Of a stretch of 64,000 nucleotides of DNA, positions 1 through 64,000 are shown one piece after another. The position numbers and the translations under genes were made by a program. The stretch covers positions 1 through 64,000 of the forward strand of contig JADZGD010000143.1 of assembly GCA_020854055.1 (NCBI GenBank), written 5' to 3'. The first letter of the stretch is position 1. Every line of letters starts with the position of its first letter. This stretch comes from Bryobacterales bacterium (GTDB taxonomy: Bacteria; Acidobacteriota; Terriglobia; Bryobacterales; Bryobacteraceae). The notes under the pieces were generated by a model that searched no databases, was not told the DNA's origin, and saw only the letters and a program-made list of their open reading frames with translations.

Positions 1-1
1 C

Positions 2-379
2 GCCATTCACGAGTTCGCCGACTATACCAAGGCGAACAAGTACGTCCACCTGCCGCACGCCGGCTGGACCTCGTTCGCCAATCCCATACCGCCAGGTGAA
101 TCCGGACCCTACCGTGTCGGCTGGCGTTACAGTGGCGCGCCGGTGGCTGACCTGCCGGTCATGGTGACCGTCTCCAATATGGCGCCACGGCTCGTCGCCA
201 TGACCTGGCACACCGATACGCTATCCATGGTCTCGAACCCCCAGCATCCGTGCTTCCATGCCGATCCGAAGTTCAAGGATCTGGAGCCGGGCGAATCCGC
301 CTCCATCCACGGCCACCTGATCTTTTTCGAAGGACGGCTGGAGGAGTTCGATTTCAACGCCGCGGTAAGAGCGCTTTAG
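2..379 (+). CDS. 3' end of an unrecognised protein (cut by window start)
   Basis: An open frame enters from the window edge and runs 125 codons to a TAG at 377-379; the start lies outside. The residues include HLPHAGWTSFANP and GPYRVGWRYSG, followed by a beta-rich stretch with MTWHTDTLSMV and a final IHGHLIFFEGRLEEF segment. The mix of aromatic and glycine residues suggests a beta-sandwich or sugar/ligand-binding C-terminal domain, but I do not recognise the family. It converges on the ferredoxin gene, with 9 bases between the stops. No function is assigned. Confidence 0.7.
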   Translation, partial: AIHEFADYTKANKYVHLPHAGWTSFANPIPPGESGPYRVGWRYSGAPVADLPVMVTVSNMAPRLVAMTWHTDTLSMVSNPQHPCFHADPKFKDLEPGESASIHGHLIFFEGRLEEFDFNAAVRAL

Positions 380-388
380 ACCCCACCG

Positions 389-649
389 CTACCTGTTGTA
401 GTGATCGGCGTTGATCTTCTCGTAGTGGGCCCACTTTTCGGGGAGGTCGTCCAGGGCGAAGATCGCCGACACCGGACAAACCGGCACGCAAGCCCCGCAG
501 TCGATACACTCCTGCGGATCGATATAGAGTTGGGTTTCTCCTTCGAAGTCCCCCTCGTCCTTTCGCGGGTGAATACAGTCAACCGGGCAGGCATCGACAC
601 AAGCCGTATCTTTCACGCCAATGCACGGTTCTGCGATTACGTAAGCCAT
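389..649 (-). CDS. 7Fe-type ferredoxin (3Fe-4S/4Fe-4S)
   Basis: An 86-residue soluble electron carrier. Cysteines C9, C17 and C21 (followed by P22) and the second set C48-x2-C51-x2-C54-x3-C58-P match the ligand layout of FdxA-like ferredoxins, in which the first set holds a 3Fe-4S and the second a 4Fe-4S cluster. An additional C25 sits in PVDCI, as in FdxA relatives. A good GGAGG precedes the ATG. It lies 84 bases downstream of the methyltransferase on the same strand and has no evident promoter of its own, so it is probably the second gene of the NsrR-controlled minus-strand unit and may donate electrons to a nitrosative-stress enzyme (inference). Confidence 0.9.
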   Translation of the reverse strand: MAYVIAEPCIGVKDTACVDACPVDCIHPRKDEGDFEGETQLYIDPQECIDCGACVPVCPVSAIFALDDLPEKWAHYEKINADHYNR

Positions 650-733
650 CTATCCTCCATCACTGACAGGTTTGAAACGGCCGCCGGGTTGCGGCGCCCG
701 ATACTGCGCGAAACAAAATCGTTCCTGCGGCAC

Positions 734-1555
734 TTAGCCCTTGGCGCAGACAAAAGCCACCGCTTCCAGGTGCGAGCGGTAGTCGCGAAACACCCGCCGC
801 ATGCTGGCAACGCGGCGCAATGCGTCCGGCCGGCGAACCAGGTTCGCGGCGAACCGTAGCGCCCCACCCAGCCCTTCATCCCGAATCAACCGGCCCGGCT
901 CCAGCAAGCGCATCGGCGCCCGGCCTTCCCACACGATTCGAAATCCGGCCCGCTCAAAGAATTGTTGCCATTCGGGTACCACCAGCGGCTGCACACCAAC
1001 GTGGATCTTCAGCGAAAGGCGCCGCTGAATCTCGCGACGAATATCCTCGCGGGCGTCATCCGGAACAATGCAAAGCTCGTGTATGCCGTAGCGGCCGCCA
1101 TGCCGCAGAACCCGATACGCCTCGTTGATGATTCTCGTCTTGGCTTCGGCGGTCTGCATGCTCAGCATCGCCTCGCCATACACGGCTGAAAAACTCTCAG
1201 GCGCCAGCCCCGTGCACTCTGCACTTCCCTGAACGCAGCGAATCCCGCCCCCAAACACCTTCACCAATCTCCGCGCAGCCGTTTCGTCGCGCTCCACGGC
1301 GGTGTAGCTGGTGGGATGCCGCTCAATGGCGAGTTTCGCCGTTACCCCCATGCCGGGGGCGAATTCCAGCACGTCATCGGTTTCCCCGATGGCCAACTTC
1401 GCCAGCAGGTGCTTTGTCAGCTCCAGTCCGCCCGGCCGCAGGACCCGCTTTCCCAGACTGGCAAGCACCCAGTGTCCCGGCGCTTTCTCCACCGGCACCG
1501 TTCGTAATCCCGCGTACTCAGCCTTGCTGTCGTAACTGACTCCAATCGACTGCAC
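734..1555 (-). CDS. class I SAM-dependent methyltransferase, NsrR-linked
   Basis: A 273-residue protein with a Rossmann methyltransferase fold. Motif I is VLEFAPGMG at residues 62-70, followed by an acidic strand end (YTAVERDE) and a later YRVLRHGGRYGIHEL strand typical of methyltransferase_11 proteins. I chose the GTG at 1555 because GAAAGGAGA lies just upstream and homology-like sequence begins there; the frame stays open to 1828, but that extension is arginine-rich low-complexity sequence covering the leader. The substrate is unknown. Its promoter overlaps an NsrR-like operator, which suggests induction by nitric oxide. The ferredoxin follows on the same strand. The family call is safe; the physiological role is not. 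Confidence 0.85.
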   Translation of the reverse strand: MQSIGVSYDSKAEYAGLRTVPVEKAPGHWVLASLGKRVLRPGGLELTKHLLAKLAIGETDDVLEFAPGMGVTAKLAIERHPTSYTAVERDETAARRLVKVFGGGIRCVQGSAECTGLAPESFSAVYGEAMLSMQTAEAKTRIINEAYRVLRHGGRYGIHELCIVPDDAREDIRREIQRRLSLKIHVGVQPLVVPEWQQFFERAGFRIVWEGRAPMRLLEPGRLIRDEGLGGALRFAANLVRRPDALRRVASMRRVFRDYRSHLEAVAFVCAKG

Positions 1556-1753
1556 GTCTTTCTCCTTTCGCGGCCGCCTCAAGCGAACCCGTCCCCTTCC
1601 GGGGCCGGCAAGCGCCACCCGACGGAAGCGCCCGTACGGCCGCGGGCGATTTTCAGCCCCTCCCCTCACCTCTCTTCCGGCATCATCCGCCGCGGCAACG
1701 TCACTGGAACGGACAGCACCGCTACGGTTCTGCAGCGAAGCCGGGAAACTGTA

Positions 1754-1776
1754 AAGATGTATATCAAATCCATGTT
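1754..1776. promoter_or_regulatory. NsrR-like operator 1 (11-1-11 inverted repeat)
   Basis: The half-sites AAGATGTATAT (1754-1764) and AAATCCATGTT (1766-1776) flank one base. Against the known NsrR half-site AAGATGYATTT and its complement, the mismatches are one in the left arm and two in the right. The site sits on the -10 region of the minus-strand promoter and lies next to an NsrR-like gene, which supports the reading. Confidence 0.6.
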
Positions 1777-1786
1777 TTACTGTCAA
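1758..1786 (-). promoter_or_regulatory. promoter of methyltransferase-ferredoxin unit
   Basis: On the minus strand TTGACA (1786-1781) and TATACA (1763-1758) are separated by 17 bases, a near-consensus sigma-70 promoter. Transcription would begin near 1751. The NsrR-like palindrome at 1754-1776 covers the -10 box and most of the spacer, so bound regulator would block RNA polymerase. Confidence 0.7.
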
Positions 1787-1813
1787 GACTATCGTATTTG
1801 GAATAGTGACTCC

Positions 1814-1842
1814 TTGCATTGAAGCCACAAATTTTGTATAAC
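1814..1842 (+). promoter_or_regulatory. promoter of nsrR
   Basis: TTGCAT (1814-1819) and TATAAC (1837-1842) are 17 bases apart, placing the transcript start near 1849, about 37 bases before the ATG at 1886. The second NsrR-like site begins at the -10 box and continues past the start point. Confidence 0.6.
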
Positions 1843-1862
1843 TGGTACGTTAAATGTATCTT
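1840..1862. promoter_or_regulatory. NsrR-like operator 2 (one strong half-site)
   Basis: The right arm AAATGTATCTT (1852-1862) matches the NsrR half-site complement at 10 of 11 bases. The left arm (1840-1850) matches at only 6 of 11. Its place at the start point of the nsrR transcript fits autoregulation. Confidence 0.45.
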
Positions 1863-1885
1863 TTAACACCGAGGACGATCCGCCG

Positions 1886-2344
1886 ATGCGGCTAACCGCC
1901 TATACCGATTACAGCCTCCGGGTTCTGATGTACCTCGCCCTGAACGGCGACCGGCTGGCCACCATCAGCGAACTCTCGGAAACCTACGGTCTTTCGGCCA
2001 ATCACCTGATGAAGATCATTCATAACCTGGGCAAACTAGGCTACATCGAGACCGTGCGCGGCCGCGGCGGCGGCATGCGATTGGCCGGCATCCCAGAGGA
2101 GATCAACCTCGGACAGGTAATCCGCCACATGGAGCCCGACTTCGCCGTGGCCGAGTGTGCCGATACCCGCCGGCCTACCGAATGCGTGATTGCTCCCGCC
2201 TGCCGGTTGCAGTCGATTCTTGAGAAGGCCGTTCAGGCCTTTCTCGGCGTACTGGACAACCACACGCTGGCCGACCTGCTGCAGAGCCGGACCAGGCTGA
2301 TGACGTTGCTGAACATCGAACCGGTGGAGATGCGGCCCAGTTGA
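1886..2344 (+). CDS. nsrR: Rrf2-family regulator, NsrR-like (nitric oxide sensor)
   Basis: A 152-residue Rrf2 winged-helix repressor. The N-terminal YTDYSLRVLMYLA and the wing RGRGGGMRLA are characteristic. C91, C100 and C106 are the likely iron-sulfur ligands, and D8 sits where NsrR of Streptomyces uses an aspartate as fourth ligand. NsrR represses nitrosative-stress genes until NO damages its cluster. The neighbouring RIC gene and the 11-1-11 operators in the upstream gap support NsrR over IscR or CymR. The cysteine spacing (x8, x5) differs slightly from E. coli NsrR (x4, x5). The redoxin-like gene follows after 32 bases. Confidence 0.85.
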   Translation: MRLTAYTDYSLRVLMYLALNGDRLATISELSETYGLSANHLMKIIHNLGKLGYIETVRGRGGGMRLAGIPEEINLGQVIRHMEPDFAVAECADTRRPTECVIAPACRLQSILEKAVQAFLGVLDNHTLADLLQSRTRLMTLLNIEPVEMRPS

Positions 2345-2376
2345 AACTGCGCCCGCCGCACCAAAGGGAGGAGCCA

Positions 2377-2886
2377 ATGAAAGCTACCCGGGTACCGCAG
2401 GAAAGCCGCCCAGTGTGTGAATTCAAGCCCGGCCATTGTTTGCGGGACTTCGAATATCAAACCCTTGAAGGCGTTCACAAGCGCCTGACCGATTTCAAGG
2501 GCCGCAAGAACCTTGTGATGATCCTGGCCGGCCTCAACGACCACACCTTCCTGAACGAGGCGGCTCGCGCCTATCCGCAGATCCGCGATCTGGAAGCCGA
2601 GGTCATCGTGATACTAGGCGGCGCGCCGCGGCCTCGGAAAATGGAGCCTTGGCCCTTCGACGTCACCGTGGATTCCACCGGAGCGCTTCACCGCCGTTTT
2701 GGCGCCGCTGACGATCAAGGAACGCCAGGCCTTGCAGTATACGTTACCGATCGCTGGGCCGAGGTGGTATATGCCTCGCTGGCCTTACAGGGCGATCCGC
2801 CGCCCCGGATCGGCGATCTGATCGAATGGCTGAAAGCCGTCGAATACGAGTGCCCGGAATGCTTTCCGCCCGAATCGCGCGCATGA
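2377..2886 (+). CDS. thioredoxin-fold redoxin-like protein lacking the usual active cysteine
   Basis: A 169-residue protein with the strand order of AhpC/TSA redoxins: FEYQTLEGVHKRLTDFKG, then LVMILAG, EVIVILGG, the FDVTVDSTGALHRRFG segment and TPGLAVYVTD. The loop that normally carries the peroxidatic cysteine reads AGLNDHTFLNEA, with no cysteine. The remaining cysteines are C14, C21 and a C-terminal CPEC (C159, C162) that could bind metal or act as a redox pair. The ATG at 2377 has GGGAGGAG upstream; an earlier in-frame TTG overlaps the nsrR stop and is less likely. It lies between nsrR and ric and is probably cotranscribed with nsrR. Catalytic activity is uncertain. Confidence 0.7.
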   Translation: MKATRVPQESRPVCEFKPGHCLRDFEYQTLEGVHKRLTDFKGRKNLVMILAGLNDHTFLNEAARAYPQIRDLEAEVIVILGGAPRPRKMEPWPFDVTVDSTGALHRRFGAADDQGTPGLAVYVTDRWAEVVYASLALQGDPPPRIGDLIEWLKAVEYECPECFPPESRA

Positions 2887-2956
2887 CCCCGGAGGGTCGA
2901 ATTCCCGGGATTGACCTTACCTGGATAGCTATTTTCATATAGGAGACGATCGCAAG

Positions 2957-3682
2957 ATGCAATTGGCCGAGACTACAACCGTTGCCGAAATGGCAGCCAG
3001 CTCGTTAGACGCCGTTCGAATTTTCGAAAAGTACGGCATTGATTACTGCTGCGGCGGCAAGCGACCGCTGTCCGAGGTGTGCGCCGAAAAGGGCCAGGAC
3101 CTGGCAGCCATCACGCGGGAACTTGAGTCTGTACTGGGGACTCCCGCTCCGGTTGAGCAGGATTGGCAGACAGCCCCGCTCAAGGACCTTGCCGCGCACA
3201 TCGTTGGTACCCACCACGGATATCTCCGGCGCGAATTTCCCGCTATTCAACAGCGCCTCGACAAGGTGTTCCGTGTTTACAACCAGCGTTACGGACCGAC
3301 GCTCATCGGGCTTCCCGAGGCCTTCGCGGGCTTACGCGCCGAAATGGAGACACACTCAATCAAGGAGGAAACAGTCATTTTCCCCGCGATCGTGGCCTGC
3401 GAAGAAGCCGCCCAATCGGGTAGTCCCCTGCCGGCGGCCTCATTCCAACTGGTGGCCGATTCCATCCGCCTGCTCGAAACCGAACACGAGAGCGCGGGAC
3501 AGGCACTGGCCCAGATCCGCCAGATCACCGCTGATTTTCACTTGCCGGACTACGCCTGCACCACCTACCGCGCGCTGATGGCCGGCCTTCAGGGCCTGGA
3601 GCAGGACCTTCACCTGCACATCCACCTGGAAAACAACATCCTGTTCCCGCGCGCGGGCAAACTGGCGGTCGCCGCCCGCTAG
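2957..3682 (+). CDS. ric: iron-sulfur cluster repair di-iron protein RIC (YtfE/ScdA)
   Basis: A 241-residue cytoplasmic protein that helps restore Fe-S clusters after nitrosative or oxidative damage. Residues 1-55 are the ScdA_N (DUF542) domain with FEKYGIDYCCGG (C31, C32). The rest is a hemerythrin-like four-helix domain with di-iron ligand histidines and glutamates in HIVGTHHGYLRREFP, METHSIKEETVIFP, LETEHESAG and LHIHLENNILFPRA. AGGAG precedes the ATG. It is 70 bases downstream of the redoxin-like gene. RIC genes are classic NsrR targets, which fits this locus. The length matches the two-domain family. Confidence 0.95.
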   Translation: MQLAETTTVAEMAASSLDAVRIFEKYGIDYCCGGKRPLSEVCAEKGQDLAAITRELESVLGTPAPVEQDWQTAPLKDLAAHIVGTHHGYLRREFPAIQQRLDKVFRVYNQRYGPTLIGLPEAFAGLRAEMETHSIKEETVIFPAIVACEEAAQSGSPLPAASFQLVADSIRLLETEHESAGQALAQIRQITADFHLPDYACTTYRALMAGLQGLEQDLHLHIHLENNILFPRAGKLAVAAR

Positions 3683-3727
3683 GTCCGGCAGCCCATCTCC
3701 ATAACTCGGCAGGGTCAAATTACCCTA

Positions 3728-3755
3728 TTGTCTATCAGGATAGTAGTGTTATACT
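3728..3755 (+). promoter_or_regulatory. promoter of DUF2061 gene with internal inverted repeat
   Basis: TTGTCT (3728-3733) and TATACT (3750-3755) are 16 bases apart. Overlapping the -35 end and the spacer is the inverted repeat CTATC-AG-GATAG (3732-3743), a position typical of a repressor site. The regulator is unknown. Confidence 0.55.
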
Positions 3756-3770
3756 GAAGTCCACTGAGTT

Positions 3771-3992
3771 ATGGACTCCCAGAGCCGCAGTTTAATCAAG
3801 GCGCTCAGCTACCGGATGCTGGGTTCGACAGCCACATCCACCATCTTTCTGCTGCTGACCGGCAATCTGACCATCTCCCTGGGTGCCGGTGTTTTAGACT
3901 GTCTCGCCAAGATAGCGCTTTATTTTCTGCATGAACGCATCTGGGACCGCATTCCATTTGGCCGCCCCAAGGCGCATCAGTACGAAATCTGA
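3771..3992 (+). CDS. DUF2061 small membrane protein
   Basis: A 73-residue protein with the DUF2061 pattern: KALSYRMLGSTATSTIFLLLTGN, then SLGAGVLDCLAKIALYFLHERIWDRI. Two membrane helices are predicted (about residues 15-33 and 38-55). Family members in other bacteria often lie near sulfur assimilation genes, but no function is established. It has its own promoter and sits 88 bases after ric, so it may or may not belong to the NO regulon. The ATG at 3771 is the only sensible start. Confidence 0.85.
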   Translation: MDSQSRSLIKALSYRMLGSTATSTIFLLLTGNLTISLGAGVLDCLAKIALYFLHERIWDRIPFGRPKAHQYEI

Positions 3993-4030
3993 CTATGGAA
4001 GAAATCCCGTTGTGCTAGCCTTTGGCTGAT

Positions 4031-4864
4031 ATGCGCATCAGCCGGAGGCAATGGCTGGGCGCCGCTGGCGGCGTCACGAGCTTAGGAGTTGCGTACAAAC
4101 GCCTGCCGGTCGCGGTGATGGCATCGAACCTGCGGCAGAAAAGCGAACTCGAAGCGATTCCGCTGGCCGGCCGCCTGGGGTTCGACGGCGTCCAGGTGAG
4201 TATCGGCCGGGCCCAGCCTGGTTCACCCCTACCGCTGGCCATCGCCGAAAATCAGCACCGCCTGATTGACGCCTGCAGAACCAGTCATCTGACGCTGACG
4301 GCCACCTATCTTGATATCCTCCACCGTGACTGCCTCAAGAATGCGCCGGTGGCGCAAACCTGGGTTGCAGACGGCATCCGGCTCACCGAGCAATTGGGCT
4401 GCCGAACGCTGATGATCGTCTTCTTCGACCGCTGTGCGCTCGACAGCCGCGCCGAACAGGATCACACTGCCGGCGTGCTCAAGGAACTACTGCCGCAGGC
4501 CGAGCGCGCTGGCGTGGTTCTGGGCTTCGAGAACACGATTCCCGCGGCAGATAATCGCCGCATCCACGACCAACTCGCCTCCCGCTACTTCAAGATCTGG
4601 TACGACGTAGGTAACGCCACCAGCATCATCCACGAAAACGTGCCCGAGTCGATCCGCATGCTGGGCCGTGAACGGATCTGCCAGTTCCATCTGAAGGACA
4701 AGGGCTACCTGGGTGAGGGAGAAGTGGACATCCCGGCGGTCCTGAAAGCGATTCACGAGATCGGCTACAACGGACCGCTGACGATCGAAGGCTCCTGCCC
4801 CGGTCCCGACGCCAGCGCCGATCTGGCCCGGAACCTGGCTTACCTTCGCAGGTTGTTGATTTGA
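4031..4864 (+). CDS. Tat-exported TIM-barrel protein (sugar phosphate isomerase/epimerase family)
   Basis: A 277-residue xylose isomerase-like TIM barrel. The ATG at 4031 gives a twin-arginine leader (SRRQWLGAAGG), so the protein is probably exported to the periplasm; an in-frame TTG at 4022 only adds three residues. Barrel features include LGFDGVQVSIG, the metal-binding-type glutamate in VVLGFENTIP, the aspartate in WYDVGN, histidine in CQFHLKDKG and the final TIEGSCPG glutamate. These match AP-endonuclease family 2 metal sites. Acidobacteria carry many such paralogues of unknown substrate; a second one is at 53574-54410. Exact reaction unknown. Confidence 0.85.
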   Translation: MRISRRQWLGAAGGVTSLGVAYKRLPVAVMASNLRQKSELEAIPLAGRLGFDGVQVSIGRAQPGSPLPLAIAENQHRLIDACRTSHLTLTATYLDILHRDCLKNAPVAQTWVADGIRLTEQLGCRTLMIVFFDRCALDSRAEQDHTAGVLKELLPQAERAGVVLGFENTIPAADNRRIHDQLASRYFKIWYDVGNATSIIHENVPESIRMLGRERICQFHLKDKGYLGEGEVDIPAVLKAIHEIGYNGPLTIEGSCPGPDASADLARNLAYLRRLLI

Positions 4865-4930
4865 CGTCGGATAGTAAAACTCCGACCAATCAACACCTCC
4901 CGGCACTCAGTTCCGGCTTTGTGGGCAATG

Positions 4931-6037
4931 CTACTTGGACTTTGATGCCGTCCGTATGGGAGTGCCATCTCGCAATTCATCCGTCGCGCGCCGGACAACC
5001 ATATCACCAACGTTCAGATCGCTCAGAACTTCGACCAGGTCGCCGTCTGAAATACCCTTTCGGACATCCACCCACTCCGCGCGTCCATTTTGATTGCGCA
5101 CCACAAACGTGCGCTCGGCCGTAGTGACGATGCTCGTCCTTGGGACGAAGAGAGCCGGCCGGATTCGCCGTACCGGCCATCTTACTCTCGGATACATGCC
5201 GGGCGCCAGTGATCCGTCCTTGTTGACAACATCCAATTCGACGGCCATTGTACGAGTCTTGGGATCCAGCACCTGAGCGATCCTCGCCACCGTTCCCCAG
5301 TAGCCGCGCTCGGGGTGCGCCGGAACGCTGAACGCCACTCTGGCCCCGCGCACGATTCCCCCGACATTCTCTTCGGGAACCGCAACGACGAGTCGCAGGT
5401 GAGAGACCTGCTGCAGGATGAGGAGTACAGGGTCGGATCCGGGACCGGCCAGCGCGCCCGGGTGAACCAGGCGGTCCGTGACTACTCCATCAAAGGGCGC
5501 TGTGATTTTCAGGTACGCCTGAACATCCTTCAATGCCCGAACCGCCGCCTGCGACACGCGACTTGCCTGCTGTCGGGAGTTCGAAAGAGCCTTCGCGGCG
5601 TCCACCTGCTTTTCCGCCTGGATCAATTCATTGCCGGCGATGGCGCCTTCCGTCTTCGCCGCGGTCTTCATGCTCTCGTACGTGCTCTGCGCGGCGGCCA
5701 GTTGGGCTTCAGCCTGAAGACGATCCGCCCCAGCGGCCTGAACCTTCGACTCAGCTTCGGCAATCTGCGCTGCCAGCTCTGGGGCCGTGAGCTCGACCAA
5801 CAAGTCCCCCTGCTTGACGAGACTCCCCCGATCCACAAGGATACGTTCGACATATCCTGGCACCTTGGCGTGAAGCGACACGTTCAGAAACGGCGCCATC
5901 TCGCCCGGCAGATCGATTGTTCGGAATATCGGCTTTGCAGTAACAGCGGCGAATTCGACCGTCTGCGATCGCATGGGAGGGGTGCAGGCGAGAGCCGCCC
6001 AGATTGTCAAGATGAGAGAAATCTTACGTCGCTTCAT
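4931..6037 (-). CDS. RND efflux periplasmic adaptor (membrane fusion protein)
   Basis: A 368-residue HlyD/AcrA-type adaptor that bridges the inner-membrane pump and the TolC channel. A signal peptide ends at a possible lipobox (AALAC). Next come the first lipoyl half (VPGYVERILVDRGSLVKQGDLLVEL), an alpha-hairpin rich in alanine and glutamine, the second lipoyl half (LKITAPFDGVVTDRLVHPGALAG), a beta-barrel domain (LVVAVPEE...), and the membrane-proximal part. Its start overlaps the end of the permease gene by 14 bases. It is the last gene of the padR-tolC-permease-adaptor operon; the adaptor usually precedes the pump in such operons. Confidence 0.93.
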   Translation of the reverse strand: MKRRKISLILTIWAALACTPPMRSQTVEFAAVTAKPIFRTIDLPGEMAPFLNVSLHAKVPGYVERILVDRGSLVKQGDLLVELTAPELAAQIAEAESKVQAAGADRLQAEAQLAAAQSTYESMKTAAKTEGAIAGNELIQAEKQVDAAKALSNSRQQASRVSQAAVRALKDVQAYLKITAPFDGVVTDRLVHPGALAGPGSDPVLLILQQVSHLRLVVAVPEENVGGIVRGARVAFSVPAHPERGYWGTVARIAQVLDPKTRTMAVELDVVNKDGSLAPGMYPRVRWPVRRIRPALFVPRTSIVTTAERTFVVRNQNGRAEWVDVRKGISDGDLVEVLSDLNVGDMVVRRATDELRDGTPIRTASKSK

Positions 6038-9000
6038 AGTATCGGCTCGTGGGGTCCATTGGGTTGAGAGATGGAGACGTGATCGTGGCTCGGCTCTGCA
6101 GGATGGCGTAGATCGACGGCAGAATGGTCAGCGTTGCGAATGTGGACACCAGAAGACCACCGATTACAGCGCGCCCCAGCGGCGCCGACTGGGATCCGCC
6201 CTCGCCAAATCCGATCGCCATCGGCATCATGCCAAAGATCATCGCGGCGGCGGTCATGAGAATGGCCCGCAGTCGGCTCGTGGCTCCCTCCCGAGTCGCT
6301 TCCAACAATGGCCTGCCCTCATGCCGGAAACGTTCGGCGAAGGTAACGAGCAGGATCGAGTTAGCGACGGCGATTCCGATGGACATGATCGCGCCCATGA
6401 ATGATTGAATATTCAGAGTCGTCCCAGTCACGCGGAGCATCAGCAGAACGCCGCCCAGGACCGCGGGAACGGTCAGGACAACGGCCAGCGCCAGACGCAT
6501 GGATTGGAAGTTTGCGGACAGTAGCAGAAAGATCACGGCAATGGCGAGCAACAGACCGGCGCGAAGGCCGGAAATCGTCTGTTCCAGCGACGGAATCTGG
6601 CCGCGGTACTTGACCGATATTCCCCTGGGCGGCGCTCCGGCTCGAGCCAAAGCTGCATTCAACTTCGGCACGGCTTCTCCGAGCGTCATCCCGCTAAGAT
6701 TCGCCGTCAAGCTGATCACGCGCTGGCCATTATTGCGTTCGATGAGTCCGGGCATGGTTCCGAGCTTCAGGTCGGCGATGTTCGTAAGTTCCGTGTCCAT
6801 GCGACCGTTTTGCATAACCGGCAGCTCACCGACGTCTTCCACACTCTGCATGCGGTTCTGCGGCAGTTGGACCTGGATCTGGAATGCGTTGCCGGAATTT
6901 GGATCGCGCCAGTAGTTTGGCTGGGTGAAGCGCGAGGACGAGGTGGCGGGCACGATGGAGCGGACGACATCGGACATCGTCAGCCCAAATTGTCCGGCTC
7001 GGTTCCGATTCACATTGATGTCCAACGTCGGATAATTCACGGCCTGAGCGAATTGAAGATCCCGCAGGAACGGCAGCTTGGCGGCCTCTACCTGGAGTTT
7101 CTGCGCGTACGTGTAATCGTCTTGCAGGTTGATCCCCTGGACTGCGATCTCAATCGGCGTTGGTGAACCGAAGCCCATGACCTGACTCACGATGTCGCCC
7201 GCCTCGAACGAGACTTGACAATCTGGAAGCTCGCGATGAAGGGTGGCGCGCAGCTTCTCCCGCAGTGCTTCTCCCCTGGACGTCCGCGGTTTGAGCTGAA
7301 GTTGGATAATCCCTTCCTGGGGACCGCTCGTGAACAAATGGATCAAATCCACGGGATAGCTCGAAGGAACCACGCCGACGAAGTCACTGGTGATCTGGAA
7401 ATTGTCCGGCCCGATTTCACGCCGGATAACATCCAATCCGCGAAGTACGATCCTCTCCGTTTCTTCAACTCGCGTGCCAGTCGGGGCGCGGAGCCGGAGC
7501 CGCAGCACCGGAGCGTCGGCCTCGGGAAAGATCTCTGTTCCCATTTTCGGCAGGAGGACGAATATGAGTCCGGCAGACGTCACCAGGTACCCGAGTACGA
7601 CCGGCCAACGAAGGCGCAGGACCAGCCGCAGATAGCCTGAGTAGAACGATCGGAGGCGGCCAAAGAGGCCTTCCCGTTCCTCGCCGCGATGCGCCTCCTT
7701 CATCAGCCACATGGAGAAGACCGGCACCAGGCTGCTGGAAAGCAGGTAGGACGCAATCATCGCGAAGCCCACAGCGAGAGACAGCGGGATGAAAAGCTGC
7801 CGGCTTACTCCGACCATGAAGAAGGACGGAACAAAGACAGCGAGAATACACAACATGGAAAGCAATCGTGCGATGGCGGTGTTACTCGAAGCCTGAAGCA
7901 CGGCACGGGCTCTCGAGACGCCCGGGAGCATCTCCGTATGAATATTCTCGATTGACACCGTGGCTTCGTCGACCAGGACTCCGACAGCGAGAGCAAGTCC
8001 CCCAAGCGTCATGATGTTGATGGTCTGGCCCGTACCCCAAAGGAGAATGACTGCGCTGAGCAATGCGAACGGGATGTTCATTACAACGATCAGAGCGCTG
8101 CGCCAGTCGCGAAGGAAGATCAGGACCATCAGTCCCGTAAGGCAAGCCCCTAACAGGCCCTCCGTGACCAGGCCGCGGATAGAGCTGGTGACGTAAGGGG
8201 ACTGGTCAAATTCGAGGCGTACATCGACATCCTCCGGAACGACTTTCTTAAAGTCAGGCAAAGCTGCTTTCACGGCGTTGATCACGGCCAGGGTTGATGC
8301 GTCCGCGCGTTTGGTTACCGGGATGTAGACGGTGCGCTTTCCGTTGACATGGGCGTAAGCGGTGATCAGGTCCGTGCCACTTTCAATGGTGCCGATGTCA
8401 CGAAGGAAGACGGTGGTCCCCGCAACGGGCCGGATGGGTGTGTTGAGAAGCTCCGGCAGATTGGCTCCGAGAGCGGCGTTGGTTCTCGCAATGCGGTTAA
8501 GCGTCCCGGTCCACATGTTTCCGGAGGGCATGACCAGGCTCGACTTGCTGACCGCTGAAATCGCCTCGTCGGGTGAGATGTGGTACTGCCGCAGTTTGTC
8601 CGGATTCAACGTGACCACGATCGTCCTTTGGTTTCCGCCGAACGGTGGGGGAGCCGAGACACCTGGCAGCGTTGCAAACAGGGGGCGGACACGATTCAAC
8701 GCGAAATCCTGCAACTCTCCCTGCGAGCGGGTGTCACTGTTGAAGACGAGCTGGCCCACTGCCACGCTGCCTGCGTCGAATCTCGTGATGAACGGCGGCA
8801 CGGTTCCGGGTGGCATGAAGGCGCGCGAGCGATTCACGTAACCCACGGTTTCCGACATGGCCTGGCTCATGTTGGTGCCCTCTTTGAACACCAGCTTCAT
8901 GAGCGCCGCACCCTGTATGCTCTTGCTCTCGACCCGGTCGATGCCCGTGATGTAGAGGAAGTGATACTCGTAGTAATAGGTCAAGTAGCCTTCCATCTGC

Positions 9001-9170
9001 GCCGGGTCCATGCCTCCGTAAGGCTGGGCCACGTAAATTGCCGGATCGCCCACTTGGGGAAAAATGTCGATCGGCATGCGTTGGAGGGCGATGACGGCGC
9101 AAAGTGCCACTGCAATCAGGGCTACGACCACAGTGATCGGCCTGCTCAGGGCAGCGAGGACTAGGCGCAT
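6024..9170 (-). CDS. RND family efflux transporter permease
   Basis: A 1048-residue inner-membrane proton-driven pump with the full RND repeat: a membrane helix at about residues 10-28 (PITVVVALIAVALCAVIALQ), a large periplasmic porter loop, a helix block around residues 340-545, a second periplasmic loop and a final helix block. The TM4 motif reads GVLVDEATVSIEN, so the usual Asp-Asp proton relay pair of drug pumps is Asp-Glu here. The late motif FGEGGSQSAPLG and a C-terminal STFATLTILPSIY are typical. It follows tolC by 22 bases. The substrate cannot be told; organic solvents, drugs or small phenolics are possible. Confidence 0.93.
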   Translation of the reverse strand: MRLVLAALSRPITVVVALIAVALCAVIALQRMPIDIFPQVGDPAIYVAQPYGGMDPAQMEGYLTYYYEYHFLYITGIDRVESKSIQGAALMKLVFKEGTNMSQAMSETVGYVNRSRAFMPPGTVPPFITRFDAGSVAVGQLVFNSDTRSQGELQDFALNRVRPLFATLPGVSAPPPFGGNQRTIVVTLNPDKLRQYHISPDEAISAVSKSSLVMPSGNMWTGTLNRIARTNAALGANLPELLNTPIRPVAGTTVFLRDIGTIESGTDLITAYAHVNGKRTVYIPVTKRADASTLAVINAVKAALPDFKKVVPEDVDVRLEFDQSPYVTSSIRGLVTEGLLGACLTGLMVLIFLRDWRSALIVVMNIPFALLSAVILLWGTGQTINIMTLGGLALAVGVLVDEATVSIENIHTEMLPGVSRARAVLQASSNTAIARLLSMLCILAVFVPSFFMVGVSRQLFIPLSLAVGFAMIASYLLSSSLVPVFSMWLMKEAHRGEEREGLFGRLRSFYSGYLRLVLRLRWPVVLGYLVTSAGLIFVLLPKMGTEIFPEADAPVLRLRLRAPTGTRVEETERIVLRGLDVIRREIGPDNFQITSDFVGVVPSSYPVDLIHLFTSGPQEGIIQLQLKPRTSRGEALREKLRATLHRELPDCQVSFEAGDIVSQVMGFGSPTPIEIAVQGINLQDDYTYAQKLQVEAAKLPFLRDLQFAQAVNYPTLDINVNRNRAGQFGLTMSDVVRSIVPATSSSRFTQPNYWRDPNSGNAFQIQVQLPQNRMQSVEDVGELPVMQNGRMDTELTNIADLKLGTMPGLIERNNGQRVISLTANLSGMTLGEAVPKLNAALARAGAPPRGISVKYRGQIPSLEQTISGLRAGLLLAIAVIFLLLSANFQSMRLALAVVLTVPAVLGGVLLMLRVTGTTLNIQSFMGAIMSIGIAVANSILLVTFAERFRHEGRPLLEATREGATSRLRAILMTAAAMIFGMMPMAIGFGEGGSQSAPLGRAVIGGLLVSTFATLTILPSIYAILQSRATITSPSLNPMDPTSRYYEAT

Positions 9171-9192
9171 GCTCTTTTACTCCTTCCAGAGG

Positions 9193-10605
9193 TCATCGGC
9201 TTGCCTCGCCAACAAAGGGTTGAATGTCTCCAGCCGCAACGGCGACTCCAAGCAAGCTCCGCCAAACACCGAGACGGGCCAGGGCGTCATCGATCTCAGC
9301 TTGGGTAAGCAATCGCTGGGCTTCAGCGACTGCGTCGATATTACCCAGGCCCGACCGATATCGGGCGGTCGCTTGCTCAGTTGCCGTGCGCGCTGCCCTC
9401 ACCTGGATCGGGGTATTCGCAGCCACCCTTCTGGCGCCGTCCAGAGTCGCTACGGCCGAGTTCCACTCGGCCTTCAGATCCGTCGCAATCTGTTGATACC
9501 TGGCGGTCTCAGCGCGAATCACGGCAGACTGGCCGGCCTCGCGCGCGCGAATGGCTGGAAGATCAAAAACAGGAAATGTGACCGTGAAGCCGAGGCCGTA
9601 GTTCTGGGTATTCGGAGCCAGACCGTTGAGTCCACCGAGGTTCGTTCCGTTGACTTCGGCCCCGGTTCCGCGTGCGTAGGCGGCACCCTGCAGGAAGAAG
9701 CGAGGAAAGTAGGATCGCTCGAGGATTCTCAGTTGCGATCTCAATTGCTCGACCACGGCGTTCTGCTCCACCGAGATGGGGTTCAAGGCCGTATTCAGCG
9801 CCGGTGCGGCTTGCTCGGGGGGCAGTTGAAGCAGCCTGGACGCCGAGACTGTGATCTGGGCAGGTTCGAGCCCAACGAACCGCGAGAGGTTCGCTTTGGC
9901 GACCTCAACGGCGCGCTGAGCCTGAATCAACTGAGTCCGGGCGGCGGCGAGTTCGGCTTCGGCACGTGATGCGTCCGCGCCTGGCCGCAATTGCGCGTTC
10001 ACCAGCGCGCTGATCGTCCGGTGAAGTACCTCGGCGCGATCGACCCCGGCTTGCGCGGCACGAACCGTCTCTTGTGTGGCGACCAGCGTGACATAGGCGT
10101 CTGCTGCCGCTACTGTCACGTCGAATCGAGTCCGCTTAAGCGTGGCCTCGGTCCGTGTTCGCGCCGCCGCAGCCGAAGATTCGTTCGCCCGCCGCAGACC
10201 GAAGTCGAAAGGCTCCCATGTGACGAGGGTTCCGATCGCGCTACCCCAAGCACTTCCCAGGTTGTTCGTGCCGAGTACGGGGCCGGAAATGGAAGGAATA
10301 ACGCCTTGTGGCAGTAGCATCCCGAACGCGTTATTCCGAGTCGCTCGATTCGCTTGCGCAAGCATGTCGACGCGGGGCAGATAAGCAGTCCGCGCCAGTT
10401 GAATGCCGGCCGCTGCGGCGTTTATCTGTTCCTGCGAGACCTGAATCGATGGATAATTACGCAGGGCGGCATCGATGGCTTGTGAAAGGGTCAAGCCAGC
10501 CGCTGGACTTGGCTGCTGCGCGTTGAGAACCGCGCCTGCGGCGAGTAGGATAGCCACCATTCTGCCTGTCTGCTCGAATCGGGTGTTTTGTCGGTTCTGC
10601 GCCAT
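9193..10605 (-). CDS. TolC-family outer membrane efflux channel
   Basis: A 470-residue outer membrane factor. The signal peptide is RMVAILLAAGAVLNAQ after a charged start. The mature protein has two OEP repeats of long alpha-helices, starting with LTLSQAIDAALRNYPSIQVSQEQI, and the second includes SVEQNAVVEQLRSQLRILE. It ends with the typical LTQAEIDDALARLGVWRSLL helix. The ATG at 10605 lies 2 bases after the padR stop, and the ribosome site GGAAGG lies inside the end of padR, so translation is probably coupled. Confidence 0.93.
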   Translation of the reverse strand: MAQNRQNTRFEQTGRMVAILLAAGAVLNAQQPSPAAGLTLSQAIDAALRNYPSIQVSQEQINAAAAGIQLARTAYLPRVDMLAQANRATRNNAFGMLLPQGVIPSISGPVLGTNNLGSAWGSAIGTLVTWEPFDFGLRRANESSAAAARTRTEATLKRTRFDVTVAAADAYVTLVATQETVRAAQAGVDRAEVLHRTISALVNAQLRPGADASRAEAELAAARTQLIQAQRAVEVAKANLSRFVGLEPAQITVSASRLLQLPPEQAAPALNTALNPISVEQNAVVEQLRSQLRILERSYFPRFFLQGAAYARGTGAEVNGTNLGGLNGLAPNTQNYGLGFTVTFPVFDLPAIRAREAGQSAVIRAETARYQQIATDLKAEWNSAVATLDGARRVAANTPIQVRAARTATEQATARYRSGLGNIDAVAEAQRLLTQAEIDDALARLGVWRSLLGVAVAAGDIQPFVGEASR

Positions 10606-10607
10606 CG

Positions 10608-10946
10608 CTATCGTCCTTCCATCAATTCCCCGATGAACTCGCGCACCTTGGCCTTGGCCGCTTTCAAGGCTTTCCGGCCGAGCGGCGTGGCACGGTAAAC
10701 CTTTCGCAGGGATTTCCCATCCCTGTGCTCTGACGCGCTGATGTAACCCTTCTTCTCCAGACCATGTAGCAGCGGATATAGGGTGCCGGGGCTGATTCGA
10801 TAGCCGTGCCGGGCCAATTCTTCAGCCATTCCGAGCCCGAAGATCGGGCCTTCGACGGCGTGGTGCAGGATATGCAGCCGCATCAGCCCCGAATACAGAT
10901 CCCGATCAACCGCCGGATCATCATAATCGGTTTTCGTCTTCTTCAT
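10608..10946 (-). CDS. PadR-family transcriptional regulator of the efflux operon
   Basis: A 112-residue PadR winged-helix repressor. Recognisable parts are LRLHILHHAVEGPIFGLGMAEELARHGYRISPGTLYPLLHGLEKKGYI-like sequence (broken here only by its MRLH start) and a C-terminal dimer helix (LKAAKAKVREFIGELM). I start it at the ATG at 10946, because the in-frame start at 10991 would lie inside the -35 box of the strong promoter at 10962-10991. It is first in its operon; PadR proteins typically repress adjacent efflux genes until an aromatic ligand binds, so autoregulation is likely. Confidence 0.9.
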   Translation of the reverse strand: MKKTKTDYDDPAVDRDLYSGLMRLHILHHAVEGPIFGLGMAEELARHGYRISPGTLYPLLHGLEKKGYISASEHRDGKSLRKVYRATPLGRKALKAAKAKVREFIGELMEGR

Positions 10947-10961
10947 TCGATTACGAGATGC

Positions 10962-10991
10962 AGTATATGGATTCCGGCTCTTCACTGTCAA
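10962..10991 (-). promoter_or_regulatory. promoter of padR-efflux operon
   Basis: TTGACA (10991-10986) and TATACT (10967-10962) are separated by 18 bases. The start point would fall about 9 bases before the ATG at 10946, so the leader is very short and no Shine-Dalgarno sequence is visible. Confidence 0.65.
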
Positions 10992-11009
10992 GTGCGTTGG
11001 CAGCGCGTC

Positions 11010-11225
11010 TGTATAGCGGTCCCCGAAACCTGGACCAGGGAATCAGCCGAAATTCGGAGGAGTCGTGGACGCCGCAGAGACGATGCCGGCGGCGCGAAAA
11101 CAGTGCCGTCCAAAGTTCAAGGCGCGGGTGGCGATTGAGGCGCTCCGTCGAGAGGGAACGCCGAGCCAATTGGGATCGCAGTTCAAGGCACACCCGGCGC
11201 AGATCCTCGGCGCTCACGAGAAGTT
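11010..11225 (+). mobile_element. IS3-family remnant: left end plus truncated orfA
   Basis: Bases 11010-11038 begin TGTATAGCGGTCCCCGAAA and continue to CTGGACCAG, resembling an IS3-type terminal repeat. From 11065 a GTG-started frame encodes RPKFKARVAIEALRREGT and SQFKAHPAQILGAHEKL, the helix-turn-helix start of IS3 OrfA transposase proteins. After about 50 residues the similarity ends and the frame closes at 11250. No orfB or DDE catalytic domain follows, and no right-hand repeat is visible. The element is dead. Confidence 0.65.
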
Positions 11226-11280
11226 ACCCACTTGCGCCCGTTTAGAGTGACCCACCGCAAAAGCGATCCTCGAAGAGACC

Positions 11281-11487
11281 GTGACCACGGCTCAGCGCGG
11301 CGGCTTGATTTACGCAGAGTTCCAGAAGGGCACCGGTCGGGTGGCGGTCAACCGCATCGCTCTCGGCCTGCGCGTGGCCAAATCCGAGCACACGGTGAAC
11401 GAATCGGGCGAGATCGTGTTCAAGCAACCGGACAACGTCAACCGGATGGACGTGGTCGGCGCTAAGCTGCGCCAACTCGCCAAGTAA
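11281..11487 (+). CDS. orphan small protein in accessory patch
   Basis: A 68-residue frame starting at GTG, with no recognisable family. It contains RVAVNRIALGLRVAKSEHTVNESGEIVFKQ and ends KLRQLAK. The frame extends back only to a TGA at 11248-11250. It ends 25 bases before the next ORF on the same strand, and both sit between the IS remnant and the tRNA. No clear ribosome site is seen. It may be real or the tail of a broken gene. Confidence 0.35.
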   Translation: MTTAQRGGLIYAEFQKGTGRVAVNRIALGLRVAKSEHTVNESGEIVFKQPDNVNRMDVVGAKLRQLAK

Positions 11488-11512
11488 TGACCGAAGCCCT
11501 GCGAGAAAAACA

Positions 11513-11962
11513 ATGCTCAAACAATTCAATCAGGCCTTGCTCAAAGCTCTGAAGGCCAATGGCCGCTTGGCACGAAGCGTTAGCGACACCATCGTCTGGT
11601 TCAGCGCTGATGGCTCGGCCAACTCGGCGAGTGCGGCGCAGGACGGCCCGCCCCATCTCGCGCGCATCACCTGGAGCCACTTGGATGCTCATTTCGGCTT
11701 CTAGCAGGAACACCATGTCTACTGCCTGACGGCGCAGGTGAGCGACGTGGCCAAATGGCTTGCCGGAACACCCGATCTCTGCAAGCTCCCGGACAACCTG
11801 CACCGCTGGGGGCAGACGGAGCGTGGCCACAAGCTCACATTCGTCCTGCGCACTGCCGAGTATCAGCGTGCGATTGAGACTGGCAAGCTGGCCGCTCGTT
11901 CTGGCGACATCGTCGCCATGCACCGGTGGCTTGTGGCTTTCGGTGCATCGACCGCCGCATAG
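11513..11962 (+). pseudogene. orphan ORF split by an in-frame TAG
   Basis: Two open stretches (11513-11704 and 11705-11962) lie in one frame, separated by a single TAG at 11702-11704. Read through, they give about 149 residues: an N-terminal amphipathic helix (MLKQFNQALLKALKANGRLARSVSDTIVWFS, seen in two pieces around a Ser-Asp turn), then HLARITWSHLDAHFGF, the stop, and QEHHVYCLTAQVSDVAKWLAG. Codon use on both sides looks coding, so a recent nonsense mutation is the simplest reading. An internal GTG at 11738 could restart. The family is unknown. Confidence 0.45.
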
Positions 11963-12128
11963 GTTGTCAGGTGTACCACCAAGCTCCCTGGGTGCTCAGC
12001 GTACCTTCCCGCCCGCTGAGTACTTGGGACGCTGCCCCAACGCCTGTGGCCTGTTTCGTTTCCTTTTGGGCCGCGGGCGTTGGGCGGCGAGTAGCAAGCT
12101 CTATCACAAAATAAAACGGCCATATCGC

Positions 12129-12158
12129 TTGACAAAGAGTGCCTTATTCAGTGATACT
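12129..12158 (+). promoter_or_regulatory. promoter of a leaderless orphan gene
   Basis: TTGACA (12129-12134) and GATACT (12153-12158) are 18 bases apart. Six bases follow before the ATG at 12165, so the expected start point coincides with the start codon. Confidence 0.6.
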
Positions 12159-12164
12159 CTCAAT

Positions 12165-12698
12165 ATGACGACCTATCAAGCACAAGCATTAGACACGAAG
12201 GCGCTTAAGGCGCTGTATTCTACCGATCCAGTCGCCAAAATTATTTTAGAGGATTTTGGGGCAAGACAACGCAATCAACAGATTACAAAGCTCGACCAGC
12301 TATTGTTTCGCTTGAGCAACGCAAGGAAGAGCGTCTCGCGGGCTGACGCGATCAATGTTCTTCGCAGCCTAGACGACGCTGGCTGCGGGCGGTTCCTGAC
12401 GGGTCGCAAGGGTCACCCTACGCGATTTGAATGGCAATATGATTTGGTGAGCGTTGCCAAGGCAGCCACAGGCGAGGTTCAGCAGGTTGAGGAGATTCAG
12501 CCCGCTCCTCAGACTGACAACGGCGACGAACCGATCATTGAGAAAGAATCTTTGCCGGAAGGTACAATCAAGCACACGTATCAACTGCGGGCCGATTGGC
12601 AGGTGACCCTGGCGCTTCCGTCTGACCTCACAGCGAGAGAGGCGGCACGACTGAGCGAGTTCATCAAAACGTTGCCGTTCGACGGGCAGGAGGCGTGA
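12165..12698 (+). CDS. orphan soluble protein, probably translated from a leaderless mRNA
   Basis: A 177-residue protein I do not recognise. Residues 1-85 are helical and lysine/arginine-rich (LKALYSTDPVAKIILEDFGARQ, here broken at natural positions, then NARKSVSRADAINVLRSLDDAGCGRFLTGRKGHPTRFEW), resembling a winged-helix layout in which a helix pair is followed by a basic GRKGHPTRF turn. A linker rich in Glu, Pro and Gln (about 100-125) leads to a C-terminal beta segment and helix. The first 150 bases are clearly AT-richer than the flanks, suggesting transfer. The frame is open upstream to 11760, but promoter position fixes the start at 12165. A DNA-binding role is only a guess. Confidence 0.6.
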   Translation: MTTYQAQALDTKALKALYSTDPVAKIILEDFGARQRNQQITKLDQLLFRLSNARKSVSRADAINVLRSLDDAGCGRFLTGRKGHPTRFEWQYDLVSVAKAATGEVQQVEEIQPAPQTDNGDEPIIEKESLPEGTIKHTYQLRADWQVTLALPSDLTAREAARLSEFIKTLPFDGQEA

Positions 12699-12842
12699 GA
12701 AAAAGCAGAGTACATAGCCAAGCTCCCGCGCGCGACGACACACGAGCACGCATTCGGGCGAAGCCCGCCGTACCGCAGCCAAAGCCTGTCCCACGCCGAA
12801 ACCAGCCCGGAAACCTTTTAGAGGTGTGCCGTAAAAGGTAAA

Positions 12843-12861
12843 GGCGGCCAGAGATGCCGCC
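12843..12861 (-). terminator. terminator of tRNA-Thr
   Basis: GGCGGC (12843-12848) pairs with GCCGCC (12856-12861) around a 7-base loop. On the minus strand the hairpin is followed by TTTACCTTTT, and it lies 41 bases past the tRNA 3' end. The rest of 12699-12902 holds no gene I can support. Confidence 0.6.
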
Positions 12862-12902
12862 TGTTATTCGTACGCATCTTATTGATACGGTTTCGGATAT
12901 TC

Positions 12903-12978
12903 TGGAGCCACCCTCCGGGCTTGAACCGGAGACCTGCTGATTACGAATCAGCCGCTCTACCAACTGAGCTAGGGTGGC
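12903..12978 (-). tRNA. tRNA-Thr (anticodon CGT)
   Basis: A complete 76-base cloverleaf. The acceptor arms GCCACCC and GGGTGGC pair; the D arm GCTCAGTTGGTAGAGC, the anticodon stem GCTGA/TCAGC with loop TTCGTAA, and the T arm TCCGG-TTCAAGC-CCGGA are all intact. The anticodon CGT reads ACG (threonine). The discriminator is T and the CCA end is encoded at 12905-12903. A TAAAAT -10 box lies at 13000-12995. Its 3' end faces the accessory patch at 11.0-12.7 kb, the usual geometry for integration at a tRNA gene. Confidence 0.97.
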
Positions 12979-13094
12979 TCTCTGCGTCTTCCGTATTTTA
13001 GCGTATTCCGCTTCTCTACGCGCGTCGGTGCTCACCCTCACCGGCTGACCTGGTGATGGCTGATTAGGACGGTCGCGACTTGCCCGCCGCCGGC

Positions 13095-13322
13095 TTACGC
13101 TCTGCTGCCCGCCGGTGCCAGATGCCCGATCGTTGCCTCGCTATTCGTTCCGGTTTCCCGCCGCTCCACCGCTGCCGTCGGCGCTAAAGCCCACGGCACC
13201 CGATGCGCCCGCCAGCAGGTTTTGCAGTAATAATGCCCCTGAACCGGCCAACTGGCATTGTCGTGAACGACGTCACACCAGACGTCCCCCATCTTCGACA
13301 TCATTTTTGAAAGCCGTTGCAT
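13095..13322 (-). CDS. small putative zinc-binding protein
   Basis: A 75-residue protein with an excellent AGGAGG (13335-13330) 7 bases before the ATG, which is why I accept it. The core reads WCDVVHDNASWPVQGHYYCKTCWRAHRVPW: C16, C33 and C36 with H20 or H31 could hold one zinc ion. The tail is low complexity. I recall similar small proteins with HD..WP..G.Y.C..C..R..VPW only vaguely and cannot name the family. It stands alone between the tRNA and the divergent TPR gene. Confidence 0.6.
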   Translation of the reverse strand: MQRLSKMMSKMGDVWCDVVHDNASWPVQGHYYCKTCWRAHRVPWALAPTAAVERRETGTNSEATIGHLAPAGSRA

Positions 13323-13493
13323 CCTGAGACCTCCTGGCCGATGCCCGGGATATCACTCGTGGGTGTTATCTCTTTCTTCGCCGGCATCGGACCCCTCAAA
13401 TAGTTCGATGCAGATCCATCCCTGCCGGTTGCGGCCGAATCGTTTCGTCCGTGTCGTTTCGCCCGCTGCCGCTAACGGCGCTACGATGGTCGC

Positions 13494-14480
13494 GTGGGCA
13501 ACTGGCGCACTTTCCTGTTCGCCTCTGTGCTGATTCCAGCGGCGGTTCCCGCTACAAAGCCGGTCTTCGAACTTCGGGGCAAAATCCTTCCCCCGGCGTC
13601 TTTTTCAGTCTCGCTATATAACTCAACAACGCCGTTCACCAGATCCCTGCTCACCGGCCCGGACGGCCAGTTCCGCCTTCGTGGTATACCGGCCGGCACC
13701 TACACTCTGTCGGCTTTCGCCCCCGGCAAGGGAGAAATGCGGCGTACCGTCGAGGTCGGGCCCGGCACCGCCGGCAAGCACGGCCGGATCGAGTTGACGT
13801 TAGACCTGGAGACCAGCCCCACTTCGCTTGCCGGCGGTGCCGGCCACACCGTCTCGGTTGGCTCGCTTTCCATCTCCGAATCGGCCCGCGGCGACTACGA
13901 GAAGGCCCAGCGTGAACTGGCAAAACCCGATATCCCGCGCGCCATCGAGCATCTGAAAAGCGCCGTCGGAAAGTCTCCGGCTTTCGTTGCCGCCTGGAAT
14001 AATCTCGGCACCATCGCCTACCAGACACACAACTACGGCGACGCCGAAACCTACTTCCGGGAAGCCCTGCGCCACGACCCTGATTCGTTCGCTCCGCTGG
14101 TCAACCTGGGCGGCGCCCTATTGACCCTCGGCAACCTGGAGGAGGCGTGGAAGTACAACCTGTATGCCGTGCTGGCGCGTCCGGATGACGCCCTCGCGAA
14201 TTCCCAACTGGGGATGACGTACTTCGCCCTGAATAATTACCCACTGGCTATTAAGTACTTGAACCGGGCCAAGCGCATCGACCCGGTACACTTCTCGTTC
14301 CCCCAACTCACCCTGGCCCAGATCTACCTGCGAATGGACAACCCTACCGCTGCTGCCACCGAGTTGGAGGACTTTCTCCACCGTCACCCGGATGCTCCCA
14401 ATGCCGCAAAAATCCGCCTCCTGCTGGAGCGTATCCACACGGGCCAACACTCTCCCACTGGCGCCCCGCACGTTCGGTAA
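13494..14480 (+). CDS. secreted TPR protein with N-terminal carboxypeptidase-like domain
   Basis: A 328-residue protein starting at GTG (no ATG is available in frame nearby). The signal peptide is FLFASVLIPAAVPA. Residues 25-105 resemble a carboxypeptidase regulatory-like beta-sandwich: LRGKILPPASFSVSLYNSTT and FRLRGIPAGTYTLSAFAPGKGE. Then come at least four TPR units, including AWNNLGTIAYQTHNYGDAETYFREAL and FAPLVNLGGALLTLGNLEEAW in consecutive segments. Such domain pairs are common in acidobacterial exported proteins. The partner and role are unknown. Confidence 0.8.
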   Translation: MGNWRTFLFASVLIPAAVPATKPVFELRGKILPPASFSVSLYNSTTPFTRSLLTGPDGQFRLRGIPAGTYTLSAFAPGKGEMRRTVEVGPGTAGKHGRIELTLDLETSPTSLAGGAGHTVSVGSLSISESARGDYEKAQRELAKPDIPRAIEHLKSAVGKSPAFVAAWNNLGTIAYQTHNYGDAETYFREALRHDPDSFAPLVNLGGALLTLGNLEEAWKYNLYAVLARPDDALANSQLGMTYFALNNYPLAIKYLNRAKRIDPVHFSFPQLTLAQIYLRMDNPTAAATELEDFLHRHPDAPNAAKIRLLLERIHTGQHSPTGAPHVR

Positions 14481-14533
14481 CTCCTAACGGACGACACTGG
14501 CCGAAACCACTCCTGTCCAAGACGTTTGAACCG

Positions 14534-16339
14534 TTACCCTGTCAGCGATTCCAGTTCCGCCCACCTGGCGTAGAGTCTGTCCACCTCAGCCCGCGATCGT
14601 TGGACTTCGTCATAGCACTGGGTAAGCCGCACCGGGTCGGAAACCGTTTCCGGGGCCTGCAGGCGCGCTTCGGCTGCAGCCAGAGTCTGTTCGGCATCCA
14701 GAATCTTCGCCTCCATCTCGTTCCACTCCCGCTGCTCCAGGTAGGAAAGCTTCTTCTTCGGTCCGGCCGGCGCAACCCGCTCCCGGGATGCCGAGGCGCG
14801 AGCCGGCGCCAGGCCGGCCTGCTTTCTTCCAGCCTGCCACTGCTCCCACTGGCTATAGTCGGCGAAGATAGCCGCGCCTCCCTCGCCATCGAGCCCCAGC
14901 ACCACGTTCGACACCCGGTCCAGCATGTAGCGGTCGTGCGTCACCAACACCAGGCTGCCGGGAAAATCGAGCAGGCTCTCCTCCAGCACTTCGAGCGTGG
15001 AGATATCCAGATCGTTGGTCGGCTCGTCCAGCAGCAGAACATCGGCTGGCTGCAGCATCAGCCGCGCAATTAGAACCCGCGCCTGTTCGCCGCCCGAGAG
15101 CCGCTCCACCGCCAGGTCGAGCTGGTCGTTATGAAACAGGAACCGCTTCGCCCAGCCGGCCACGTGAACCGGCCGCCCGCGATACTGTACCGTGTCGCCC
15201 TCCGGAGCCAGCGCGCGGCGCAGCGAGACGTTCATGTCCAGTTGCTCGCGTTCCTGGTCGAAATAGACCGCCCGCAGCTTGTCGGCCTTACCGATCGTGC
15301 CGCTATCGGGCGTCAGTTCTCCCATCAGCAGCCGCAGCAGCGTGGATTTCCCGCTGCCGTTGCCGCCCACCAGGCCCACCCGCACGCCGGGAGAAAGGGT
15401 GATGCTCAAATCGTGAAACAACTGGCGGCCGCCCATCGATTTCGCGATCTTCTCGCTCCACACCAGCCGTTTGGTACGCCGGTCCGTAGCCGTGAACTCG
15501 ATCTGCGCGGTACCCGAAGCCGCCGAGGCGCGGGTGTTCATGACATCCAGTTCACTCATCATGCGGCCGGCTTCCGCGATGCGCGCGTTCGCCTTTGTGG
15601 TCCGCGCCTTGGCCCCGCGCCGCAACCACTCGATCTCACGGCGCACCCTGGTTTCCAGCGCCTCCTGCTGCCGCGTCTGCGCCAGCAGGAACTCTTCCTT
15701 CTTTTCAAGAAACCGGCTGTAGTTGCCCTCCACCGCCAGCAGCCCACCCGGATAGCCGCGGTTGATCTCGATCATCCGGGTGGCCACATTCTCCAAAAAA
15801 TAACGGTCGTGGCTCACCACCACACAGGCGAATGGAGCCGACGCCAGCAGCTTTTCCAGCCATAGAATGCCTTCCAGGTCCAGATGGTTGGTCGGTTCGT
15901 CCAGCAGCAACAGATCGGGCGCCCGCACCAGTTCCCGGGCAATCGCCAGCCGTTTGCGCCAGCCGCCGGAAAGCGAGCCCGACGCGGCTTCGGGATCGGT
16001 GAATCCCGCCCGGCCAAGTGTCACTGGAACTAGCGCCTCGGCATCATCCGGCGCCGCCTCTTCCAGAATTTGCCTCACGCTCTTTTCCCACGCGAACACC
16101 GGCTCCTGCGCCACGTAACCGGCGCGAGTCTGCTTGCGCACCGACACCGATCCGCTATCGGGCTGCTCATCGCCCGCCAGAATACGCATCAGGGTTGTCT
16201 TCCCCGAGCCATTTGGGCCGATCAGTCCCAGCCGCTCGTTGTCGGCGATCGTCAGCGAAATATCTTCGAAAAGCGGACGCGTCGAGTAGGACTTGCTGAC
16301 CGCGTCACAAACCAGAAGGACGGCCATCGTCGCTTTCAT
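14534..16339 (-). CDS. ABC-F family ATPase (Uup-like)
   Basis: A 601-residue cytoplasmic protein with two ABC domains and no membrane part. First domain: GPNGSGKTTL, SLSGGWRKRLA and LLLLDEPTNHLD. Second: GGNGSGKSTL, RLSGGEQARVL and LLLDEPTNDLD. A charged linker lies between them, and a C-terminal coiled coil (about residues 530-600) resembles that of Uup, which binds DNA or ribosomes. ABC-F proteins act on translating ribosomes. The start at 16339 has GGGGGAG upstream; the frame is open to 16618, but that extension is not family-like and runs antisense into the esterase gene. Confidence 0.92.
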   Translation of the reverse strand: MKATMAVLLVCDAVSKSYSTRPLFEDISLTIADNERLGLIGPNGSGKTTLMRILAGDEQPDSGSVSVRKQTRAGYVAQEPVFAWEKSVRQILEEAAPDDAEALVPVTLGRAGFTDPEAASGSLSGGWRKRLAIARELVRAPDLLLLDEPTNHLDLEGILWLEKLLASAPFACVVVSHDRYFLENVATRMIEINRGYPGGLLAVEGNYSRFLEKKEEFLLAQTRQQEALETRVRREIEWLRRGAKARTTKANARIAEAGRMMSELDVMNTRASAASGTAQIEFTATDRRTKRLVWSEKIAKSMGGRQLFHDLSITLSPGVRVGLVGGNGSGKSTLLRLLMGELTPDSGTIGKADKLRAVYFDQEREQLDMNVSLRRALAPEGDTVQYRGRPVHVAGWAKRFLFHNDQLDLAVERLSGGEQARVLIARLMLQPADVLLLDEPTNDLDISTLEVLEESLLDFPGSLVLVTHDRYMLDRVSNVVLGLDGEGGAAIFADYSQWEQWQAGRKQAGLAPARASASRERVAPAGPKKKLSYLEQREWNEMEAKILDAEQTLAAAEARLQAPETVSDPVRLTQCYDEVQRSRAEVDRLYARWAELESLTG

Positions 16340-16381
16340 CGTAACAACTCCCCCACAAAACCCCGATATACTGTTCTCCAA

Positions 16382-17548
16382 ATGGCTACTCGAATCTCCC
16401 GGCGTCAACTCGGCATCGCCGCTGTGGCGGCCTCGCGGCTGGCCGAAGCCCGGCAGGCGGAACAGGCTCCAAAATATCGAAGCGCCCTGGACGCCTTCGA
16501 ATCGAAGGTCGACCGCCGGCAATTCGACCCTATCGCCTGGACCCGCTCGCGCTACCCGCAGGCGCCGCTCCGAATGACCTTCCGCGCCGTGGACCGCCGC
16601 CAGGCCGAACTTTGGCAAAAGCGCCTGCGCCTGAAACTTACCGAGCTATTAGGGGGCTTTCCCGTCGAGCGCGTTCCCCTGCGGCCCACCGTTCTAGAAG
16701 TACGGCAGTTCCCCACCTACCGCCGCGAGAAATTCATCTTCGAGAGCCGTCCGGGCTCCATGGTGCTGGCTTACCTGTTAACGCCGGCGAACCGCACCGC
16801 GCCCCATCCCACCATGGTCTGCGTTCCCGGTCACGGGCGCGGCGTGGACGACATCGTCGGCATCGATGAACATGGGCGCGACCGTACCGGTAAAGCCGGC
16901 TACCAGCATGACTTTGCCATCCAGGCCGTGGAGCACGGCCTGGCCGCCGTGGCCATTGAACCCATGGCGTTCGGGTGCCGGCGTGATGCCGCGGCCATTG
17001 CTAAGGGGCTCGGAAACAGCGTCTGCCAGCCCACCGCGGGCGCGGCGCTGCTGTTGGGCGAAACCATGATCGGCTGGCGCGTGTTTGACGTCATGCGCAC
17101 CATCGATTGGATTGAGACCCGCAAGGAACTCGACGCCACCCGCATCGGCTGTATGGGTATCTCCGGCGGCGGCACTTGCACCACGTTCTCGTCCGCGCTG
17201 GAGCCACGCATCAAAGTAGCCTATATCTGCGGTTACCTGAACACGTTCCACGATTCCATCTTCAGCCTCAGCCACTGCATCGACAACTACGTTCCCGGCG
17301 TTCTTAACTGGGCCGAAATGTACGACATCGCCTCGCTCATTGCGCCCCGGCCGCTGTTTGTCGAATCGGGGGAGAGGGACAACATCTTCCCCATCGCCGC
17401 CAGCCGCGCCAGTTTCGGCCGCGTGCAAAAAGTGTATGGAATCTTTGGCGCCGCCAGCCTGTGCCAGCAGGAGACCTTCGACGGGCCGCACGAATTTTGG
17501 GGCCGCCGCGGTCTCCCTTTCTGCGCAAGTCATCTGGGCGCTGCCTGA
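16382..17548 (+). CDS. Tat-exported alpha/beta hydrolase (esterase-like)
   Basis: A 388-residue hydrolase starting at the ATG 16382 with a twin-arginine leader (RISRRQLGIAAVAAS). The nucleophile elbow is GISGGG (about residue 260), the acid lies in VESGERDNIFP, and the histidine in DGPHEFWGR. A large N-terminal cap precedes PTMVCVPGHGRG, the oxyanion strand. This matches dienelactone hydrolase/acetyl xylan esterase-like families (abhydrolase_7). The substrate may be an acetylated polysaccharide, an inference from family and export. It is 16 bases upstream of the SIMPL gene. Confidence 0.82.
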   Translation: MATRISRRQLGIAAVAASRLAEARQAEQAPKYRSALDAFESKVDRRQFDPIAWTRSRYPQAPLRMTFRAVDRRQAELWQKRLRLKLTELLGGFPVERVPLRPTVLEVRQFPTYRREKFIFESRPGSMVLAYLLTPANRTAPHPTMVCVPGHGRGVDDIVGIDEHGRDRTGKAGYQHDFAIQAVEHGLAAVAIEPMAFGCRRDAAAIAKGLGNSVCQPTAGAALLLGETMIGWRVFDVMRTIDWIETRKELDATRIGCMGISGGGTCTTFSSALEPRIKVAYICGYLNTFHDSIFSLSHCIDNYVPGVLNWAEMYDIASLIAPRPLFVESGERDNIFPIAASRASFGRVQKVYGIFGAASLCQQETFDGPHEFWGRRGLPFCASHLGAA

Positions 17549-17564
17549 ACCTCAGGGAGGATTT

Positions 17565-18281
17565 ATGCGATCTGTGTTGGCCGTCTTGTTCGCGCTCGCC
17601 TCGACGCTGCTTGCTTTCGCCCAGCCGCCCTCGGAAATGCCGCCGCCATCGGTGCGCGCCACCGGCGAAGCCACCGTCAGCGTCCCGCCCGATCGCGTTG
17701 AGATCCGCGTCGGGGTTGTAACCCAGGCTCCCACCGCCCAGGCAGCCGCGGAAAACAACGCGCGCCAGTTTACCCAGGCGCTGGCCGATCTTCGCGCCGC
17801 CGCTGGTCCGCAAGCCCAGGTGCGCACCGTCAGTTACTCGCTCAACCCGAACTATCGCTACCCGCGGGACGGCGGCACGCCCGCCATCACCGGCTACACC
17901 GCTACCAACATCGTGGAAGTGCGGTTGGACGAGATCGGCCGCGCGGGCAAAGTGGTTGATGCCGCTACCCGGTCCGGAGCAAATACGGTGCAAAGTGTTC
18001 AGTATTCACTCAGAAACGAGCAGCATGCCCGCTCGCAGGCCCTGCGGGAAGCCACACTCCAGGCTCGGGCCAATGCCGAGGCGATGGCCGGCGCGCTCAA
18101 TGTCCACCTGGGAAACACACTGTCGGTCACCCAAGGGGAACCGATGATGATCCGGCCGCTGGCGCAGGCCATGCGCGTAGCGGCCAGCCCGGAAGCGGGC
18201 GCGCCTACGCCGATGTCGGCTGGCACCATCGACGTGCGCGCCTCGGTCACGTTGATTGTGGCAATCGCCGGACGGCCGTGA
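17565..18281 (+). CDS. SIMPL (DUF541) domain periplasmic protein
   Basis: A 238-residue exported protein with a signal peptide (VLAVLFALASTLLAFA). The SIMPL domain is seen in VRATGEATVSVPPDRVEIRVGV, the YSLNPNYRY strand, GYTATNIVEV and a closing STIDVRASVTLIVAI-like strand. GGGAGG lies 4 bases before the ATG. SIMPL proteins (Bp26, YggE) form periplasmic oligomers linked to stress tolerance. It probably shares a transcript with the esterase-like gene. Confidence 0.88.
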   Translation: MRSVLAVLFALASTLLAFAQPPSEMPPPSVRATGEATVSVPPDRVEIRVGVVTQAPTAQAAAENNARQFTQALADLRAAAGPQAQVRTVSYSLNPNYRYPRDGGTPAITGYTATNIVEVRLDEIGRAGKVVDAATRSGANTVQSVQYSLRNEQHARSQALREATLQARANAEAMAGALNVHLGNTLSVTQGEPMMIRPLAQAMRVAASPEAGAPTPMSAGTIDVRASVTLIVAIAGRP

Positions 18282-18289
18282 CGTGCGCT

Positions 18290-18553
18290 CTAAAACGGGA
18301 TGCAGGCAAGCCCTGCGGCCGGCTTGCGGCGTGGCGCCGATCGCAGGCGCCGCAGGTGCGCGTTTAACTCACTCAACGATCCGAAAAAGCCGCTGAAGCG
18401 CGGGTCCAAACGCCCGGGAGAGCGCCGCCTCTGACGAAAATCGCGCGGCTGGAACGTATCGGTTACCGCCACCACCGCCGTCCCCATCGGACGGTACTCG
18501 TGCGTGCCTTCAGCCCAGGCTACTTCGTCGTCAATCCAGAGCGCAAATCCCAT
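18290..18553 (-). CDS. small soluble protein at end of the PBP operon
   Basis: An 87-residue protein starting at the ATG 18553, 8 bases after the stop of the lipoprotein gene, with GGGGGTGG as ribosome site. It begins MGFALWIDDEVAWAEGTHEY and contains MGTAVVAVTDTFQPRDFRQRRR and FFGSLSELNAHLR. No signal peptide or membrane helix is present. A longer in-frame start exists at 18637 inside the previous gene but gives unlikely sequence. The regular amino-acid composition suggests a real conserved gene. Function unknown. Confidence 0.6.
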   Translation of the reverse strand: MGFALWIDDEVAWAEGTHEYRPMGTAVVAVTDTFQPRDFRQRRRSPGRLDPRFSGFFGSLSELNAHLRRLRSAPRRKPAAGLACIPF

Positions 18554-18561
18554 CCACCCCC

Positions 18562-20370
18562 CTACTGCGACAGCTTGCGGTAGATTTCCAGGCTGCGGCG
18601 GCCCTCGGCGGTATCGCCCAGAACCTTGGCCCGCCATTCGAACAGACGCGGAAAGTACAAGCAGGCGAACACAGGGATGCCGTCATTTGCCGGAATGGGG
18701 AACCGTTCCAGCAGCGGCCGGGCTTCGCCAAGGGCACCGCTCTCCACCAGCGCGGACGCCAGCAGCGCCCTCTCCGCGCCGCTGCCCGCGGGCTCCAACT
18801 GGGCCACCAGGCTCCGCAGAACCGGCACGGCTTCCCGCGGCTCATGATCCAAAAGCAGCGCGTACGCAACTGAGCTCATCCTCAGAACAGCCGCTTGTGG
18901 ACCGGGAAAGGTCTTTCCGGCACGCTGCTCCCACTCGGCCGCCCCCGCCGGCGGCTGGCACAAGAAGGCTGTGACTGCCGCGATCACACGCGCCGCACCG
19001 TCGCCTCCCGCGCCACGGAGGGCCTGCTGTGCCTGGGCGAGCGCCTCCGGACGCGAATCCGACACGATCGCCCACAGCGCCCTCTGACCATGTGCCAGCG
19101 CCGCAACCGTGTCTTGCCCGTACAGCGCCTCCATCTCTCGCAGAGCCTGTTGCCGCCGCCCGGAGATGTACAGCCACTGTGCCTGGGTCAGGCCAATGCG
19201 CGGGTCCTTCGCGCGCTCGCGAAATTCGACATAGCGGCTCATCACCGCATCGGCGCCCGTTAGGTCTCCCGTCATCAGGCGCGCCCAGGCGGCTTTGAGC
19301 AACGACCCGGCGCCGAGAAAAGACGGCTTCATCCGGTTTGCCCGGAGATAAGCCGCTTCAGCCTCCGCGAAAGACCCGAAGTAGAATTCGATATCGCCCG
19401 CCGAATCGTCGGCATTGGGATTCGACGGATCGGCAGCTTTCCAGCCCGCGACGGCCCGCTCAGCGCCGGACTTATTCCCGGCAAAAGCCTCGGCATAGGT
19501 GAGCTGGTTCCAGGCGGCGGAATTCTTTGGATTGAGCCGCGCCGCCTGCCAATAAAGCCGCGCCGAGGAGGTGAATGCACGGCTGCGATAGGCCTCCGCC
19601 CCCAGCTCGAGTAGTTTTTCCGCGTCCTCGCCGCAATATTCCAGCACGGCCGACGCAGCCCTGTCCAGATTCGCCTGCTCCCCCGCGCCAAGGGCTGCCC
19701 GGAAGCCGATCTGCGCCTCTTCGGCATCGCCCAGCTTTGCCCGCCGCGCCTTTGCCAGAACCCGCTCCACGCCCTCCTGATCGCCCATCGCGCTTTTCAA
19801 CCGCAATAACTCCAGATACGCGGGACCGAAACCAGGATCGGCCTCAATCGCCTGCTCCAATAATTCCACGCCGGCCTGTGGATCTTTTCGCCCGCCGGCT
19901 TCGCTCCAATCGCGCAGCGCCACTGCGCGAGCTTCGGGGAACATCCGCAGCCGCCGTATGCCTGCCGATCGCGAAATCGCCGTCGCGGCAGCCACCAGCG
20001 TATCGGGAGTATAGGTTCCGTCGACCACCGGCCGCACCTGCCGCGCCGACGGCCGCTCGACGAAGCTGTAAACCTGCACTGTGCCTTCGCGCGCGATGTA
20101 ATAACCCGAAATCACCTCGCCCGCGCCGGTAGCGATCGCATCTCCCGTCGTTGCCGCCGCCATCACCCGCGTTCCGCCGGCCAGTTGATAGCGGGCCACG
20201 GCGGCCAGCGCCGTTCCCATCCAGTCCGCCCGGTGGTCTCCGGAGAGGTTTTCAAATGGCAGGACGGCGATCGCTCCCGGCGCGGGCGTCTCCCGCCGGC
20301 GGCAGCCGGGAATCACCAGGGTCAACAGCAAGCAGAATACAAGGACACATCGAGTTTCGCTAAAGAACAC
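18562..20370 (-). CDS. lipoprotein with TolB-like N-domain and TPR repeats
   Basis: A 602-residue lipoprotein: the lipobox VIPGC puts the acylated cysteine at residue 23, and the following arginines favour outer-membrane sorting. Residues 34-130 resemble the TolB N-terminal fold (IAVLPFENLSGD, a helix, VISGYYIAREGTVQVYSF). The rest is a long TPR-like helical array, including FGPAYLELLRLKSAMG and NSAAWNQLTYAEAFAGNKSGAE. Its start overlaps the end of the TPR gene by 11 bases, and a UB2H-type PBP gene lies just upstream. TolB-N-like folds occur in LpoB, the PBP1B activator, so a similar role is plausible here. Confidence 0.8.
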   Translation of the reverse strand: MFFSETRCVLVFCLLLTLVIPGCRRRETPAPGAIAVLPFENLSGDHRADWMGTALAAVARYQLAGGTRVMAAATTGDAIATGAGEVISGYYIAREGTVQVYSFVERPSARQVRPVVDGTYTPDTLVAAATAISRSAGIRRLRMFPEARAVALRDWSEAGGRKDPQAGVELLEQAIEADPGFGPAYLELLRLKSAMGDQEGVERVLAKARRAKLGDAEEAQIGFRAALGAGEQANLDRAASAVLEYCGEDAEKLLELGAEAYRSRAFTSSARLYWQAARLNPKNSAAWNQLTYAEAFAGNKSGAERAVAGWKAADPSNPNADDSAGDIEFYFGSFAEAEAAYLRANRMKPSFLGAGSLLKAAWARLMTGDLTGADAVMSRYVEFRERAKDPRIGLTQAQWLYISGRRQQALREMEALYGQDTVAALAHGQRALWAIVSDSRPEALAQAQQALRGAGGDGAARVIAAVTAFLCQPPAGAAEWEQRAGKTFPGPQAAVLRMSSVAYALLLDHEPREAVPVLRSLVAQLEPAGSGAERALLASALVESGALGEARPLLERFPIPANDGIPVFACLYFPRLFEWRAKVLGDTAEGRRSLEIYRKLSQ

Positions 20371-21127
20371 GCGGCTCCCACGCCAGCAGTTGCTGAAATT
20401 CCGGCAAGTCCTGCAGTTTTGCGAACTCCGGATCCGCTTTCAGTCTAGCGCGGTCCTTGAAGCCTTCCTCAAGCGCTTTCCTCACATATAGCAGCGCGCG
20501 GTCGTAATTGCCCACCTTGGCATACAATTTGGCCAGATAGTAGTGATACTTGGCCACTTCCTCCAGGTTGCGCTGCTGCAGCATGACTCCCTGCGTGCCG
20601 CGGCGTTCGAAGACTTCCGGATCGAGCGCCAGCGCCTGCTGGTAGGCCTCGACGGCGTCCTTATATTTTTTGCGGGCGAAGTATGCCGTGCCCATATTGC
20701 CGTAAATCGATGCCGCTCCCGGCGAAATTTGAATGGCCTTTTTATAATATTTAATCGCCTTGCGGAAGCTACGCTTCGAATAGTACACCGTCCCCAGGTT
20801 ATTCAACCCTTCGGCATACCGTGGATTGATCCGGATCGCCCGTTCGTAATGACGTTTTGCGCTGTCAATTTCGCCCAACTGGTGGTAGGCGATTCCGGTC
20901 TTGTTCCAGATTGCAGCGGTGTCCTGGGGAGCTTTCTTGTAGGCGTCGATCGCCTCGCGGAAGCGTTTGTGCGCCATGAAGATGTCACCCCGCATTTCCC
21001 AACTGAGGGCACTCGGGTCAGGAAGCGATTGAGCGGTGCGGGCAGGCTGGAGCTGATCGGAACTTGCCCGCGCACCGGTGCAAAGTAACACGAAAGACGC
21101 AAAACCGATGAACGAACGGGAAACCAT
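20360..21127 (-). CDS. exported TPR protein in the PBP operon
   Basis: A 255-residue protein with a signal peptide (FIGFASFVLLCTGARA). At least four canonical TPR motifs follow, such as AIWNKTGIAYHQLGEIDSA, YAEGLNNLGTVYYSKRSF and AASIYGNMGTAYFARKKY. The C-terminus has two looser repeats (KYHYYLAKLYAKVGNYDRA). It lies 17 bases after the PBP stop and overlaps the lipoprotein gene. Its layout recalls CpoB, the periplasmic TPR regulator of PBP1B, although no N-terminal coiled coil is seen. Confidence 0.85.
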   Translation of the reverse strand: MVSRSFIGFASFVLLCTGARASSDQLQPARTAQSLPDPSALSWEMRGDIFMAHKRFREAIDAYKKAPQDTAAIWNKTGIAYHQLGEIDSAKRHYERAIRINPRYAEGLNNLGTVYYSKRSFRKAIKYYKKAIQISPGAASIYGNMGTAYFARKKYKDAVEAYQQALALDPEVFERRGTQGVMLQQRNLEEVAKYHYYLAKLYAKVGNYDRALLYVRKALEEGFKDRARLKADPEFAKLQDLPEFQQLLAWEPRVL

Positions 21128-21144
21128 GACGGCCTCCTTACAAC

Positions 21145-23682
21145 CTACTTAAATATATCGCGAATACGCCCGAACAGACCCTTTTTCTTCTTCGGCTGTT
21201 CCGGCGGCTGTGGCGGTGGCTGAACGGGAATCGCCACGCTCATCGGCGGACGGTTGATCATCGCCGGCGGGCTGCCAGCGCTCTGCACCGGAACCGTTGC
21301 CGCCGGCGCCGCGCCCGTGGCCGGCTCCACTGGCTGGGTATCCCATCCGGCCACCTGCATCGACCCGCCTCCGCCGTGTACGTGGCACATCGCTACCGGC
21401 TGCGTACCGGCAATGAACTCCTCCGCCCGCCGCGTTGGGCATGCCGAAGTGGCTAATTCGCCCGAGGTTGGATCGATCTCCACCGAGACGACACCCTCGG
21501 GAGGGTCGAACGGCTTGGGATTGCGGTATTCACGGTATTGCGCCGCCCTCTTCATGAACTCGGCCCAGATCGGCAGCGCCGAGTGCGCTCCTTCAAGATG
21601 CAGTTCCTCGTTGTCGTCGAAGCCCACCCACACCACGCAGATCAGCTTGGAGGTGAAACCGGCAAACCAGCCGTCGTGCGACGTGCCGGTCTTGCCCGCC
21701 GCCGGCAGGTTAAACCCGCGCGCACGCACCCCGGCTCCGGTCCCGCTGCGCAACACCTCTTCGAGCAGATCCACCATCAGGTAGGCCACCCGCGGATCAA
21801 GCACTTGCCGCTTCACCGCCCTGTACTCGTAAATACTCTGGCCGCGGTCATCCCGAATGTACTTGATCCAGTTCGGCTTTACGTAGAGGCCCTGGTTGGC
21901 GAATATCGTGTACGCCCCGGCCACCTCGATCGGCGTCACTTCGTAAGCCCCCAGCGCGATGGCCGGCGTCGCCTGGATGTTGTAGTTCATGCCGGCCTTC
22001 TTGGCCAACTCTTCCACTGCGCCATAACCCACCATCTCGGCCAGTTTCACCGTCGGCACGTTCATCGAATCGGCCAGCGCTTCCCGCACCGTCACCAACC
22101 CGTGGAACTTCGACCGGAAGTTGTTCGGTTCGTACGGCTTATTGTCGAACCAGAAGGTGGTCGGCTCATCCACCAGCGTCGATGCCGGCGTAATGACCCG
22201 CGCCGCGCCTTCGAGCGCCGTGTTCAGCGCCGCCGCATAGACGAAAGGCTTGAACGCCGAACCGGGCTGACGCTTGGCCAGTGCCCGGTTGAGCTGGCTG
22301 GCTCCATAGTTCCGGCCGCCAATCAGCGCCTTGATTTCGCCGGTCTGCGGGTCGAGCGCCACCAGGGCCGCCTGGGCCTCCGGTACCTTCGGGTTCCGCG
22401 CGCGGCGGCGCGCCAGCGCAGCGTCGGTCTCGGCCAGCCCGACCCGTACGGCTTCGGCAGCGGCACGCTGCAGGTTCACATCGATCGTGCTGTATATGCG
22501 ATAGGAGTTCGCCTGGAAGTCCTTGTCCTGGAACTGGTCCTGAACCTCCTCGTTCACCAGGTCCACGAAATACGGAGCATCGGTCGCCTCCATGCCCGAA
22601 TGGGCCAGCACCAGCGGCGACGCGGCCGCTTCGGCATACTGCTGGTCGCTGATAAAGCCGTTCTCCCGCATCAGCCCGAGAACTACGTTGCGCCGGTTGC
22701 GCGCCCTCTCCGGCCGGCGGAATGGGTTGGTGGCCGATGGCGCATGAATCACGCCCGCGATGGTCGCCGCCTCGGGCAACGTCAGCCGGGAGATGTCCTT
22801 ACCAAAAAATACCTGCGCCGCTTCGCCAAAACCGGAGATGCCAAAACTGCCCCGTTGTCCCAGCGGCACCTGGTTGGCATAAAACTCGAAGATCTCTTCC
22901 TTGGTCAGCCGCTGCTCCAGTTGCAGCGTGATCATGATCTCCGCCAGTTTGCGCCGCCAGGTGCGCTGCATCCGCTCGTCATCAAGCCACACCAGCCGCG
23001 CCACCTGCATGCTCACCGTCGAGGCGCCCTGGGCATTCTTACGCTCCTTGACATCGATGTAGGCGGCTTTCAGCACACGCAGCGGATCGAAGCCGGAGTG
23101 CTGGAAAAACCGCTTGTCCTCGGCCGACACCACGGCATCCACCAGCACTTTAGGTATGTCGGCGAACTTCACCAGCCGGCGCTTCTCCCGCTTGCGGTCG
23201 AACAGATTGGTTACCAGTTCCGGCTCCAGCAAGTACTGCGTCCGTTCGGTGTTGTCCCGCAGGGAAATGATGCCGGCTACCCGGTTGCCGTTCACCTTGA
23301 TCACCCCGGCTTCGTTATCGAAATAGGAGTCCGGACCGGGAAAGATCTCGACCGCGTCCGGCCGCACGTGATACCACCCCATGCGATTGGAGCGCGATTC
23401 ACTGTATCCGCTGCGGCGCAGTTGGCTGACGATTTCGGCTACCGTCGTCTCATCGCCCATGCCGATGGTTCGCGGCGCCGCGAAGATTTTCGAAGTGTTC
23501 GGGAAGACACCGGTCGCCAGCCGCTGTTCGATCAACCGGGAAAACTTTACATAGTAGTAGGTGAAAACTCCGCCGCTAAGGATCAGTAAAGCCACCAGCG
23601 CCGCCACCATCGTCTTGCCGGCTGGGTGCAGGAGAAAGCGAACCAGGGGTGCTCTATTGCGGACTTGTACACGAACCGCCAC
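21145..23682 (-). CDS. class A penicillin-binding protein (PBP1B-like, bifunctional)
   Basis: An 845-residue inner-membrane peptidoglycan synthase. One membrane helix spans about 24-46. Residues 63-150 match the layout of the UB2H domain of PBP1B. The GT51 glycosyltransferase follows, with catalytic E188 in SAEDKRFFQHSG and GASTVSMQ at 219-226. The transpeptidase has S475-x-x-K478 (GSAFKPF), SMN at 539-541 and KTG at 664-666. The tail from about 760 is proline-rich and ends in a basic LFGRIRDIFK. It heads a tight operon with a TPR protein and a TolB-like lipoprotein. Confidence 0.95.
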   Translation of the reverse strand: MAVRVQVRNRAPLVRFLLHPAGKTMVAALVALLILSGGVFTYYYVKFSRLIEQRLATGVFPNTSKIFAAPRTIGMGDETTVAEIVSQLRRSGYSESRSNRMGWYHVRPDAVEIFPGPDSYFDNEAGVIKVNGNRVAGIISLRDNTERTQYLLEPELVTNLFDRKREKRRLVKFADIPKVLVDAVVSAEDKRFFQHSGFDPLRVLKAAYIDVKERKNAQGASTVSMQVARLVWLDDERMQRTWRRKLAEIMITLQLEQRLTKEEIFEFYANQVPLGQRGSFGISGFGEAAQVFFGKDISRLTLPEAATIAGVIHAPSATNPFRRPERARNRRNVVLGLMRENGFISDQQYAEAAASPLVLAHSGMEATDAPYFVDLVNEEVQDQFQDKDFQANSYRIYSTIDVNLQRAAAEAVRVGLAETDAALARRRARNPKVPEAQAALVALDPQTGEIKALIGGRNYGASQLNRALAKRQPGSAFKPFVYAAALNTALEGAARVITPASTLVDEPTTFWFDNKPYEPNNFRSKFHGLVTVREALADSMNVPTVKLAEMVGYGAVEELAKKAGMNYNIQATPAIALGAYEVTPIEVAGAYTIFANQGLYVKPNWIKYIRDDRGQSIYEYRAVKRQVLDPRVAYLMVDLLEEVLRSGTGAGVRARGFNLPAAGKTGTSHDGWFAGFTSKLICVVWVGFDDNEELHLEGAHSALPIWAEFMKRAAQYREYRNPKPFDPPEGVVSVEIDPTSGELATSACPTRRAEEFIAGTQPVAMCHVHGGGGSMQVAGWDTQPVEPATGAAPAATVPVQSAGSPPAMINRPPMSVAIPVQPPPQPPEQPKKKKGLFGRIRDIFK

Positions 23683-23743
23683 GTTTGATAATTCCTATAA
23701 CCGCACTACGCAACTATTCTCTCACGCGTTCGCGTGCCCCAGG

Positions 23744-24157
23744 TCACTCGCCCATTACTTTGATAATCAAGCGCTTGGGCCGCTGGCCATCAAATTCGGC
23801 ATAGTAAACCTGCTGCCACGGGCCAAAATCCAGCCGCCCGCCGGTCACCGGAATCATGACCTCATGATGAATCAGCAGACTCTTCAGGTGGGAGTCCCCG
23901 TTCGTCTCACCGGTCCGGTGGTGCCGGTAGTCTTCCCGGAACGGCGCCAGTTTCTCCAGCCACTGGTCGATATCGGAGATCAATCCGTCTTCGGCATCGT
24001 TCACATAAACGCCGGCCGTAATGTGCATGGCTGAAACCAGGATCATGCCTTCCTTGATCCCGCTTCCGGCCAGCGCCTTTTCCACTTGGGGTGTGATGTT
24101 CACGTATTCGCGGTGTTTGCTGGTTTGGAAAGTGAGGTATTCGGTGTGGAACCGCAT
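23744..24157 (-). CDS. yjbQ: YjbQ/UPF0047 family protein
   Basis: A 137-residue member of the YjbQ family, some of which have weak thiamine-phosphate synthase activity. Family marks are [23 protein letters not shown], seen here across residues 38-60, and [43 protein letters not shown] near the end, whose histidines form the proposed active site. I take MRFHTEY as the start; an ATG five codons earlier is possible. It lies 61 bases upstream of the PBP gene on the same strand. Confidence 0.9.
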
Positions 24158-24190
24158 GGCACTTCCCAGCATACGCGAGCCGGAAAGGCT

Positions 24191-24520
24191 CTATCGCGAG
24201 GCATTCGGGTGGAAGTGAAGGTCAACCGTATATAGCGGCAGGTCGATCCGCACAAAGTAAGCGGCCTCCAGCTTCAGCTTTCCTGGCGACTGTGTCACCT
24301 TAACCTGGTCCGGACTGACGGGTAACCCCAGCCTGGCCGCCTCGTTTGACACATCCACCTGCAGCATCGCGGGGGTGCGCGAAAGACTTTGATCGGCCGC
24401 TACCGTATCTTCCAGCGCTCCCTGAAACTGCCAGTTCCGGTAGTAGGAAGGAATCAACAGCACCCCAAACGCCACCAGCGCCACCAGAACCGCAATCCCA
24501 GCCGCCATCCGGATCTTCAA
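24191..24520 (-). CDS. small membrane-anchored protein
   Basis: A 109-residue protein with an N-terminal membrane anchor (AAGIAVLVALVAFGVLLIP) and an exported domain of about 85 residues. The latter has a helix with AADQSLSRTPAML and alternating beta strands ending PLYTVDLHFHPNASR. It overlaps the previous gene by 4 bases (ATGA type), so the two are translated together. Similar short anchored proteins are often listed as hypothetical in Acidobacteria; no function is known. Confidence 0.7.
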   Translation of the reverse strand: MKIRMAAGIAVLVALVAFGVLLIPSYYRNWQFQGALEDTVAADQSLSRTPAMLQVDVSNEAARLGLPVSPDQVKVTQSPGKLKLEAAYFVRIDLPLYTVDLHFHPNASR

Positions 24521-24942
24521 TACCTTGTCAGCTCCTTCCAGATGTCCTCATGGGGTATCCAGTCCGCGCCCTCGTGCCCGGTGATCTGCACTTCGGGTAC
24601 CTTCAGTGTCCCATGTCCGTACGGGCAGATGTATTCGGTTTGTGGTTTGCCGAACTGCAGCATGCTCTCCCACGAGCCGGTCTCCACCGGCATCCGCAGC
24701 CGCCGCAGGCAGATCCGGCAGCGGTAGCGCTGGTCCCAGATCGCCAGGTAAACCACGCCAACGGCGAAAAGTCCGAAGACCAGCACTGTCAACGTGTAGT
24801 CAAGATCGTGCAGGAACGGCGCGGGCTGGTTGTTAATGCGGATATCAGGCGGCGGGAACCACCTAAGAACAAGATTCCACAACGCGGCTAAAGCGACAGC
24901 CGCTACGGCCAGTTTTGCCGTAAGGTATCCCCAATACCTCAT
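24517..24942 (-). CDS. two-helix membrane protein with zinc-ribbon-like loop
   Basis: A 141-residue protein with membrane helices at about 5-27 and 48-68. The cytoplasmic-type tail carries CRICLRRLRMP and later YICPYGHGTL; C76, C79 and C109 together with H113 could form a zinc site (positions approximate). It ends WKELTRY. It is coupled to the anchored protein downstream. I do not recognise the family. Confidence 0.7.
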   Translation of the reverse strand: MRYWGYLTAKLAVAAVALAALWNLVLRWFPPPDIRINNQPAPFLHDLDYTLTVLVFGLFAVGVVYLAIWDQRYRCRICLRRLRMPVETGSWESMLQFGKPQTEYICPYGHGTLKVPEVQITGHEGADWIPHEDIWKELTRY

Positions 24943-24989
24943 ACGCTCTTAGATTCGCGCCGGTGCCCGGGAGTTCCAAAACCGGCATC

Positions 24990-25901
24990 TTATCTGCGAA
25001 ACAGGTTGCGGGCCAGAAATAAGACGTTGGCCGGGCGCTCCGCCAGCCGGCGCATGAAATAGGGATACCAGGCGTCACCGTAGGGAACGTATAACCGCAA
25101 CTGGTAGCCTTCCGCGATCAACTTTCGCTGCAGGTCGCGGCGAATTCCATACAGCATCTGGAACTCGAAGCGATTCTTGCGGATGGCGTACTGTTCGGCG
25201 GCGGCCATCGCCCCGCCCACCATGCGCGGATCGTGGGTGGCGATGCCCGGATTCACTCCGCGCCTCATCAGCAGCCCCGTCAACCGGAGGTAATTGCGAT
25301 CGACCTCCGCTTTGGTGGGAAATGCCACTCCGCCTGCTTCATTGTATGCACCCTTGCACAGCCGTATCGGGATCGCCTTGGCCGAGAGCCGTTCGATGTC
25401 TTTCGCGCTACGCCGCAGGTAAGCCTGAACTACCGCCCGCGCATTGCCGAACAGGGTGTGCACCTCTTCCACCAGCGCCAATGTCCGATCCACGCTGGTG
25501 GACTCTTCCATGTCGATCTCAACCCCGGTCCCGGCCGCCTTCGCATGCTCCGCCACGCGGAAAACGCTCTCCCGCGCTTCCCGCTCGAACCTTTGGATGC
25601 CGAACTGCGACAGCTTGATCGACACCGTTGCCTGCAACCGCCGCTTCGCAACCTGCTCCAGCGCCGCCAGATAGGCATCGCAAGCGGCCGCCGCCTCTTC
25701 GCGCGAACTCACGGCTTCTCCCAGGTGATCGAGCGTCACCAGGTGGCCGGTTTCGTTCAGCCGCCGGCAGACCGCCAATTCTTCCTCCAGCGTCTCCCCG
25801 GCCACGAACCGCCGGGTCAACCTTCGCGCCGGCGGCGAAGTCTCCATCCATCCTCGAAGCGTCTTCTGCCTCGACAGATATATCAACAAGCTTCGAACCA
25901 T
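24990..25901 (-). CDS. proline dehydrogenase (monofunctional PRODH)
   Basis: A 303-residue flavoenzyme that oxidises proline to pyrroline-5-carboxylate. The PRODH TIM barrel is visible in VTLDHLGEAV, ATVSIKLSQFG, GVEIDMEES, AVVQAYLRRS, IPIRLCKGAYNE and the C-terminal QMLYGIRRDLQRKLIAEGYQLRLYVPYG with YPYFMRRLAERP, which carries the substrate-binding arginines. The length is that of monofunctional enzymes such as FadM. No P5C dehydrogenase is in the window. It lies 24 bases after the E1 gene on the same strand. Confidence 0.93.
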   Translation of the reverse strand: MVRSLLIYLSRQKTLRGWMETSPPARRLTRRFVAGETLEEELAVCRRLNETGHLVTLDHLGEAVSSREEAAAACDAYLAALEQVAKRRLQATVSIKLSQFGIQRFEREARESVFRVAEHAKAAGTGVEIDMEESTSVDRTLALVEEVHTLFGNARAVVQAYLRRSAKDIERLSAKAIPIRLCKGAYNEAGGVAFPTKAEVDRNYLRLTGLLMRRGVNPGIATHDPRMVGGAMAAAEQYAIRKNRFEFQMLYGIRRDLQRKLIAEGYQLRLYVPYGDAWYPYFMRRLAERPANVLFLARNLFRR

Positions 25902-25925
25902 CGCCGTTCTACCCGCCCCCCGAGC

Positions 25926-28031
25926 TTAATACTGCAAGGTACGTTCCATACTCCGCAGCAGATCATCGACCTGTGGCAGCACCTCCGCCTCCAGGCCCGG
26001 GTTGTAGCCAATCCAGGTGTCCTTGGCGGCTACCCGCGCAATCGGCGCATCCAGTGAATCGAACAGTTCCTGGGCAATCCGTGCCGCAATCTCCGCTCCA
26101 TATCCGAATGACAGCACGTCTTCGTGCGCTACCACCACCCGGTTCGTCTTCCGTACCGAACGCCGGATCGCCTCCCAGTCATAGGGGGCTAGCGTCCGCA
26201 GATCCAACACCTCCACCCGCAAGCCCGGGCTGCGCTGTTCCAGTTGCGCCGCCGCCTGCAACGACTTTTGCACCAGCGCGCCATAGGTCACCACCGTCAG
26301 GTTGTCGCCCGTCTTGGCTACTCGCGCTTTGCCGAACGGAATCATATATTCCGGGCCCGGGTGCGGAGAGCGGTTGTAAGGCTCCCGGTACAGCTTCTTG
26401 TGCTCCAGAAACAACACCGGATCTTCACAGCGAATCGCGGTGCGTAAAAGCCCGCAGGCGTCCAACGCGGTCGCGGGAAACACCACCCGCAATCCCGGTA
26501 TGTGGGTGAACGACACCTCTCCGCACTGGCTGTGATAGATGGCTCCGCCGGACAGATAGCCTCCAACCGCTACCCGGATCACCGCCGGCGCCGCAAACTT
26601 TCCGTTCGAACGCCAGCGCATGGTCGCCAGCTCGCTTCGCAACTGCATCATCGCCGGCCAGATGTAATCGAAAAACTGCACCTCGGCCACCGGCTTCAAG
26701 CCTCGCGTGGCCAATCCGATGGCACGCCCGACAATGCCCGCCTCAGCCAGCGGCGTGTTGAAACTGCGGCGCGATCCGAAGCGGCTCTGCAAACCCTGTG
26801 TGGCTTTGAACACGCCGCCTTTGCCCTTTACTTCCTTCAGATTCGCTTCCCGGCTGCAATCGGCCACATCTTCACCGAAGACCAGAATGCGGGAATCCCG
26901 CGCCATCTCCTCGCCAAGCGTCAGATTGATCGCGTCCACCATCGTGCGTGGAGCGCCCTGAAAAACCGCCGCCGTCTCAAATGCCGGCGAAGCCGGATCC
27001 ACTTTGTCCGAATACAGGTGCCGGTATATCGAGCCTTTCGCCGGCGCGTCGGCCGCCAGCGCCTGGTCGGCCGCTTGCTGGATCTCCTGATCGACATCGT
27101 AGGTCAGGTTGCGCACACCCTGGGTATCGGTGTGTCCTTCTCGAATCAGCCATTCAGGAAAGCGCGAGATCGGATCTCGAGCCGCTTCGGCCTGCCTCTC
27201 GGCTGCCGTCTTGTACGCCCGTTCGTCATCGGATAGCGAATGGGAATACGGCCGGATGACGTGCGCGTGCAGCATGGCCGGACCTTTGCCGGAGCGAACA
27301 TGTTCGACCACGTCGCGCGCCGCCCGCCAGGAGGCATTGAAGTCCGTGCCGTCCACTTCCCGTCGCAACAGACCGGGAAATCCGCTCGCCAGCCGGCTCA
27401 CGCTCCCCCCCGCCGTCTGGCGCTCGATCGGAACCGAAATCGCGTACCCGTTATCTTCCACCAGGAACAGCACGGGAAGATGGTCCAGGCAGGCCAGGTT
27501 CAGCGCCTCCCAGAACTCACCTTCGCTGGTGGCGCCTTCGCCAGTCGCCACCAGCGTGACCTCATCGCTGGTGGCGTTCAGATACCGGCAGCCATGGGCA
27601 CACCCCACGGCCTGTAGAAACTGCGTCCCGGTGGGGGAAGACGAGGTGACAATGTTCAATTCCTTGTGCCCCCAGTGCGAGGGCATCTGCCTGCCACCCG
27701 AATTAGGGTCCGCCGCCGCGCCCACCGCGCCCAGCAGCATCTCGAGCGGTGTCATCCCTAGCGCCAGGCACAGTGCCCGGTCGCGGTAGTAGGGGTAAAT
27801 CCAATCGTGGCCCGGCCGCAGAGCCATCCCCATCGCCACCCCGATGGCCTCATGGCCAGCGCCGCTGATCTGAAAGAAAATCTTACTCTGCCGCTTCAAT
27901 AGGACTTCGCGGTCGTCTAGCCGCCTGGCGGTATACATCAGACGAAAAGCCCGGAGCAAAGTCTCGCGGTCGGGTACGGCCGCCCGAGTGCTGATCTCGG
28001 TGGTAACCTCGATCGGTCTCTCAGTCCCCAT
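25926..28031 (-). CDS. fused alpha-beta E1 component of a 2-oxo acid dehydrogenase
   Basis: A 701-residue thiamine diphosphate enzyme in which E1-alpha (about 1-330) and E1-beta (about 360-701) are joined. The alpha part has the TPP motif [10 protein letters not shown]...DNGYAIS and [15 protein letters not shown]; the beta part has [54 protein letters not shown] and [15 protein letters not shown]. This resembles branched-chain 2-oxoisovalerate dehydrogenase E1. I use the ATG at 28031, with GGGAG nine bases upstream. No E2 or E3 gene is nearby. It is divergent from citrate synthase. Confidence 0.9.
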
Positions 28032-28075
28032 TCCTCGTACTCCCACTGCAAGTTTAACTTAAGCGGTTCGTAACC

Positions 28076-28105
28076 TTGCGCCTCGGCGGCGGCGGTTCCT
28101 AAAAT
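28076..28105 (+). promoter_or_regulatory. possible promoter of citrate synthase
   Basis: TTGCGC (28076-28081) and TAAAAT (28100-28105) are 18 bases apart, in the 130-base gap between the divergent E1 and citrate synthase genes. The -35 box is weak. Confidence 0.4.
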
Positions 28106-28161
28106 GAAAGCTAAGTAACCGTCCGCGGCCACGTCCGCCAATTTCGCAAAAGGACCACACC

Positions 28162-29286
28162 ATGGCAATGACAGCAGGAGCGGGACTGGAAGGCGTTGTC
28201 GCCGCCGAGTCGGAGATTTGCTTCATCGATGGCCAGGCCGGCATCCTCGCCTATCAGGGATACGACATTCATACCCTGGCCGGCAACGCTACTTTCGAGG
28301 AGGTGGTTTACCTTCTCTGGACCGGCCGGCTGCCCGCCCGCTCCGAGCTCGACGAGCTCAAGCGCGAACTGGTCCTTCAACGGCCGTTGCCGCCTCCGGT
28401 GATCGAATTCCTTAAAACGGTCCCCGGCGCGCCGCCCATGGACGTGCTTCGCACCGCCGTTTCCCTGCTGGGCTTGTACGATCCGGAAGTCAAAGCCAAC
28501 TCCCCCGAAGCCAATGGCCGCAGGGCGATCTCGCTCCTTGCCAAGACCTCCACCCTGGTCACCACCTTTGATCGTCTGAGAAAGGGCGTTCACCTCGCCG
28601 AAGGCGGACCCAAACTCGGCTTTGCCGCCAATTTCCTCTGTTGCCTCACCGGCAAGCGCCCCGATGATGTGATGGAGCGCGCCCTCGACGTCGCTCTCAT
28701 CCTCCACGCCGATCACGAATTCAACGCCTCCACCTTTGCCGCCCGCGTCACCGCGGCGACCCTCTCCGATATTTATTCGGCGGCAACCTCGGCCATCGGC
28801 GCCCTTAAAGGACCGCTGCACGGCGGCGCCAATGAGGACGTGATTCGAATGCTGCTCGAAGCCGGCAACGCCGAGCGCGCCGTTCGCATGGTGCGCGATC
28901 GCCTGGCGATGAAAAAGAAGATCCCCGGCTTCGGCCACCGGGTCTACCGTACCGAAGACCCCCGCGCTACCCATCTCCGCGTGATGTCGGAAGAGTTGGG
29001 CCGCCGCACCGGCCACCTGGATCTCTATCACAGCTCAAAACAGGTCGAAGAGACGGTGAAGGCCGAGAAGAAACTCAACCCCAACGTCGATTTCTACTCC
29101 GCGTCCACCTACTACTCGCTGGGAATTCCCGTCGATCTGTTCACGCCCGTTTTCGCCATCAGCCGCATGTCCGGCTGGACGGCTCACATCCTCGAACAAT
29201 ATCGCAACAACCGGCTGATCCGGCCCCGCGCCGATTATCGCGGCGCGGCGGTGGGCCGGCCCTGGACCGCCATCGATCAACGCTAA
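28162..29286 (+). CDS. gltA: citrate synthase (type II-like/2-methylcitrate synthase family)
   Basis: A 374-residue enzyme that condenses acetyl-CoA with oxaloacetate. Catalytic motifs are HADHEFNAST (His and nearby residues), GPLHGGANEDVIRML and KIPGFGHRVYRTEDPRA with its oxaloacetate-binding histidine and arginines. The short length and the N-terminal ICFIDGQAGILAYQGYDI match the small archaeal/Gram-positive type, which includes 2-methylcitrate synthases; sequence alone does not separate them. Its stop is followed directly by the serS start, with no spacer. Confidence 0.93.
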   Translation: MAMTAGAGLEGVVAAESEICFIDGQAGILAYQGYDIHTLAGNATFEEVVYLLWTGRLPARSELDELKRELVLQRPLPPPVIEFLKTVPGAPPMDVLRTAVSLLGLYDPEVKANSPEANGRRAISLLAKTSTLVTTFDRLRKGVHLAEGGPKLGFAANFLCCLTGKRPDDVMERALDVALILHADHEFNASTFAARVTAATLSDIYSAATSAIGALKGPLHGGANEDVIRMLLEAGNAERAVRMVRDRLAMKKKIPGFGHRVYRTEDPRATHLRVMSEELGRRTGHLDLYHSSKQVEETVKAEKKLNPNVDFYSASTYYSLGIPVDLFTPVFAISRMSGWTAHILEQYRNNRLIRPRADYRGAAVGRPWTAIDQR

Positions 29287-30567
29287 ATGTACGATCTATC
29301 CTTCTTCCGCTCGAATCTGGACGAAATCGCCGCTGGCCTGGCGCGCCGCGGCTTCCAGCTCGATACCGATGAGTTCCGCCAGCTTGACAACCGCCGCCGG
29401 ACGGCTTTGACGCAAGCCGAATCGCTCAAGGCCAGCCGCAACGCCGCCACCGCCGAGATCGGCAGCCTGCGCAAGCAGGGCATCGACACCGCCGCCCAGC
29501 AGGTCCGCGTGCGCGAGATGGGCGAACAGATCACCGCACTCGACGAGCAGGCCAAGGCTATCGACGAGGAGTTCCGTCAGGCCCTGGCGCGCGTGCCCAA
29601 TACGCCCCACGCCTCGGTTCCCGCCGGCCGCGACGAGCGGGATAACGTTGAAGTGCGCCGCGTTGGCACGTCCCCTTCGTTCGACTTCCAGCCAAAAGCC
29701 CACTGGGACCTCGGCCCCGAACTTGGAATTCTCGATTTTGATCGAGCGGCGAAAATTACCGGCGCACGCTTCGCCGTCTACTGGGGTCTCGGCGCACGCC
29801 TGGAGCGCGCTCTCATCAACTTCATGCTCGATGTTCACACCGGCCAGCATGGATATACCGAGGTGCTGCCGCCGTTCATGGTGAACTCGACCAGCCTTTT
29901 CGGCACCGGCCAGCTACCCAAGTTCGCCGCGGACCTGTTCAAACTGGAATCCAGCGACTACTGGCTCATCCCCACCGCCGAAGTTCCGGTGACCAACCTG
30001 TTTCGCGACGAGACGCTCGACCTCGAACGCCTGCCTTACAGCCTTTGCGCCTTTACGCCCTGTTTCCGCAGCGAGGCAGGCTCCTACGGCCGCGATGTGC
30101 GCGGCATCATCCGCCAGCACCAGTTCCAGAAGGTGGAGCTGGTGAAGTTCGCCCGCCCCGATCAGAGCTACCAGCAGTTGGAGCAGCTCACCGCCGACGC
30201 CGAGGATATCCTCCGGCGGCTCGGGTTGCCCTTCCGCACCGTCGCGCTGTGCGCCGGCGACATGGGCTTTTCCTCGGCCAAAACCTACGACATCGAAGTC
30301 TGGCTGCCCGGCCTGAATGGCTATAAAGAGATCTCCTCGTGCTCCAATTTCGAGGCGTTTCAGGCCCGCCGTGCCGGAATTCGCGCCAAATCCGGTAAGT
30401 CCAAGGCGGAATTTGTTCACACGTTGAATGGAAGCGGCCTCGCCGTGGGGCGTACCTGGGTTGCCATTGTGGAGAACTACCAGCAAAAAGACGGCACGGT
30501 CGTCATACCGGAAGTCCTGCGGCCTTACCTCAATGCGGAACGGCTCACCCGCTTCTCGCTGGCCTGA
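29287..30567 (+). CDS. serS: seryl-tRNA synthetase
   Basis: A 426-residue class II synthetase. Residues 1-105 form the tRNA-binding coiled coil ([20 protein letters not shown]). The catalytic core shows motif 2 ([21 protein letters not shown]) and motif 3 ([19 protein letters not shown]), and TAEVPVTNL is the family signature before motif 2. The ATG begins on the base after the citrate synthase stop, so the genes are surely cotranscribed. Confidence 0.97.
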
Positions 30568-30582
30568 ACCGCCGCCGCTGTT

Positions 30583-33042
30583 TCACCGGACTGCCAGCCC
30601 GTCCACGTCGACAAAGCAATCCTCGGCCTGAGCCTGCTTTTGCGCGAGAACCCGGATCACCACCCGGTGCGCGCCCTCCTCCAGGGGAAATACCTTCCTT
30701 TGGCGCCACCGGACGGCCTTGGAATACTGGTCCACCACCTGCTCCCGTCCATCGATCGCGATGGATGCCTGGCCTCGGTTCGGCGCCCCTGTGTAGATCC
30801 AGGTCAACTCCCGGCCGTGGAAACGGAGCTCAACCGTGCAGAGCTTGCTGGCGCAGTAGGTGACGGTCCCCGCCAGTGGCTCGGCAAACTGGTGATCCCG
30901 AATCCAGGGGCCGTCAAAAGCAAGATGTTCGTCCGAATCGTCGTAGGCGCCCTTTTCCACCGCCAGCAGGTGCGCCTGGTAGATCCGGTAGGCTTTGGAA
31001 GATGGCACATCTTGGTATTCGCTGCGCAGCCGCCACAGCCGCATGGCGCCCGAATCGGCCACCTTTTCGGCAAATGCCGCCAGGAACTGGGACGCCGGAA
31101 CAATCATCACCCGTGCCGGATCGGCTGGCGCAATGAACCAGGTGATTTTCCAATGGTTGAACAACCGGAGGGCTTCAAGCGGGCCCGTCAGCCGCCGTAT
31201 CTCCCACACGAACGTGTTGCTGTGCCAGGTATTGGTGTACGGCGTGCCCCGCAGCTCGCCGATTGCGTTGTCCTCAAAGAACGCCACCCGCGGATCGGCC
31301 TCGCCCATCCGGTTGATCCGCGCGACCAGCGCCCGCGTTGGAGCCCCCTCGGTCAGGTACGCCTGCTTCGCTCCGGCATCGAACGGGTTCAACAGGAAGT
31401 CCTTGTGATACCAACTGGACGACGATATGAAGTAGACATTCAGCAGTGTGATCCCTACCACCAATACCCCCATCACCCTTCCCAGCAACCGGTCCGCCCC
31501 ATACAGCCGGCTCCAGCCGATTCCAATCACCAGCGCCAGCAGGGGTAGCGCAGGAAAGACATAGCGCAGGTACGCCTGGCCCAGGAACGTCGCCACCCAG
31601 CCCGTCACCGCGACACCCAGCGCCACCCGCCCCAGTCTCGAGCGGGCGCCGATCAGCCCCAGGACCGCTACCGGCAGCAGCCACAGCCACCCGAATCCAA
31701 GCGCTCCATCCTGCCCCTCCAGGAACCGGTGCGAATGAAAGGTCACATCGTACAACGTTCGCCAGGAAAGCGGCGCCTTGAAGCGAGGGTCCACAAAGTC
31801 TCGCGGTTCGAAATACGGCGAGCGGATCACGCCGTTCAGAAATGGAAAGATCGGGTTCCCGGTCAAGCGCCGCGCATTCACGTACGGCCAACTCCCCACC
31901 AGCAGGAACAGCCCCACCGCCGAGACCATCCACCAGATCCGTTCCGCCAGGCCCGACTTCCAGAGCCGCGCTAGGATTACCGCCAAAATGACCAGGCTGA
32001 ACGAGATGCTGCCGAATTTGATCGAGAGCCCAAAGCCGGCGAGCATCGCCCCCAACAACAACCATCCCGCTTCCCGCCCCCGGTCGAAGAGGTCCAGCGC
32101 CAGCACCGCCGCCAAAATTACCGCCGCCCAAAACGGCTCCGCCATCAGGTTGCCGGTCTCCATCTGAACCAAGGGAGTGGAGACCAGCAGCGCTGCCACC
32201 AGCAACGCCGCGGCGCGTTTCAGGCGTTCTTCAAGCGCGCGCGCCACCATCGCCGCCGTCACCGCCAGGAAGCAAAAATTCAGCAGCCGCGCGGCTGATT
32301 CGCCCCCCGGCAGATAGGCCAGCGTGAAGGCCCAGTCGGCGCCCGCCGGCATCACCGCCCAGACAAACAGCCGGAAGTCGAATGGCCACCAATGCCGGAA
32401 AGCTACCTGCGCCGGTAACACCAGGTGCATCGAGAGCCCGTCTGAGCTGATTTCAGGCTTCAGCGCCATCAGCCAGTGCAGCGCCAGCACATAGAAAAAC
32501 AAGGAGAACGCCGCTGCCTCCCGAACACTCCAACCCTGACCCACGCTCGGAAGACTACGCAACATTTGCATAGTTGCACGGCGATTTAGAATGACTGGCG
32601 CCAGCAGCAACCCCAGGTAGGCCCACACATAATGAACCCGGAACCAGGCCGTGAATAGCAGTACGGAAACGAGCAAAACGAACCCGATCATCAACTCGAT
32701 CAGCGGAGCGCCGGATTTTTTTGCAAAACGAACCCGAGCCAGCCTCCCCGCCGACCACGCCGCCAATAGAATCAGCAACGTGGTGGCGGTTGCCGCGGGC
32801 CCCGCAACCAATGTGGTGTAGAAGACCGCCAGCCCGCCGAGCGCCATAACCAGTCGCGCCCGCCACATAAAGATCAGCGGGAGCGCAAGGGCTGCATAGA
32901 GGATCGTGAAGCCCGCCAACCGGGTAAGCCCCGCCGGACTCCATATCTCCTGGTGGAACAGGTCATCGGCGAAGAGACCGAAAATCGAAAGACACGTGAA
33001 GCCGGCAAGCAGCAACCAGGCGGGAGCGCGAAGAAGTTTCAT
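30583..33042 (-). CDS. polytopic membrane glycosyltransferase-like protein with C-terminal beta domain
   Basis: An 819-residue protein with about 12 to 14 hydrophobic helices in residues 1-530, in the style of GT39/ArnT-type lipid-linked sugar transferases. An early loop has LKPEISSDGLSMHLVLPAQ, whose acidic residue may be catalytic. Residues 540-700 form a soluble domain (AFFEDNAIGELRGTPYTNTW). The last 110 residues look like a beta-sandwich (VTYCASKLCTVELRFHGRELTWIYTGAP, then ASIAIDGREQVVDQYS), resembling carbohydrate-binding modules. The donor and acceptor are unknown. It contains two copies of a 13-base repeat. Confidence 0.7.
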   Translation of the reverse strand: MKLLRAPAWLLLAGFTCLSIFGLFADDLFHQEIWSPAGLTRLAGFTILYAALALPLIFMWRARLVMALGGLAVFYTTLVAGPAATATTLLILLAAWSAGRLARVRFAKKSGAPLIELMIGFVLLVSVLLFTAWFRVHYVWAYLGLLLAPVILNRRATMQMLRSLPSVGQGWSVREAAAFSLFFYVLALHWLMALKPEISSDGLSMHLVLPAQVAFRHWWPFDFRLFVWAVMPAGADWAFTLAYLPGGESAARLLNFCFLAVTAAMVARALEERLKRAAALLVAALLVSTPLVQMETGNLMAEPFWAAVILAAVLALDLFDRGREAGWLLLGAMLAGFGLSIKFGSISFSLVILAVILARLWKSGLAERIWWMVSAVGLFLLVGSWPYVNARRLTGNPIFPFLNGVIRSPYFEPRDFVDPRFKAPLSWRTLYDVTFHSHRFLEGQDGALGFGWLWLLPVAVLGLIGARSRLGRVALGVAVTGWVATFLGQAYLRYVFPALPLLALVIGIGWSRLYGADRLLGRVMGVLVVGITLLNVYFISSSSWYHKDFLLNPFDAGAKQAYLTEGAPTRALVARINRMGEADPRVAFFEDNAIGELRGTPYTNTWHSNTFVWEIRRLTGPLEALRLFNHWKITWFIAPADPARVMIVPASQFLAAFAEKVADSGAMRLWRLRSEYQDVPSSKAYRIYQAHLLAVEKGAYDDSDEHLAFDGPWIRDHQFAEPLAGTVTYCASKLCTVELRFHGRELTWIYTGAPNRGQASIAIDGREQVVDQYSKAVRWRQRKVFPLEEGAHRVVIRVLAQKQAQAEDCFVDVDGLAVR
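32673..32735 (+). repeat. 13-base repeat, copies 1 and 2
   Basis: GCAAAACGAACCC occurs at 32673-32685 and again at 32723-32735, start to start exactly 50 bases, inside the membrane glycosyltransferase gene. The two copies are read in different frames. A third copy lies at 36903-36915. Confidence 0.6.
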
Positions 33043-33212
33043 CCCACAGTCGAACTGCGATTATCGCCTATTCGGCCGCTCGATTGCTGCTTTGCCCGGA
33101 CGTATTCACAGCCGATTCAGGAGTTTGCTGGCGCCAATATCCGCTTTTGTCACAGTGTCTTACACTTACCGTCACACGAAATCTCCCGAAATCTGTTGGA
33201 TGCAGACGCTAA

Positions 33213-33283
33213 GCTGTTGCCAGCAGGGCGCTTTCGCGCCCGCCCGTTTCGCCCCTGGCGAACCGGGCTTTTTCTTTTCTTTT
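33213..33283 (+). promoter_or_regulatory. terminator-like leader (attenuator candidate) before secreted protein gene
   Basis: Three hairpins lie in series: GCTG-TTGC-CAGC (33213-33224), GGGCGC-TTTC-GCGCCC (33226-33241), and an 11-pair stem with one mismatch (33242-33268, loop 33254-33256). The last is followed by TTTTTCTTTTCTTTT (33269-33283), the form of an intrinsic terminator, and the ribosome site GGAGG starts on the next base. Transcription would have to read through it to express the gene at 33296, so conditional antitermination is likely. The upstream GACGCTAAGC slightly resembles a GEMM riboswitch element, but the rest does not fit. Confidence 0.6.
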
Positions 33284-33295
33284 GGAGGACCACCG

Positions 33296-34582
33296 ATGTT
33301 TCGCCCCAGCCCCCTGGCAGCCTTCGGGCTGATTTCGTTTCTCGCCGCGGCCGCCGTCGCCGCGCCGCCGCTGGCAACCATTCAGGATGTGCTCTACAAA
33401 GCCGATGGCACCCGGTTCAATGGCGTGGTAACGATCGATTGGACCAGCTTTCAGGCCGCCGACACGTCCAACATCGCCACCCAATCGACTACTATCCGCA
33501 TCGTCGATGGAGTTCTCTCGGTGCAACTTGTACCCACCTCCAATGCCGCGGGCGGCGCATTCTACAACGTTCATTACACCAGCGATGGAAAGGTCCAGTT
33601 CTCCGAGCGCTGGGCCGTTCGCCCCAGTCCCACCCCCCTCAAATTGAGGGATGTTCGCATCTCCTCGATCACCTCCGGAACGGCCAGCGCGCTGGCGAAT
33701 GTCCTGGTTGCCGATGTTACCGGTTTACCTCAGGAATTGGACCTGCGCCCGGTCAAAGGGATGTCGTTCGCGCCCAACCGCGCCGCGGCCATCAACTCCT
33801 CGGGCGCTCTCGAAGCAGTGGCTGGCAATCTGTCCGACTGCGTTCACGTGGATGGCACTTCCGGACCATGCGGAAGCGCCGGTGGTCCGGTTGCCGCTCC
33901 GGCGTTTGCCGACGCCGAGACTCCGGCCGGCAATGTCGATGGCGCAAACGCCCAATTCACGCTGCTCTCAGCGCCTTCACCGGCCACCAGCCTGGCGCTC
34001 TATCGCAATGGCGTACTCCAGAAACAGGGCTTCGATTATGCTCTGAACGCCAATATCATCTCGTTCGTCGCGGCGGCAGTCCCGCAACCGGCTGATGTCC
34101 TGCTGGCGTCTTATCGTTCCGAGACTGCGGCCGCATCCGGAATTGCCCCGGTCCAGGTTCTGTGCTCCGGCGCCGGTTCCACTACCGCCCTGCCGGGGCG
34201 CGCCGAACTGGGGCGTTGCACCATCCCGGCTGGCCGGCTCTCGGCGGGAGACCGGGTCGAGATCAGGTTCGAATATTCCCACCACGGAACGTCCGCGTTC
34301 ACCGCCGAAGTGCAATGGGGCAACACTATCGTTGTGTCACGCAATGGATCGGCCGGCGATTCGATCTTTACCGGACACGCCGATGCCGCCGTATCCCAGG
34401 CCGGCGCCGCCATCAGCGCCCAGAGTTGGGGCACCGCCTCAACGCTGGCTTCCGGAGCGCTGCTGGCCACCGATGCATGGTCCAGCCCGATTGACATCAT
34501 TTTCGCCGGCAATACTGCCGCCGGATCGTCCGATCAATTAACGCTCGCCGCCTTCACCGTGCTTCGCTATCCGGCGTTCTGA
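33296..34582 (+). CDS. secreted beta-rich protein behind an attenuator
   Basis: A 428-residue exported protein. The ATG at 33296 has GGAGG 7 bases upstream and starts a signal peptide (LAAFGLISFLAAAAVAAPP); the open frame further upstream is chance. Residues 25-125 form a beta domain (IQDVLYKADGTRFNGVVTIDW, then TTIRIVDGVLSVQLVPT) that I associate with acidobacterial secreted proteins. Residues 200-290 include LALYRNGVLQKQGFDYALNANIISF, like phage tail or adhesin repeats. The last part, from VQVLCSGAGSTTALPG, is another beta-sandwich. No anchor is seen. A surface or matrix role is a guess from context with the pilin gene. Confidence 0.75.
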   Translation: MFRPSPLAAFGLISFLAAAAVAAPPLATIQDVLYKADGTRFNGVVTIDWTSFQAADTSNIATQSTTIRIVDGVLSVQLVPTSNAAGGAFYNVHYTSDGKVQFSERWAVRPSPTPLKLRDVRISSITSGTASALANVLVADVTGLPQELDLRPVKGMSFAPNRAAAINSSGALEAVAGNLSDCVHVDGTSGPCGSAGGPVAAPAFADAETPAGNVDGANAQFTLLSAPSPATSLALYRNGVLQKQGFDYALNANIISFVAAAVPQPADVLLASYRSETAAASGIAPVQVLCSGAGSTTALPGRAELGRCTIPAGRLSAGDRVEIRFEYSHHGTSAFTAEVQWGNTIVVSRNGSAGDSIFTGHADAAVSQAGAAISAQSWGTASTLASGALLATDAWSSPIDIIFAGNTAAGSSDQLTLAAFTVLRYPAF

Positions 34583-34594
34583 CAATGGGTCCGA

Positions 34595-34629
34595 ACGGAG
34601 TGGTAAATCGAGCGTTCTAGCCACTCCGT
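34595..34629 (+). terminator. inverted repeat after the secreted protein gene
   Basis: ACGGAGTGG (34595-34603) pairs perfectly with CCACTCCGT (34621-34629) across a 17-base loop, 13 bases after the stop. There is no U-tract directly after it, so termination is plausible but not certain. Confidence 0.4.
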
Positions 34630-34639
34630 ACCCACTACC

Positions 34640-34726
34640 AGTACTTTTGTACTTATCGGGACAATACTTCGGCCATCTTCCGGTCGGACACCCTAAGCAA
34701 TTTTCACGAACCACTTACGGTGTCCG
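34640..34726. promoter_or_regulatory. two inverted repeats upstream of the Flp pilin gene
   Basis: AGTAC-TTTT-GTACT lies at 34640-34653. A longer repeat has 13-base arms with one mismatch, CGGACACCCTAAG (34685-34697) and CTTACGGTGTCCG (34714-34726), with 16 bases between. No U-tract follows, so a protein-binding site or RNA leader is more likely than a terminator. Confidence 0.45.
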
Positions 34727-34778
34727 CTCGCTTGTTGCATCCGTTCCACTTGTTCAAGATTGAGAGAGGAGATCGATC

Positions 34779-34979
34779 ATGGGAACGTTGAGATTATTTC
34801 GATCGCGAATCTGGCTACTTCGCCTGGCGATGGATACGCGCGGCCAGGACATGATCGAATATGCGCTGATGGCCGCCACGGTCGCTATCGCAGCCGGCGC
34901 GATACTTCCGCCGGTAACACCCGCAGTCAGTACCATCTTCTCGAAAATCGTCGGGGCCTTCGCCAGAACCCCCGGCTAG
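34779..34979 (+). CDS. Flp-family type IVb pilin (solitary)
   Basis: A 66-residue pilin precursor. After a basic leader, RGQDMIEYALMAATVAIAAGAILPPVTPAV contains the conserved glycine, the +5-type glutamate with following tyrosine, and the hydrophobic assembly helix of Flp pilins. The prepilin peptidase would cut near the glycine of the RGQDMIEY segment. AGAGAGGAG gives a strong ribosome site. No tad secretion genes are in the window. Its TAG shares a CTAG with the convergent binding-protein gene. Confidence 0.85.
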   Translation: MGTLRLFRSRIWLLRLAMDTRGQDMIEYALMAATVAIAAGAILPPVTPAVSTIFSKIVGAFARTPG

Positions 34980-35935
34980 TCGAGGTATTTCTTCAGATCC
35001 GGGTTGAGTTGCGCCTGGATGTCGGGATTGTTCAGGTTGTCCTTCGTTATCAGCCGGGGCGGCAGTGCATTCATCTTCTTCGGGGTTTTCCCCTGGAGTT
35101 TCTCGACCGCCAGCATCACCGTCTCATAGCCCATCCGGAAGGGGTCCTGGATGACCAGCGAGTCGAAGACACCATTTTTCAGGTCTTCGAGCAGCGTCGG
35201 GCTGAAATCGAACCCCACCAGCGTCAGCTTGCGCTGGCGTGCCTTGACGGCCTGCGACGCACCCACACTGCCGGTTTCGTTCGAAGCGAACACGCCGTTG
35301 GCCTCGGGATGCGCCGTAAGCATGTTCTCGGCCACCTGAAGCGACTTGGCAAAGTCGCTCCAACCGAATCTTTTGTCCACAATCTCGATGCCCGGGCTCT
35401 TCCGGATCGCATCCTCGAAGCCAGCCTCGCGGGCGATCGACGAGGTGGCCCCTGGTTGACAGGCCACCATGATCACCTTTCCCTTACCGCCCAAGATCTG
35501 GCTCATGCGGACCGCCGCCATTTCACCGGCGCCGTAATTATCCGTAGCCACCCGCGCCGTGAAGACATCGGTATCGACCCCCGTATCGAAGATAATCACC
35601 GGAATGCCTTGTTTTACCGCGCGTTCGACGGCATTCACCATCGCCTTTTTGTCAATCGGCGACAGCGCGATCGCGTCCACGTGACGGTTGATCATCGAAT
35701 CGACAATCTCCAGCTGCCCGTTATAGTCGGTCTCGGTCAGCGGCGCGTTCCACAGGATTTCCATCCCCGTTTCGCGCCCGGCCTTGTTGGCTCCGGCATG
35801 AATCGTCTGCCAGAACATGTGCGAGCGCCCCTGCGGAATCACACCGATCACCTTCTTGCGGCTTCGGTTGCAGGAAACGGCCGCGCCGGCCAGCGCCAGG
35901 GCCATCGCCCGCCGCGAGATCTCATTCATACTCAT
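34976..35935 (-). CDS. periplasmic sugar-binding lipoprotein (ABC-type, orphan)
   Basis: A 319-residue periplasmic binding protein of the ribose/LacI-like family (peripla_BP_4). The leader is SRRAMALALAGAAVSC, with a probable lipobox cysteine. The mature part has two Rossmann-like lobes: KVIGVIPQG, SHMFWQTIHAGANKAGRE, HVDAIALSPID, IPVIIFDTGVDTD, then ANGVFASNETGSVGASQAV and LTLVGFDFSP. These residues fit sugar or autoinducer binding. No permease or ATPase gene adjoins it. The stop overlaps the pilin stop by 4 bases. Confidence 0.88.
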   Translation of the reverse strand: MSMNEISRRAMALALAGAAVSCNRSRKKVIGVIPQGRSHMFWQTIHAGANKAGRETGMEILWNAPLTETDYNGQLEIVDSMINRHVDAIALSPIDKKAMVNAVERAVKQGIPVIIFDTGVDTDVFTARVATDNYGAGEMAAVRMSQILGGKGKVIMVACQPGATSSIAREAGFEDAIRKSPGIEIVDKRFGWSDFAKSLQVAENMLTAHPEANGVFASNETGSVGASQAVKARQRKLTLVGFDFSPTLLEDLKNGVFDSLVIQDPFRMGYETVMLAVEKLQGKTPKKMNALPPRLITKDNLNNPDIQAQLNPDLKKYLD

Positions 35936-36014
35936 CTCGCCCGCCAGTATAACCTGCCGGCCCCACCGTCCGTGGAGCCGCCGGCACTCGGGCTCGGCTA
36001 TGCTGGTGGTTGGA

Positions 36015-37655
36015 ATGATGCGGTTGTGCCTGCTGGTGTTCTCCCTTGCCCTCGCCTCCGGCTACGGCGCGGGCGAACCCAGGCTAATCCTCCGCAACCC
36101 GCCCTTCGAAGTCGCCAGCGCTGCCGGCGTCAAACCGGCGCGCCAGGTGATGAACCAGTTCCTCCAGTTGCGATGGTATCTGGGCTCGCTGCTCGGCAAC
36201 CCCGGCCTCGAACCGGCATTTCCGATCCGCATCGTTGTGGTTGGGGAGAAGCAGGCGGGTGAATATCCGGCCGCGCTCACCCTCGGCCGCGACGCCTACA
36301 CCGCCGCCATCGCCGGGTCTTCCGTGCCCCCGGCGCTGATGCGTCAAGTGGCCGCCTTGCTGCTTCAATCGAGCACCGGGCGCATGCCCGGCATCGTCGA
36401 AAACGGGCTGCTGGCGCTGGTGTCCACCCTCCGCGCCAGGGGACCGGGGATCACCCTTGGCAGTCCCCCCGCCGGAGCCGCCCGCGATCTCGACTGGGCG
36501 CGGATGCGTTTGCTGGCCGTCAATGCGGACTACGCTGGCAAGTTTCGAGTCATGCTGGCGAACCTGCAGCACGGAATCGAATTGGACATCTCCTGCCGCA
36601 ACGCCTTCGGGAAAACGCTGGCCGCGCTTGACCCCGATGCCAGAGCCGCCCTCACCGGCCCGGTCGAAACCACTGAAATCTCCGGTATGCCGCTCAACCC
36701 GGAGCGTGACCTGGTGCCGAAGGATCTCGAAGGGGAAACACCGCGTCTGCTAATGGCCGATCTCAGTGGCACCGAGGCCGCCTACGCCGGCCTCACCGGT
36801 CAGCAGACCGCCGACGGACGGGCGCTGGCCGCCGGAACCGAAGCTGCCTTGGGCGCCGTCATCGACAAAGGCAGCACGAACGCCCGGGTCTATGTTGAAT
36901 TTGCAAAACGAACCCAAAACGCGGCCCGCAAACGGAGTGCCCTTCGGACCGCTTCCCAACTCAACCCTCGTTGGGCGGAACCCGAACTGATGCTGGCTGA
37001 GCTCGAAACCGACCCGCTGCTCAAGGCGCGCCATCTCAGCCAGGCTACCTCACGCGATCCGCGCAACGCGGACGCCTGGCAACAGTTGGCCCGAGCCGAA
37101 ATGCGGCTGAACCATTTCGCGCAGTCCGACAAAGCCTGGGCCGCAGCCGAACGCGCCACCGGTTCTCCGGCCGAGCGCGAGCGCATTATCGCGGCTCGCG
37201 CCGCCATCGAGGACCAGCGCCTGGCCCAGGAAGCAGCCGAACGCCGGCGTGCTGCCGAACAAAAGCAGCGCGAGATCCAGGACCTGAAGAACAAAGCGCT
37301 GGAACGCATCCGGGTTGCCGAAATGAAAGTCAATCGGGGAGAGCCGCCACTCGATCCGAACCAGAAGATCGAGCAGTGGTGGGACGGTCCTCAATCCGCC
37401 GCTTCTCTGAAGGGCATGCTCACGCGCGTCGACTGCCTCAACGGCCCGGTTCGTCTCACCATCGCCCGGACGGGTCACACCCTCGTCAGGCTGTTGATCC
37501 CCGATCCCGGCCAGCTCACAACCGCCGGTACCGGCGACCGCACTTTTGCCTGCGGTCCGCAGAAGCCTCCTCGCCCCGTAACCGTGGGGTACAATCCGAA
37601 ACAGGACACCCGATACAACACCACGGGAGAAGCCGTTTCGCTCGAATTCCACTAG
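36015..37655 (+). CDS. exported protein with TPR-like and coiled-coil regions
   Basis: A 546-residue protein. Starts at 36000, 36015 and 36018 are in frame; 36015 (ATGATG) gives a good signal peptide (LCLLVFSLALASGYG). The N-terminal half resembles the scaffold of acidobacterial DUF1570-like proteins but has no HExxH metal motif. Residues 290-390 look like TPR-type helices (RHLSQATSRDPRNADAWQQLA). A charged coiled coil (about 390-450) precedes a C-terminal domain with NQKIEQWWDGPQ and VGYNPKQD. The stop is followed directly by the MFS gene. It carries the third 13-base repeat. Function unknown. Confidence 0.7.
   Translation: MMRLCLLVFSLALASGYGAGEPRLILRNPPFEVASAAGVKPARQVMNQFLQLRWYLGSLLGNPGLEPAFPIRIVVVGEKQAGEYPAALTLGRDAYTAAIAGSSVPPALMRQVAALLLQSSTGRMPGIVENGLLALVSTLRARGPGITLGSPPAGAARDLDWARMRLLAVNADYAGKFRVMLANLQHGIELDISCRNAFGKTLAALDPDARAALTGPVETTEISGMPLNPERDLVPKDLEGETPRLLMADLSGTEAAYAGLTGQQTADGRALAAGTEAALGAVIDKGSTNARVYVEFAKRTQNAARKRSALRTASQLNPRWAEPELMLAELETDPLLKARHLSQATSRDPRNADAWQQLARAEMRLNHFAQSDKAWAAAERATGSPAERERIIAARAAIEDQRLAQEAAERRRAAEQKQREIQDLKNKALERIRVAEMKVNRGEPPLDPNQKIEQWWDGPQSAASLKGMLTRVDCLNGPVRLTIARTGHTLVRLLIPDPGQLTTAGTGDRTFACGPQKPPRPVTVGYNPKQDTRYNTTGEAVSLEFH
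36903..36915 (+). repeat. 13-base repeat, copy 3
   Basis: The same GCAAAACGAACCC as at 32673 and 32723, here read in yet another frame (Ala-Lys-Arg-Thr). Copies 2 and 3 also share the preceding TT. Confidence 0.6.
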
Positions 37656-38846
37656 ATGCACTCCATTCGCCTGAGATGGGTAGCCCTGGCCATTTTCGTC
37701 ATCGCCTCTTCGCTCAACTACCTGGACCGCCAGGTTCTGGCTACCGTCGCACCGCTGATCGGCGCCGAGTTTCGCCTCACCAACCAGGACTACGGCTATG
37801 TACTGGCAGCCTTCTCCATCGTCTACACGGCTGCCGCGCCCGCCGCCGGCTGGTTGATTGACCGGTTGGGACTGAACCGCGGCATCAGCTTTTCCGTCGC
37901 TGTGTGGTCGCTCGCCGGTGTCGCCACCGGAGCCGTTACCAACCTCACCGGACTACTGGCGGCGCGAGCCGGCCTGGGACTGGGCGAAGCCGGCGGCATA
38001 CCGGCCACTGGCAAAGCGTTGCGTCTTTACCTGCTACCCCGCGAGCGCGCCTTCGGCAACGCCATCAGCCAGCTCGGGCTGAGCGTGGGAGCGATGCTGG
38101 CGCCGGTGGTGGCCACCGCTCTGGCCATGCACTACGGCTGGCGGTCGGCGTTCGTGGTCACCGGACTCTGCGGCCTGCTTTGGATCCCATTGTGGAACTG
38201 GACCGCACAGCGCATTCCGCCCGCCAAGGAAGACGCATCCGGCGCTGACCGCGCTGCCGTGGGCGCGCTGCTTCGCGATCGCCGGTTGTGGGGTCTGGTG
38301 GTAGCCAACATCCTCGGCATGACCTGCTACACGCTGTGGACCAACTGGACCACCATCTTCCTGGTTCGTGAGCACCACCTCACCGTAGCCCAGGCGGTCT
38401 GGTTCGCCTGGGCGCCGCCGGTGGCCTTCAACCTGGGCGGTCTGTTGGGCGGAGTGCTCTCCTGGCGCCTTGTAGTCCGGGGAATGGCGCCCAACCCGGC
38501 CCGGCGCCGTGTCTGCTACATCGGCGCGGTCCTGCTGTTGGTCACCGCCTTGGCGCCACGAATGCACTCGGCTGCCGCCGCTACTGCGATCATCTGTCTG
38601 AGCGCATTCTTCTCTTCGGCCTACAGTGTGAACTTGTACTCGATACCGCTCGACGCCTTTCCCGGCGGCAATGCCGCATTCGGAGTTGCCTGCCTGACCG
38701 CCGCCTATGGCGCGATGCAGACCGTCTTCTCCCCTGTGGCCGGTGGGTTGATCGATGCCTACGGCTTCACGCCGGTTTGTTTGATCGCCGCCATCCTTCC
38801 GGCAGGAGGCGCGTTGACCTTGTTTGCCACCCGGGGCGCCGAATGA
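37656..38846 (+). CDS. MFS transporter (anion:cation symporter-like)
   Basis: A 396-residue inner-membrane transporter with 12 predicted helices. LNYLDRQVLATVAPLI and GWLIDRLGLNRGI (loop 2-3 signature) and RAGLGLGEAGGIPATGKAL match the ACS family, which includes hexuronate and phthalate carriers. The second half starts at about residue 205 (LLRDRRLWGLVVANI). It starts on the base after the preceding stop and overlaps the next gene by 4 bases, so three genes form one transcript. The substrate is unknown; organic acids are likely from the family. Confidence 0.88.
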   Translation: MHSIRLRWVALAIFVIASSLNYLDRQVLATVAPLIGAEFRLTNQDYGYVLAAFSIVYTAAAPAAGWLIDRLGLNRGISFSVAVWSLAGVATGAVTNLTGLLAARAGLGLGEAGGIPATGKALRLYLLPRERAFGNAISQLGLSVGAMLAPVVATALAMHYGWRSAFVVTGLCGLLWIPLWNWTAQRIPPAKEDASGADRAAVGALLRDRRLWGLVVANILGMTCYTLWTNWTTIFLVREHHLTVAQAVWFAWAPPVAFNLGGLLGGVLSWRLVVRGMAPNPARRRVCYIGAVLLLVTALAPRMHSAAAATAIICLSAFFSSAYSVNLYSIPLDAFPGGNAAFGVACLTAAYGAMQTVFSPVAGGLIDAYGFTPVCLIAAILPAGGALTLFATRGAE

Positions 38847-40951
38847 GGCAGGCACTGAAGCGGCGCCTCTTCGCCATGCTGGGCAAAGACCCGGAACCGG
38901 TGATCGTGAGTTTCCTCAGTGGATCTCGCCCGCGGGCGCTGGCGATGATCGAGGAGATCCTCGGGCTCGAGCCGTCACGGCGCCACTTCGCGGTAACCTT
39001 CGACGCATCTCTCAAGCTGCCGGACGGGGTCACGCCAATTCTGCTCCATCGTGGCCCCGCGCCGTGGCTGGCGATGCAGTTGCGCCGCGCGCTCAGCCAC
39101 CGCCGCATCGGTCTCGCGCCGGTGCTGTTCGATCAGGAGCCGTACGGTTCACTCCACGCCGCCGCATTCTTAATCGCACCCAGGCGCATTCTTGCTTACA
39201 ACGCCAACCTGGAACGTCATCACCTGCGGCTGTCAACAGTAGTGGCATCGCTTCTTTTTCTGAGCGGAGTCCCGCTCGATCGGATCTTCCTGCGGCCGCG
39301 ATGGCTCGCACCACGAAGGCGGGACGTCAGTTGGGTGCCGAGCGGTGACAATTACGGTGTCACCGAAGGCCGGGCCTTCACGCCCGGCCGCCGCCGCATC
39401 GCCATCGTGACGCCCTATTACCCCTATCCGCTCTCCCACGGCGGCGCCGTACGAATCTACAACCTGCTGCGGGAACTCGCCCGCGAATTTGACATCCTGC
39501 TCCTTGCCTTCGCACCCAAGGTCCGCGCGGAACACCTGCCCCCGGTCGAGCAATTTTGCTCCCGCATCTTTGTCGTTCCCCAGCCACGCTACCGGGAGCC
39601 GCATTGGTCCACGCTCGATCCGCCGGAAGTGAACGAGTTCCGGGTTCCGTTGATGCGAAGCCTGATCGAGCGCGCCCGCAACGAGTTCAAGGCCGAACTG
39701 GTCCAGTTGGAGTACACCTCGCTCGCCTCCTATCCCGGCGACATCCTGGTGGAGCATGACGTCACCTTCGACCTCTATCAGCAACTTCACCAAGCCTCCG
39801 GCACCCTCTTGTCGGCCTTCAATCTGTGGCGCTGGAAGCGCTTCGAAAAAGCCGCCGTACGCCGGTTCCGCCGCATCGTGGTGATGTCGGACAAAGACGC
39901 CGGCCTGCTCAAATCGTCGAATGTCCGCGTAGTTCCCAATGGCGTTGACCTGAAGCGCTTCCAGCCGAAGCCGGAGACACCTGGCGGCCAACTGCTGTTC
40001 GTCGGTTCATTCCGCCACTTCCCGAACGTCAGCGCAATGCGGTTTCTGCTGGACCGGGTCTGGCCCCTGCTGACGGAACTGGCGCCGGACGTGAAGCTCA
40101 CCGTGGTGGCCGGCCCCGATCCGGAACTTTACTGGAAGCAGCACGCCGGGTCCTCGCCCATGCCCTCCGATCCCCGCGTGCGGATCCTCGGGATGACGCG
40201 CGACGTCCGGCCCTTCCTCATCCAGGCGAATGTGGTTCTGGTACCAACGCTGGTCTCAGCCGGTACCAATCTGAAAGTGATCGAGGCAATGGCAATGGAG
40301 CGGGCCGTGGTCTCCACTACCTCCGGCGCCGCCGGTCTGGGACTGGAACACGGCGCCAACATCTGGATTGCCGATGGCGGGCGGGAGTTTGCGGACGGCA
40401 TCGCTAAACTACTCTCCGATGACCCGCTCCGGACCCGCCTGGCGGCCAGCGCCCGCCGGTTTGCAGTAGAACATTTCGACTGGCAAGTGATTGGAGCACG
40501 TTATCGTGAAATGATCCGGGCGATGCTGCCGCCGCGTTCCACCATCCGCGCCGCAACGCCCGTCGATCTGCAAGTGATTGAGGCTATTCAGGCCGCGTCA
40601 CCTGAGGCCGCGCACTGGGACTGCCGGCGCTATCTCGATTTCGACTCCAGCGTGGCGGTGGTCGATGGCGCCGTTCGCGGCTTCATCGTGACGCGCCGCA
40701 CGGCGCCAGATGAAACCGAGGTGCTCAATTTGGCCGTTGATCCCGATCACCGCCGGATGGGAATTGCCGGAGAACTCATGCGGCACGCCATCGGACGCTC
40801 ACCCGGAGAGGTGTTCCTGGAGGTCCGTGAGTCCAATCTGCCGGCCCGCAAGCTTTACTCGAAACTGGGATTCGAGGATGCCGGTGTACGGCAAAACTAC
40901 TACCAGGACCCCCCTGAAGCGGCTATTGTCATGAGGTTAAGAACGTGTTAA
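38843..40951 (+). CDS. glycosyltransferase fused to GNAT acetyltransferase
   Basis: A 702-residue protein starting at the ATG 38843 within the ATGA overlap with the MFS gene. Residues 1-175 are an uncharacterised N-domain (LFDQEPYGSLHAAAFLIAP-like). Residues 190-555 are a GT-B glycosyltransferase (family 4 style): YPYPLSHGGAVRIYNLLRE, VVPNGVDLKRF, LLFVGSFRHFPN and the C-terminal TNLKVIEAMAMERAVVST glutamate motif. Residues 560-702 are a GNAT domain with VDPDHRRMGIAGELM as acetyl-CoA loop, close to RimI-type enzymes. No stop or ribosome site lies between the parts. It may glycosylate and acetylate surface glycans, or the GNAT part may act on proteins. Confidence 0.85.
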   Translation: MRQALKRRLFAMLGKDPEPVIVSFLSGSRPRALAMIEEILGLEPSRRHFAVTFDASLKLPDGVTPILLHRGPAPWLAMQLRRALSHRRIGLAPVLFDQEPYGSLHAAAFLIAPRRILAYNANLERHHLRLSTVVASLLFLSGVPLDRIFLRPRWLAPRRRDVSWVPSGDNYGVTEGRAFTPGRRRIAIVTPYYPYPLSHGGAVRIYNLLRELAREFDILLLAFAPKVRAEHLPPVEQFCSRIFVVPQPRYREPHWSTLDPPEVNEFRVPLMRSLIERARNEFKAELVQLEYTSLASYPGDILVEHDVTFDLYQQLHQASGTLLSAFNLWRWKRFEKAAVRRFRRIVVMSDKDAGLLKSSNVRVVPNGVDLKRFQPKPETPGGQLLFVGSFRHFPNVSAMRFLLDRVWPLLTELAPDVKLTVVAGPDPELYWKQHAGSSPMPSDPRVRILGMTRDVRPFLIQANVVLVPTLVSAGTNLKVIEAMAMERAVVSTTSGAAGLGLEHGANIWIADGGREFADGIAKLLSDDPLRTRLAASARRFAVEHFDWQVIGARYREMIRAMLPPRSTIRAATPVDLQVIEAIQAASPEAAHWDCRRYLDFDSSVAVVDGAVRGFIVTRRTAPDETEVLNLAVDPDHRRMGIAGELMRHAIGRSPGEVFLEVRESNLPARKLYSKLGFEDAGVRQNYYQDPPEAAIVMRLRTC

Positions 40952-41030
40952 TTTTTCAAGTGAAGGGTAGAGGAACGGTCGCCATCACCGATTTTTCTAC
41001 ATTTGGAATGAATGTGTTACAAGCAATACC

Positions 41031-41069
41031 AGCCGTACGCTTGGCACCATCGAAGACTGGAGTACGGCT
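41031..41069 (+). promoter_or_regulatory. stem-loop in leader of DUF465 gene
   Basis: AGCCGTAC (41031-41038) pairs with GTACGGCT (41062-41069) across 23 bases. The ribosome site AAGGAGGG follows about 10 bases later. A weak promoter (TTGTCA 40926, TAATTT 40949, spacer 17) lies at the end of the preceding gene. Confidence 0.35.
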
Positions 41070-41096
41070 TGGCCCGCCAAGGAGGGTAGTCCCGAG

Positions 41097-41327
41097 ATGG
41101 ATAACGTCCAAAACCAGTTGAAAGCGCATCTGATCGAAAATGATGAAGAGTTTCGGCGTCTGGCTTCCCAGCACGCCGAGTACAAGAGAAAGGTAGAAGC
41201 GCTCGAAGCGCTGCCTCACCCCTCCGAGGATGAGCAGTTGGAAGAAGCCCGGTTGAAGAAACTGAAGCTCCAACTGAAAGACCAAATGACGCAGATGATG
41301 AGTCGCTATCGGGAACAGCACGTCTAA
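41097..41327 (+). CDS. DUF465 (YdcH-like) small coiled-coil protein
   Basis: A 76-residue cytoplasmic protein, nearly all helix. The family pattern is LIENDEEFRRLASQHAEYKRKVEALE, seen in two parts, followed by LPHPSEDEQLEEARLKKLKLQLKDQM. AAGGAGGG precedes the ATG. A strong terminator follows at 41351, so it is a one-gene transcript. The family is widespread; its biological role is unsettled. Confidence 0.9.
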   Translation: MDNVQNQLKAHLIENDEEFRRLASQHAEYKRKVEALEALPHPSEDEQLEEARLKKLKLQLKDQMTQMMSRYREQHV

Positions 41328-41350
41328 CATCAGGTGCGCGAAGTAACAAG

Positions 41351-41391
41351 GCCCGGCCCCTTGATCCTGGGGGGCCGGGCTTTTTCTTTTT
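41351..41391 (+). terminator. intrinsic terminator after DUF465 gene
   Basis: GCCCGGCCCC (41351-41360) and GGGGCCGGGC (41371-41380) form a perfect 10-pair stem with a 10-base loop, followed by TTTTTCTTTTT. Confidence 0.93.
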
Positions 41392-41439
41392 CGGGCTGGC
41401 TTTTGCCGGCACCGGCGACACTGCGATATGGTATCAGCG

Positions 41440-43104
41440 ATGAAATTCCGAGTACTCAGCCTGCTGCTTTGTGCCGTGGCCGTGCCGGGCACCGCAGCCC
41501 CCGCCGCGGGAGTGGTCCGGGCCAGGGAGAACGGGCGCCAGTTCGACCGGGCCGCCCGCGCGATGGATCGCCTGCTCAACGCCTGGATGGCTCACGCCGA
41601 CAGCCGCACGCTGCTGCTGCCGGACCGTGTTCCCGGTCGGCTCCGCGGTCTCAAACCGGGCGACGGATCCCGCCTCTACACACCGCACAACTCGGGCGCC
41701 GATCTTTACCCTTACCTGATTCTGACGGCCAACCTGACGAACCCCATCCTGTACAGGGGCCGGATGATGGAGATGCTACGCAACGAGATCCGGTACACCA
41801 CCGCCGCCGCATCCGTGCCTGCCAATCTCGAATTGTCAACCGGCGAGTTGGGCCCGCCCAGCCTGTTCGGCGCCGGTGAATACGCCAAGGACGGCCTGCT
41901 TGCGGTGACCGAGTATCTGGGCAGAACGCCGTGGTTCTACCGCATGGTGGACATGACCGCGGACGCAATGGAACGGGCGCAGGTCAAATCGCGCTTCGGC
42001 CCGCTGCCGGCCAATGACGCCGAACTGAATGGCGACTACCTGCAAACACTGGTCCGGCTGGCCACGATGACCGGAGACCGGCGGTTTACCGCCTGGGCAC
42101 GCCGCATCGGGGACGCTTACGTGGAGGAGGTACTGCCCGGCAACTTCGGGGTGCCGAGCGGCAAGTGGGACTTCGAGCAACATCGCGGGGATGGCAAGCT
42201 GCGGCTACGCGACCACGGCAACGAGACGGTGGTTGGCTTGACACTGCTGTTTGCGCTGGAAAACTACTGGCAAACGCCACGCGCGGCGCGCTACCAGCCT
42301 GCCATCGCCAGGATGCTCGAGCGCATTGTCGAATCGGCGAATGGTGACGGGCTGCTTTACAACCAGGTTGATTCGAAGACACTGAAGCCCTCCAACACCG
42401 GATTGTCGGACAACTGGGGCTACGTCTATGGCGCCGTCTACACCTACTACCAGGCCACCGGCGACAGCCGGTTTCGCGATGCCGTCCGCAAGGTGCTGGC
42501 AAGTCTTCCCAAATACCGCAACTGGGATTGGGAGCCGGCCGCGAAGCGGAAACTCGGCTCCTTCGACGGCTATGCCGACTCGATCGAGGGTGCAATCTAC
42601 CTGGTTAACCGCGAACCGGTTCCCGCGGCACTCGACTGGATCGATTCGGAGATGAACGTGATGTTAGCCATGCAGCAGCCCGACGGTCACCTGGAGAACT
42701 GGTACGGCGAGGGCAACTTCAACCGCACCGTGATGCTGTGGGCTCTGATGAAGAGCCAGGGAGTGCGCCCCGCCGCCTGGAAGCCGGGTGTCGGAATCGG
42801 CGCCGTGAAGGACGGCGGCAACCTGTTGATCAGCCTCCAGGCGCCGGAACCACAACTTGTCCGATTCGATTTCGCCCGGCACCGCAGGGTGATGAACTTC
42901 GACCGGAACTATGTCCGGCTGAATGAATTTCCCGAATGGTATACGGTGGATGAAAACCGCCTCTACCGGCTGCGCCCGATGTCCGGTGGAACCGCGCGCA
43001 TCGTGTTGGGTTCCGAGCTGATTGCGGGTGTCACAATGGCTCCCGGCGAGTGGATTCTGGAGTCTGAAGGGGCGCCACCGTACGCTGCCCGCGAGATTCG
43101 CTAA
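41440..43104 (+). CDS. exported alpha/alpha-barrel (six-hairpin glycosidase-like) protein
   Basis: A 554-residue protein with signal peptide FRVLSLLLCAVAVPGTAA. I use the ATG at 41440; one four codons earlier is possible. Repeated helical hairpins with aromatic and acidic residues (YPYLILTANLTNP, DYLQTLVRLATMTGDRRF, WGYVYGAVYTYYQATGDSRFRDAV, FDGYADSIEGAIYL) suggest an (alpha/alpha)6 barrel, as in many glycoside hydrolases and lyases. The last 110 residues are a beta domain (LLISLQAPEPQLVRFDF). I cannot assign a GH family. It precedes cysS by 37 bases. Confidence 0.7.
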   Translation: MKFRVLSLLLCAVAVPGTAAPAAGVVRARENGRQFDRAARAMDRLLNAWMAHADSRTLLLPDRVPGRLRGLKPGDGSRLYTPHNSGADLYPYLILTANLTNPILYRGRMMEMLRNEIRYTTAAASVPANLELSTGELGPPSLFGAGEYAKDGLLAVTEYLGRTPWFYRMVDMTADAMERAQVKSRFGPLPANDAELNGDYLQTLVRLATMTGDRRFTAWARRIGDAYVEEVLPGNFGVPSGKWDFEQHRGDGKLRLRDHGNETVVGLTLLFALENYWQTPRAARYQPAIARMLERIVESANGDGLLYNQVDSKTLKPSNTGLSDNWGYVYGAVYTYYQATGDSRFRDAVRKVLASLPKYRNWDWEPAAKRKLGSFDGYADSIEGAIYLVNREPVPAALDWIDSEMNVMLAMQQPDGHLENWYGEGNFNRTVMLWALMKSQGVRPAAWKPGVGIGAVKDGGNLLISLQAPEPQLVRFDFARHRRVMNFDRNYVRLNEFPEWYTVDENRLYRLRPMSGGTARIVLGSELIAGVTMAPGEWILESEGAPPYAAREIR

Positions 43105-43141
43105 AGCCTTGTTACCATGGAGAGAACACCCGCATCTCAAC

Positions 43142-44542
43142 ATGGCCCTGCGCTTCTATAACACGCTCACGCAGAAGATCGAGGATTTTGTGCCGGCCGA
43201 CGGAAAGACCGTCCGCATGTACACGTGCGGCCCGACGGTCTACAACTACGTCCATATCGGCAACCTGCGTACCTTCACCTTCCAGGACGTTCTCCGCCGC
43301 TGGCTTCGCTACCGGGGATACAAACTGGACCACGTCATGAACATTACCGACGTGGAGGACAAGATCATCCGCAACGCCCTGGCCCAGCACAAGTCGATCC
43401 GGGAGTACACCTCCACTTACGAGAAGGCGTTTCTCGAAGATAGCGCCAAGCTTCGCCTGGAGCGGCCGGAACGGTTGGTTCGGGCCACCGATCATATCCC
43501 CGACATGGTGAAGGCCATCGAGACGCTCCGCCAAAAGGGCTACACCTATGAGAGCGAGGGCTCCACCTATTACCGGATCGCTAAGTTCGGTGGCTACGGG
43601 AAGCTCTCGCACAACGACTTCAGCGGCATACGCGCCGGCGCCCGGGTAGACGTGGACGAGTACGATAAGGCCGATGCCCGCGACTTCGTCCTGTGGAAGG
43701 CGCGCAAGGACGACGAACCCTTCTGGGAGACGCCGCTCGGCGAAGGACGCCCGGGATGGCACATCGAGTGCTCCGTGATGTCGATGAAGTACCTGGGGGA
43801 AACGCTGGACATTCACGCCGGCGGCGTAGACCTGATCTTCCCACACCACGAAAACGAGATCGCGCAATCGGAGGCGATCTCCGGCCATCAATTTGCGCGT
43901 TTCTGGCTGCACGCCGAACATCTGCTGCTGGACGCGCAGAAGATGTCCAAGTCGCTCGGCAACATCTACACGCTGCGGGAGTTGCTGGCTGAAGGGTACA
44001 CGCCGGAGGCGATCCGGTACCTGCTGGCAAGTGTCCCCTATCGCAAGAAGTTGAATTTTACGATGGACGTGCTGAAGGCCGCCGGAACCTCGATCGAGCG
44101 CCTTCGCAACTTCAAGCTTCGCCTGGAAACCGGAAAGTTTTCCGAAGGCATAAACCCGGCAATCGAGGAGCGTACGGCGACGGCCCTTGCAGCGTTTGAA
44201 GCCTCACTCGACGACGACCTGAATACCGCCGAGGCGCTGGCCGCGGTTTTCGAATACATCCGCGACGTGAATACCGCCATGGATGGCGGCGAGTTTCTGG
44301 CCGGCGATACCGCCGGAGCGCTCGACCTGCTGGCGCGCTTCGACTCCATCTTCGACGTGCTACGGCCCTCGGCTGAAGTTACAGGTCTTACGGACCAGCA
44401 GATCGAGGTCCGCATCGCGGAACGCAACGCCGCCAGAAAATCCCGTGACTTCGCCCGCGCTGACCGGATCCGCGCCGAGTTGCTGGAACAAGGCATCGTC
44501 CTTGAAGACACCAAAGAAGGAATTCGCTGGAAAAGAAAATAA
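43142..44542 (+). CDS. cysS: cysteinyl-tRNA synthetase
   Basis: A 466-residue class I synthetase. The HIGH-type motif is VHIGNL in TCGPTVYNYVHIGNLR, with the zinc cysteine at the start of that stretch. The zinc-site residues continue in WHIECSVMS and HHENEIAQSEA. KMSKSLGN is the second signature. The C-terminal DALR-like helical domain ends in DTKEGIRWKRK. The stop overlaps the next start (TAATG), coupling it to a sulfur amino acid enzyme. Confidence 0.97.
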   Translation: MALRFYNTLTQKIEDFVPADGKTVRMYTCGPTVYNYVHIGNLRTFTFQDVLRRWLRYRGYKLDHVMNITDVEDKIIRNALAQHKSIREYTSTYEKAFLEDSAKLRLERPERLVRATDHIPDMVKAIETLRQKGYTYESEGSTYYRIAKFGGYGKLSHNDFSGIRAGARVDVDEYDKADARDFVLWKARKDDEPFWETPLGEGRPGWHIECSVMSMKYLGETLDIHAGGVDLIFPHHENEIAQSEAISGHQFARFWLHAEHLLLDAQKMSKSLGNIYTLRELLAEGYTPEAIRYLLASVPYRKKLNFTMDVLKAAGTSIERLRNFKLRLETGKFSEGINPAIEERTATALAAFEASLDDDLNTAEALAAVFEYIRDVNTAMDGGEFLAGDTAGALDLLARFDSIFDVLRPSAEVTGLTDQQIEVRIAERNAARKSRDFARADRIRAELLEQGIVLEDTKEGIRWKRK

Positions 44543-45726
44543 TGAAGATCCAAAGCAAAGCGGTGCACGTGGGCGACCGCAAGCGCACGCCCCCGGAGCA
44601 TGTTCCAGTGACAACGCCGATTTATACGGCGGCTAGCTACTTCTACGATCGGAGCAGCCGGCTGGATCGAATCTTCGGCCACGAAGAGCACGGCTATGCC
44701 TATGCCCGCTACGACAATCCGACCAATGTCGCGCTGGAAGAAGTGGTCACTTCGATGGAAAACGGCTACGGTGCGCTGGCCTGCGCCTCGGGCATGGCGG
44801 CGCTGCAGATTGCGTTGAATGCGGCATTGATGGACCGCCGCCGCTCCGTACTGGCGGCCACGGCCATCTATGGCGCTACCATCAAGCTGCTGATGAACGT
44901 GCTGGAGCCGATGGGCATTGCCATCCATTGGGTGGATATCTGCGATCTGGACGCCGTGCGGGAATCGATCGAGACGGTGAAGCCGGGCTGCGTGCTGATG
45001 GAATCCATCTCCAACCCCGTGCTGCGCGTCGGCCAGATTGACCGGGTGGCCGAGTTGTGCCGGGCGGGGGGCGCCGCGCTTATGGTGGACAGCACCTTCG
45101 CCACGCCACTGGTGGTGCGCCCGCTGGAGTTGGGTGCCAACTACGTTATCCACAGCCTGACAAAGTATCTGAACGGCCACGGCGACGTGCTGGGCGGCAT
45201 CGCAGTCACTGACGAAGCAAACTTTGAGCCGATGAAACAGCTTGGCCGCGTGTGCGGGCCGCTGCTCGGACCGTTTGAGGCCTACCTCACCATGCGCGGC
45301 ATCAAGACATTTCCCGTGCGCATGGAGCGGCAGTGTGCCAATGCCTGCCGGGTGGCTAGCTGGCTGGCATCGCATCCCAAGGTGGAGCGGGTTTTCTTTC
45401 CGGCCGATCCGGCGCATCCCGACGCCGATACGATCCGGCGGCTCTTCACGCCCGATTTGTACGGCGCCATGGTCAGCTTTGAGATCCGTGACGCCCGGGC
45501 GCCGGAGGTCTTCGCCTTTCTCGACGCGTTGGAAATGGTGGTTCCGGCAACCTCGCTGGGCGATGTACATACGATGGCGCTTTACCCGAACTCAAGTACG
45601 CACCGGGACGTCTCTCCGGCGCAGCGCGCGCGGCTGGGAATCCGTGAGAACCTGGTGCGCCTCTCGGTGGGCATCGAGGCGCCCGAAGATATCACGGCCG
45701 ATCTCGACCAGGCGCTCCGCCGCTGA
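44542..45726 (+). CDS. Cys/Met metabolism PLP enzyme (cystathionine gamma-synthase-like)
   Basis: A 394-residue trans-sulfuration enzyme. The PLP lysine lies in HSLTKYLNGHGDVLGG (about residue 206). Other marks are YARYDNPTNVALEEVV, ASGMAALQIALNAAL, SISNPVLRVGQIDRVAEL, VDSTFATP and the closing RLSVGIEAPEDITADLDQAL. Candidates are cystathionine gamma-synthase, gamma-lyase and O-acetylhomoserine sulfhydrylase, which sequence alone does not separate. Its first codon overlaps the cysS stop, so cysteine or homocysteine metabolism is tied to Cys-tRNA formation. Confidence 0.9.
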   Translation: MKIQSKAVHVGDRKRTPPEHVPVTTPIYTAASYFYDRSSRLDRIFGHEEHGYAYARYDNPTNVALEEVVTSMENGYGALACASGMAALQIALNAALMDRRRSVLAATAIYGATIKLLMNVLEPMGIAIHWVDICDLDAVRESIETVKPGCVLMESISNPVLRVGQIDRVAELCRAGGAALMVDSTFATPLVVRPLELGANYVIHSLTKYLNGHGDVLGGIAVTDEANFEPMKQLGRVCGPLLGPFEAYLTMRGIKTFPVRMERQCANACRVASWLASHPKVERVFFPADPAHPDADTIRRLFTPDLYGAMVSFEIRDARAPEVFAFLDALEMVVPATSLGDVHTMALYPNSSTHRDVSPAQRARLGIRENLVRLSVGIEAPEDITADLDQALRR

Positions 45727-45727
45727 G

Positions 45728-46489
45728 TCACCGGACTACCTGTTGACTGCCCAGCCAGCGGCACTGGCGGCGGGAGCCTTCCGGATTGAGCAACGTGAGG
45801 ATCCGGCCCTTCGAGGAGATGTGAAACTCCGCCTGCCAGCCGCTAAAGTCGCCACCCAGAAAGAACACGCGGCTCAGCTTTTCATCCCAGCGATATCGTC
45901 CCGGCTGGCCCGTCGGCTGGGCGTACCGATTACCTGGAAGAATACGCAGCCATCCGGCGAAGATGTTCGCATCTTCGTCGTCACAGCGGTAACGGCCTTC
46001 GGGCGGGCCCCCTTTGGCCTGTTTCCGGGCGTAAGACTCCGATAGCTCGGCGGTGGGCGAAATCTCCACGTTGTTCGTGAGAATGGTGCACGGAGATACC
46101 AGGATGGTGTTGCCGCTGAAACCATCGAGGCTGACGCTGCCCGATACCCGAACTTCCTGATTGGTGGAGATCACCGCGGCGGCTTGCAGCGAAGCGTGAT
46201 CGGTGGCACGGCAGACCACGCGGTAGCGCGAGTTACCTTCGGCGCTTCCTATCTCCAGAGTGGCCACGCCGTCGACGATGCTGCGGGTGCCGGCTGCGCC
46301 GAGAATGTCCAGCGTTTTCCCTTCGAAGCGATCGAGAAATGCCCGCCTGCCCGCACCGGCGATCGCCGACAGGCGCGCGGCGGTAAACTTCGTTTCTTCC
46401 TCGCCTTTCCCGGCGCCGGCCGAATCCGGCGTCTGCTGGCCAAAGAGGCCGTGGATCACGGCCAGCAGAATCAGAACTCCAGGTCGCAT
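45728..46489 (-). CDS. exported protein of unknown function
   Basis: A 253-residue protein with signal peptide RPGVLILLAVIHGLFG. The mature part begins with a charged helix (AGKGEEETKFTAARLSAIAG) followed by beta-rich sequence: TLDILGAAGTRSIVDGVATLEIG, YRVVCRATD, then DGFSGNTILVSPCTILTNN. The C-terminus has a WAGWLRILPGN-like tryptophan-rich segment ending ECHISSKGRILTL-type strands. The start at 46489 follows from the signal peptide. It converges on the PLP enzyme and lies 10 bases after ftcD on the same strand. The family is not recognised. Confidence 0.6.
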   Translation of the reverse strand: MRPGVLILLAVIHGLFGQQTPDSAGAGKGEEETKFTAARLSAIAGAGRRAFLDRFEGKTLDILGAAGTRSIVDGVATLEIGSAEGNSRYRVVCRATDHASLQAAAVISTNQEVRVSGSVSLDGFSGNTILVSPCTILTNNVEISPTAELSESYARKQAKGGPPEGRYRCDDEDANIFAGWLRILPGNRYAQPTGQPGRYRWDEKLSRVFFLGGDFSGWQAEFHISSKGRILTLLNPEGSRRQCRWLGSQQVVR

Positions 46490-46499
46490 CCCGACTCGA

Positions 46500-47912
46500 T
46501 CATAGCATTGCGTTTGAAAGACGCTGCTCGGTTTCCTGGCAAAAAGCCTCATCCGCGATCGATTCCAGGTTGATTCGCACGTTCGCGGCCGCCCCTTCCC
46601 GCGCCGCCGTGGCCAACGCTCGAGCCACGGCCACGTCGGAGCCGAAACGTTTGTCGACATGAAGCGTTGCCAGACGCTCCAGCAAAGCCCGGGCACGCTC
46701 GGCCACTTCCAATGGCACCAGCGCGGCCCCTTGCAGGGCCTCTTCGACAAATGGAGCACGCTCGGCCCGGGGCCGCTTGTAGGCCGCCATCACATGACTA
46801 AAGGCGTCGGCATCGCGTTCAACGGCTGCGGCAAGGAAGGCCCGATCCTGCTCAAACGCCTCAGGATCCTGCTTGGAAAACTTCATCAGCATGGCGCCGA
46901 GCGCGGCGGCCATGGCGCCGGCAGCCGCGGCGGCGCTACCTCCGCCCGGTGTCGCGGTGGGCGCCGCCAGGGCGTCCAGGAATTCAGCAAGCGGCGGACG
47001 CGCGCTCATCGCATCGGCGATGCGGTTTTCCAACACCAGGCCAGGAGTGAAGTTCTCGGCGCGGAGGAAGTGTTCGGCCGCCATTTCCAAGGCCTTTTTG
47101 GGAATCAGACCGATGATTTCGCTGCCGGTGATGGTGACGCCGTAGCGTGTGGCCTCGCTGCGGACGGCTTCAAACACACGGTGCACCGGGGTCTGCTCGA
47201 AGTCCGTCAGATTCATCGATACCTGGGCCAGGTGGCGCGAGGCCAGCGGCACGCCCATCGCCTTGACGTAGCGGAATCCGCCGGAGGAGAAGCGAACGGC
47301 CTTGGCGATCCGCCGGGCGATCTCAACGTCCGGGGTGCTGAGATTGATGTTATAGGCGATGAGAAACTTGCGGACACCGACGATGGTGGCGCCAGCGGTG
47401 GGGTGGCAGCGCGCTTCGCCATAATCAGGCGCGCGGTCAGCCACGGTGCCCATCTCACGCAGCAACGCTTCGAACTGGCCGCGGCGAATGTTCTCCAGAT
47501 TGACGCGATCGGGCCGGCGGGCGGCAGCCTCATAGAGATAAACGGGCACCTGGAGCCGGTTCCAGATCTCACCCGCCACCCCCTCGGCGAGTTTGACGCA
47601 CTCAGCGACACTGACGCCCTCCATGGGAATAAAGGGCACCACGTCCGCGGCGCCAATGCGCGGGTGAACGCCGGTATGGTGATTGAGATCGATCAGCGCA
47701 ACGGCCCTCTCCACACCGCGAAACGCCGCGACGGCGGCGGCTTCCGGCGGTCCGGCGAAGGAGATCACGCTCCGGTTATGGTCGGCATCCATCTCGCGGT
47801 CGAGCAACACCACGCCGGAGACCGAGGTGATGGCCTGAACGATGGCATCCACCTTGGAAGCATCGCGGCCCTCGGAGAAGTTGGGGACACATTCGACCAG
47901 TTGACGGGACAT
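46500..47912 (-). CDS. ftcD: glutamate formimidoyltransferase / formimidoyl-THF cyclodeaminase fusion
   Basis: A 470-residue bifunctional enzyme that ends histidine degradation by moving the formimino group to tetrahydrofolate and then deaminating it. Residues 1-300 are the transferase: MSRQLVECVPNFSEGRD, DADHNRSVISFAG, NHHTGVHPRIGAADVVPF (catalytic histidine region) and ARRIAKAVRFSSGG. Residues 320-470 are the cyclodeaminase, with TATPGGGSAAAAAGAMAAAL. It lies 3 bases after hutI. The fusion is best known from vertebrates and occurs in various bacteria. Confidence 0.95.
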   Translation of the reverse strand: MSRQLVECVPNFSEGRDASKVDAIVQAITSVSGVVLLDREMDADHNRSVISFAGPPEAAAVAAFRGVERAVALIDLNHHTGVHPRIGAADVVPFIPMEGVSVAECVKLAEGVAGEIWNRLQVPVYLYEAAARRPDRVNLENIRRGQFEALLREMGTVADRAPDYGEARCHPTAGATIVGVRKFLIAYNINLSTPDVEIARRIAKAVRFSSGGFRYVKAMGVPLASRHLAQVSMNLTDFEQTPVHRVFEAVRSEATRYGVTITGSEIIGLIPKKALEMAAEHFLRAENFTPGLVLENRIADAMSARPPLAEFLDALAAPTATPGGGSAAAAAGAMAAALGAMLMKFSKQDPEAFEQDRAFLAAAVERDADAFSHVMAAYKRPRAERAPFVEEALQGAALVPLEVAERARALLERLATLHVDKRFGSDVAVARALATAAREGAAANVRINLESIADEAFCQETEQRLSNAML

Positions 47913-47915
47913 GGG

Positions 47916-49193
47916 TTACTCGCTTCCTTGCACTTGCGCGGCATGGTAAACCACCTTGCCGCGCCGCAGTACCAGTTGGACCAGGTTGACGCCGAAGTAG
48001 TAGGGGATCTCGCGATAATCGGCGGCATCGAAAATAACCAGGTTCGCTTCCTTGCCGAACTCGATCGAACCGGCGCGGCGGGCCGCCCGTACGGCGTGCG
48101 CGCCGTTGATCGTGGCGGCGCTGATGGCTTCGGCCGGTGTCATCCGCATTTGGGCGCAGGCCAGCGAGAGGATCAGCGGCATGCTGATGGTGGGGCTGGT
48201 GCCGGGGTTGAAGTCGGTGGCGAGGGCGATGGCGGCCCCGTGGTCGATGAGCATTCGCGCCGGAGCGTACCGCGTGAGGCCCAAGTGAAAAACGGAGCCG
48301 GGAAGCAGGGTGGCCATTGTGCCCGAGCCGGCCAACAACCGGGCATCGTCCTCGGTGGCTGCTTCGAGGTGATCGGCGCTGGTGGCATTCAACTCCACCG
48401 CCAGGGCCGCGGCGCCGGTATGCTCGAACTGCTCGGCGTGAAGTTTGAGATGAAAGAGATGCTCCCGGGCCGCGGCGAGGTAGGCTCGGGCATGATCCGT
48501 CGTGAAAGCGCCGCGATCACAATAGATGTCAGCAAACAGGGCCAACTCACGGCGCGCGACGGTGGGCATGGCGGTGGAAATGGTCCAGTTAATGAAATCG
48601 GCCGGGCGGCCGGCAAACTCGGGCGGTACGACATGCGCGCCCAGGTACGTTGGGACCAGATCCCAACCTTCGGCGCGCAACCCGGACACCACCCTCAACG
48701 ATTTTATTTCGTTGGCCTCATCCAGGCCGTAACCGGACTTCACCTCAAGCGTAGTGGTGCCGTTGGCAAGCGCGGCGCGCAACACCCGCAGCGCCTCGGC
48801 GCGCAACCGCGGGCCGGAGGATTCGCGCAGCGCGCGGACGCTGGAGAGAATTCCGCCTCCAGCTTCGGCAATGGCCGGGTAGCTCGATCCGCCCAGCCGC
48901 ATCTCGTAGTCGAGCAGGCGGGGCGCGGCGAATACCAGGTGGGTGTGGCTGTCGACAAAACCCGGCAGCACTACCTTTCCAGTGGCGTCGATCTCTTCGG
49001 CATCGCGGGCGGCGCTGAGGTTTTCGACACGCCGGCTGGTGCCGACTTCCTGAATGAGACCGCCGCTGATGAGAACCGCTCCATCATTTATGATGCCCAG
49101 ATCCCTCAGCGCTGCACCCCGCCGGGGGCCGGCAGGCCCTCGTAGTGTGAGCAGTTGGCGGGCGCCGCGAACCAGAACCATTCTTTGCTTCAT
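47916..49193 (-). CDS. hutI: imidazolonepropionase
   Basis: A 425-residue amidohydrolase, third step of histidine breakdown. The metal motif is [11 protein letters not shown], then [16 protein letters not shown], the histidine of [14 protein letters not shown], and [31 protein letters not shown] carries the catalytic aspartate. It overlaps hutU by 4 bases (ATGA) and precedes ftcD by 3 bases, so translation of the three is coupled. Confidence 0.96.
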
Positions 49194-50833
49194 GAGACAG
49201 GAATGCGAATGCCGGCGCCGGCGGCAAACTCGATCGCTTCCGGATAGCCGGCGTCAGCATGGCGCAGGACGCCCAAACCCGGGTCGCAGGTCATCACGCG
49301 TTCCAGGCAGCGGCCAGCCAGAGGGGAACCGTCGGCCACGGTCACCTGGCCGGCGTGCAGCGAAAAGCCGATGCCCACTCCGCCGCCATTGTGAAAGGAT
49401 ACCCAACTGGCGCCGGCGGCGGTGTTCAATAGCGCGTTTAACACGGCCCAATCGGCGATGGCGTCACTGCCATCGCGCATCGCTTCGGTCTCCCGGTAGG
49501 GCGATGCCACCGAGCCGCAGTCCAGATGATCGCGCCCGATGACGATGGGCGCTTTCAACTCGCCGGCGGCAACCATGCGGTTCATCTCAAGGGCGAACCG
49601 CGCCCGTTCGCCGTAGCCAAGCCAGCAGATGCGCGCCGGCAGCCCCTGGAAGCGGACCTTGCGGCGGGCGAGACCGATCCACCGCACCAGGGATTCGTTT
49701 TCAGAAAACAAACGGCAGATGGCATCGTCGGTGGCGGCGATGTCGGAGGGTTCACCGCTGAGCGCCACCCAACGGAAGGGGCCCCGTCCTTCGCAAAACA
49801 GAGGCCGGATGTACTCGGGCACGAAGCCGGGAATCTCAAAAGCGTCTTCGACACCATGTTCCTGCGCCATGCGGCGGATGTTGTTGCCATAGTCGAACGT
49901 CACGGCCCCGGCACGCTTCAGCGTCAGCATGGCGCGAACGTGAACGGCGATCGAATCCAGCGAACGGGCGAGGTAGGCGTCCGGATCGCTGGCGCGGAGA
50001 GCGGCAGCGGCATCGACGGTGAGCCCGGCGGGGATGTAGCCGTTCAATGGATCATGGGCGCTGGTCTGGTCTGTCAGCAGGTCGGGCACGATGCCGCGCC
50101 GGACCAGTTCCGGTAAAACCTCGGCGCAATTGCCGGCCAGTCCAACCGAAACAGGCGGCCGGTCCCGCAGCAGGACAAGAGCTTCATCCAGTGTGCCGGC
50201 CAGGTGATCGCAGTAGCCGCTTTCCACGCGGCGGGCGATGCGCCGGGGATCAACCTCCACGCAGAGGATCGCCGCCTGGTTCATGGTGGCCGCCAGGGGT
50301 TGGGCGCCGCCCATACCGCCCATACCGCCGGTGACGATCAACCGCCCGGCGAGAGAACCTTCGAAATGGCGGCGGGCAGCCGCGGCGAAGGTCTCATAGG
50401 TGCCCTGGAGAATACCCTGAGTGCCGATGTAGATCCAGCTTCCGGCCGTCATCTGGCCGTACATGGTCAGTCCCAGCCGCTCCAGGGCGCGGAACTGCTT
50501 CCAGTTGGACCAGTGACCGACCAGGTTTGCGTTGGCGATCAACACCCGTGGAGCCTCCGGATGGGTACGGAAGACGCCGACCGGTTTACCGGACTGGACC
50601 AGCAGCGTCTGGTCGCCGGCAAGTGTGGTCAACTCACGCACGATGGCATGATAAGAGCGCCAATCCCGCGCGGCCTTGCCTGCACCGCCATACACCACCA
50701 GATCCTGGGGGCGTTCAGCCACCTCCGGGTCCAGATTGTTCATTAGCATCCGCAGGGCCGCTTCCTGCCGCCACCCCCGGCAGCTAAGCGTTGTTCCACG
50801 CGGCGCCCGAATCGGGGTATCCATGTTGTTCAT
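49190..50833 (-). CDS. hutU: urocanate hydratase
   Basis: A 547-residue NAD-dependent hydratase, second step of histidine breakdown. Marks are [36 protein letters not shown] (nucleotide loop), [29 protein letters not shown], and the C-terminal [20 protein letters not shown] with GTR-type ends. The start at 50833 (or 50824) is better than 50875, which would add a basic tail into the divergent rpsO promoter zone. hutH, the first enzyme of the pathway, is not in the window. Confidence 0.95.
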
Positions 50834-50882
50834 GGTAGCGCCGGCGTGGAGGCGCCGGGATTTGACGTTTCGCATACGGTTT

Positions 50883-50911
50883 TGAGTGTGTTACACTGAT
50901 GCGGTATATAA
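50883..50911 (+). promoter_or_regulatory. promoter of rpsO
   Basis: TTGAGT (50883-50888) and TATATA (50906-50911) are 17 bases apart. The start would fall near 50918, giving a leader of about 34 bases with AAGGAG at 50934. Confidence 0.6.
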
Positions 50912-50951
50912 AAGACTGAGATTGAGGACAGACAAGGAGCAGTTACTCTCG

Positions 50952-51221
50952 ATGGCATTGGCGACAGAAGAAAAGCAGCAAATTATTGCGAAGTACCGGG
51001 TACACAAGACGGATTGCGGTTCGCCTGAAGTTCAAGTCGCCGTGTTAAGCCAGCGGATTCTGCAGCTTACGGAGCACTTTAAGTCGCACAAGCAGGACCA
51101 CCACTCCCGCCGGGGATTGCTCTCCATGGTGGCCAGGCGGCGCCGGCTGTTGGATTACCTGAAAAAGTGCAGCCCTGAACGCTACAAGACTTTAATTCAG
51201 AGTCTCGGGCTCCGTCGCTAG
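50952..51221 (+). CDS. rpsO: 30S ribosomal protein S15
   Basis: An 89-residue S15, the usual length. The sequence contains [23 protein letters not shown], seen in two stretches, [19 protein letters not shown] and the ending [12 protein letters not shown]. The start is the ATG at 50952. It is followed by pnp, the common order in bacteria. Confidence 0.98.
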
Positions 51222-51302
51222 AGAGTACTGCTCTCGAGGACCGAGCGGCGAATCAGCCGCGGTTGCCTCGCGCTGCCCCGGTTCGATGTTTCGCTCGGCA
51301 AT

Positions 51303-51381
51303 CCGCTCCCGGTGGAGCGGCCCCTTTCGTTTACCCACTCCAGTCTCCTAGATCGGACCGGACGCTAACGTTGGCGTCCGG
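51303..51381 (+). promoter_or_regulatory. structured pnp leader
   Basis: Two hairpins lie between rpsO and pnp: CCGCTC/GAGCGG (51303-51320), possibly a weak rpsO terminator, and CCGGACGC (51358-51365) with GCGTCCGG (51374-51381), a perfect 8-pair stem with an 8-base loop. In E. coli a leader hairpin in the same place is cut by RNase III and mediates PNPase autoregulation. AGGAGG follows at 51412. Confidence 0.5.
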
Positions 51382-51426
51382 GGTGGCCGCAACAACGTCA
51401 TGGTCCCGATAGGAGGACATTTAGAA

Positions 51427-53532
51427 ATGCCACATACTGTTGAAATCGACCTCGATGGTCGAATCATTACCCTGGAAACGGGTAAAGTCGCCAAGCAGGC
51501 GAACGGCTCGGTAGTCGTTCGCTCCGGTGACTCCGTTGTTTTGGTTTCCGCCTGCGTGGCGGAAGATCCCAAGCCGGGTGCCAGCTTTTTTCCACTCACG
51601 GTGGATTACCGCGAGTATACTTACGCCGCCGGGAAGTTCCCGGGCGGCTTTATCAAACGCGAGGGACGTCCCTCTGAGAAAGAGATTCTCACCAGCCGCA
51701 TGATCGACCGCCCGGTGCGGCCGCTGTTTCCGGAGGGCTTCACCTACGAGACGCAGATCATCGGCATGGTTTTGTCGGCCGACCCCGACCGCGATCCTTC
51801 GACGCTGGCCATGATCGGCGCCGCGGCGGCACTGGCCATCTCCGACATTCCATTCGAGCACCTGTTGGGCGCGGTCCGGATAGGCCTGGTCAACGGCAAG
51901 TTGATCGCCAATCCCAGCTACGAAGAGACCCGCGATGCCCAACTGGGAATCGTGGTTGCCGGAACCGAGAGCGGCATCGTGATGGTGGAAGCGGGCGCCC
52001 GCGGCGTAGAGGAAGCCGATGTGCTACGGGCGATCGACTTCGGCCACGAGTGCTGCAAAAAGATCATCGCCGGCATCCGGGAGCTTCAGAAGGCGGCCGG
52101 CAAGCCGAAGAAGGTTTATACTCCGCCCGAGCCGGACGCCGAACTGGCGGCCAAACTGGACGGCGAACTGCGCACCGGGCTGACCGATGCGCTGAACACC
52201 CAGAAGTACCCGAAACTGGAGAGCTACCACAAAGTTCACGAACTGAAGAAGAAGGCCCTGGCGCTGGCCGATGAAACGAAGCAGGCCGAAGCCGCCGACC
52301 TGTTCGACCGGCTGAAGGAACGCATCTTCCGCGACGAAATGCTGAAGGCGCGCCGGCGGCCCGATGGCCGCGCTTTCGACGAGATCCGGCCCATCTCGAT
52401 CGAAGTGGGAGTGCTGCCCCGGACCCACGGTTCGGCGCTGTTCACCCGCGGCGAGACACAAGCCTTGGTCACTGTCACGCTGGGCACTAAGGACGACGAG
52501 CAGCGGATCGAGATGTTCGATCCCGCCGAGACCTCCAAGCGCTTCATGTTGCACTACAACTTCCCGCCATTCAGCGTGGGTGAAGTGGGCTTCATGCGCG
52601 GACCCGGACGCCGGGAGATCGGCCACGGGGCACTGGCGGAACGGGCCTTGGGGAATATGGTTCCCGACGAAAAGACGTTCCCCTACACGTTGCGCGTAGT
52701 GAGCGACATCCTGGAATCGAACGGTTCCAGTTCGATGGCTACGGTTTGCGGTGGCAGCCTGGCGCTGATGGATGCCGGAGCGCCGCTGGAAGCACCGATT
52801 GCCGGGATCGCCATGGGACTGGTGAAGGAAGGCGACAGCTACGCGATTCTGACCGATATTGCCGGCGCCGAAGATCACTACGGCGACATGGACTTCAAGG
52901 TTGCCGGATCGAAGGACGGCATCACCGCTCTTCAGATGGATATCAAGGTGCCTAATGTCACCACGGCCATCATGACGGAGGCGCTCGAACAGGCGCGTCG
53001 CGGGCGCTTGTTCCTGCTCGACAAGATGAACGCCGTGCTTCCGGCCCACCGGGAGACGTTATCGCCGTATGCTCCGCGCATCTACACGCTGACCATTCCG
53101 ACCGACAAGATCCGCGAACTGATCGGGCCGGGTGGAAAGGTGATCCGCGGGATCGTGGACCAGACCGGCGTGAAGATCGACGTCGAGGACGACGGCACGG
53201 TGAACATCTTCGCATCCGATGGCGCTTCCGCGCAGCGGGCGATCAGCATGGTGGAAGATATCGCCGCCGTGGCCGAAGTGGGCAAGACCTATCTGGGCAA
53301 GGTGGTGCGGCTGGTGGACTTCGGCGCTTTCGTCGAGATCTTTCCCGGCACCGATGGACTGCTGCACATCAGCGAGATTTCGGAAAACCGCATCAAGAAC
53401 GTGCGCGATGAGCTGAAGGAAGGCGACCAGATCATGGTCAAGGTCCTGGCGCTCGAGGGCAACAAGATCAAGCTGAGCCGCAAGGCCGTGCTGAAGGAAC
53501 AACGCGAGAAGATCAAGACCGGAAAGAATTGA
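51427..53532 (+). CDS. pnp: polyribonucleotide nucleotidyltransferase (PNPase)
   Basis: A 701-residue 3'-5' RNA phosphorolysis enzyme. Two RNase PH domains (about 10-220 and 315-545) flank a helical domain; FFPLTVDYREYTYAAGKFPGG and GRREIGHGALAERAL are typical. The KH domain has LIGPGGKVIRGI (GxxG loop) and the S1 domain YLGKVVRLVDFGAFVEIFPG with LLHISEIS. AGGAGG lies 9 bases before the ATG. A hairpin at 53545 ends the transcript. Confidence 0.98.
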   Translation: MPHTVEIDLDGRIITLETGKVAKQANGSVVVRSGDSVVLVSACVAEDPKPGASFFPLTVDYREYTYAAGKFPGGFIKREGRPSEKEILTSRMIDRPVRPLFPEGFTYETQIIGMVLSADPDRDPSTLAMIGAAAALAISDIPFEHLLGAVRIGLVNGKLIANPSYEETRDAQLGIVVAGTESGIVMVEAGARGVEEADVLRAIDFGHECCKKIIAGIRELQKAAGKPKKVYTPPEPDAELAAKLDGELRTGLTDALNTQKYPKLESYHKVHELKKKALALADETKQAEAADLFDRLKERIFRDEMLKARRRPDGRAFDEIRPISIEVGVLPRTHGSALFTRGETQALVTVTLGTKDDEQRIEMFDPAETSKRFMLHYNFPPFSVGEVGFMRGPGRREIGHGALAERALGNMVPDEKTFPYTLRVVSDILESNGSSSMATVCGGSLALMDAGAPLEAPIAGIAMGLVKEGDSYAILTDIAGAEDHYGDMDFKVAGSKDGITALQMDIKVPNVTTAIMTEALEQARRGRLFLLDKMNAVLPAHRETLSPYAPRIYTLTIPTDKIRELIGPGGKVIRGIVDQTGVKIDVEDDGTVNIFASDGASAQRAISMVEDIAAVAEVGKTYLGKVVRLVDFGAFVEIFPGTDGLLHISEISENRIKNVRDELKEGDQIMVKVLALEGNKIKLSRKAVLKEQREKIKTGKN

Positions 53533-53544
53533 TCTGACTTTCGG

Positions 53545-53571
53545 GTGAGGCCGGGCGCTGTCCGGCCTCAC
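53545..53571. terminator. hairpin between converging pnp and epimerase-like genes
   Basis: GTGAGGCCGG (53545-53554) and CCGGCCTCAC (53562-53571) pair perfectly around 7 bases. No U-tract is present on either side, but its place 12 bases after pnp and 2 bases after the opposite stop suits a bidirectional terminator. Confidence 0.6.
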
Positions 53572-53573
53572 AT

Positions 53574-54410
53574 TCATGCGTGATCGTAGCCTGCTTCGAG
53601 CCCCTTCAAGTAATAAATCGATTTCGCCATCCCCACAATCGGGTTCTCGGGTTCGATTTCATACTCCAGCATCATCCCGCCCTGATATTTCATCTTCCGC
53701 AGCAGTTTCACCATGGCCGGGATGGGCAGCACACCGTCGCCTACCGCACACTGACTCTTGGCTACCATCCTGTCACTCAGATCCTTCACGTGCATGTCGA
53801 GCAGGCGGGGACCGGCTTCGCGGATCGATTCGAGAATATCCGCTCCCGTGCGGGCCGTGTGCCCGATGTCCATGCAGAGGCCGACGCGGGGATCCATTCC
53901 CTTCACTGCATCGAGAACGCTTTGCGGAGACGGGAAGTGCTTGTCCTCCGGACCATGGTTGTGGAGGGCGGCCTTGATATTAAACTCCTTCACCAGCTTT
54001 TCCACTTCCGGCAGCGTGTGGTGGGTAGGCGCGCAGACGATCATCGGCAGGCCGGCGGCGCGGGCGTACTCGAAGCGCGAACGCAGTTTGGCGGGATCCT
54101 GAAGACCGATGTTGCCGCCGCTGAGGATGGTGAGGCCGGCATCGCGAAACTCCTTGGCTTCGGCCGCTACCTGCTCCAGGGAGTCCGAGATGGGCATGTG
54201 GAATTCCTTGATGCTGACGTAATCCACCTTCAGCAGCCGTATCATCTGAATGGCCTGCGCCCGGGTGAACTTGCGGAGCGAATAGGTAGCGATGCCGATT
54301 TTGGGACCGCTGCCGGGAACGGCCGCCGCGGATGGCATGCCGAGCCCGGCGGCGGCCACCGACACGCCGGCGGCGCGGAGAAAACCTCTGCGATGCGTTG
54401 CGATGTTCAT
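53574..54410 (-). CDS. Tat-exported TIM-barrel protein (sugar phosphate isomerase/epimerase family)
   Basis: A 278-residue xylose isomerase-like barrel with a twin-arginine leader (HRRGFLRAAGVSVAAAG). The ATG at 54410 has AAGGA 7 bases upstream. Metal-site type residues are in LKVDYVSIKEFHMP (glutamate), KAALHNHGPEDKHFPS (histidines), VGLCMDIGHTARTG and LLDMHVKDLS, then GGMMLEYEIEPENP. This is a paralogue of 4031-4864 with moderate similarity. Substrate unknown. It stands alone, converging on pnp. Confidence 0.87.
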   Translation of the reverse strand: MNIATHRRGFLRAAGVSVAAAGLGMPSAAAVPGSGPKIGIATYSLRKFTRAQAIQMIRLLKVDYVSIKEFHMPISDSLEQVAAEAKEFRDAGLTILSGGNIGLQDPAKLRSRFEYARAAGLPMIVCAPTHHTLPEVEKLVKEFNIKAALHNHGPEDKHFPSPQSVLDAVKGMDPRVGLCMDIGHTARTGADILESIREAGPRLLDMHVKDLSDRMVAKSQCAVGDGVLPIPAMVKLLRKMKYQGGMMLEYEIEPENPIVGMAKSIYYLKGLEAGYDHA

Positions 54411-54458
54411 GGAGATATCCTTCCCCAATCATGGCAGATCCGGCCGTGAGCGGAGAGG

Positions 54459-56204
54459 CTACTCGGCCACCGTCAGTTCGTCTTCAAGCAACTGCTTCTG
54501 GTAAAGCTCGGCGTAGTAGCCGCCTTTCAGCAGCAGTTCGGCGTGCGTCCCTTGTTCGACGATGCGGCCCTGGTCAAGCACATAGATGCGTCCGGCGTTG
54601 CGAACGGTGGAGACACGGTGGGAAATGAGAATGGTGGTGCGCTGGCGCATCAGGCGGGAGAGCCCTTCGAGAATACGCTCCTCGGTAACCGTGTCGACGC
54701 TTGCGAGCGCGTCGTCAAGAATCAGGATTCGCGGATTACGGAGAATGGCGCGGGCGATGGCGGTGCGCTGCTTCTGGCCGCCGGAGAGCGTCAGGCCGCG
54801 TTCGCCGACGACGGTATCGAAGCCAGCCGGAAACACCGCCAGATCCGCTGACAGTCCCGCCAGTTCGGCCGCCTCGGCAATGGCTTCGGACGTGGCTCCG
54901 GGAACGCCGAAAGCGATGTTCTCCCCTAACGTGGCGCTGAACAGGAACGTCTCCTGGGGAACAAAGCCGATGATGCGGCGCAACTCGGCCGGGTCGTATT
55001 GACGAACGTCAACACCATCGACCAGCACCTGGCCGGAGGTGGCATCGATCAGGCGCGGTATCAACTGCACCAGAGTGGTCTTGCCGCTTCCGGTGTAGCC
55101 GACGATAGCGATGGTGGATCCGGCAGGCACGTGGAGATCGATGCCGCTGAGCACACAGGCATCGCCGTAACGCATTCCAACGCCGCGAAACTCGATCGCA
55201 CCGCGCGGCTGGGTTAAGGACACCGGCCGCGCAGGCGCGGCGATGTCCGGCGTCTCGGCCATCAGTTCCCGGATTCGTTTCATCGAAGCGCTGCCGCGCT
55301 GCATCAGATTCACGACCCACCCGAAGGCGATCATCGGCCAGATGAGCATTCCCATGTAGGTGTTGAACATCACAAACGAGCCGAGGCTGATGCGATGCTC
55401 CAGCAACTGGTGGCCCCCGGCCCAAAGCAGGATCAGAAAAGTGAAGCCGATCAACGATTGCAGCAGCGGCATGAACAGGCCGGTGGATTTTACCAGTCGA
55501 ATATTTTCGCCCACATATTCCCGGTTCAGTGCCTCGAACTGGCGAAGTTCGGCCTCCTCCTGCACGTAGGCACGGATGACCCGGACCCCGGAGAGGTTCT
55601 CCTGCACCCGGCTGCTGATATCGGAAAACATCGCCTGAATGCGTTCGAAGCGCTCGTGGATGATACGGCCGAAATAGATGACCGCGACACTGACCAGCGG
55701 CGCCGGCAACAGGCAGATCAAGGTGAGGCGCCAGCTTACGCTCATCATCACCACCACGGCCAGCACGAAGGTGATGCTGGTTTCCATCCAATACATGATT
55801 CCCGGGCCCAGCATCATGCGCACCTGGTTCAGGTCGTTGGTGGCGCGGGCCATGATATCGCCGGTGCGGTAGCGCGCATAAAAAGTGGAAGACAACGAGA
55901 TCAGGCGGTGAAACAGGTCATTGCGAAGGTCGTATTCGATATCGCGGGAGGCGCCGATCAGGATGACCCGCATCCAATACTGGAACAGGCCTTTGATGGC
56001 GGAGATCAGCACCAGGAGCCCGCCCATCCAGATGACCGATTCCAGGTAAGCGCCGGCGGTGAGGCGGTCGATTCCACGGCGGATAACCAGCGGCAGGCTG
56101 GCGGCGGCGGCATCCTTTAGCAGGAGCGCGCCGAAACCAATGCTGAGCTTGCCGCGGTAGCGCCGGAGATAGGGCCATGCGGCGCGAAGCGTTTCGCGCA
56201 TCAA
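54459..56204 (-). CDS. ABC transporter, fused membrane and ATPase domains (exporter)
   Basis: A 581-residue half-transporter that would act as a dimer. Six helices fill residues 15-310 (FYARYRTGDIMARATNDLNQVR is the coupling region). The ATPase has GYTGSGKTTLVQLIPRL (Walker A), TLSGGQKQRTAIARAIL (signature), ILILDDALASVD (Walker B) and TILISHR (H-loop). This is like MsbA, MdlB or LmrA; lipid or drug export is likely but not resolved. It overlaps the PH-like protein gene upstream by 4 bases. Confidence 0.92.
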   Translation of the reverse strand: MMRETLRAAWPYLRRYRGKLSIGFGALLLKDAAAASLPLVIRRGIDRLTAGAYLESVIWMGGLLVLISAIKGLFQYWMRVILIGASRDIEYDLRNDLFHRLISLSSTFYARYRTGDIMARATNDLNQVRMMLGPGIMYWMETSITFVLAVVVMMSVSWRLTLICLLPAPLVSVAVIYFGRIIHERFERIQAMFSDISSRVQENLSGVRVIRAYVQEEAELRQFEALNREYVGENIRLVKSTGLFMPLLQSLIGFTFLILLWAGGHQLLEHRISLGSFVMFNTYMGMLIWPMIAFGWVVNLMQRGSASMKRIRELMAETPDIAAPARPVSLTQPRGAIEFRGVGMRYGDACVLSGIDLHVPAGSTIAIVGYTGSGKTTLVQLIPRLIDATSGQVLVDGVDVRQYDPAELRRIIGFVPQETFLFSATLGENIAFGVPGATSEAIAEAAELAGLSADLAVFPAGFDTVVGERGLTLSGGQKQRTAIARAILRNPRILILDDALASVDTVTEERILEGLSRLMRQRTTILISHRVSTVRNAGRIYVLDQGRIVEQGTHAELLLKGGYYAELYQKQLLEDELTVAE

Positions 56205-56776
56205 TTCTCGTCGTTGGAGCTCTTCGGATCCAGATGCCCGACGGTCTTCAAACGCTGGAACATGCGCTCGACGTCGGCCTCATCCTCGGGCAGCATGAGC
56301 CGGTACTTGGGGGAAGACATTGGCGTCGCGCCGGCGTCGGACGCCATCGGCTGACTCCAGAACTTGCGGTAAGGCACGCCATCGATCAGGGCTTCCCGGG
56401 CCGAACGCCGCAGGCCACGAAGCAGGCTGTTGGAGGAGTCCAGGTCGCCAGGATAGAAAAGCAGAATACGGGAAGAATCGTTAAGAGTGATGTGCACCAC
56501 CAGCGGAGAGATCCAGCCGGTTCGGTCCAACCGCCGGATCCGGTTCCACGCGATGACGCGTTTCCCGATACAGAGCGCGTCTTCCCGAAGTACAATGGCC
56601 GGCCGCGCGGCCAGGAACAACACGGCGGCGGCGCTGACGACAAACAACACGGCGGGGATGATCGCGACCACCCAGTGCGTTGCCCACCAGCCGGAAAAGC
56701 CCGCCATCGCCACGGCGGCGATTCCCGCGAACAGATAGATTCGAGACGGCGTATAGCGTGTCACCGGGCCACCCAC
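56201..56776 (-). CDS. membrane protein with PH-like domain, coupled to ABC exporter
   Basis: A 191-residue protein starting at GTG (56776, or the GTG at 56764; AGGAG lies one base before the first). Two helices (about 12-28 and 33-52) lead to a beta domain: AIVLREDALCIGKRVIAWNRIRRLDR and LVVHITLNDSSRILLFYPG, in the manner of bacterial PH domains (YdbS/DUF304 types). The C-terminus is a soluble tail with EDEADVERMFQRLK. Its stop overlaps the start of the ABC exporter gene, so the two may act together. Confidence 0.7.
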   Translation of the reverse strand: MGGPVTRYTPSRIYLFAGIAAVAMAGFSGWWATHWVVAIIPAVLFVVSAAAVLFLAARPAIVLREDALCIGKRVIAWNRIRRLDRTGWISPLVVHITLNDSSRILLFYPGDLDSSNSLLRGLRRSAREALIDGVPYRKFWSQPMASDAGATPMSSPKYRLMLPEDEADVERMFQRLKTVGHLDPKSSNDEN

Positions 56777-56868
56777 ACTCCTAGCCTACCCCTAGCGAAA
56801 ACATCCAGTCAATCACTGGAACGCCGTAGACGCGCCAGCCCGGGCGGGCGGATGTTATGCTGCTCGCT

Positions 56869-57333
56869 ATGAACCGTCGAGCCAGCGTCGATGAGTTTCT
56901 CAAACAGAAGCGGATCGCTTTCGTCGGCGTATCCCGCAATGAACGGCATTTCAGCCGGTCGTTGTTCCGCGAATTCGTGAAACGGGGATATGAGGTCATT
57001 CCGGTAAATCCGAATGCGGAGACGATCGACGGAAAGCCCTCTTTCGCATCGGTAACCCAGATTGAGCCGCCGGTCGAGTCGGCGCTGCTCATTACGCCCA
57101 ACGGGCAGACCCGTAAAGTGGTGGAGGAGTGTGCCGCGGCCGGTGTGCGCCGCGTCTGGATGTACCGGGCGGCAGGCCAGGGATCGGTGGATCGGGCGGC
57201 AGTAGAGTTCTGTGACGCGCGGGACATCGACGTCATTGCCGGCGAGTGCCCGAACATGTTTTTCCCCGATGCCGGTTGGGTCCACAGAACCCACGGATTC
57301 ATTCGCCGCCTGACGGGCAATTACCCTGGCTAG
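56869..57333 (+). CDS. CoA-binding domain protein (YccU-like)
   Basis: A 154-residue Rossmann-fold protein. IAFVGVSRNERHFSRSLFREF, GYEVIPVNPNAETIDG and the ECPNMFFPDAGWVHRTHGFIRR ending match the YccU/CoA_binding_2 family, a single-domain relative of succinyl-CoA synthetase alpha. I use MNRRASVDEF as start (56869); the ATG at 56857 is less likely. Its TAG shares CTAG with the stop of the lactate permease gene. The role is unknown. Confidence 0.9.
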   Translation: MNRRASVDEFLKQKRIAFVGVSRNERHFSRSLFREFVKRGYEVIPVNPNAETIDGKPSFASVTQIEPPVESALLITPNGQTRKVVEECAAAGVRRVWMYRAAGQGSVDRAAVEFCDARDIDVIAGECPNMFFPDAGWVHRTHGFIRRLTGNYPG

Positions 57334-58931
57334 CGGCCCCAGCAGTAAGCATAAATCGTCGTGATCACTCCGATAACGGCAGCCAGCAGGATGCTGTGCC
57401 GCAGGGTGAAGCGGAACAGCCTGGCTTCATCGGCGGAGGGCATGTTGGTGGCCGCCGCCGCCACAGCGATGCTCTGGAGGCTGATCATCTTGCCCATTAC
57501 GCCGCCGGCCGAGTTGGCCGCCGCCATCAGCACGGGATTCAACCCCAGTCTGCCCGCCGTTACCACCTGCAGGTTGCCGAACAGCGCGTTGGCCGCAGTG
57601 TCGCTACCGGTGAGGAAGACGCCCAGCCAGCCGAGGATACCGCTGAAGAACGGGAAAGCCGCCCCGGTCGCCGAGAATGCCAGGCCGAGCGTGGCGGTGG
57701 CGCCGCAGTAATTCGTCAGAAAAGCCAGCGCCAGGACGCTGGCGATGGTCACCATGGAAAGTGCAAGCTGCCGGCAGGTGTGCAGAAAAATGATCACGAA
57801 CCGGCGCGGGGACACGCCCAGCAGCAAGGCGGAGACGATCGTCGCCAGGGCACAGGCGGTGCCGGCGGCCGCCAGCCAGTCCAGCCGGTAGATGGCGTGA
57901 TAGACGGTGGCCGTTTGAGTGACTGGCGGCATCTGGAGAACCGCGTCGTGGAGGCCGGGCCAGGCGATCGGGATGGTGTAACTGTTCAGAGTGGCCTTGA
58001 CCGCAGGTGTTGCCCAGAGCAGCACAAATACAATCAGCATCAGATAAGGCATCCAGGCACCCAGAACCACCCGTGGCGGATGATGGGCCGTCTTATGTGG
58101 TTCGATCACCTCGGTCTGCGCCGGCTTCCAGATGCGGATCAACACCAACAGCGAAGCGATCGCGGCCAGCGAACTGAGAATATCGGTCAGTTCCGGGCCG
58201 ATACAGTTGGAAACCAACAACTGGGTGGCGGCGAAGCTCACGCCGCAAACCGCGGCTGCCGGAAGGATGGCGCGAGCCGCCGAGCGGCCCTTCATGACCA
58301 GAATCAGATATCCCGGCAAACAAAGCGACACCGGCGCGCAGAGCCGGCCCACGGCGCCGCTCAGCTCATTGACCGGCAATCCGGTGATCAATGCCAGCGT
58401 AGTCACCGGGATGCCGATGGAACCGAAAGCAACCGGCGCGGTATTGGCCAGCAGGCAGATACCGGCGGCGTAAAACGAGGGAAAGCCCAGACCCGCCAGC
58501 ATGGCGGCGGCAACCGCGACCGGAGTGCCGAATCCTGCCGCTCCCTCGAGAAACGCCCCGAACGCGAAGGCCACCAGTAATGCCTGTAAACGGGCATCGC
58601 GGGTGAGGCCGCCGATCGAGTCCTTAATAATCTCGAACTGGCCCGTCTCAAGCGTCACCCGGTAGAGCATAATGGCCCAAAAGACGATCCAGCCGATTGG
58701 AAACAGCCCAAATGCAGCGCCGTAGCAGACCGATGAGACAACCAGAAGTGGTGGCATCCGGTAGACTACGAGCGCCACGGCGGCCGCGGCCGCAAGCCCC
58801 CACAATGCCGCGATCCAGGCAGGCTTGCGCCGGACGCCGAGCAGAATCAGCAGCACCAGCACCGGGACGGAGGCGGCGGCGGCGGACAGGGCGAGGTTTT
58901 CACCGGCGGGCGTGTAGTGCTGGCTCCACAT
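57330..58931 (-). CDS. lldP: L-lactate permease (LctP family)
   Basis: A 533-residue transporter with about 13 membrane helices. Family marks are the helices around ILLGVRRKPAWIAALWG, FGLFPIGWIVFWAIMLYRVT, AFAFGAFLEGAAGFGTPVAVAAAMLAGLGF and FFSGILGWLGVFLTGSDTAANALFGNLQ, with ANSAGGVMGKMISLQSIAVAAAA. It imports lactate or glycolate with protons. No lactate dehydrogenase gene is adjacent. The gene starts at 58931 and is monocistronic as far as can be seen. Confidence 0.94.
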   Translation of the reverse strand: MWSQHYTPAGENLALSAAAASVPVLVLLILLGVRRKPAWIAALWGLAAAAAVALVVYRMPPLLVVSSVCYGAAFGLFPIGWIVFWAIMLYRVTLETGQFEIIKDSIGGLTRDARLQALLVAFAFGAFLEGAAGFGTPVAVAAAMLAGLGFPSFYAAGICLLANTAPVAFGSIGIPVTTLALITGLPVNELSGAVGRLCAPVSLCLPGYLILVMKGRSAARAILPAAAVCGVSFAATQLLVSNCIGPELTDILSSLAAIASLLVLIRIWKPAQTEVIEPHKTAHHPPRVVLGAWMPYLMLIVFVLLWATPAVKATLNSYTIPIAWPGLHDAVLQMPPVTQTATVYHAIYRLDWLAAAGTACALATIVSALLLGVSPRRFVIIFLHTCRQLALSMVTIASVLALAFLTNYCGATATLGLAFSATGAAFPFFSGILGWLGVFLTGSDTAANALFGNLQVVTAGRLGLNPVLMAAANSAGGVMGKMISLQSIAVAAAATNMPSADEARLFRFTLRHSILLAAVIGVITTIYAYCWGR

Positions 58932-58961
58932 TGACTACCGATGATAGCGAACGGCATTCAT

Positions 58962-58992
58962 AAAAAACGAGGGCGCTTGGAAACGCCCTCGT
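58962..58992 (-). terminator. terminator of symporter-galK operon
   Basis: On the minus strand ACGAGGGCG (58992-58984) and CGCCCTCGT (58975-58967) form a 9-pair stem with an 8-base loop, followed by TTTTTA (58967-58962). It is 75 bases past the galK stop. Confidence 0.9.
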
Positions 58993-59067
58993 GCTATGTC
59001 GGTTGTGTGCCTCGTGAACCGCCACCGCCGATCCGTGGAAGGGATCCACGCCCCCCGGCGGGGCCGC

Positions 59068-60273
59068 TCACTCGGATTGACTTGATTTGATAGTGCCCGC
59101 GGCGGGGGATTGCTCTCGAAAAACGTTCCGGGCGCCGTTGGAAGGACGGCACGTATAGATCCGCGGGTCCCGGCCATAACGTTGGCGATAGCGGGCGGCA
59201 AGGCGCGCGCCGGCGGCCTCGGCGCTATCCGGGCGCGCCAGATTGACGGTGCAGCCGCCGAAACCGCCGCCGGTCATACGCGCGCCGTAAATGCCGCTGG
59301 TTGAGCGTGCCTCCTCGACCAGAAAATCCAGTTCTTCACAAGAGACTTCGTAGGAGCCGGCGAGACTGGCGTGGGAGGCATAAAACAAATGCCCCATCCG
59401 CTGGAGGTCACCGGCGCGGCTGGCTTCGACAAACTCGATGACGCGCCGGTTCTCGCCGGTAACGTGAAGCGCCCGGAGATAGACATTCGCGGGCATTGCG
59501 GCGCGGCACTCTTCCACCATCTCCGAGGTCGCATCACGCAGGCTGTGTACCTCCGGATAACGAGTACCCAACGCCGCGAGCGCTTCACCGCACTCGCGCA
59601 CGCGTTCGCGGTAGGCCGATTGGCCGAGTTCGTGCTTCACCATGGTGTTCACGGCAAAAATCGCGGCATCCTGGGGCAACGGTACCGGTTCGTGCTCCAG
59701 GCTGCGGCAATCGATCTGAATGGCGGCGTTTTCCTGTCCAAAGACACAGACAAACTGATCCATGATGCCGCAGGGCATGCCGGCAAAATCGTTTTCCGCG
59801 GCGCGGGCGAGCCGCGCCAACGCGACCGGATCGATGACCCGGCCGCCGAGTAGCGCCAACGCAATAGAGATTTCCAACGCCGCCGAACTACTCAGCCCCG
59901 CGCCTGTGGGGACCGTGCTATGAATCAGCACATCCATCGATGGTACCGAATACCCGGCGCGCTCCAGCTCAACCGCCACGCCGGCCACATAGTCGCTCCA
60001 TTCGTGCGCGGAGGTGAGACCGGCAAGCTCACCGGCCGGCCAGGCGCGCTGCTGGCCGAAGCTGGTTGAATAAACGCGGAGATAGCCACTGGTGGTGCGC
60101 CGCCAGGCGGCGTAGGCGGCCAGTTGGATCGCGATGGGCAGCACGAAGCCCAGCGTGTAATCGGTATGCTCACCGATGAGGTTCACACGGCCGGGAGCAC
60201 GCTCGATCCCCTCGGGTGGCACTCCAAATTGCTGCCGGAACAGGTCCGTTACGATGCCCGTCTGGCTAGCCAC
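59068..60273 (-). CDS. galK: galactokinase
   Basis: A 401-residue GHMP kinase. Marks: RAPGRVNLIGEHTDYTLGF (galactose binding), PTGAGLSSSAALEISIAL (phosphate loop) and MTGGGFGGCTVNL. The GTG at 60273 is chosen because GGAGGA sits 8 bases upstream; an ATG at 60303 lacks a ribosome site and would lengthen an overlap. The start lies inside the end of the small membrane protein gene (25-base overlap). It would phosphorylate galactose brought in by the linked symporter. Confidence 0.95.
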   Translation of the reverse strand: MASQTGIVTDLFRQQFGVPPEGIERAPGRVNLIGEHTDYTLGFVLPIAIQLAAYAAWRRTTSGYLRVYSTSFGQQRAWPAGELAGLTSAHEWSDYVAGVAVELERAGYSVPSMDVLIHSTVPTGAGLSSSAALEISIALALLGGRVIDPVALARLARAAENDFAGMPCGIMDQFVCVFGQENAAIQIDCRSLEHEPVPLPQDAAIFAVNTMVKHELGQSAYRERVRECGEALAALGTRYPEVHSLRDATSEMVEECRAAMPANVYLRALHVTGENRRVIEFVEASRAGDLQRMGHLFYASHASLAGSYEVSCEELDFLVEEARSTSGIYGARMTGGGFGGCTVNLARPDSAEAAGARLAARYRQRYGRDPRIYTCRPSNGARNVFREQSPAAGTIKSSQSE

Positions 60274-60434
60274 AAGAGGATTCCTCCGAACAAAAGCATG
60301 CAAAGTCCCGCGTACAGGTTGACGTTCTCGGTGGTAAGCGGGGCGCGCGCACCGGGCATCAGCAGGCCCGTGGCGATCAGAATAAGCCCCAGCAGGGCGA
60401 AGAAGATACCGGAGGGAGTGCGTAGATCGTCCAT
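60249..60434 (-). CDS. small two-helix membrane protein between symporter and galK
   Basis: A 61-residue protein with two helices (about 8-25 and 38-57: IFFALLGLILIATGLLM and LYAGLCMLLFGGILLWLA). It starts 6 bases after the symporter stop and overlaps galK by 25 bases. The sequence looks like a genuine inner-membrane protein rather than an antisense shadow. Small two-helix subunits accompany several SSS symporters, so an accessory role is a reasonable inference. The family is not recognised. Confidence 0.7.
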   Translation of the reverse strand: MDDLRTPSGIFFALLGLILIATGLLMPGARAPLTTENVNLYAGLCMLLFGGILLWLARRAS

Positions 60435-60440
60435 GGCGTC

Positions 60441-62090
60441 TTACCAGAAGATGATGTTCAGGATAATGGCGATTACCGCCACCACAATGGCGAGCACACC
60501 CGGCCGCCGGTACCAGACCAGGCGTTCTTCAGGTGGATGATCGGTGAAGCCCCAGACCAGGTTCTTCAGCTCACCGGCGGGGCGCGGCCGGGTGGCCAGG
60601 CTGACCAGGATCGTCACCACAAAGCAGGTGCTCCAGGCAAAGATGGCGACCCAGAAATTCTGCGCCATGGTGGAGGGGAATGTGTAGACGTCCGCAACCC
60701 AACCGCCTTTGCCTTCGGCGACGGTCAGGCCGTGGGTAAGGGCGGCGGCGCCCGTGCCGGCCAACAGACCGGTGAAAGCGCCATGGCCGGTGGTGCGTTT
60801 CCAGAACATGCCTAACAGGAATGTTGCAAACAGCGGAGCGTTCACGAAGCCAAACACCAGTTGCAGCAGATCCATGATGTTGTTGTAGAGCCGGGCCAGA
60901 TAAGCCGTGCCGATGGAGAGCGCAATGCCCAGAATGGTGGTCCAGCGGGCGACCGCCAGGTAGTGCGTGTCAGAGGCTTTGGGCCGGATGTGGGTCTGGT
61001 AGATATCGTACGTCCATACGGTATTGAAAGCCGTCACATTGCCCGCCATGCCGGACATGAATGACGCCATCAGGGCGGTAAGGCCAACGCCGAGCATTCC
61101 GGTGGGATAAAACTGGGCCATCAGGGTCATCAGAACCTGGTCGTAATCGTAGCCGCCGTTTTTTGTGGGCAGCGAATAGCCGGTGCCGGCGCTGCTCAAA
61201 GCCAGCGCGGCGACACCGGGCACGATCACGACAAAGGGGATGAACATTTTTGGGAACGCGGCAATCACCGGCGTGCGCCGCGCAGCCGACATCGAGTTGG
61301 CGGCCAGCGCGCGTTGGATCACCAGAAAGTCCGTACACCAGTAGCCAAAGGAAAGCACGAAGGCGAGACCGAACACCAGGCCGAAGACCTCCACGCCCAT
61401 CGGGTTCTGCCCGGAGTGTTCCATGTACTTCCAGGCGTGCGTCATCACCGGAGAAAGGCGCGCCGACATGCCCTGCCAGCCGCCTGCCTTGCTGACGGCG
61501 AGTATCGCCAAGGGCGCGAAGCCGAGCACGATCAGGAAGAACTGCAGCACCTCGTTGTAGATGGCGCTGGTGAGACCGCCGAGCCAGGTATAGACGAGCA
61601 CGATCAGCGCCGAAAGCAACACCGATGCGGTAAAGCTCCAACCGAGAACCAACTGGAACAGCAATCCCAGCGCATACATCGAGATTCCCGACGAGAAGAC
61701 CGTCATGACGGCAAAGGTGATGGCGTTGAACGCGCGCGTCTTCTCATCGAAACGCAGCTTGAGGTATTCGGGCACGCTACGCGCGCGGCTGCCGTAGTAA
61801 AACGGCATCATAAACAGGCCGACAAACAGCATGGCGGGAATTGCGCCGCCCCAGTAAAAATGGGCCGTCATGATGCCATACTTGGCGCCCGAAGCGGCCA
61901 TGCCGATGACTTCCTGGGCGCCGAGATTCGCCGCCACAAAGGCAAGGCTGGTGATCCAGACCGGGACCGAGCGGCCGGATGTGAGGAAATCTTCGCTGGT
62001 GGCGACGCGCCGTTTGACGATCCAGCCGATGCCCAACACGAACAGGAAGTAGAGAGCAAGTATCAGGTAGTCGATGAATGACAGTGTCAA
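60441..62090 (-). CDS. sodium:solute symporter (SSS family, sugar type)
   Basis: A 549-residue transporter with about 14 membrane helices. LGIGWIVKRRVATSEDFLTSGRSVPVWITSLAFVAANLGAQEVIG, read across three loops, and the WLGGLTSAIYNEVLQFFLI sodium-site region match sugar symporters such as SglT. No ATG fits: the frame is open to 62150, but family-like sequence begins at TLSFIDYLILALYFLF, so I use the TTG at 62090 after GAGGTC; a CTG at 62084 is the alternative. With galK downstream, galactose is the probable substrate. Confidence 0.9.
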   Translation of the reverse strand: MTLSFIDYLILALYFLFVLGIGWIVKRRVATSEDFLTSGRSVPVWITSLAFVAANLGAQEVIGMAASGAKYGIMTAHFYWGGAIPAMLFVGLFMMPFYYGSRARSVPEYLKLRFDEKTRAFNAITFAVMTVFSSGISMYALGLLFQLVLGWSFTASVLLSALIVLVYTWLGGLTSAIYNEVLQFFLIVLGFAPLAILAVSKAGGWQGMSARLSPVMTHAWKYMEHSGQNPMGVEVFGLVFGLAFVLSFGYWCTDFLVIQRALAANSMSAARRTPVIAAFPKMFIPFVVIVPGVAALALSSAGTGYSLPTKNGGYDYDQVLMTLMAQFYPTGMLGVGLTALMASFMSGMAGNVTAFNTVWTYDIYQTHIRPKASDTHYLAVARWTTILGIALSIGTAYLARLYNNIMDLLQLVFGFVNAPLFATFLLGMFWKRTTGHGAFTGLLAGTGAAALTHGLTVAEGKGGWVADVYTFPSTMAQNFWVAIFAWSTCFVVTILVSLATRPRPAGELKNLVWGFTDHPPEERLVWYRRPGVLAIVVAVIAIILNIIFW

Positions 62091-62167
62091 GCGGACCTCG
62101 GAAGGGTGAGTGTAGCAGATTGGGGGAAGTAGAAAAACGATTGGCGGCACTTGGTAGGCTCGTAGAC

Positions 62168-64000
62168 ATGGGCGAACCGGACAATCTGATGGCGGATTTC
62201 AAACGGCGTGAGTTCCTGTCGTTACTGGGCGCCTTGCCGGCGCTGCCCCCTGCAACGGCGCGGCCCGTCCGCGTGCGCCTGGCCGAGGACGGGTTCTACG
62301 AGGCCTTTACCGGCAAGATCGAGATGGGACAAGGATCGCGGACGCTGCTGACACAGGCGCTGGCCGAAGAACTGCGGATTCCAATGAACCGCATCCGCCT
62401 GACGATGGGCGACACCGGTTGCGTGCCCGATGATGGCGGCACATGGGCGTCGCTCACTACTCCGGAAACCGTACCGGCCGTGCGGCGTGACGCGGCGGCA
62501 TTGGCCGGGCATGAACTGACTCCGCCCAACCAATGGAACGTGCTGGGCACGCCGGCCGCTCCGGTTTTTGGCCGCGAGGCGGTAACCGGAGCGCTACGCT
62601 ACTGCTCCGATTTGCGAATCGACGGGATGCTGCACGGTTGCATCGTACGCCCCGACGCGTATCGGGCGACTCTTGAGAGCTATGACGACTCAGCGGTCCG
62701 GCAGATGCCGGGAGTGAAGGTGGTGCGCGAAGGAAACCTGATTGGCGTGGTAGCCCGTGACCAGCAGACGGCGATTCGCGCCGCCGCCCGGATACGCGCC
62801 ACCTGGCGCGCTGAGCCGCTACCTACACTCGATGCCCTGTTCCGGCAGTTTCACCAGCAGGCAGTGGCGCCGGTGGCCGATGACCAGGCCCGCTATCCGC
62901 CCCTGATCCGCAGCGGCGATGTGCTGGCCGGGTTACAGGCAGCGGTCCGCCATCACCGCGCAGCCTATACCGTCGCGCCCATCAACCATGTAGCCCTGGA
63001 GCCGCGGGCGGCGATCGCCGAATGGAAGCAGGGCGCGCTCACGGTCTGGTGCGGCAAGCAGGCTCCGTTTCTGGTACGCGCGGAACTGGCCAAGGCTTTT
63101 GGAATTCCCGAGGCGAAGGTTCGCGTCGTCGTTGTGATGCCGGGCGGCGCGTTTGGCGGCAAGCAGCACGGCGAGTGCGAAGTGGAAGCGGCTACGCTGG
63201 CCCGGACGGTCGACGCCCCGGTACGCCTGGCCTGGACGCGCGAGGAGGAGTTCCGGATCGCCTACTCCCGGCCCGCCGGCCTGGTAGAAATTGAAAGTGG
63301 AGTCGATGAGGCGGGCCGGTTGACGGGCTGGCGCTTCCGCAACTACAACGCAGGCGCTCCCGGGCTGCGCCCGCCCTATGCGATAGAACACCAATCGAAC
63401 GAGTTCTGGCGCTGCGAGTCGCCATTCCGCCAGGGCTCTTACCGCGCCCTGGCGGCCACGGCCAACAACTTCGCGCGCGAGTCCCACGTAGACGAGTGGG
63501 CGAATCTGCTGGATCGCGACCCGGTGGAATACCGGCTGGCGAACCTAACCGACGCACGGCTGAAAGAAGTGTTGGAGCGTGGCGCAACGCTGTTCGGCTG
63601 GGGCCGCCGCAAGGCCGGCGGCGGCGTGGGATTCGGAATCGCCTGCAACCTGGAGAAGGCCGCCCGGCTGGCCCTGTTTGTGGAAACGGAGGGGTCCCGG
63701 GCTGATCTTCGCCTGCGCCGCATGGTGATCGTCGGAGACTTCGGCGCGGCACTCAATCCGGATAACCTGCGGAACCAGATGCAGGGCGCGGTGATCCAGG
63801 GCCTGGGCGGGGCGCTGTGGGAACGGCTGGAGTTCGATTCGCACGCGCAATTGACGCGACGCCTCGCGCAATACCGCCTGCCGCGATTTAGCGACACTGC
63901 TCCGCTTCACGTGGAACTGATCGACCGGCGCGAGGTTCCACCGGCCGGAGCAGGCGAATCGCCGATTACGCTTCCAGCGCCGGCGATTGCCAATGCGCTC
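62168..64000 (+). CDS. molybdopterin-binding oxidase subunit (xanthine dehydrogenase/IorB family), cut by window end
   Basis: An open frame of 611 codons from the ATG at 62168 runs off the window. A leader KRREFLSLLGALPALPP, although with two arginines, lacks a strong hydrophobic stretch. Family motifs are KIEMGQGSRTLLTQALAEEL, GGAFGGKQHGECEVEAATLA (molybdopterin contact), SPFRQGSYRALAATANNF and VPPAGAGESPITLP, where the glutamate in GAGES is catalytic in this family. It resembles isoquinoline 1-oxidoreductase beta or aldehyde oxidase large subunits, but the N-terminal region is shorter than usual. The 2Fe-2S partner gene is not seen upstream. Confidence 0.88.
   Translation, partial: MGEPDNLMADFKRREFLSLLGALPALPPATARPVRVRLAEDGFYEAFTGKIEMGQGSRTLLTQALAEELRIPMNRIRLTMGDTGCVPDDGGTWASLTTPETVPAVRRDAAALAGHELTPPNQWNVLGTPAAPVFGREAVTGALRYCSDLRIDGMLHGCIVRPDAYRATLESYDDSAVRQMPGVKVVREGNLIGVVARDQQTAIRAAARIRATWRAEPLPTLDALFRQFHQQAVAPVADDQARYPPLIRSGDVLAGLQAAVRHHRAAYTVAPINHVALEPRAAIAEWKQGALTVWCGKQAPFLVRAELAKAFGIPEAKVRVVVVMPGGAFGGKQHGECEVEAATLARTVDAPVRLAWTREEEFRIAYSRPAGLVEIESGVDEAGRLTGWRFRNYNAGAPGLRPPYAIEHQSNEFWRCESPFRQGSYRALAATANNFARESHVDEWANLLDRDPVEYRLANLTDARLKEVLERGATLFGWGRRKAGGGVGFGIACNLEKAARLALFVETEGSRADLRLRRMVIVGDFGAALNPDNLRNQMQGAVIQGLGGALWERLEFDSHAQLTRRLAQYRLPRFSDTAPLHVELIDRREVPPAGAGESPITLPAPAIANAL

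Follow-up and report, generated by a model that had tools for sequence, protein, structure and literature searches.

A conserved operon of the Bryobacteraceae joins a UB2H-type PBP to candidate TPR and TolB-N/TPR lipoprotein partners

The window analyzed here, a stretch of 64,000 nucleotides from the 4.96-Mb draft genome of a Bryobacterales bacterium, carries three consecutive genes on its minus strand, coding for a PBP1B-type class A PBP, an exported TPR protein and a lipoprotein. Docking-domain control of cell-wall synthesis has been described mainly in gamma-proteobacteria. We tentatively favor a reading of this operon as a UB2H-regulated PBP1B-type synthase with the TPR protein as its docking partner and the lipoprotein as a membrane-bound companion; domain content, gene order and translational overlap are directly observed, while the UB2H-TPR and TPR-lipoprotein contacts, the stimulation of activity and the membrane in which the lipoprotein sits are what we infer. 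An activator system, as suggested by a sequence-only reading of the window, is plausible; the roles which that reading gave to the individual proteins are probably not right.

The PBP gene (21145-23682, GTG start) encodes 845 amino acids comprising a TM segment followed by UB2H, GT51 and transpeptidase domains. It is followed after 17 nt by the gene of the exported, periplasmic TPR protein (20360-21127, 255 amino acids, ATG start, with a GGAGG ribosome-binding site upstream) and then by the lipoprotein gene (18562-20370, 602 amino acids, GTG start), all coordinates of this operon referring here and below to the minus strand. The end of the TPR gene, stop codon included, and the start of the lipoprotein gene overlap by 11 nt (20360..20370), an overlap of the same length being present in 42 of 66 named loci, and the two genes are likely to be translationally coupled. 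The ORF coordinates thus bear out the 17-base gap and 11-base overlap of the three-gene layout first proposed. Consensus scans found neither a promoter-like site nor a notable sense-strand terminator inside the three-gene stretch. The range originally proposed starts at 18290 and takes in an additional 87-aa ORF (18290-18552) downstream of the lipoprotein gene; this ORF has a single relative (L115, 56% identity), unlinked to the operon there, and lies outside the system. Positions 24191-24520 encode a small membrane protein, weakly similar to DUF4845, which is conserved just upstream of the PBP gene in the family of the window (f1) and in another family (f2; further families named below are f3, f4, f7 and f8).

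Pfam and NCBIfam models identified the GT51 (Transgly, E 5e-56) and transpeptidase (E 2e-25) domains of the window PBP, and the equivalents of the catalytic residues, E188, E248 and S475, occur in all aligned PBPs. Its score lies above the PBP_1a_fam subfamily cut-off and below that of the NCBIfam PBP_1b equivalog TIGR02071 (472.9 vs 717.75 bits), making it by the latter rule a PBP1B-like relative and not an orthologue. The UB2H domain, residues 63-158 (23209..23496), lies between the TM helix and the GT domain. The Pfam UB2H model gave no match to the window PBP, and the domain became apparent only through homologues, profiles and structure. Of 40 close relatives, 26 match Pfam UB2H and 23 the related UvrB_inter model, a profile of the window segment aligns with E. 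coli UB2H at an hhalign probability of 96 (E 3e-9), and an AlphaFold2 (AF2) model built from 58 relatives (mean pLDDT 85.6) aligns end to end, over residues 28-767, with E. coli PBP1b (5hl9; 675/695 residues aligned, Z 45.4, rmsd 5.8 Å). The proposed UB2H-like segment therefore stands, and profiles and model together indicate that the enzyme is a full-length PBP1B-type synthase and its UB2H domain genuine; this domain would act as a docking site for the regulation of the synthase.

Within UB2H, residues 140-147 (SLRDNTER, 23242..23265) are by alignment the equivalent of the E. coli LpoB-contacting loop around 186-191. PBPs with a TPR neighbor preserve the motif S-L-R-D-N-T-x-R almost without change (D143 in 84/88, T145 in 72/88), whereas the loop is variable in those without one (13/36 and 6/36, respectively), and paralogous f1 PBPs without a TPR neighbor have mostly lost it (4/5 in one clade). 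However, placed on a tree, this contrast largely follows phylogeny, the loop is missing in f8 PBPs that do have a TPR neighbor, and an independent-pairs test gave a p of about 0.25. Loop conservation was hence rejected as proof of TPR dependence, and the pattern is suggestive at most of a TPR partnership.

The TPR protein consists of about five TPR units (Pfam TPR_1, E 2e-38) behind a signal peptide spanning residues ~1-21, with cleavage between ARA and SS; most relatives end theirs in AQ-type signal peptidase I sites, and no lipobox was found on the window protein. Identity between genera amounts to 47-60%, and four residues, N75, N109, N110 and N144, form an asparagine ladder whose columns are invariant in 38 relatives. 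Such invariant ladders are typical of peptide-binding TPRs.

A groove of this type could also receive another part of the synthase. After a disordered Pro-rich tail (AF2 pLDDT <50 at residues 772-823), the last element of the PBP is a basic amphipathic helix (KKGLFGRIRDIFK, 21148..21183), modeled by AF2 at residues 836-844 and conserved among aligned tails. Binding of the TPR protein to this disordered basic tail instead of UB2H, as a chaperone or recruiter, would agree with both the asparagine-ladder groove and the conserved helix, but we judge it distinctly improbable, a similar helix being present in many PBPs without a TPR neighbor and in E. coli PBP1B. For the same reason the helix is more likely membrane-associating, and it was rejected as a TPR-specific feature.

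Conservation of the operon was assessed in 80 independently found named loci of the Bryobacterales/Bryobacteraceae (Acidobacteriota), chosen by similarity to the TPR protein and not by their neighbors, 70 of which had room on both sides. The three genes occur in the order PBP-TPR-lipoprotein in 53 of these 70 loci, so that a separation of the genes in most relatives, named beforehand as the result that would speak against the system, was looked at and rejected; the gene order is conserved far beyond chance. The rest comprises 11 loci with TPR and lipoprotein genes but no adjacent PBP, 4 with PBP and TPR genes but no lipoprotein, and 2 with the TPR gene alone. Two contigs from metagenome-assembled genomes titled Acidimicrobiia and Arcobacter (L137, L139) carry Bryobacteraceae-type genes and are probably misnamed bins.

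The two partners differ in their distribution. Lipoprotein homologues were found in 33 of 61 genomes (60 relatives searched), nearly all of them in f1, and BLAST homologues are confined to this family apart from weak TPR matches; in essentially every fetched locus the TPR gene lies directly upstream. The PBP-TPR pair extends beyond f1 to other families of the class, namely f2, f4 and f7 together with two genomes of f3 and three of f8, although most f3 and f8 PBPs have no TPR neighbor, and most of the other families with the pair lack the f1-type lipoprotein. PBP-TPR would thus be the older pair and the TPR protein the older partner, as judged from this distribution. Behind the pair, f4 and f7 encode a secreted protein of TolB-N+TPR architecture (L050, L052), with an NfeD-type protease coming next. 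The orthologue of this secreted protein in the genome of the window (35% identity) is not the lipoprotein but an orphan, so that two different proteins of TolB-N+TPR architecture occupy the same position. The orphan itself (L210:7888-9093, contig G000:C28) is likewise a secreted TolB-N+TPR protein.

The lipoprotein starts with a signal peptide and lipobox (VIPGC, Cys23; 20302..20370), the cysteine being conserved in 49 of 53 aligned relatives. Residues 33-134 (19969..20274) form a TolB-N/FlgO/LpoB-type domain of b-a-b-a-b-b-b-a topology, delimited by DSSP of the model and by profile matches, and residues 149-602 (18565..19926) a TPR superhelix of helical pairs running to the C-terminus (Pfam TPR_19, E 2e-9). 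The AF2 model (pLDDT 95.1, pTM 0.91) shows a signal helix, this N-domain and then TPR-type helices. Conservation is strongest in TPR residues 281-410, which include N288, Y292, D322, K359 and W399, with a mean relative entropy of 1.91 vs 1.49 for the N-domain. A single-sequence scan of the genome contigs with the lipoprotein confirmed no relative.

The fold of the N-domain was assigned from topology and profile comparisons, since Foldseek and VIA searches with the whole model returned lists filled by the TPR superhelix that barely probed this domain. At E<=10, the only PDB matches to its profile were three TolB or FlgO sequences, all of them weak (E 0.08-0.48), and single relatives match TolB_N and FlgO in Pfam. 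Against a profile of the LpoB family, made mostly of acidobacterial PF13036 members together with E. coli LpoB, hhalign gave a probability of 97 (E 5e-10), unrelated domains and 20 column-shuffled profiles remaining at about 1 or less; against E. coli LpoB alone the probability was 2.2, and a TolB_N profile gave no match, although with only three poorly aligned sequences it was uninformative. PF13036 itself matched neither the lipoprotein nor, at E<=1e-5, any protein of the genome. These comparisons and the model topology place the N-domain in the TolB-N/FlgO/LpoB fold group, without any particular closeness to E. coli LpoB, and the earlier description of a TolB-N-like domain joined to TPR repeats is upheld. 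The linker between the lipidated cysteine and the N-domain counts about 9 residues in the window and 8-15 in 49 relatives (median 9), so the domain is expected to stay at the membrane surface. In five named relatives (L092, L121, L143, L144, L149), and likewise in L029 and L035, an uncleaved hydrophobic anchor replaces the lipobox, which hints that an outer-membrane site may not be essential.

The sequence-only reading had the TolB-type domain (residues 34-130) dock on UB2H in the manner of LpoB, with the TPR protein tuning the synthase in the manner of CpoB. It has the fold group right, UB2H is present and the three-gene order is conserved. Set against the ~145 Å disordered tether through which E. 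coli LpoB reaches UB2H (PMC6220978), however, the linker of the lipoprotein is very short; its conservation peaks in the TPR region and not in the N-domain, E. coli LpoB alone goes unmatched, some relatives keep an uncleaved anchor, and the lipoprotein is missing where the PBP-TPR pair persists. Nor does the TPR protein resemble CpoB in the relevant respects: the matches listed for it do not include the TolA-binding domain PF16331, which the same method finds in E. coli CpoB, no tol genes lie beside the operon, and TolB_N has no match in the genome or in f1. We therefore rejected a CpoB identity and regard this assignment of roles as improbable.

Another reading holds that the genes are merely co-expressed envelope genes, the TPR protein and the lipoprotein forming a separate scaffold or sensor without direct control of the PBP. 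The TPR-lipoprotein linkage is indeed tighter than that of PBP and TPR genes (64/70 vs 57/70), the TPR and lipoprotein genes remain together where unlinked from the PBP (G013, G027, G030), and the CadC sensor domain (3ly8) also figures in the Foldseek list for the lipoprotein. Moreover, the TolB-N+TPR module is generic in the window's genome, which holds two membrane-anchored examples and one secreted example elsewhere. Against this stands the adjacency of PBP and TPR genes across several families, with a median gap of 21 nt among relatives, which is more than co-regulation usually keeps; on balance we find a separate scaffold rather unlikely.

In the two membrane-anchored examples (L207, L209; G000:C44:77975 and C44:117684), a cytoplasmic N-domain and a TM segment precede the TolB-N-like domain, with TPR repeats behind it. 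Such modules of acidobacterial membrane regulators and CadC-type sensor domains have the same order as the window protein, TolB-N-like domain first and TPR second, but differ by their N-terminal cytoplasmic domain and TM segment from what is here a lipoprotein encoded in a PBP operon.

Among known activators, the closest precedent is LpoP, not LpoB. In Pseudomonas aeruginosa, LpoP docks on UB2H, stimulating both activities (PMC7267771), and in Acinetobacter baumannii a two-TPR lipoprotein encoded beside PBP1B, found by the same kind of neighbor logic, activates PBP1B (PMC7943195). These systems resemble the window in their UB2H-type PBP1B, their tandem-TPR partner and, as reported for Acinetobacter, the gene adjoining that of the PBP. 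LpoP, however, carries its own lipid anchor on a long disordered tether, whereas the window TPR protein has neither lipobox nor long tether and the lipid anchor sits on a third protein. The LpoB/PBP1B/CpoB set of E. coli likewise combines a UB2H PBP with an exported TPR protein and a lipoprotein that has a TolB-N-like domain; in the window, by contrast, all three genes share one operon, the TolB-type domain is joined to a 450-residue TPR superhelix in place of a long tether, and the TPR protein lacks both the TolA-binding trimerization domain and a tol-pal context. LpoA, the partner of PBP1A in E. coli, is comparable as a lipoprotein whose long region of helical repeats belongs to a PBP-activator context, but it carries its TPR-like helices beside the anchor and ends in a different C-domain, whereas the window lipoprotein has its TolB-type domain beside the anchor, and PBP1A is of the ODD type, unlike the UB2H-type window PBP. 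An LpoA identity was rejected on the reversed domain order and on the absence of an LppC match among the families listed. For the Acidobacteriota, no paper on UB2H or on class A PBP activators was found in the open-access literature, in agreement with the initial statement that no such activators are described in this phylum, although PF13036 sequences do occur in other classes: 44 of 149 sampled acidobacterial genomes encode LpoB-family proteins (L174-L203), none belonging to the window's class.

The reading that we tentatively favor thus makes the exported TPR protein the likeliest direct docking partner of UB2H, on account of its greater age, its invariant asparagines and the LpoP and A. 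baumannii precedents; it would act in an LpoP-like manner without a lipid anchor of its own. The lipoprotein, with a long TPR superhelix behind a TolB-type domain that lies near the anchor at the presumed membrane surface, and with its conservation peaking in TPR residues 281-410, would be the membrane-bound companion, serving as anchor or sensor. It would most likely bind the TPR protein, the PBP or both and set where or when the synthase is switched on. Counting against this reading, TPR proteins are promiscuous, the window TPR protein lacks the lipobox and long tether of LpoP, conservation of the UB2H loop tracks phylogeny, and in several close families the PBP has neither partner in its vicinity.

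More broadly, it is possible, though we hold this with greater reserve, that in the Acidobacteriota a UB2H-type PBP is under the control of a two-protein activator, made of a periplasmic TPR adaptor and a TolB-N/TPR membrane lipoprotein, UB2H docking then being an ancient control point with interchangeable partners rather than a recent innovation of the gamma-proteobacteria. The presence of a full UB2H domain in this phylum, together with conserved neighbors of TPR and TolB-N fold, argues for an older docking domain whose partners were exchanged. This view predicts a far older origin of docking-domain control of cell-wall synthesis, with the TPR protein a likelier docking partner than the lipoprotein, and it yields a short list of candidate proteins that may be the first synthase activators of the Acidobacteriota.
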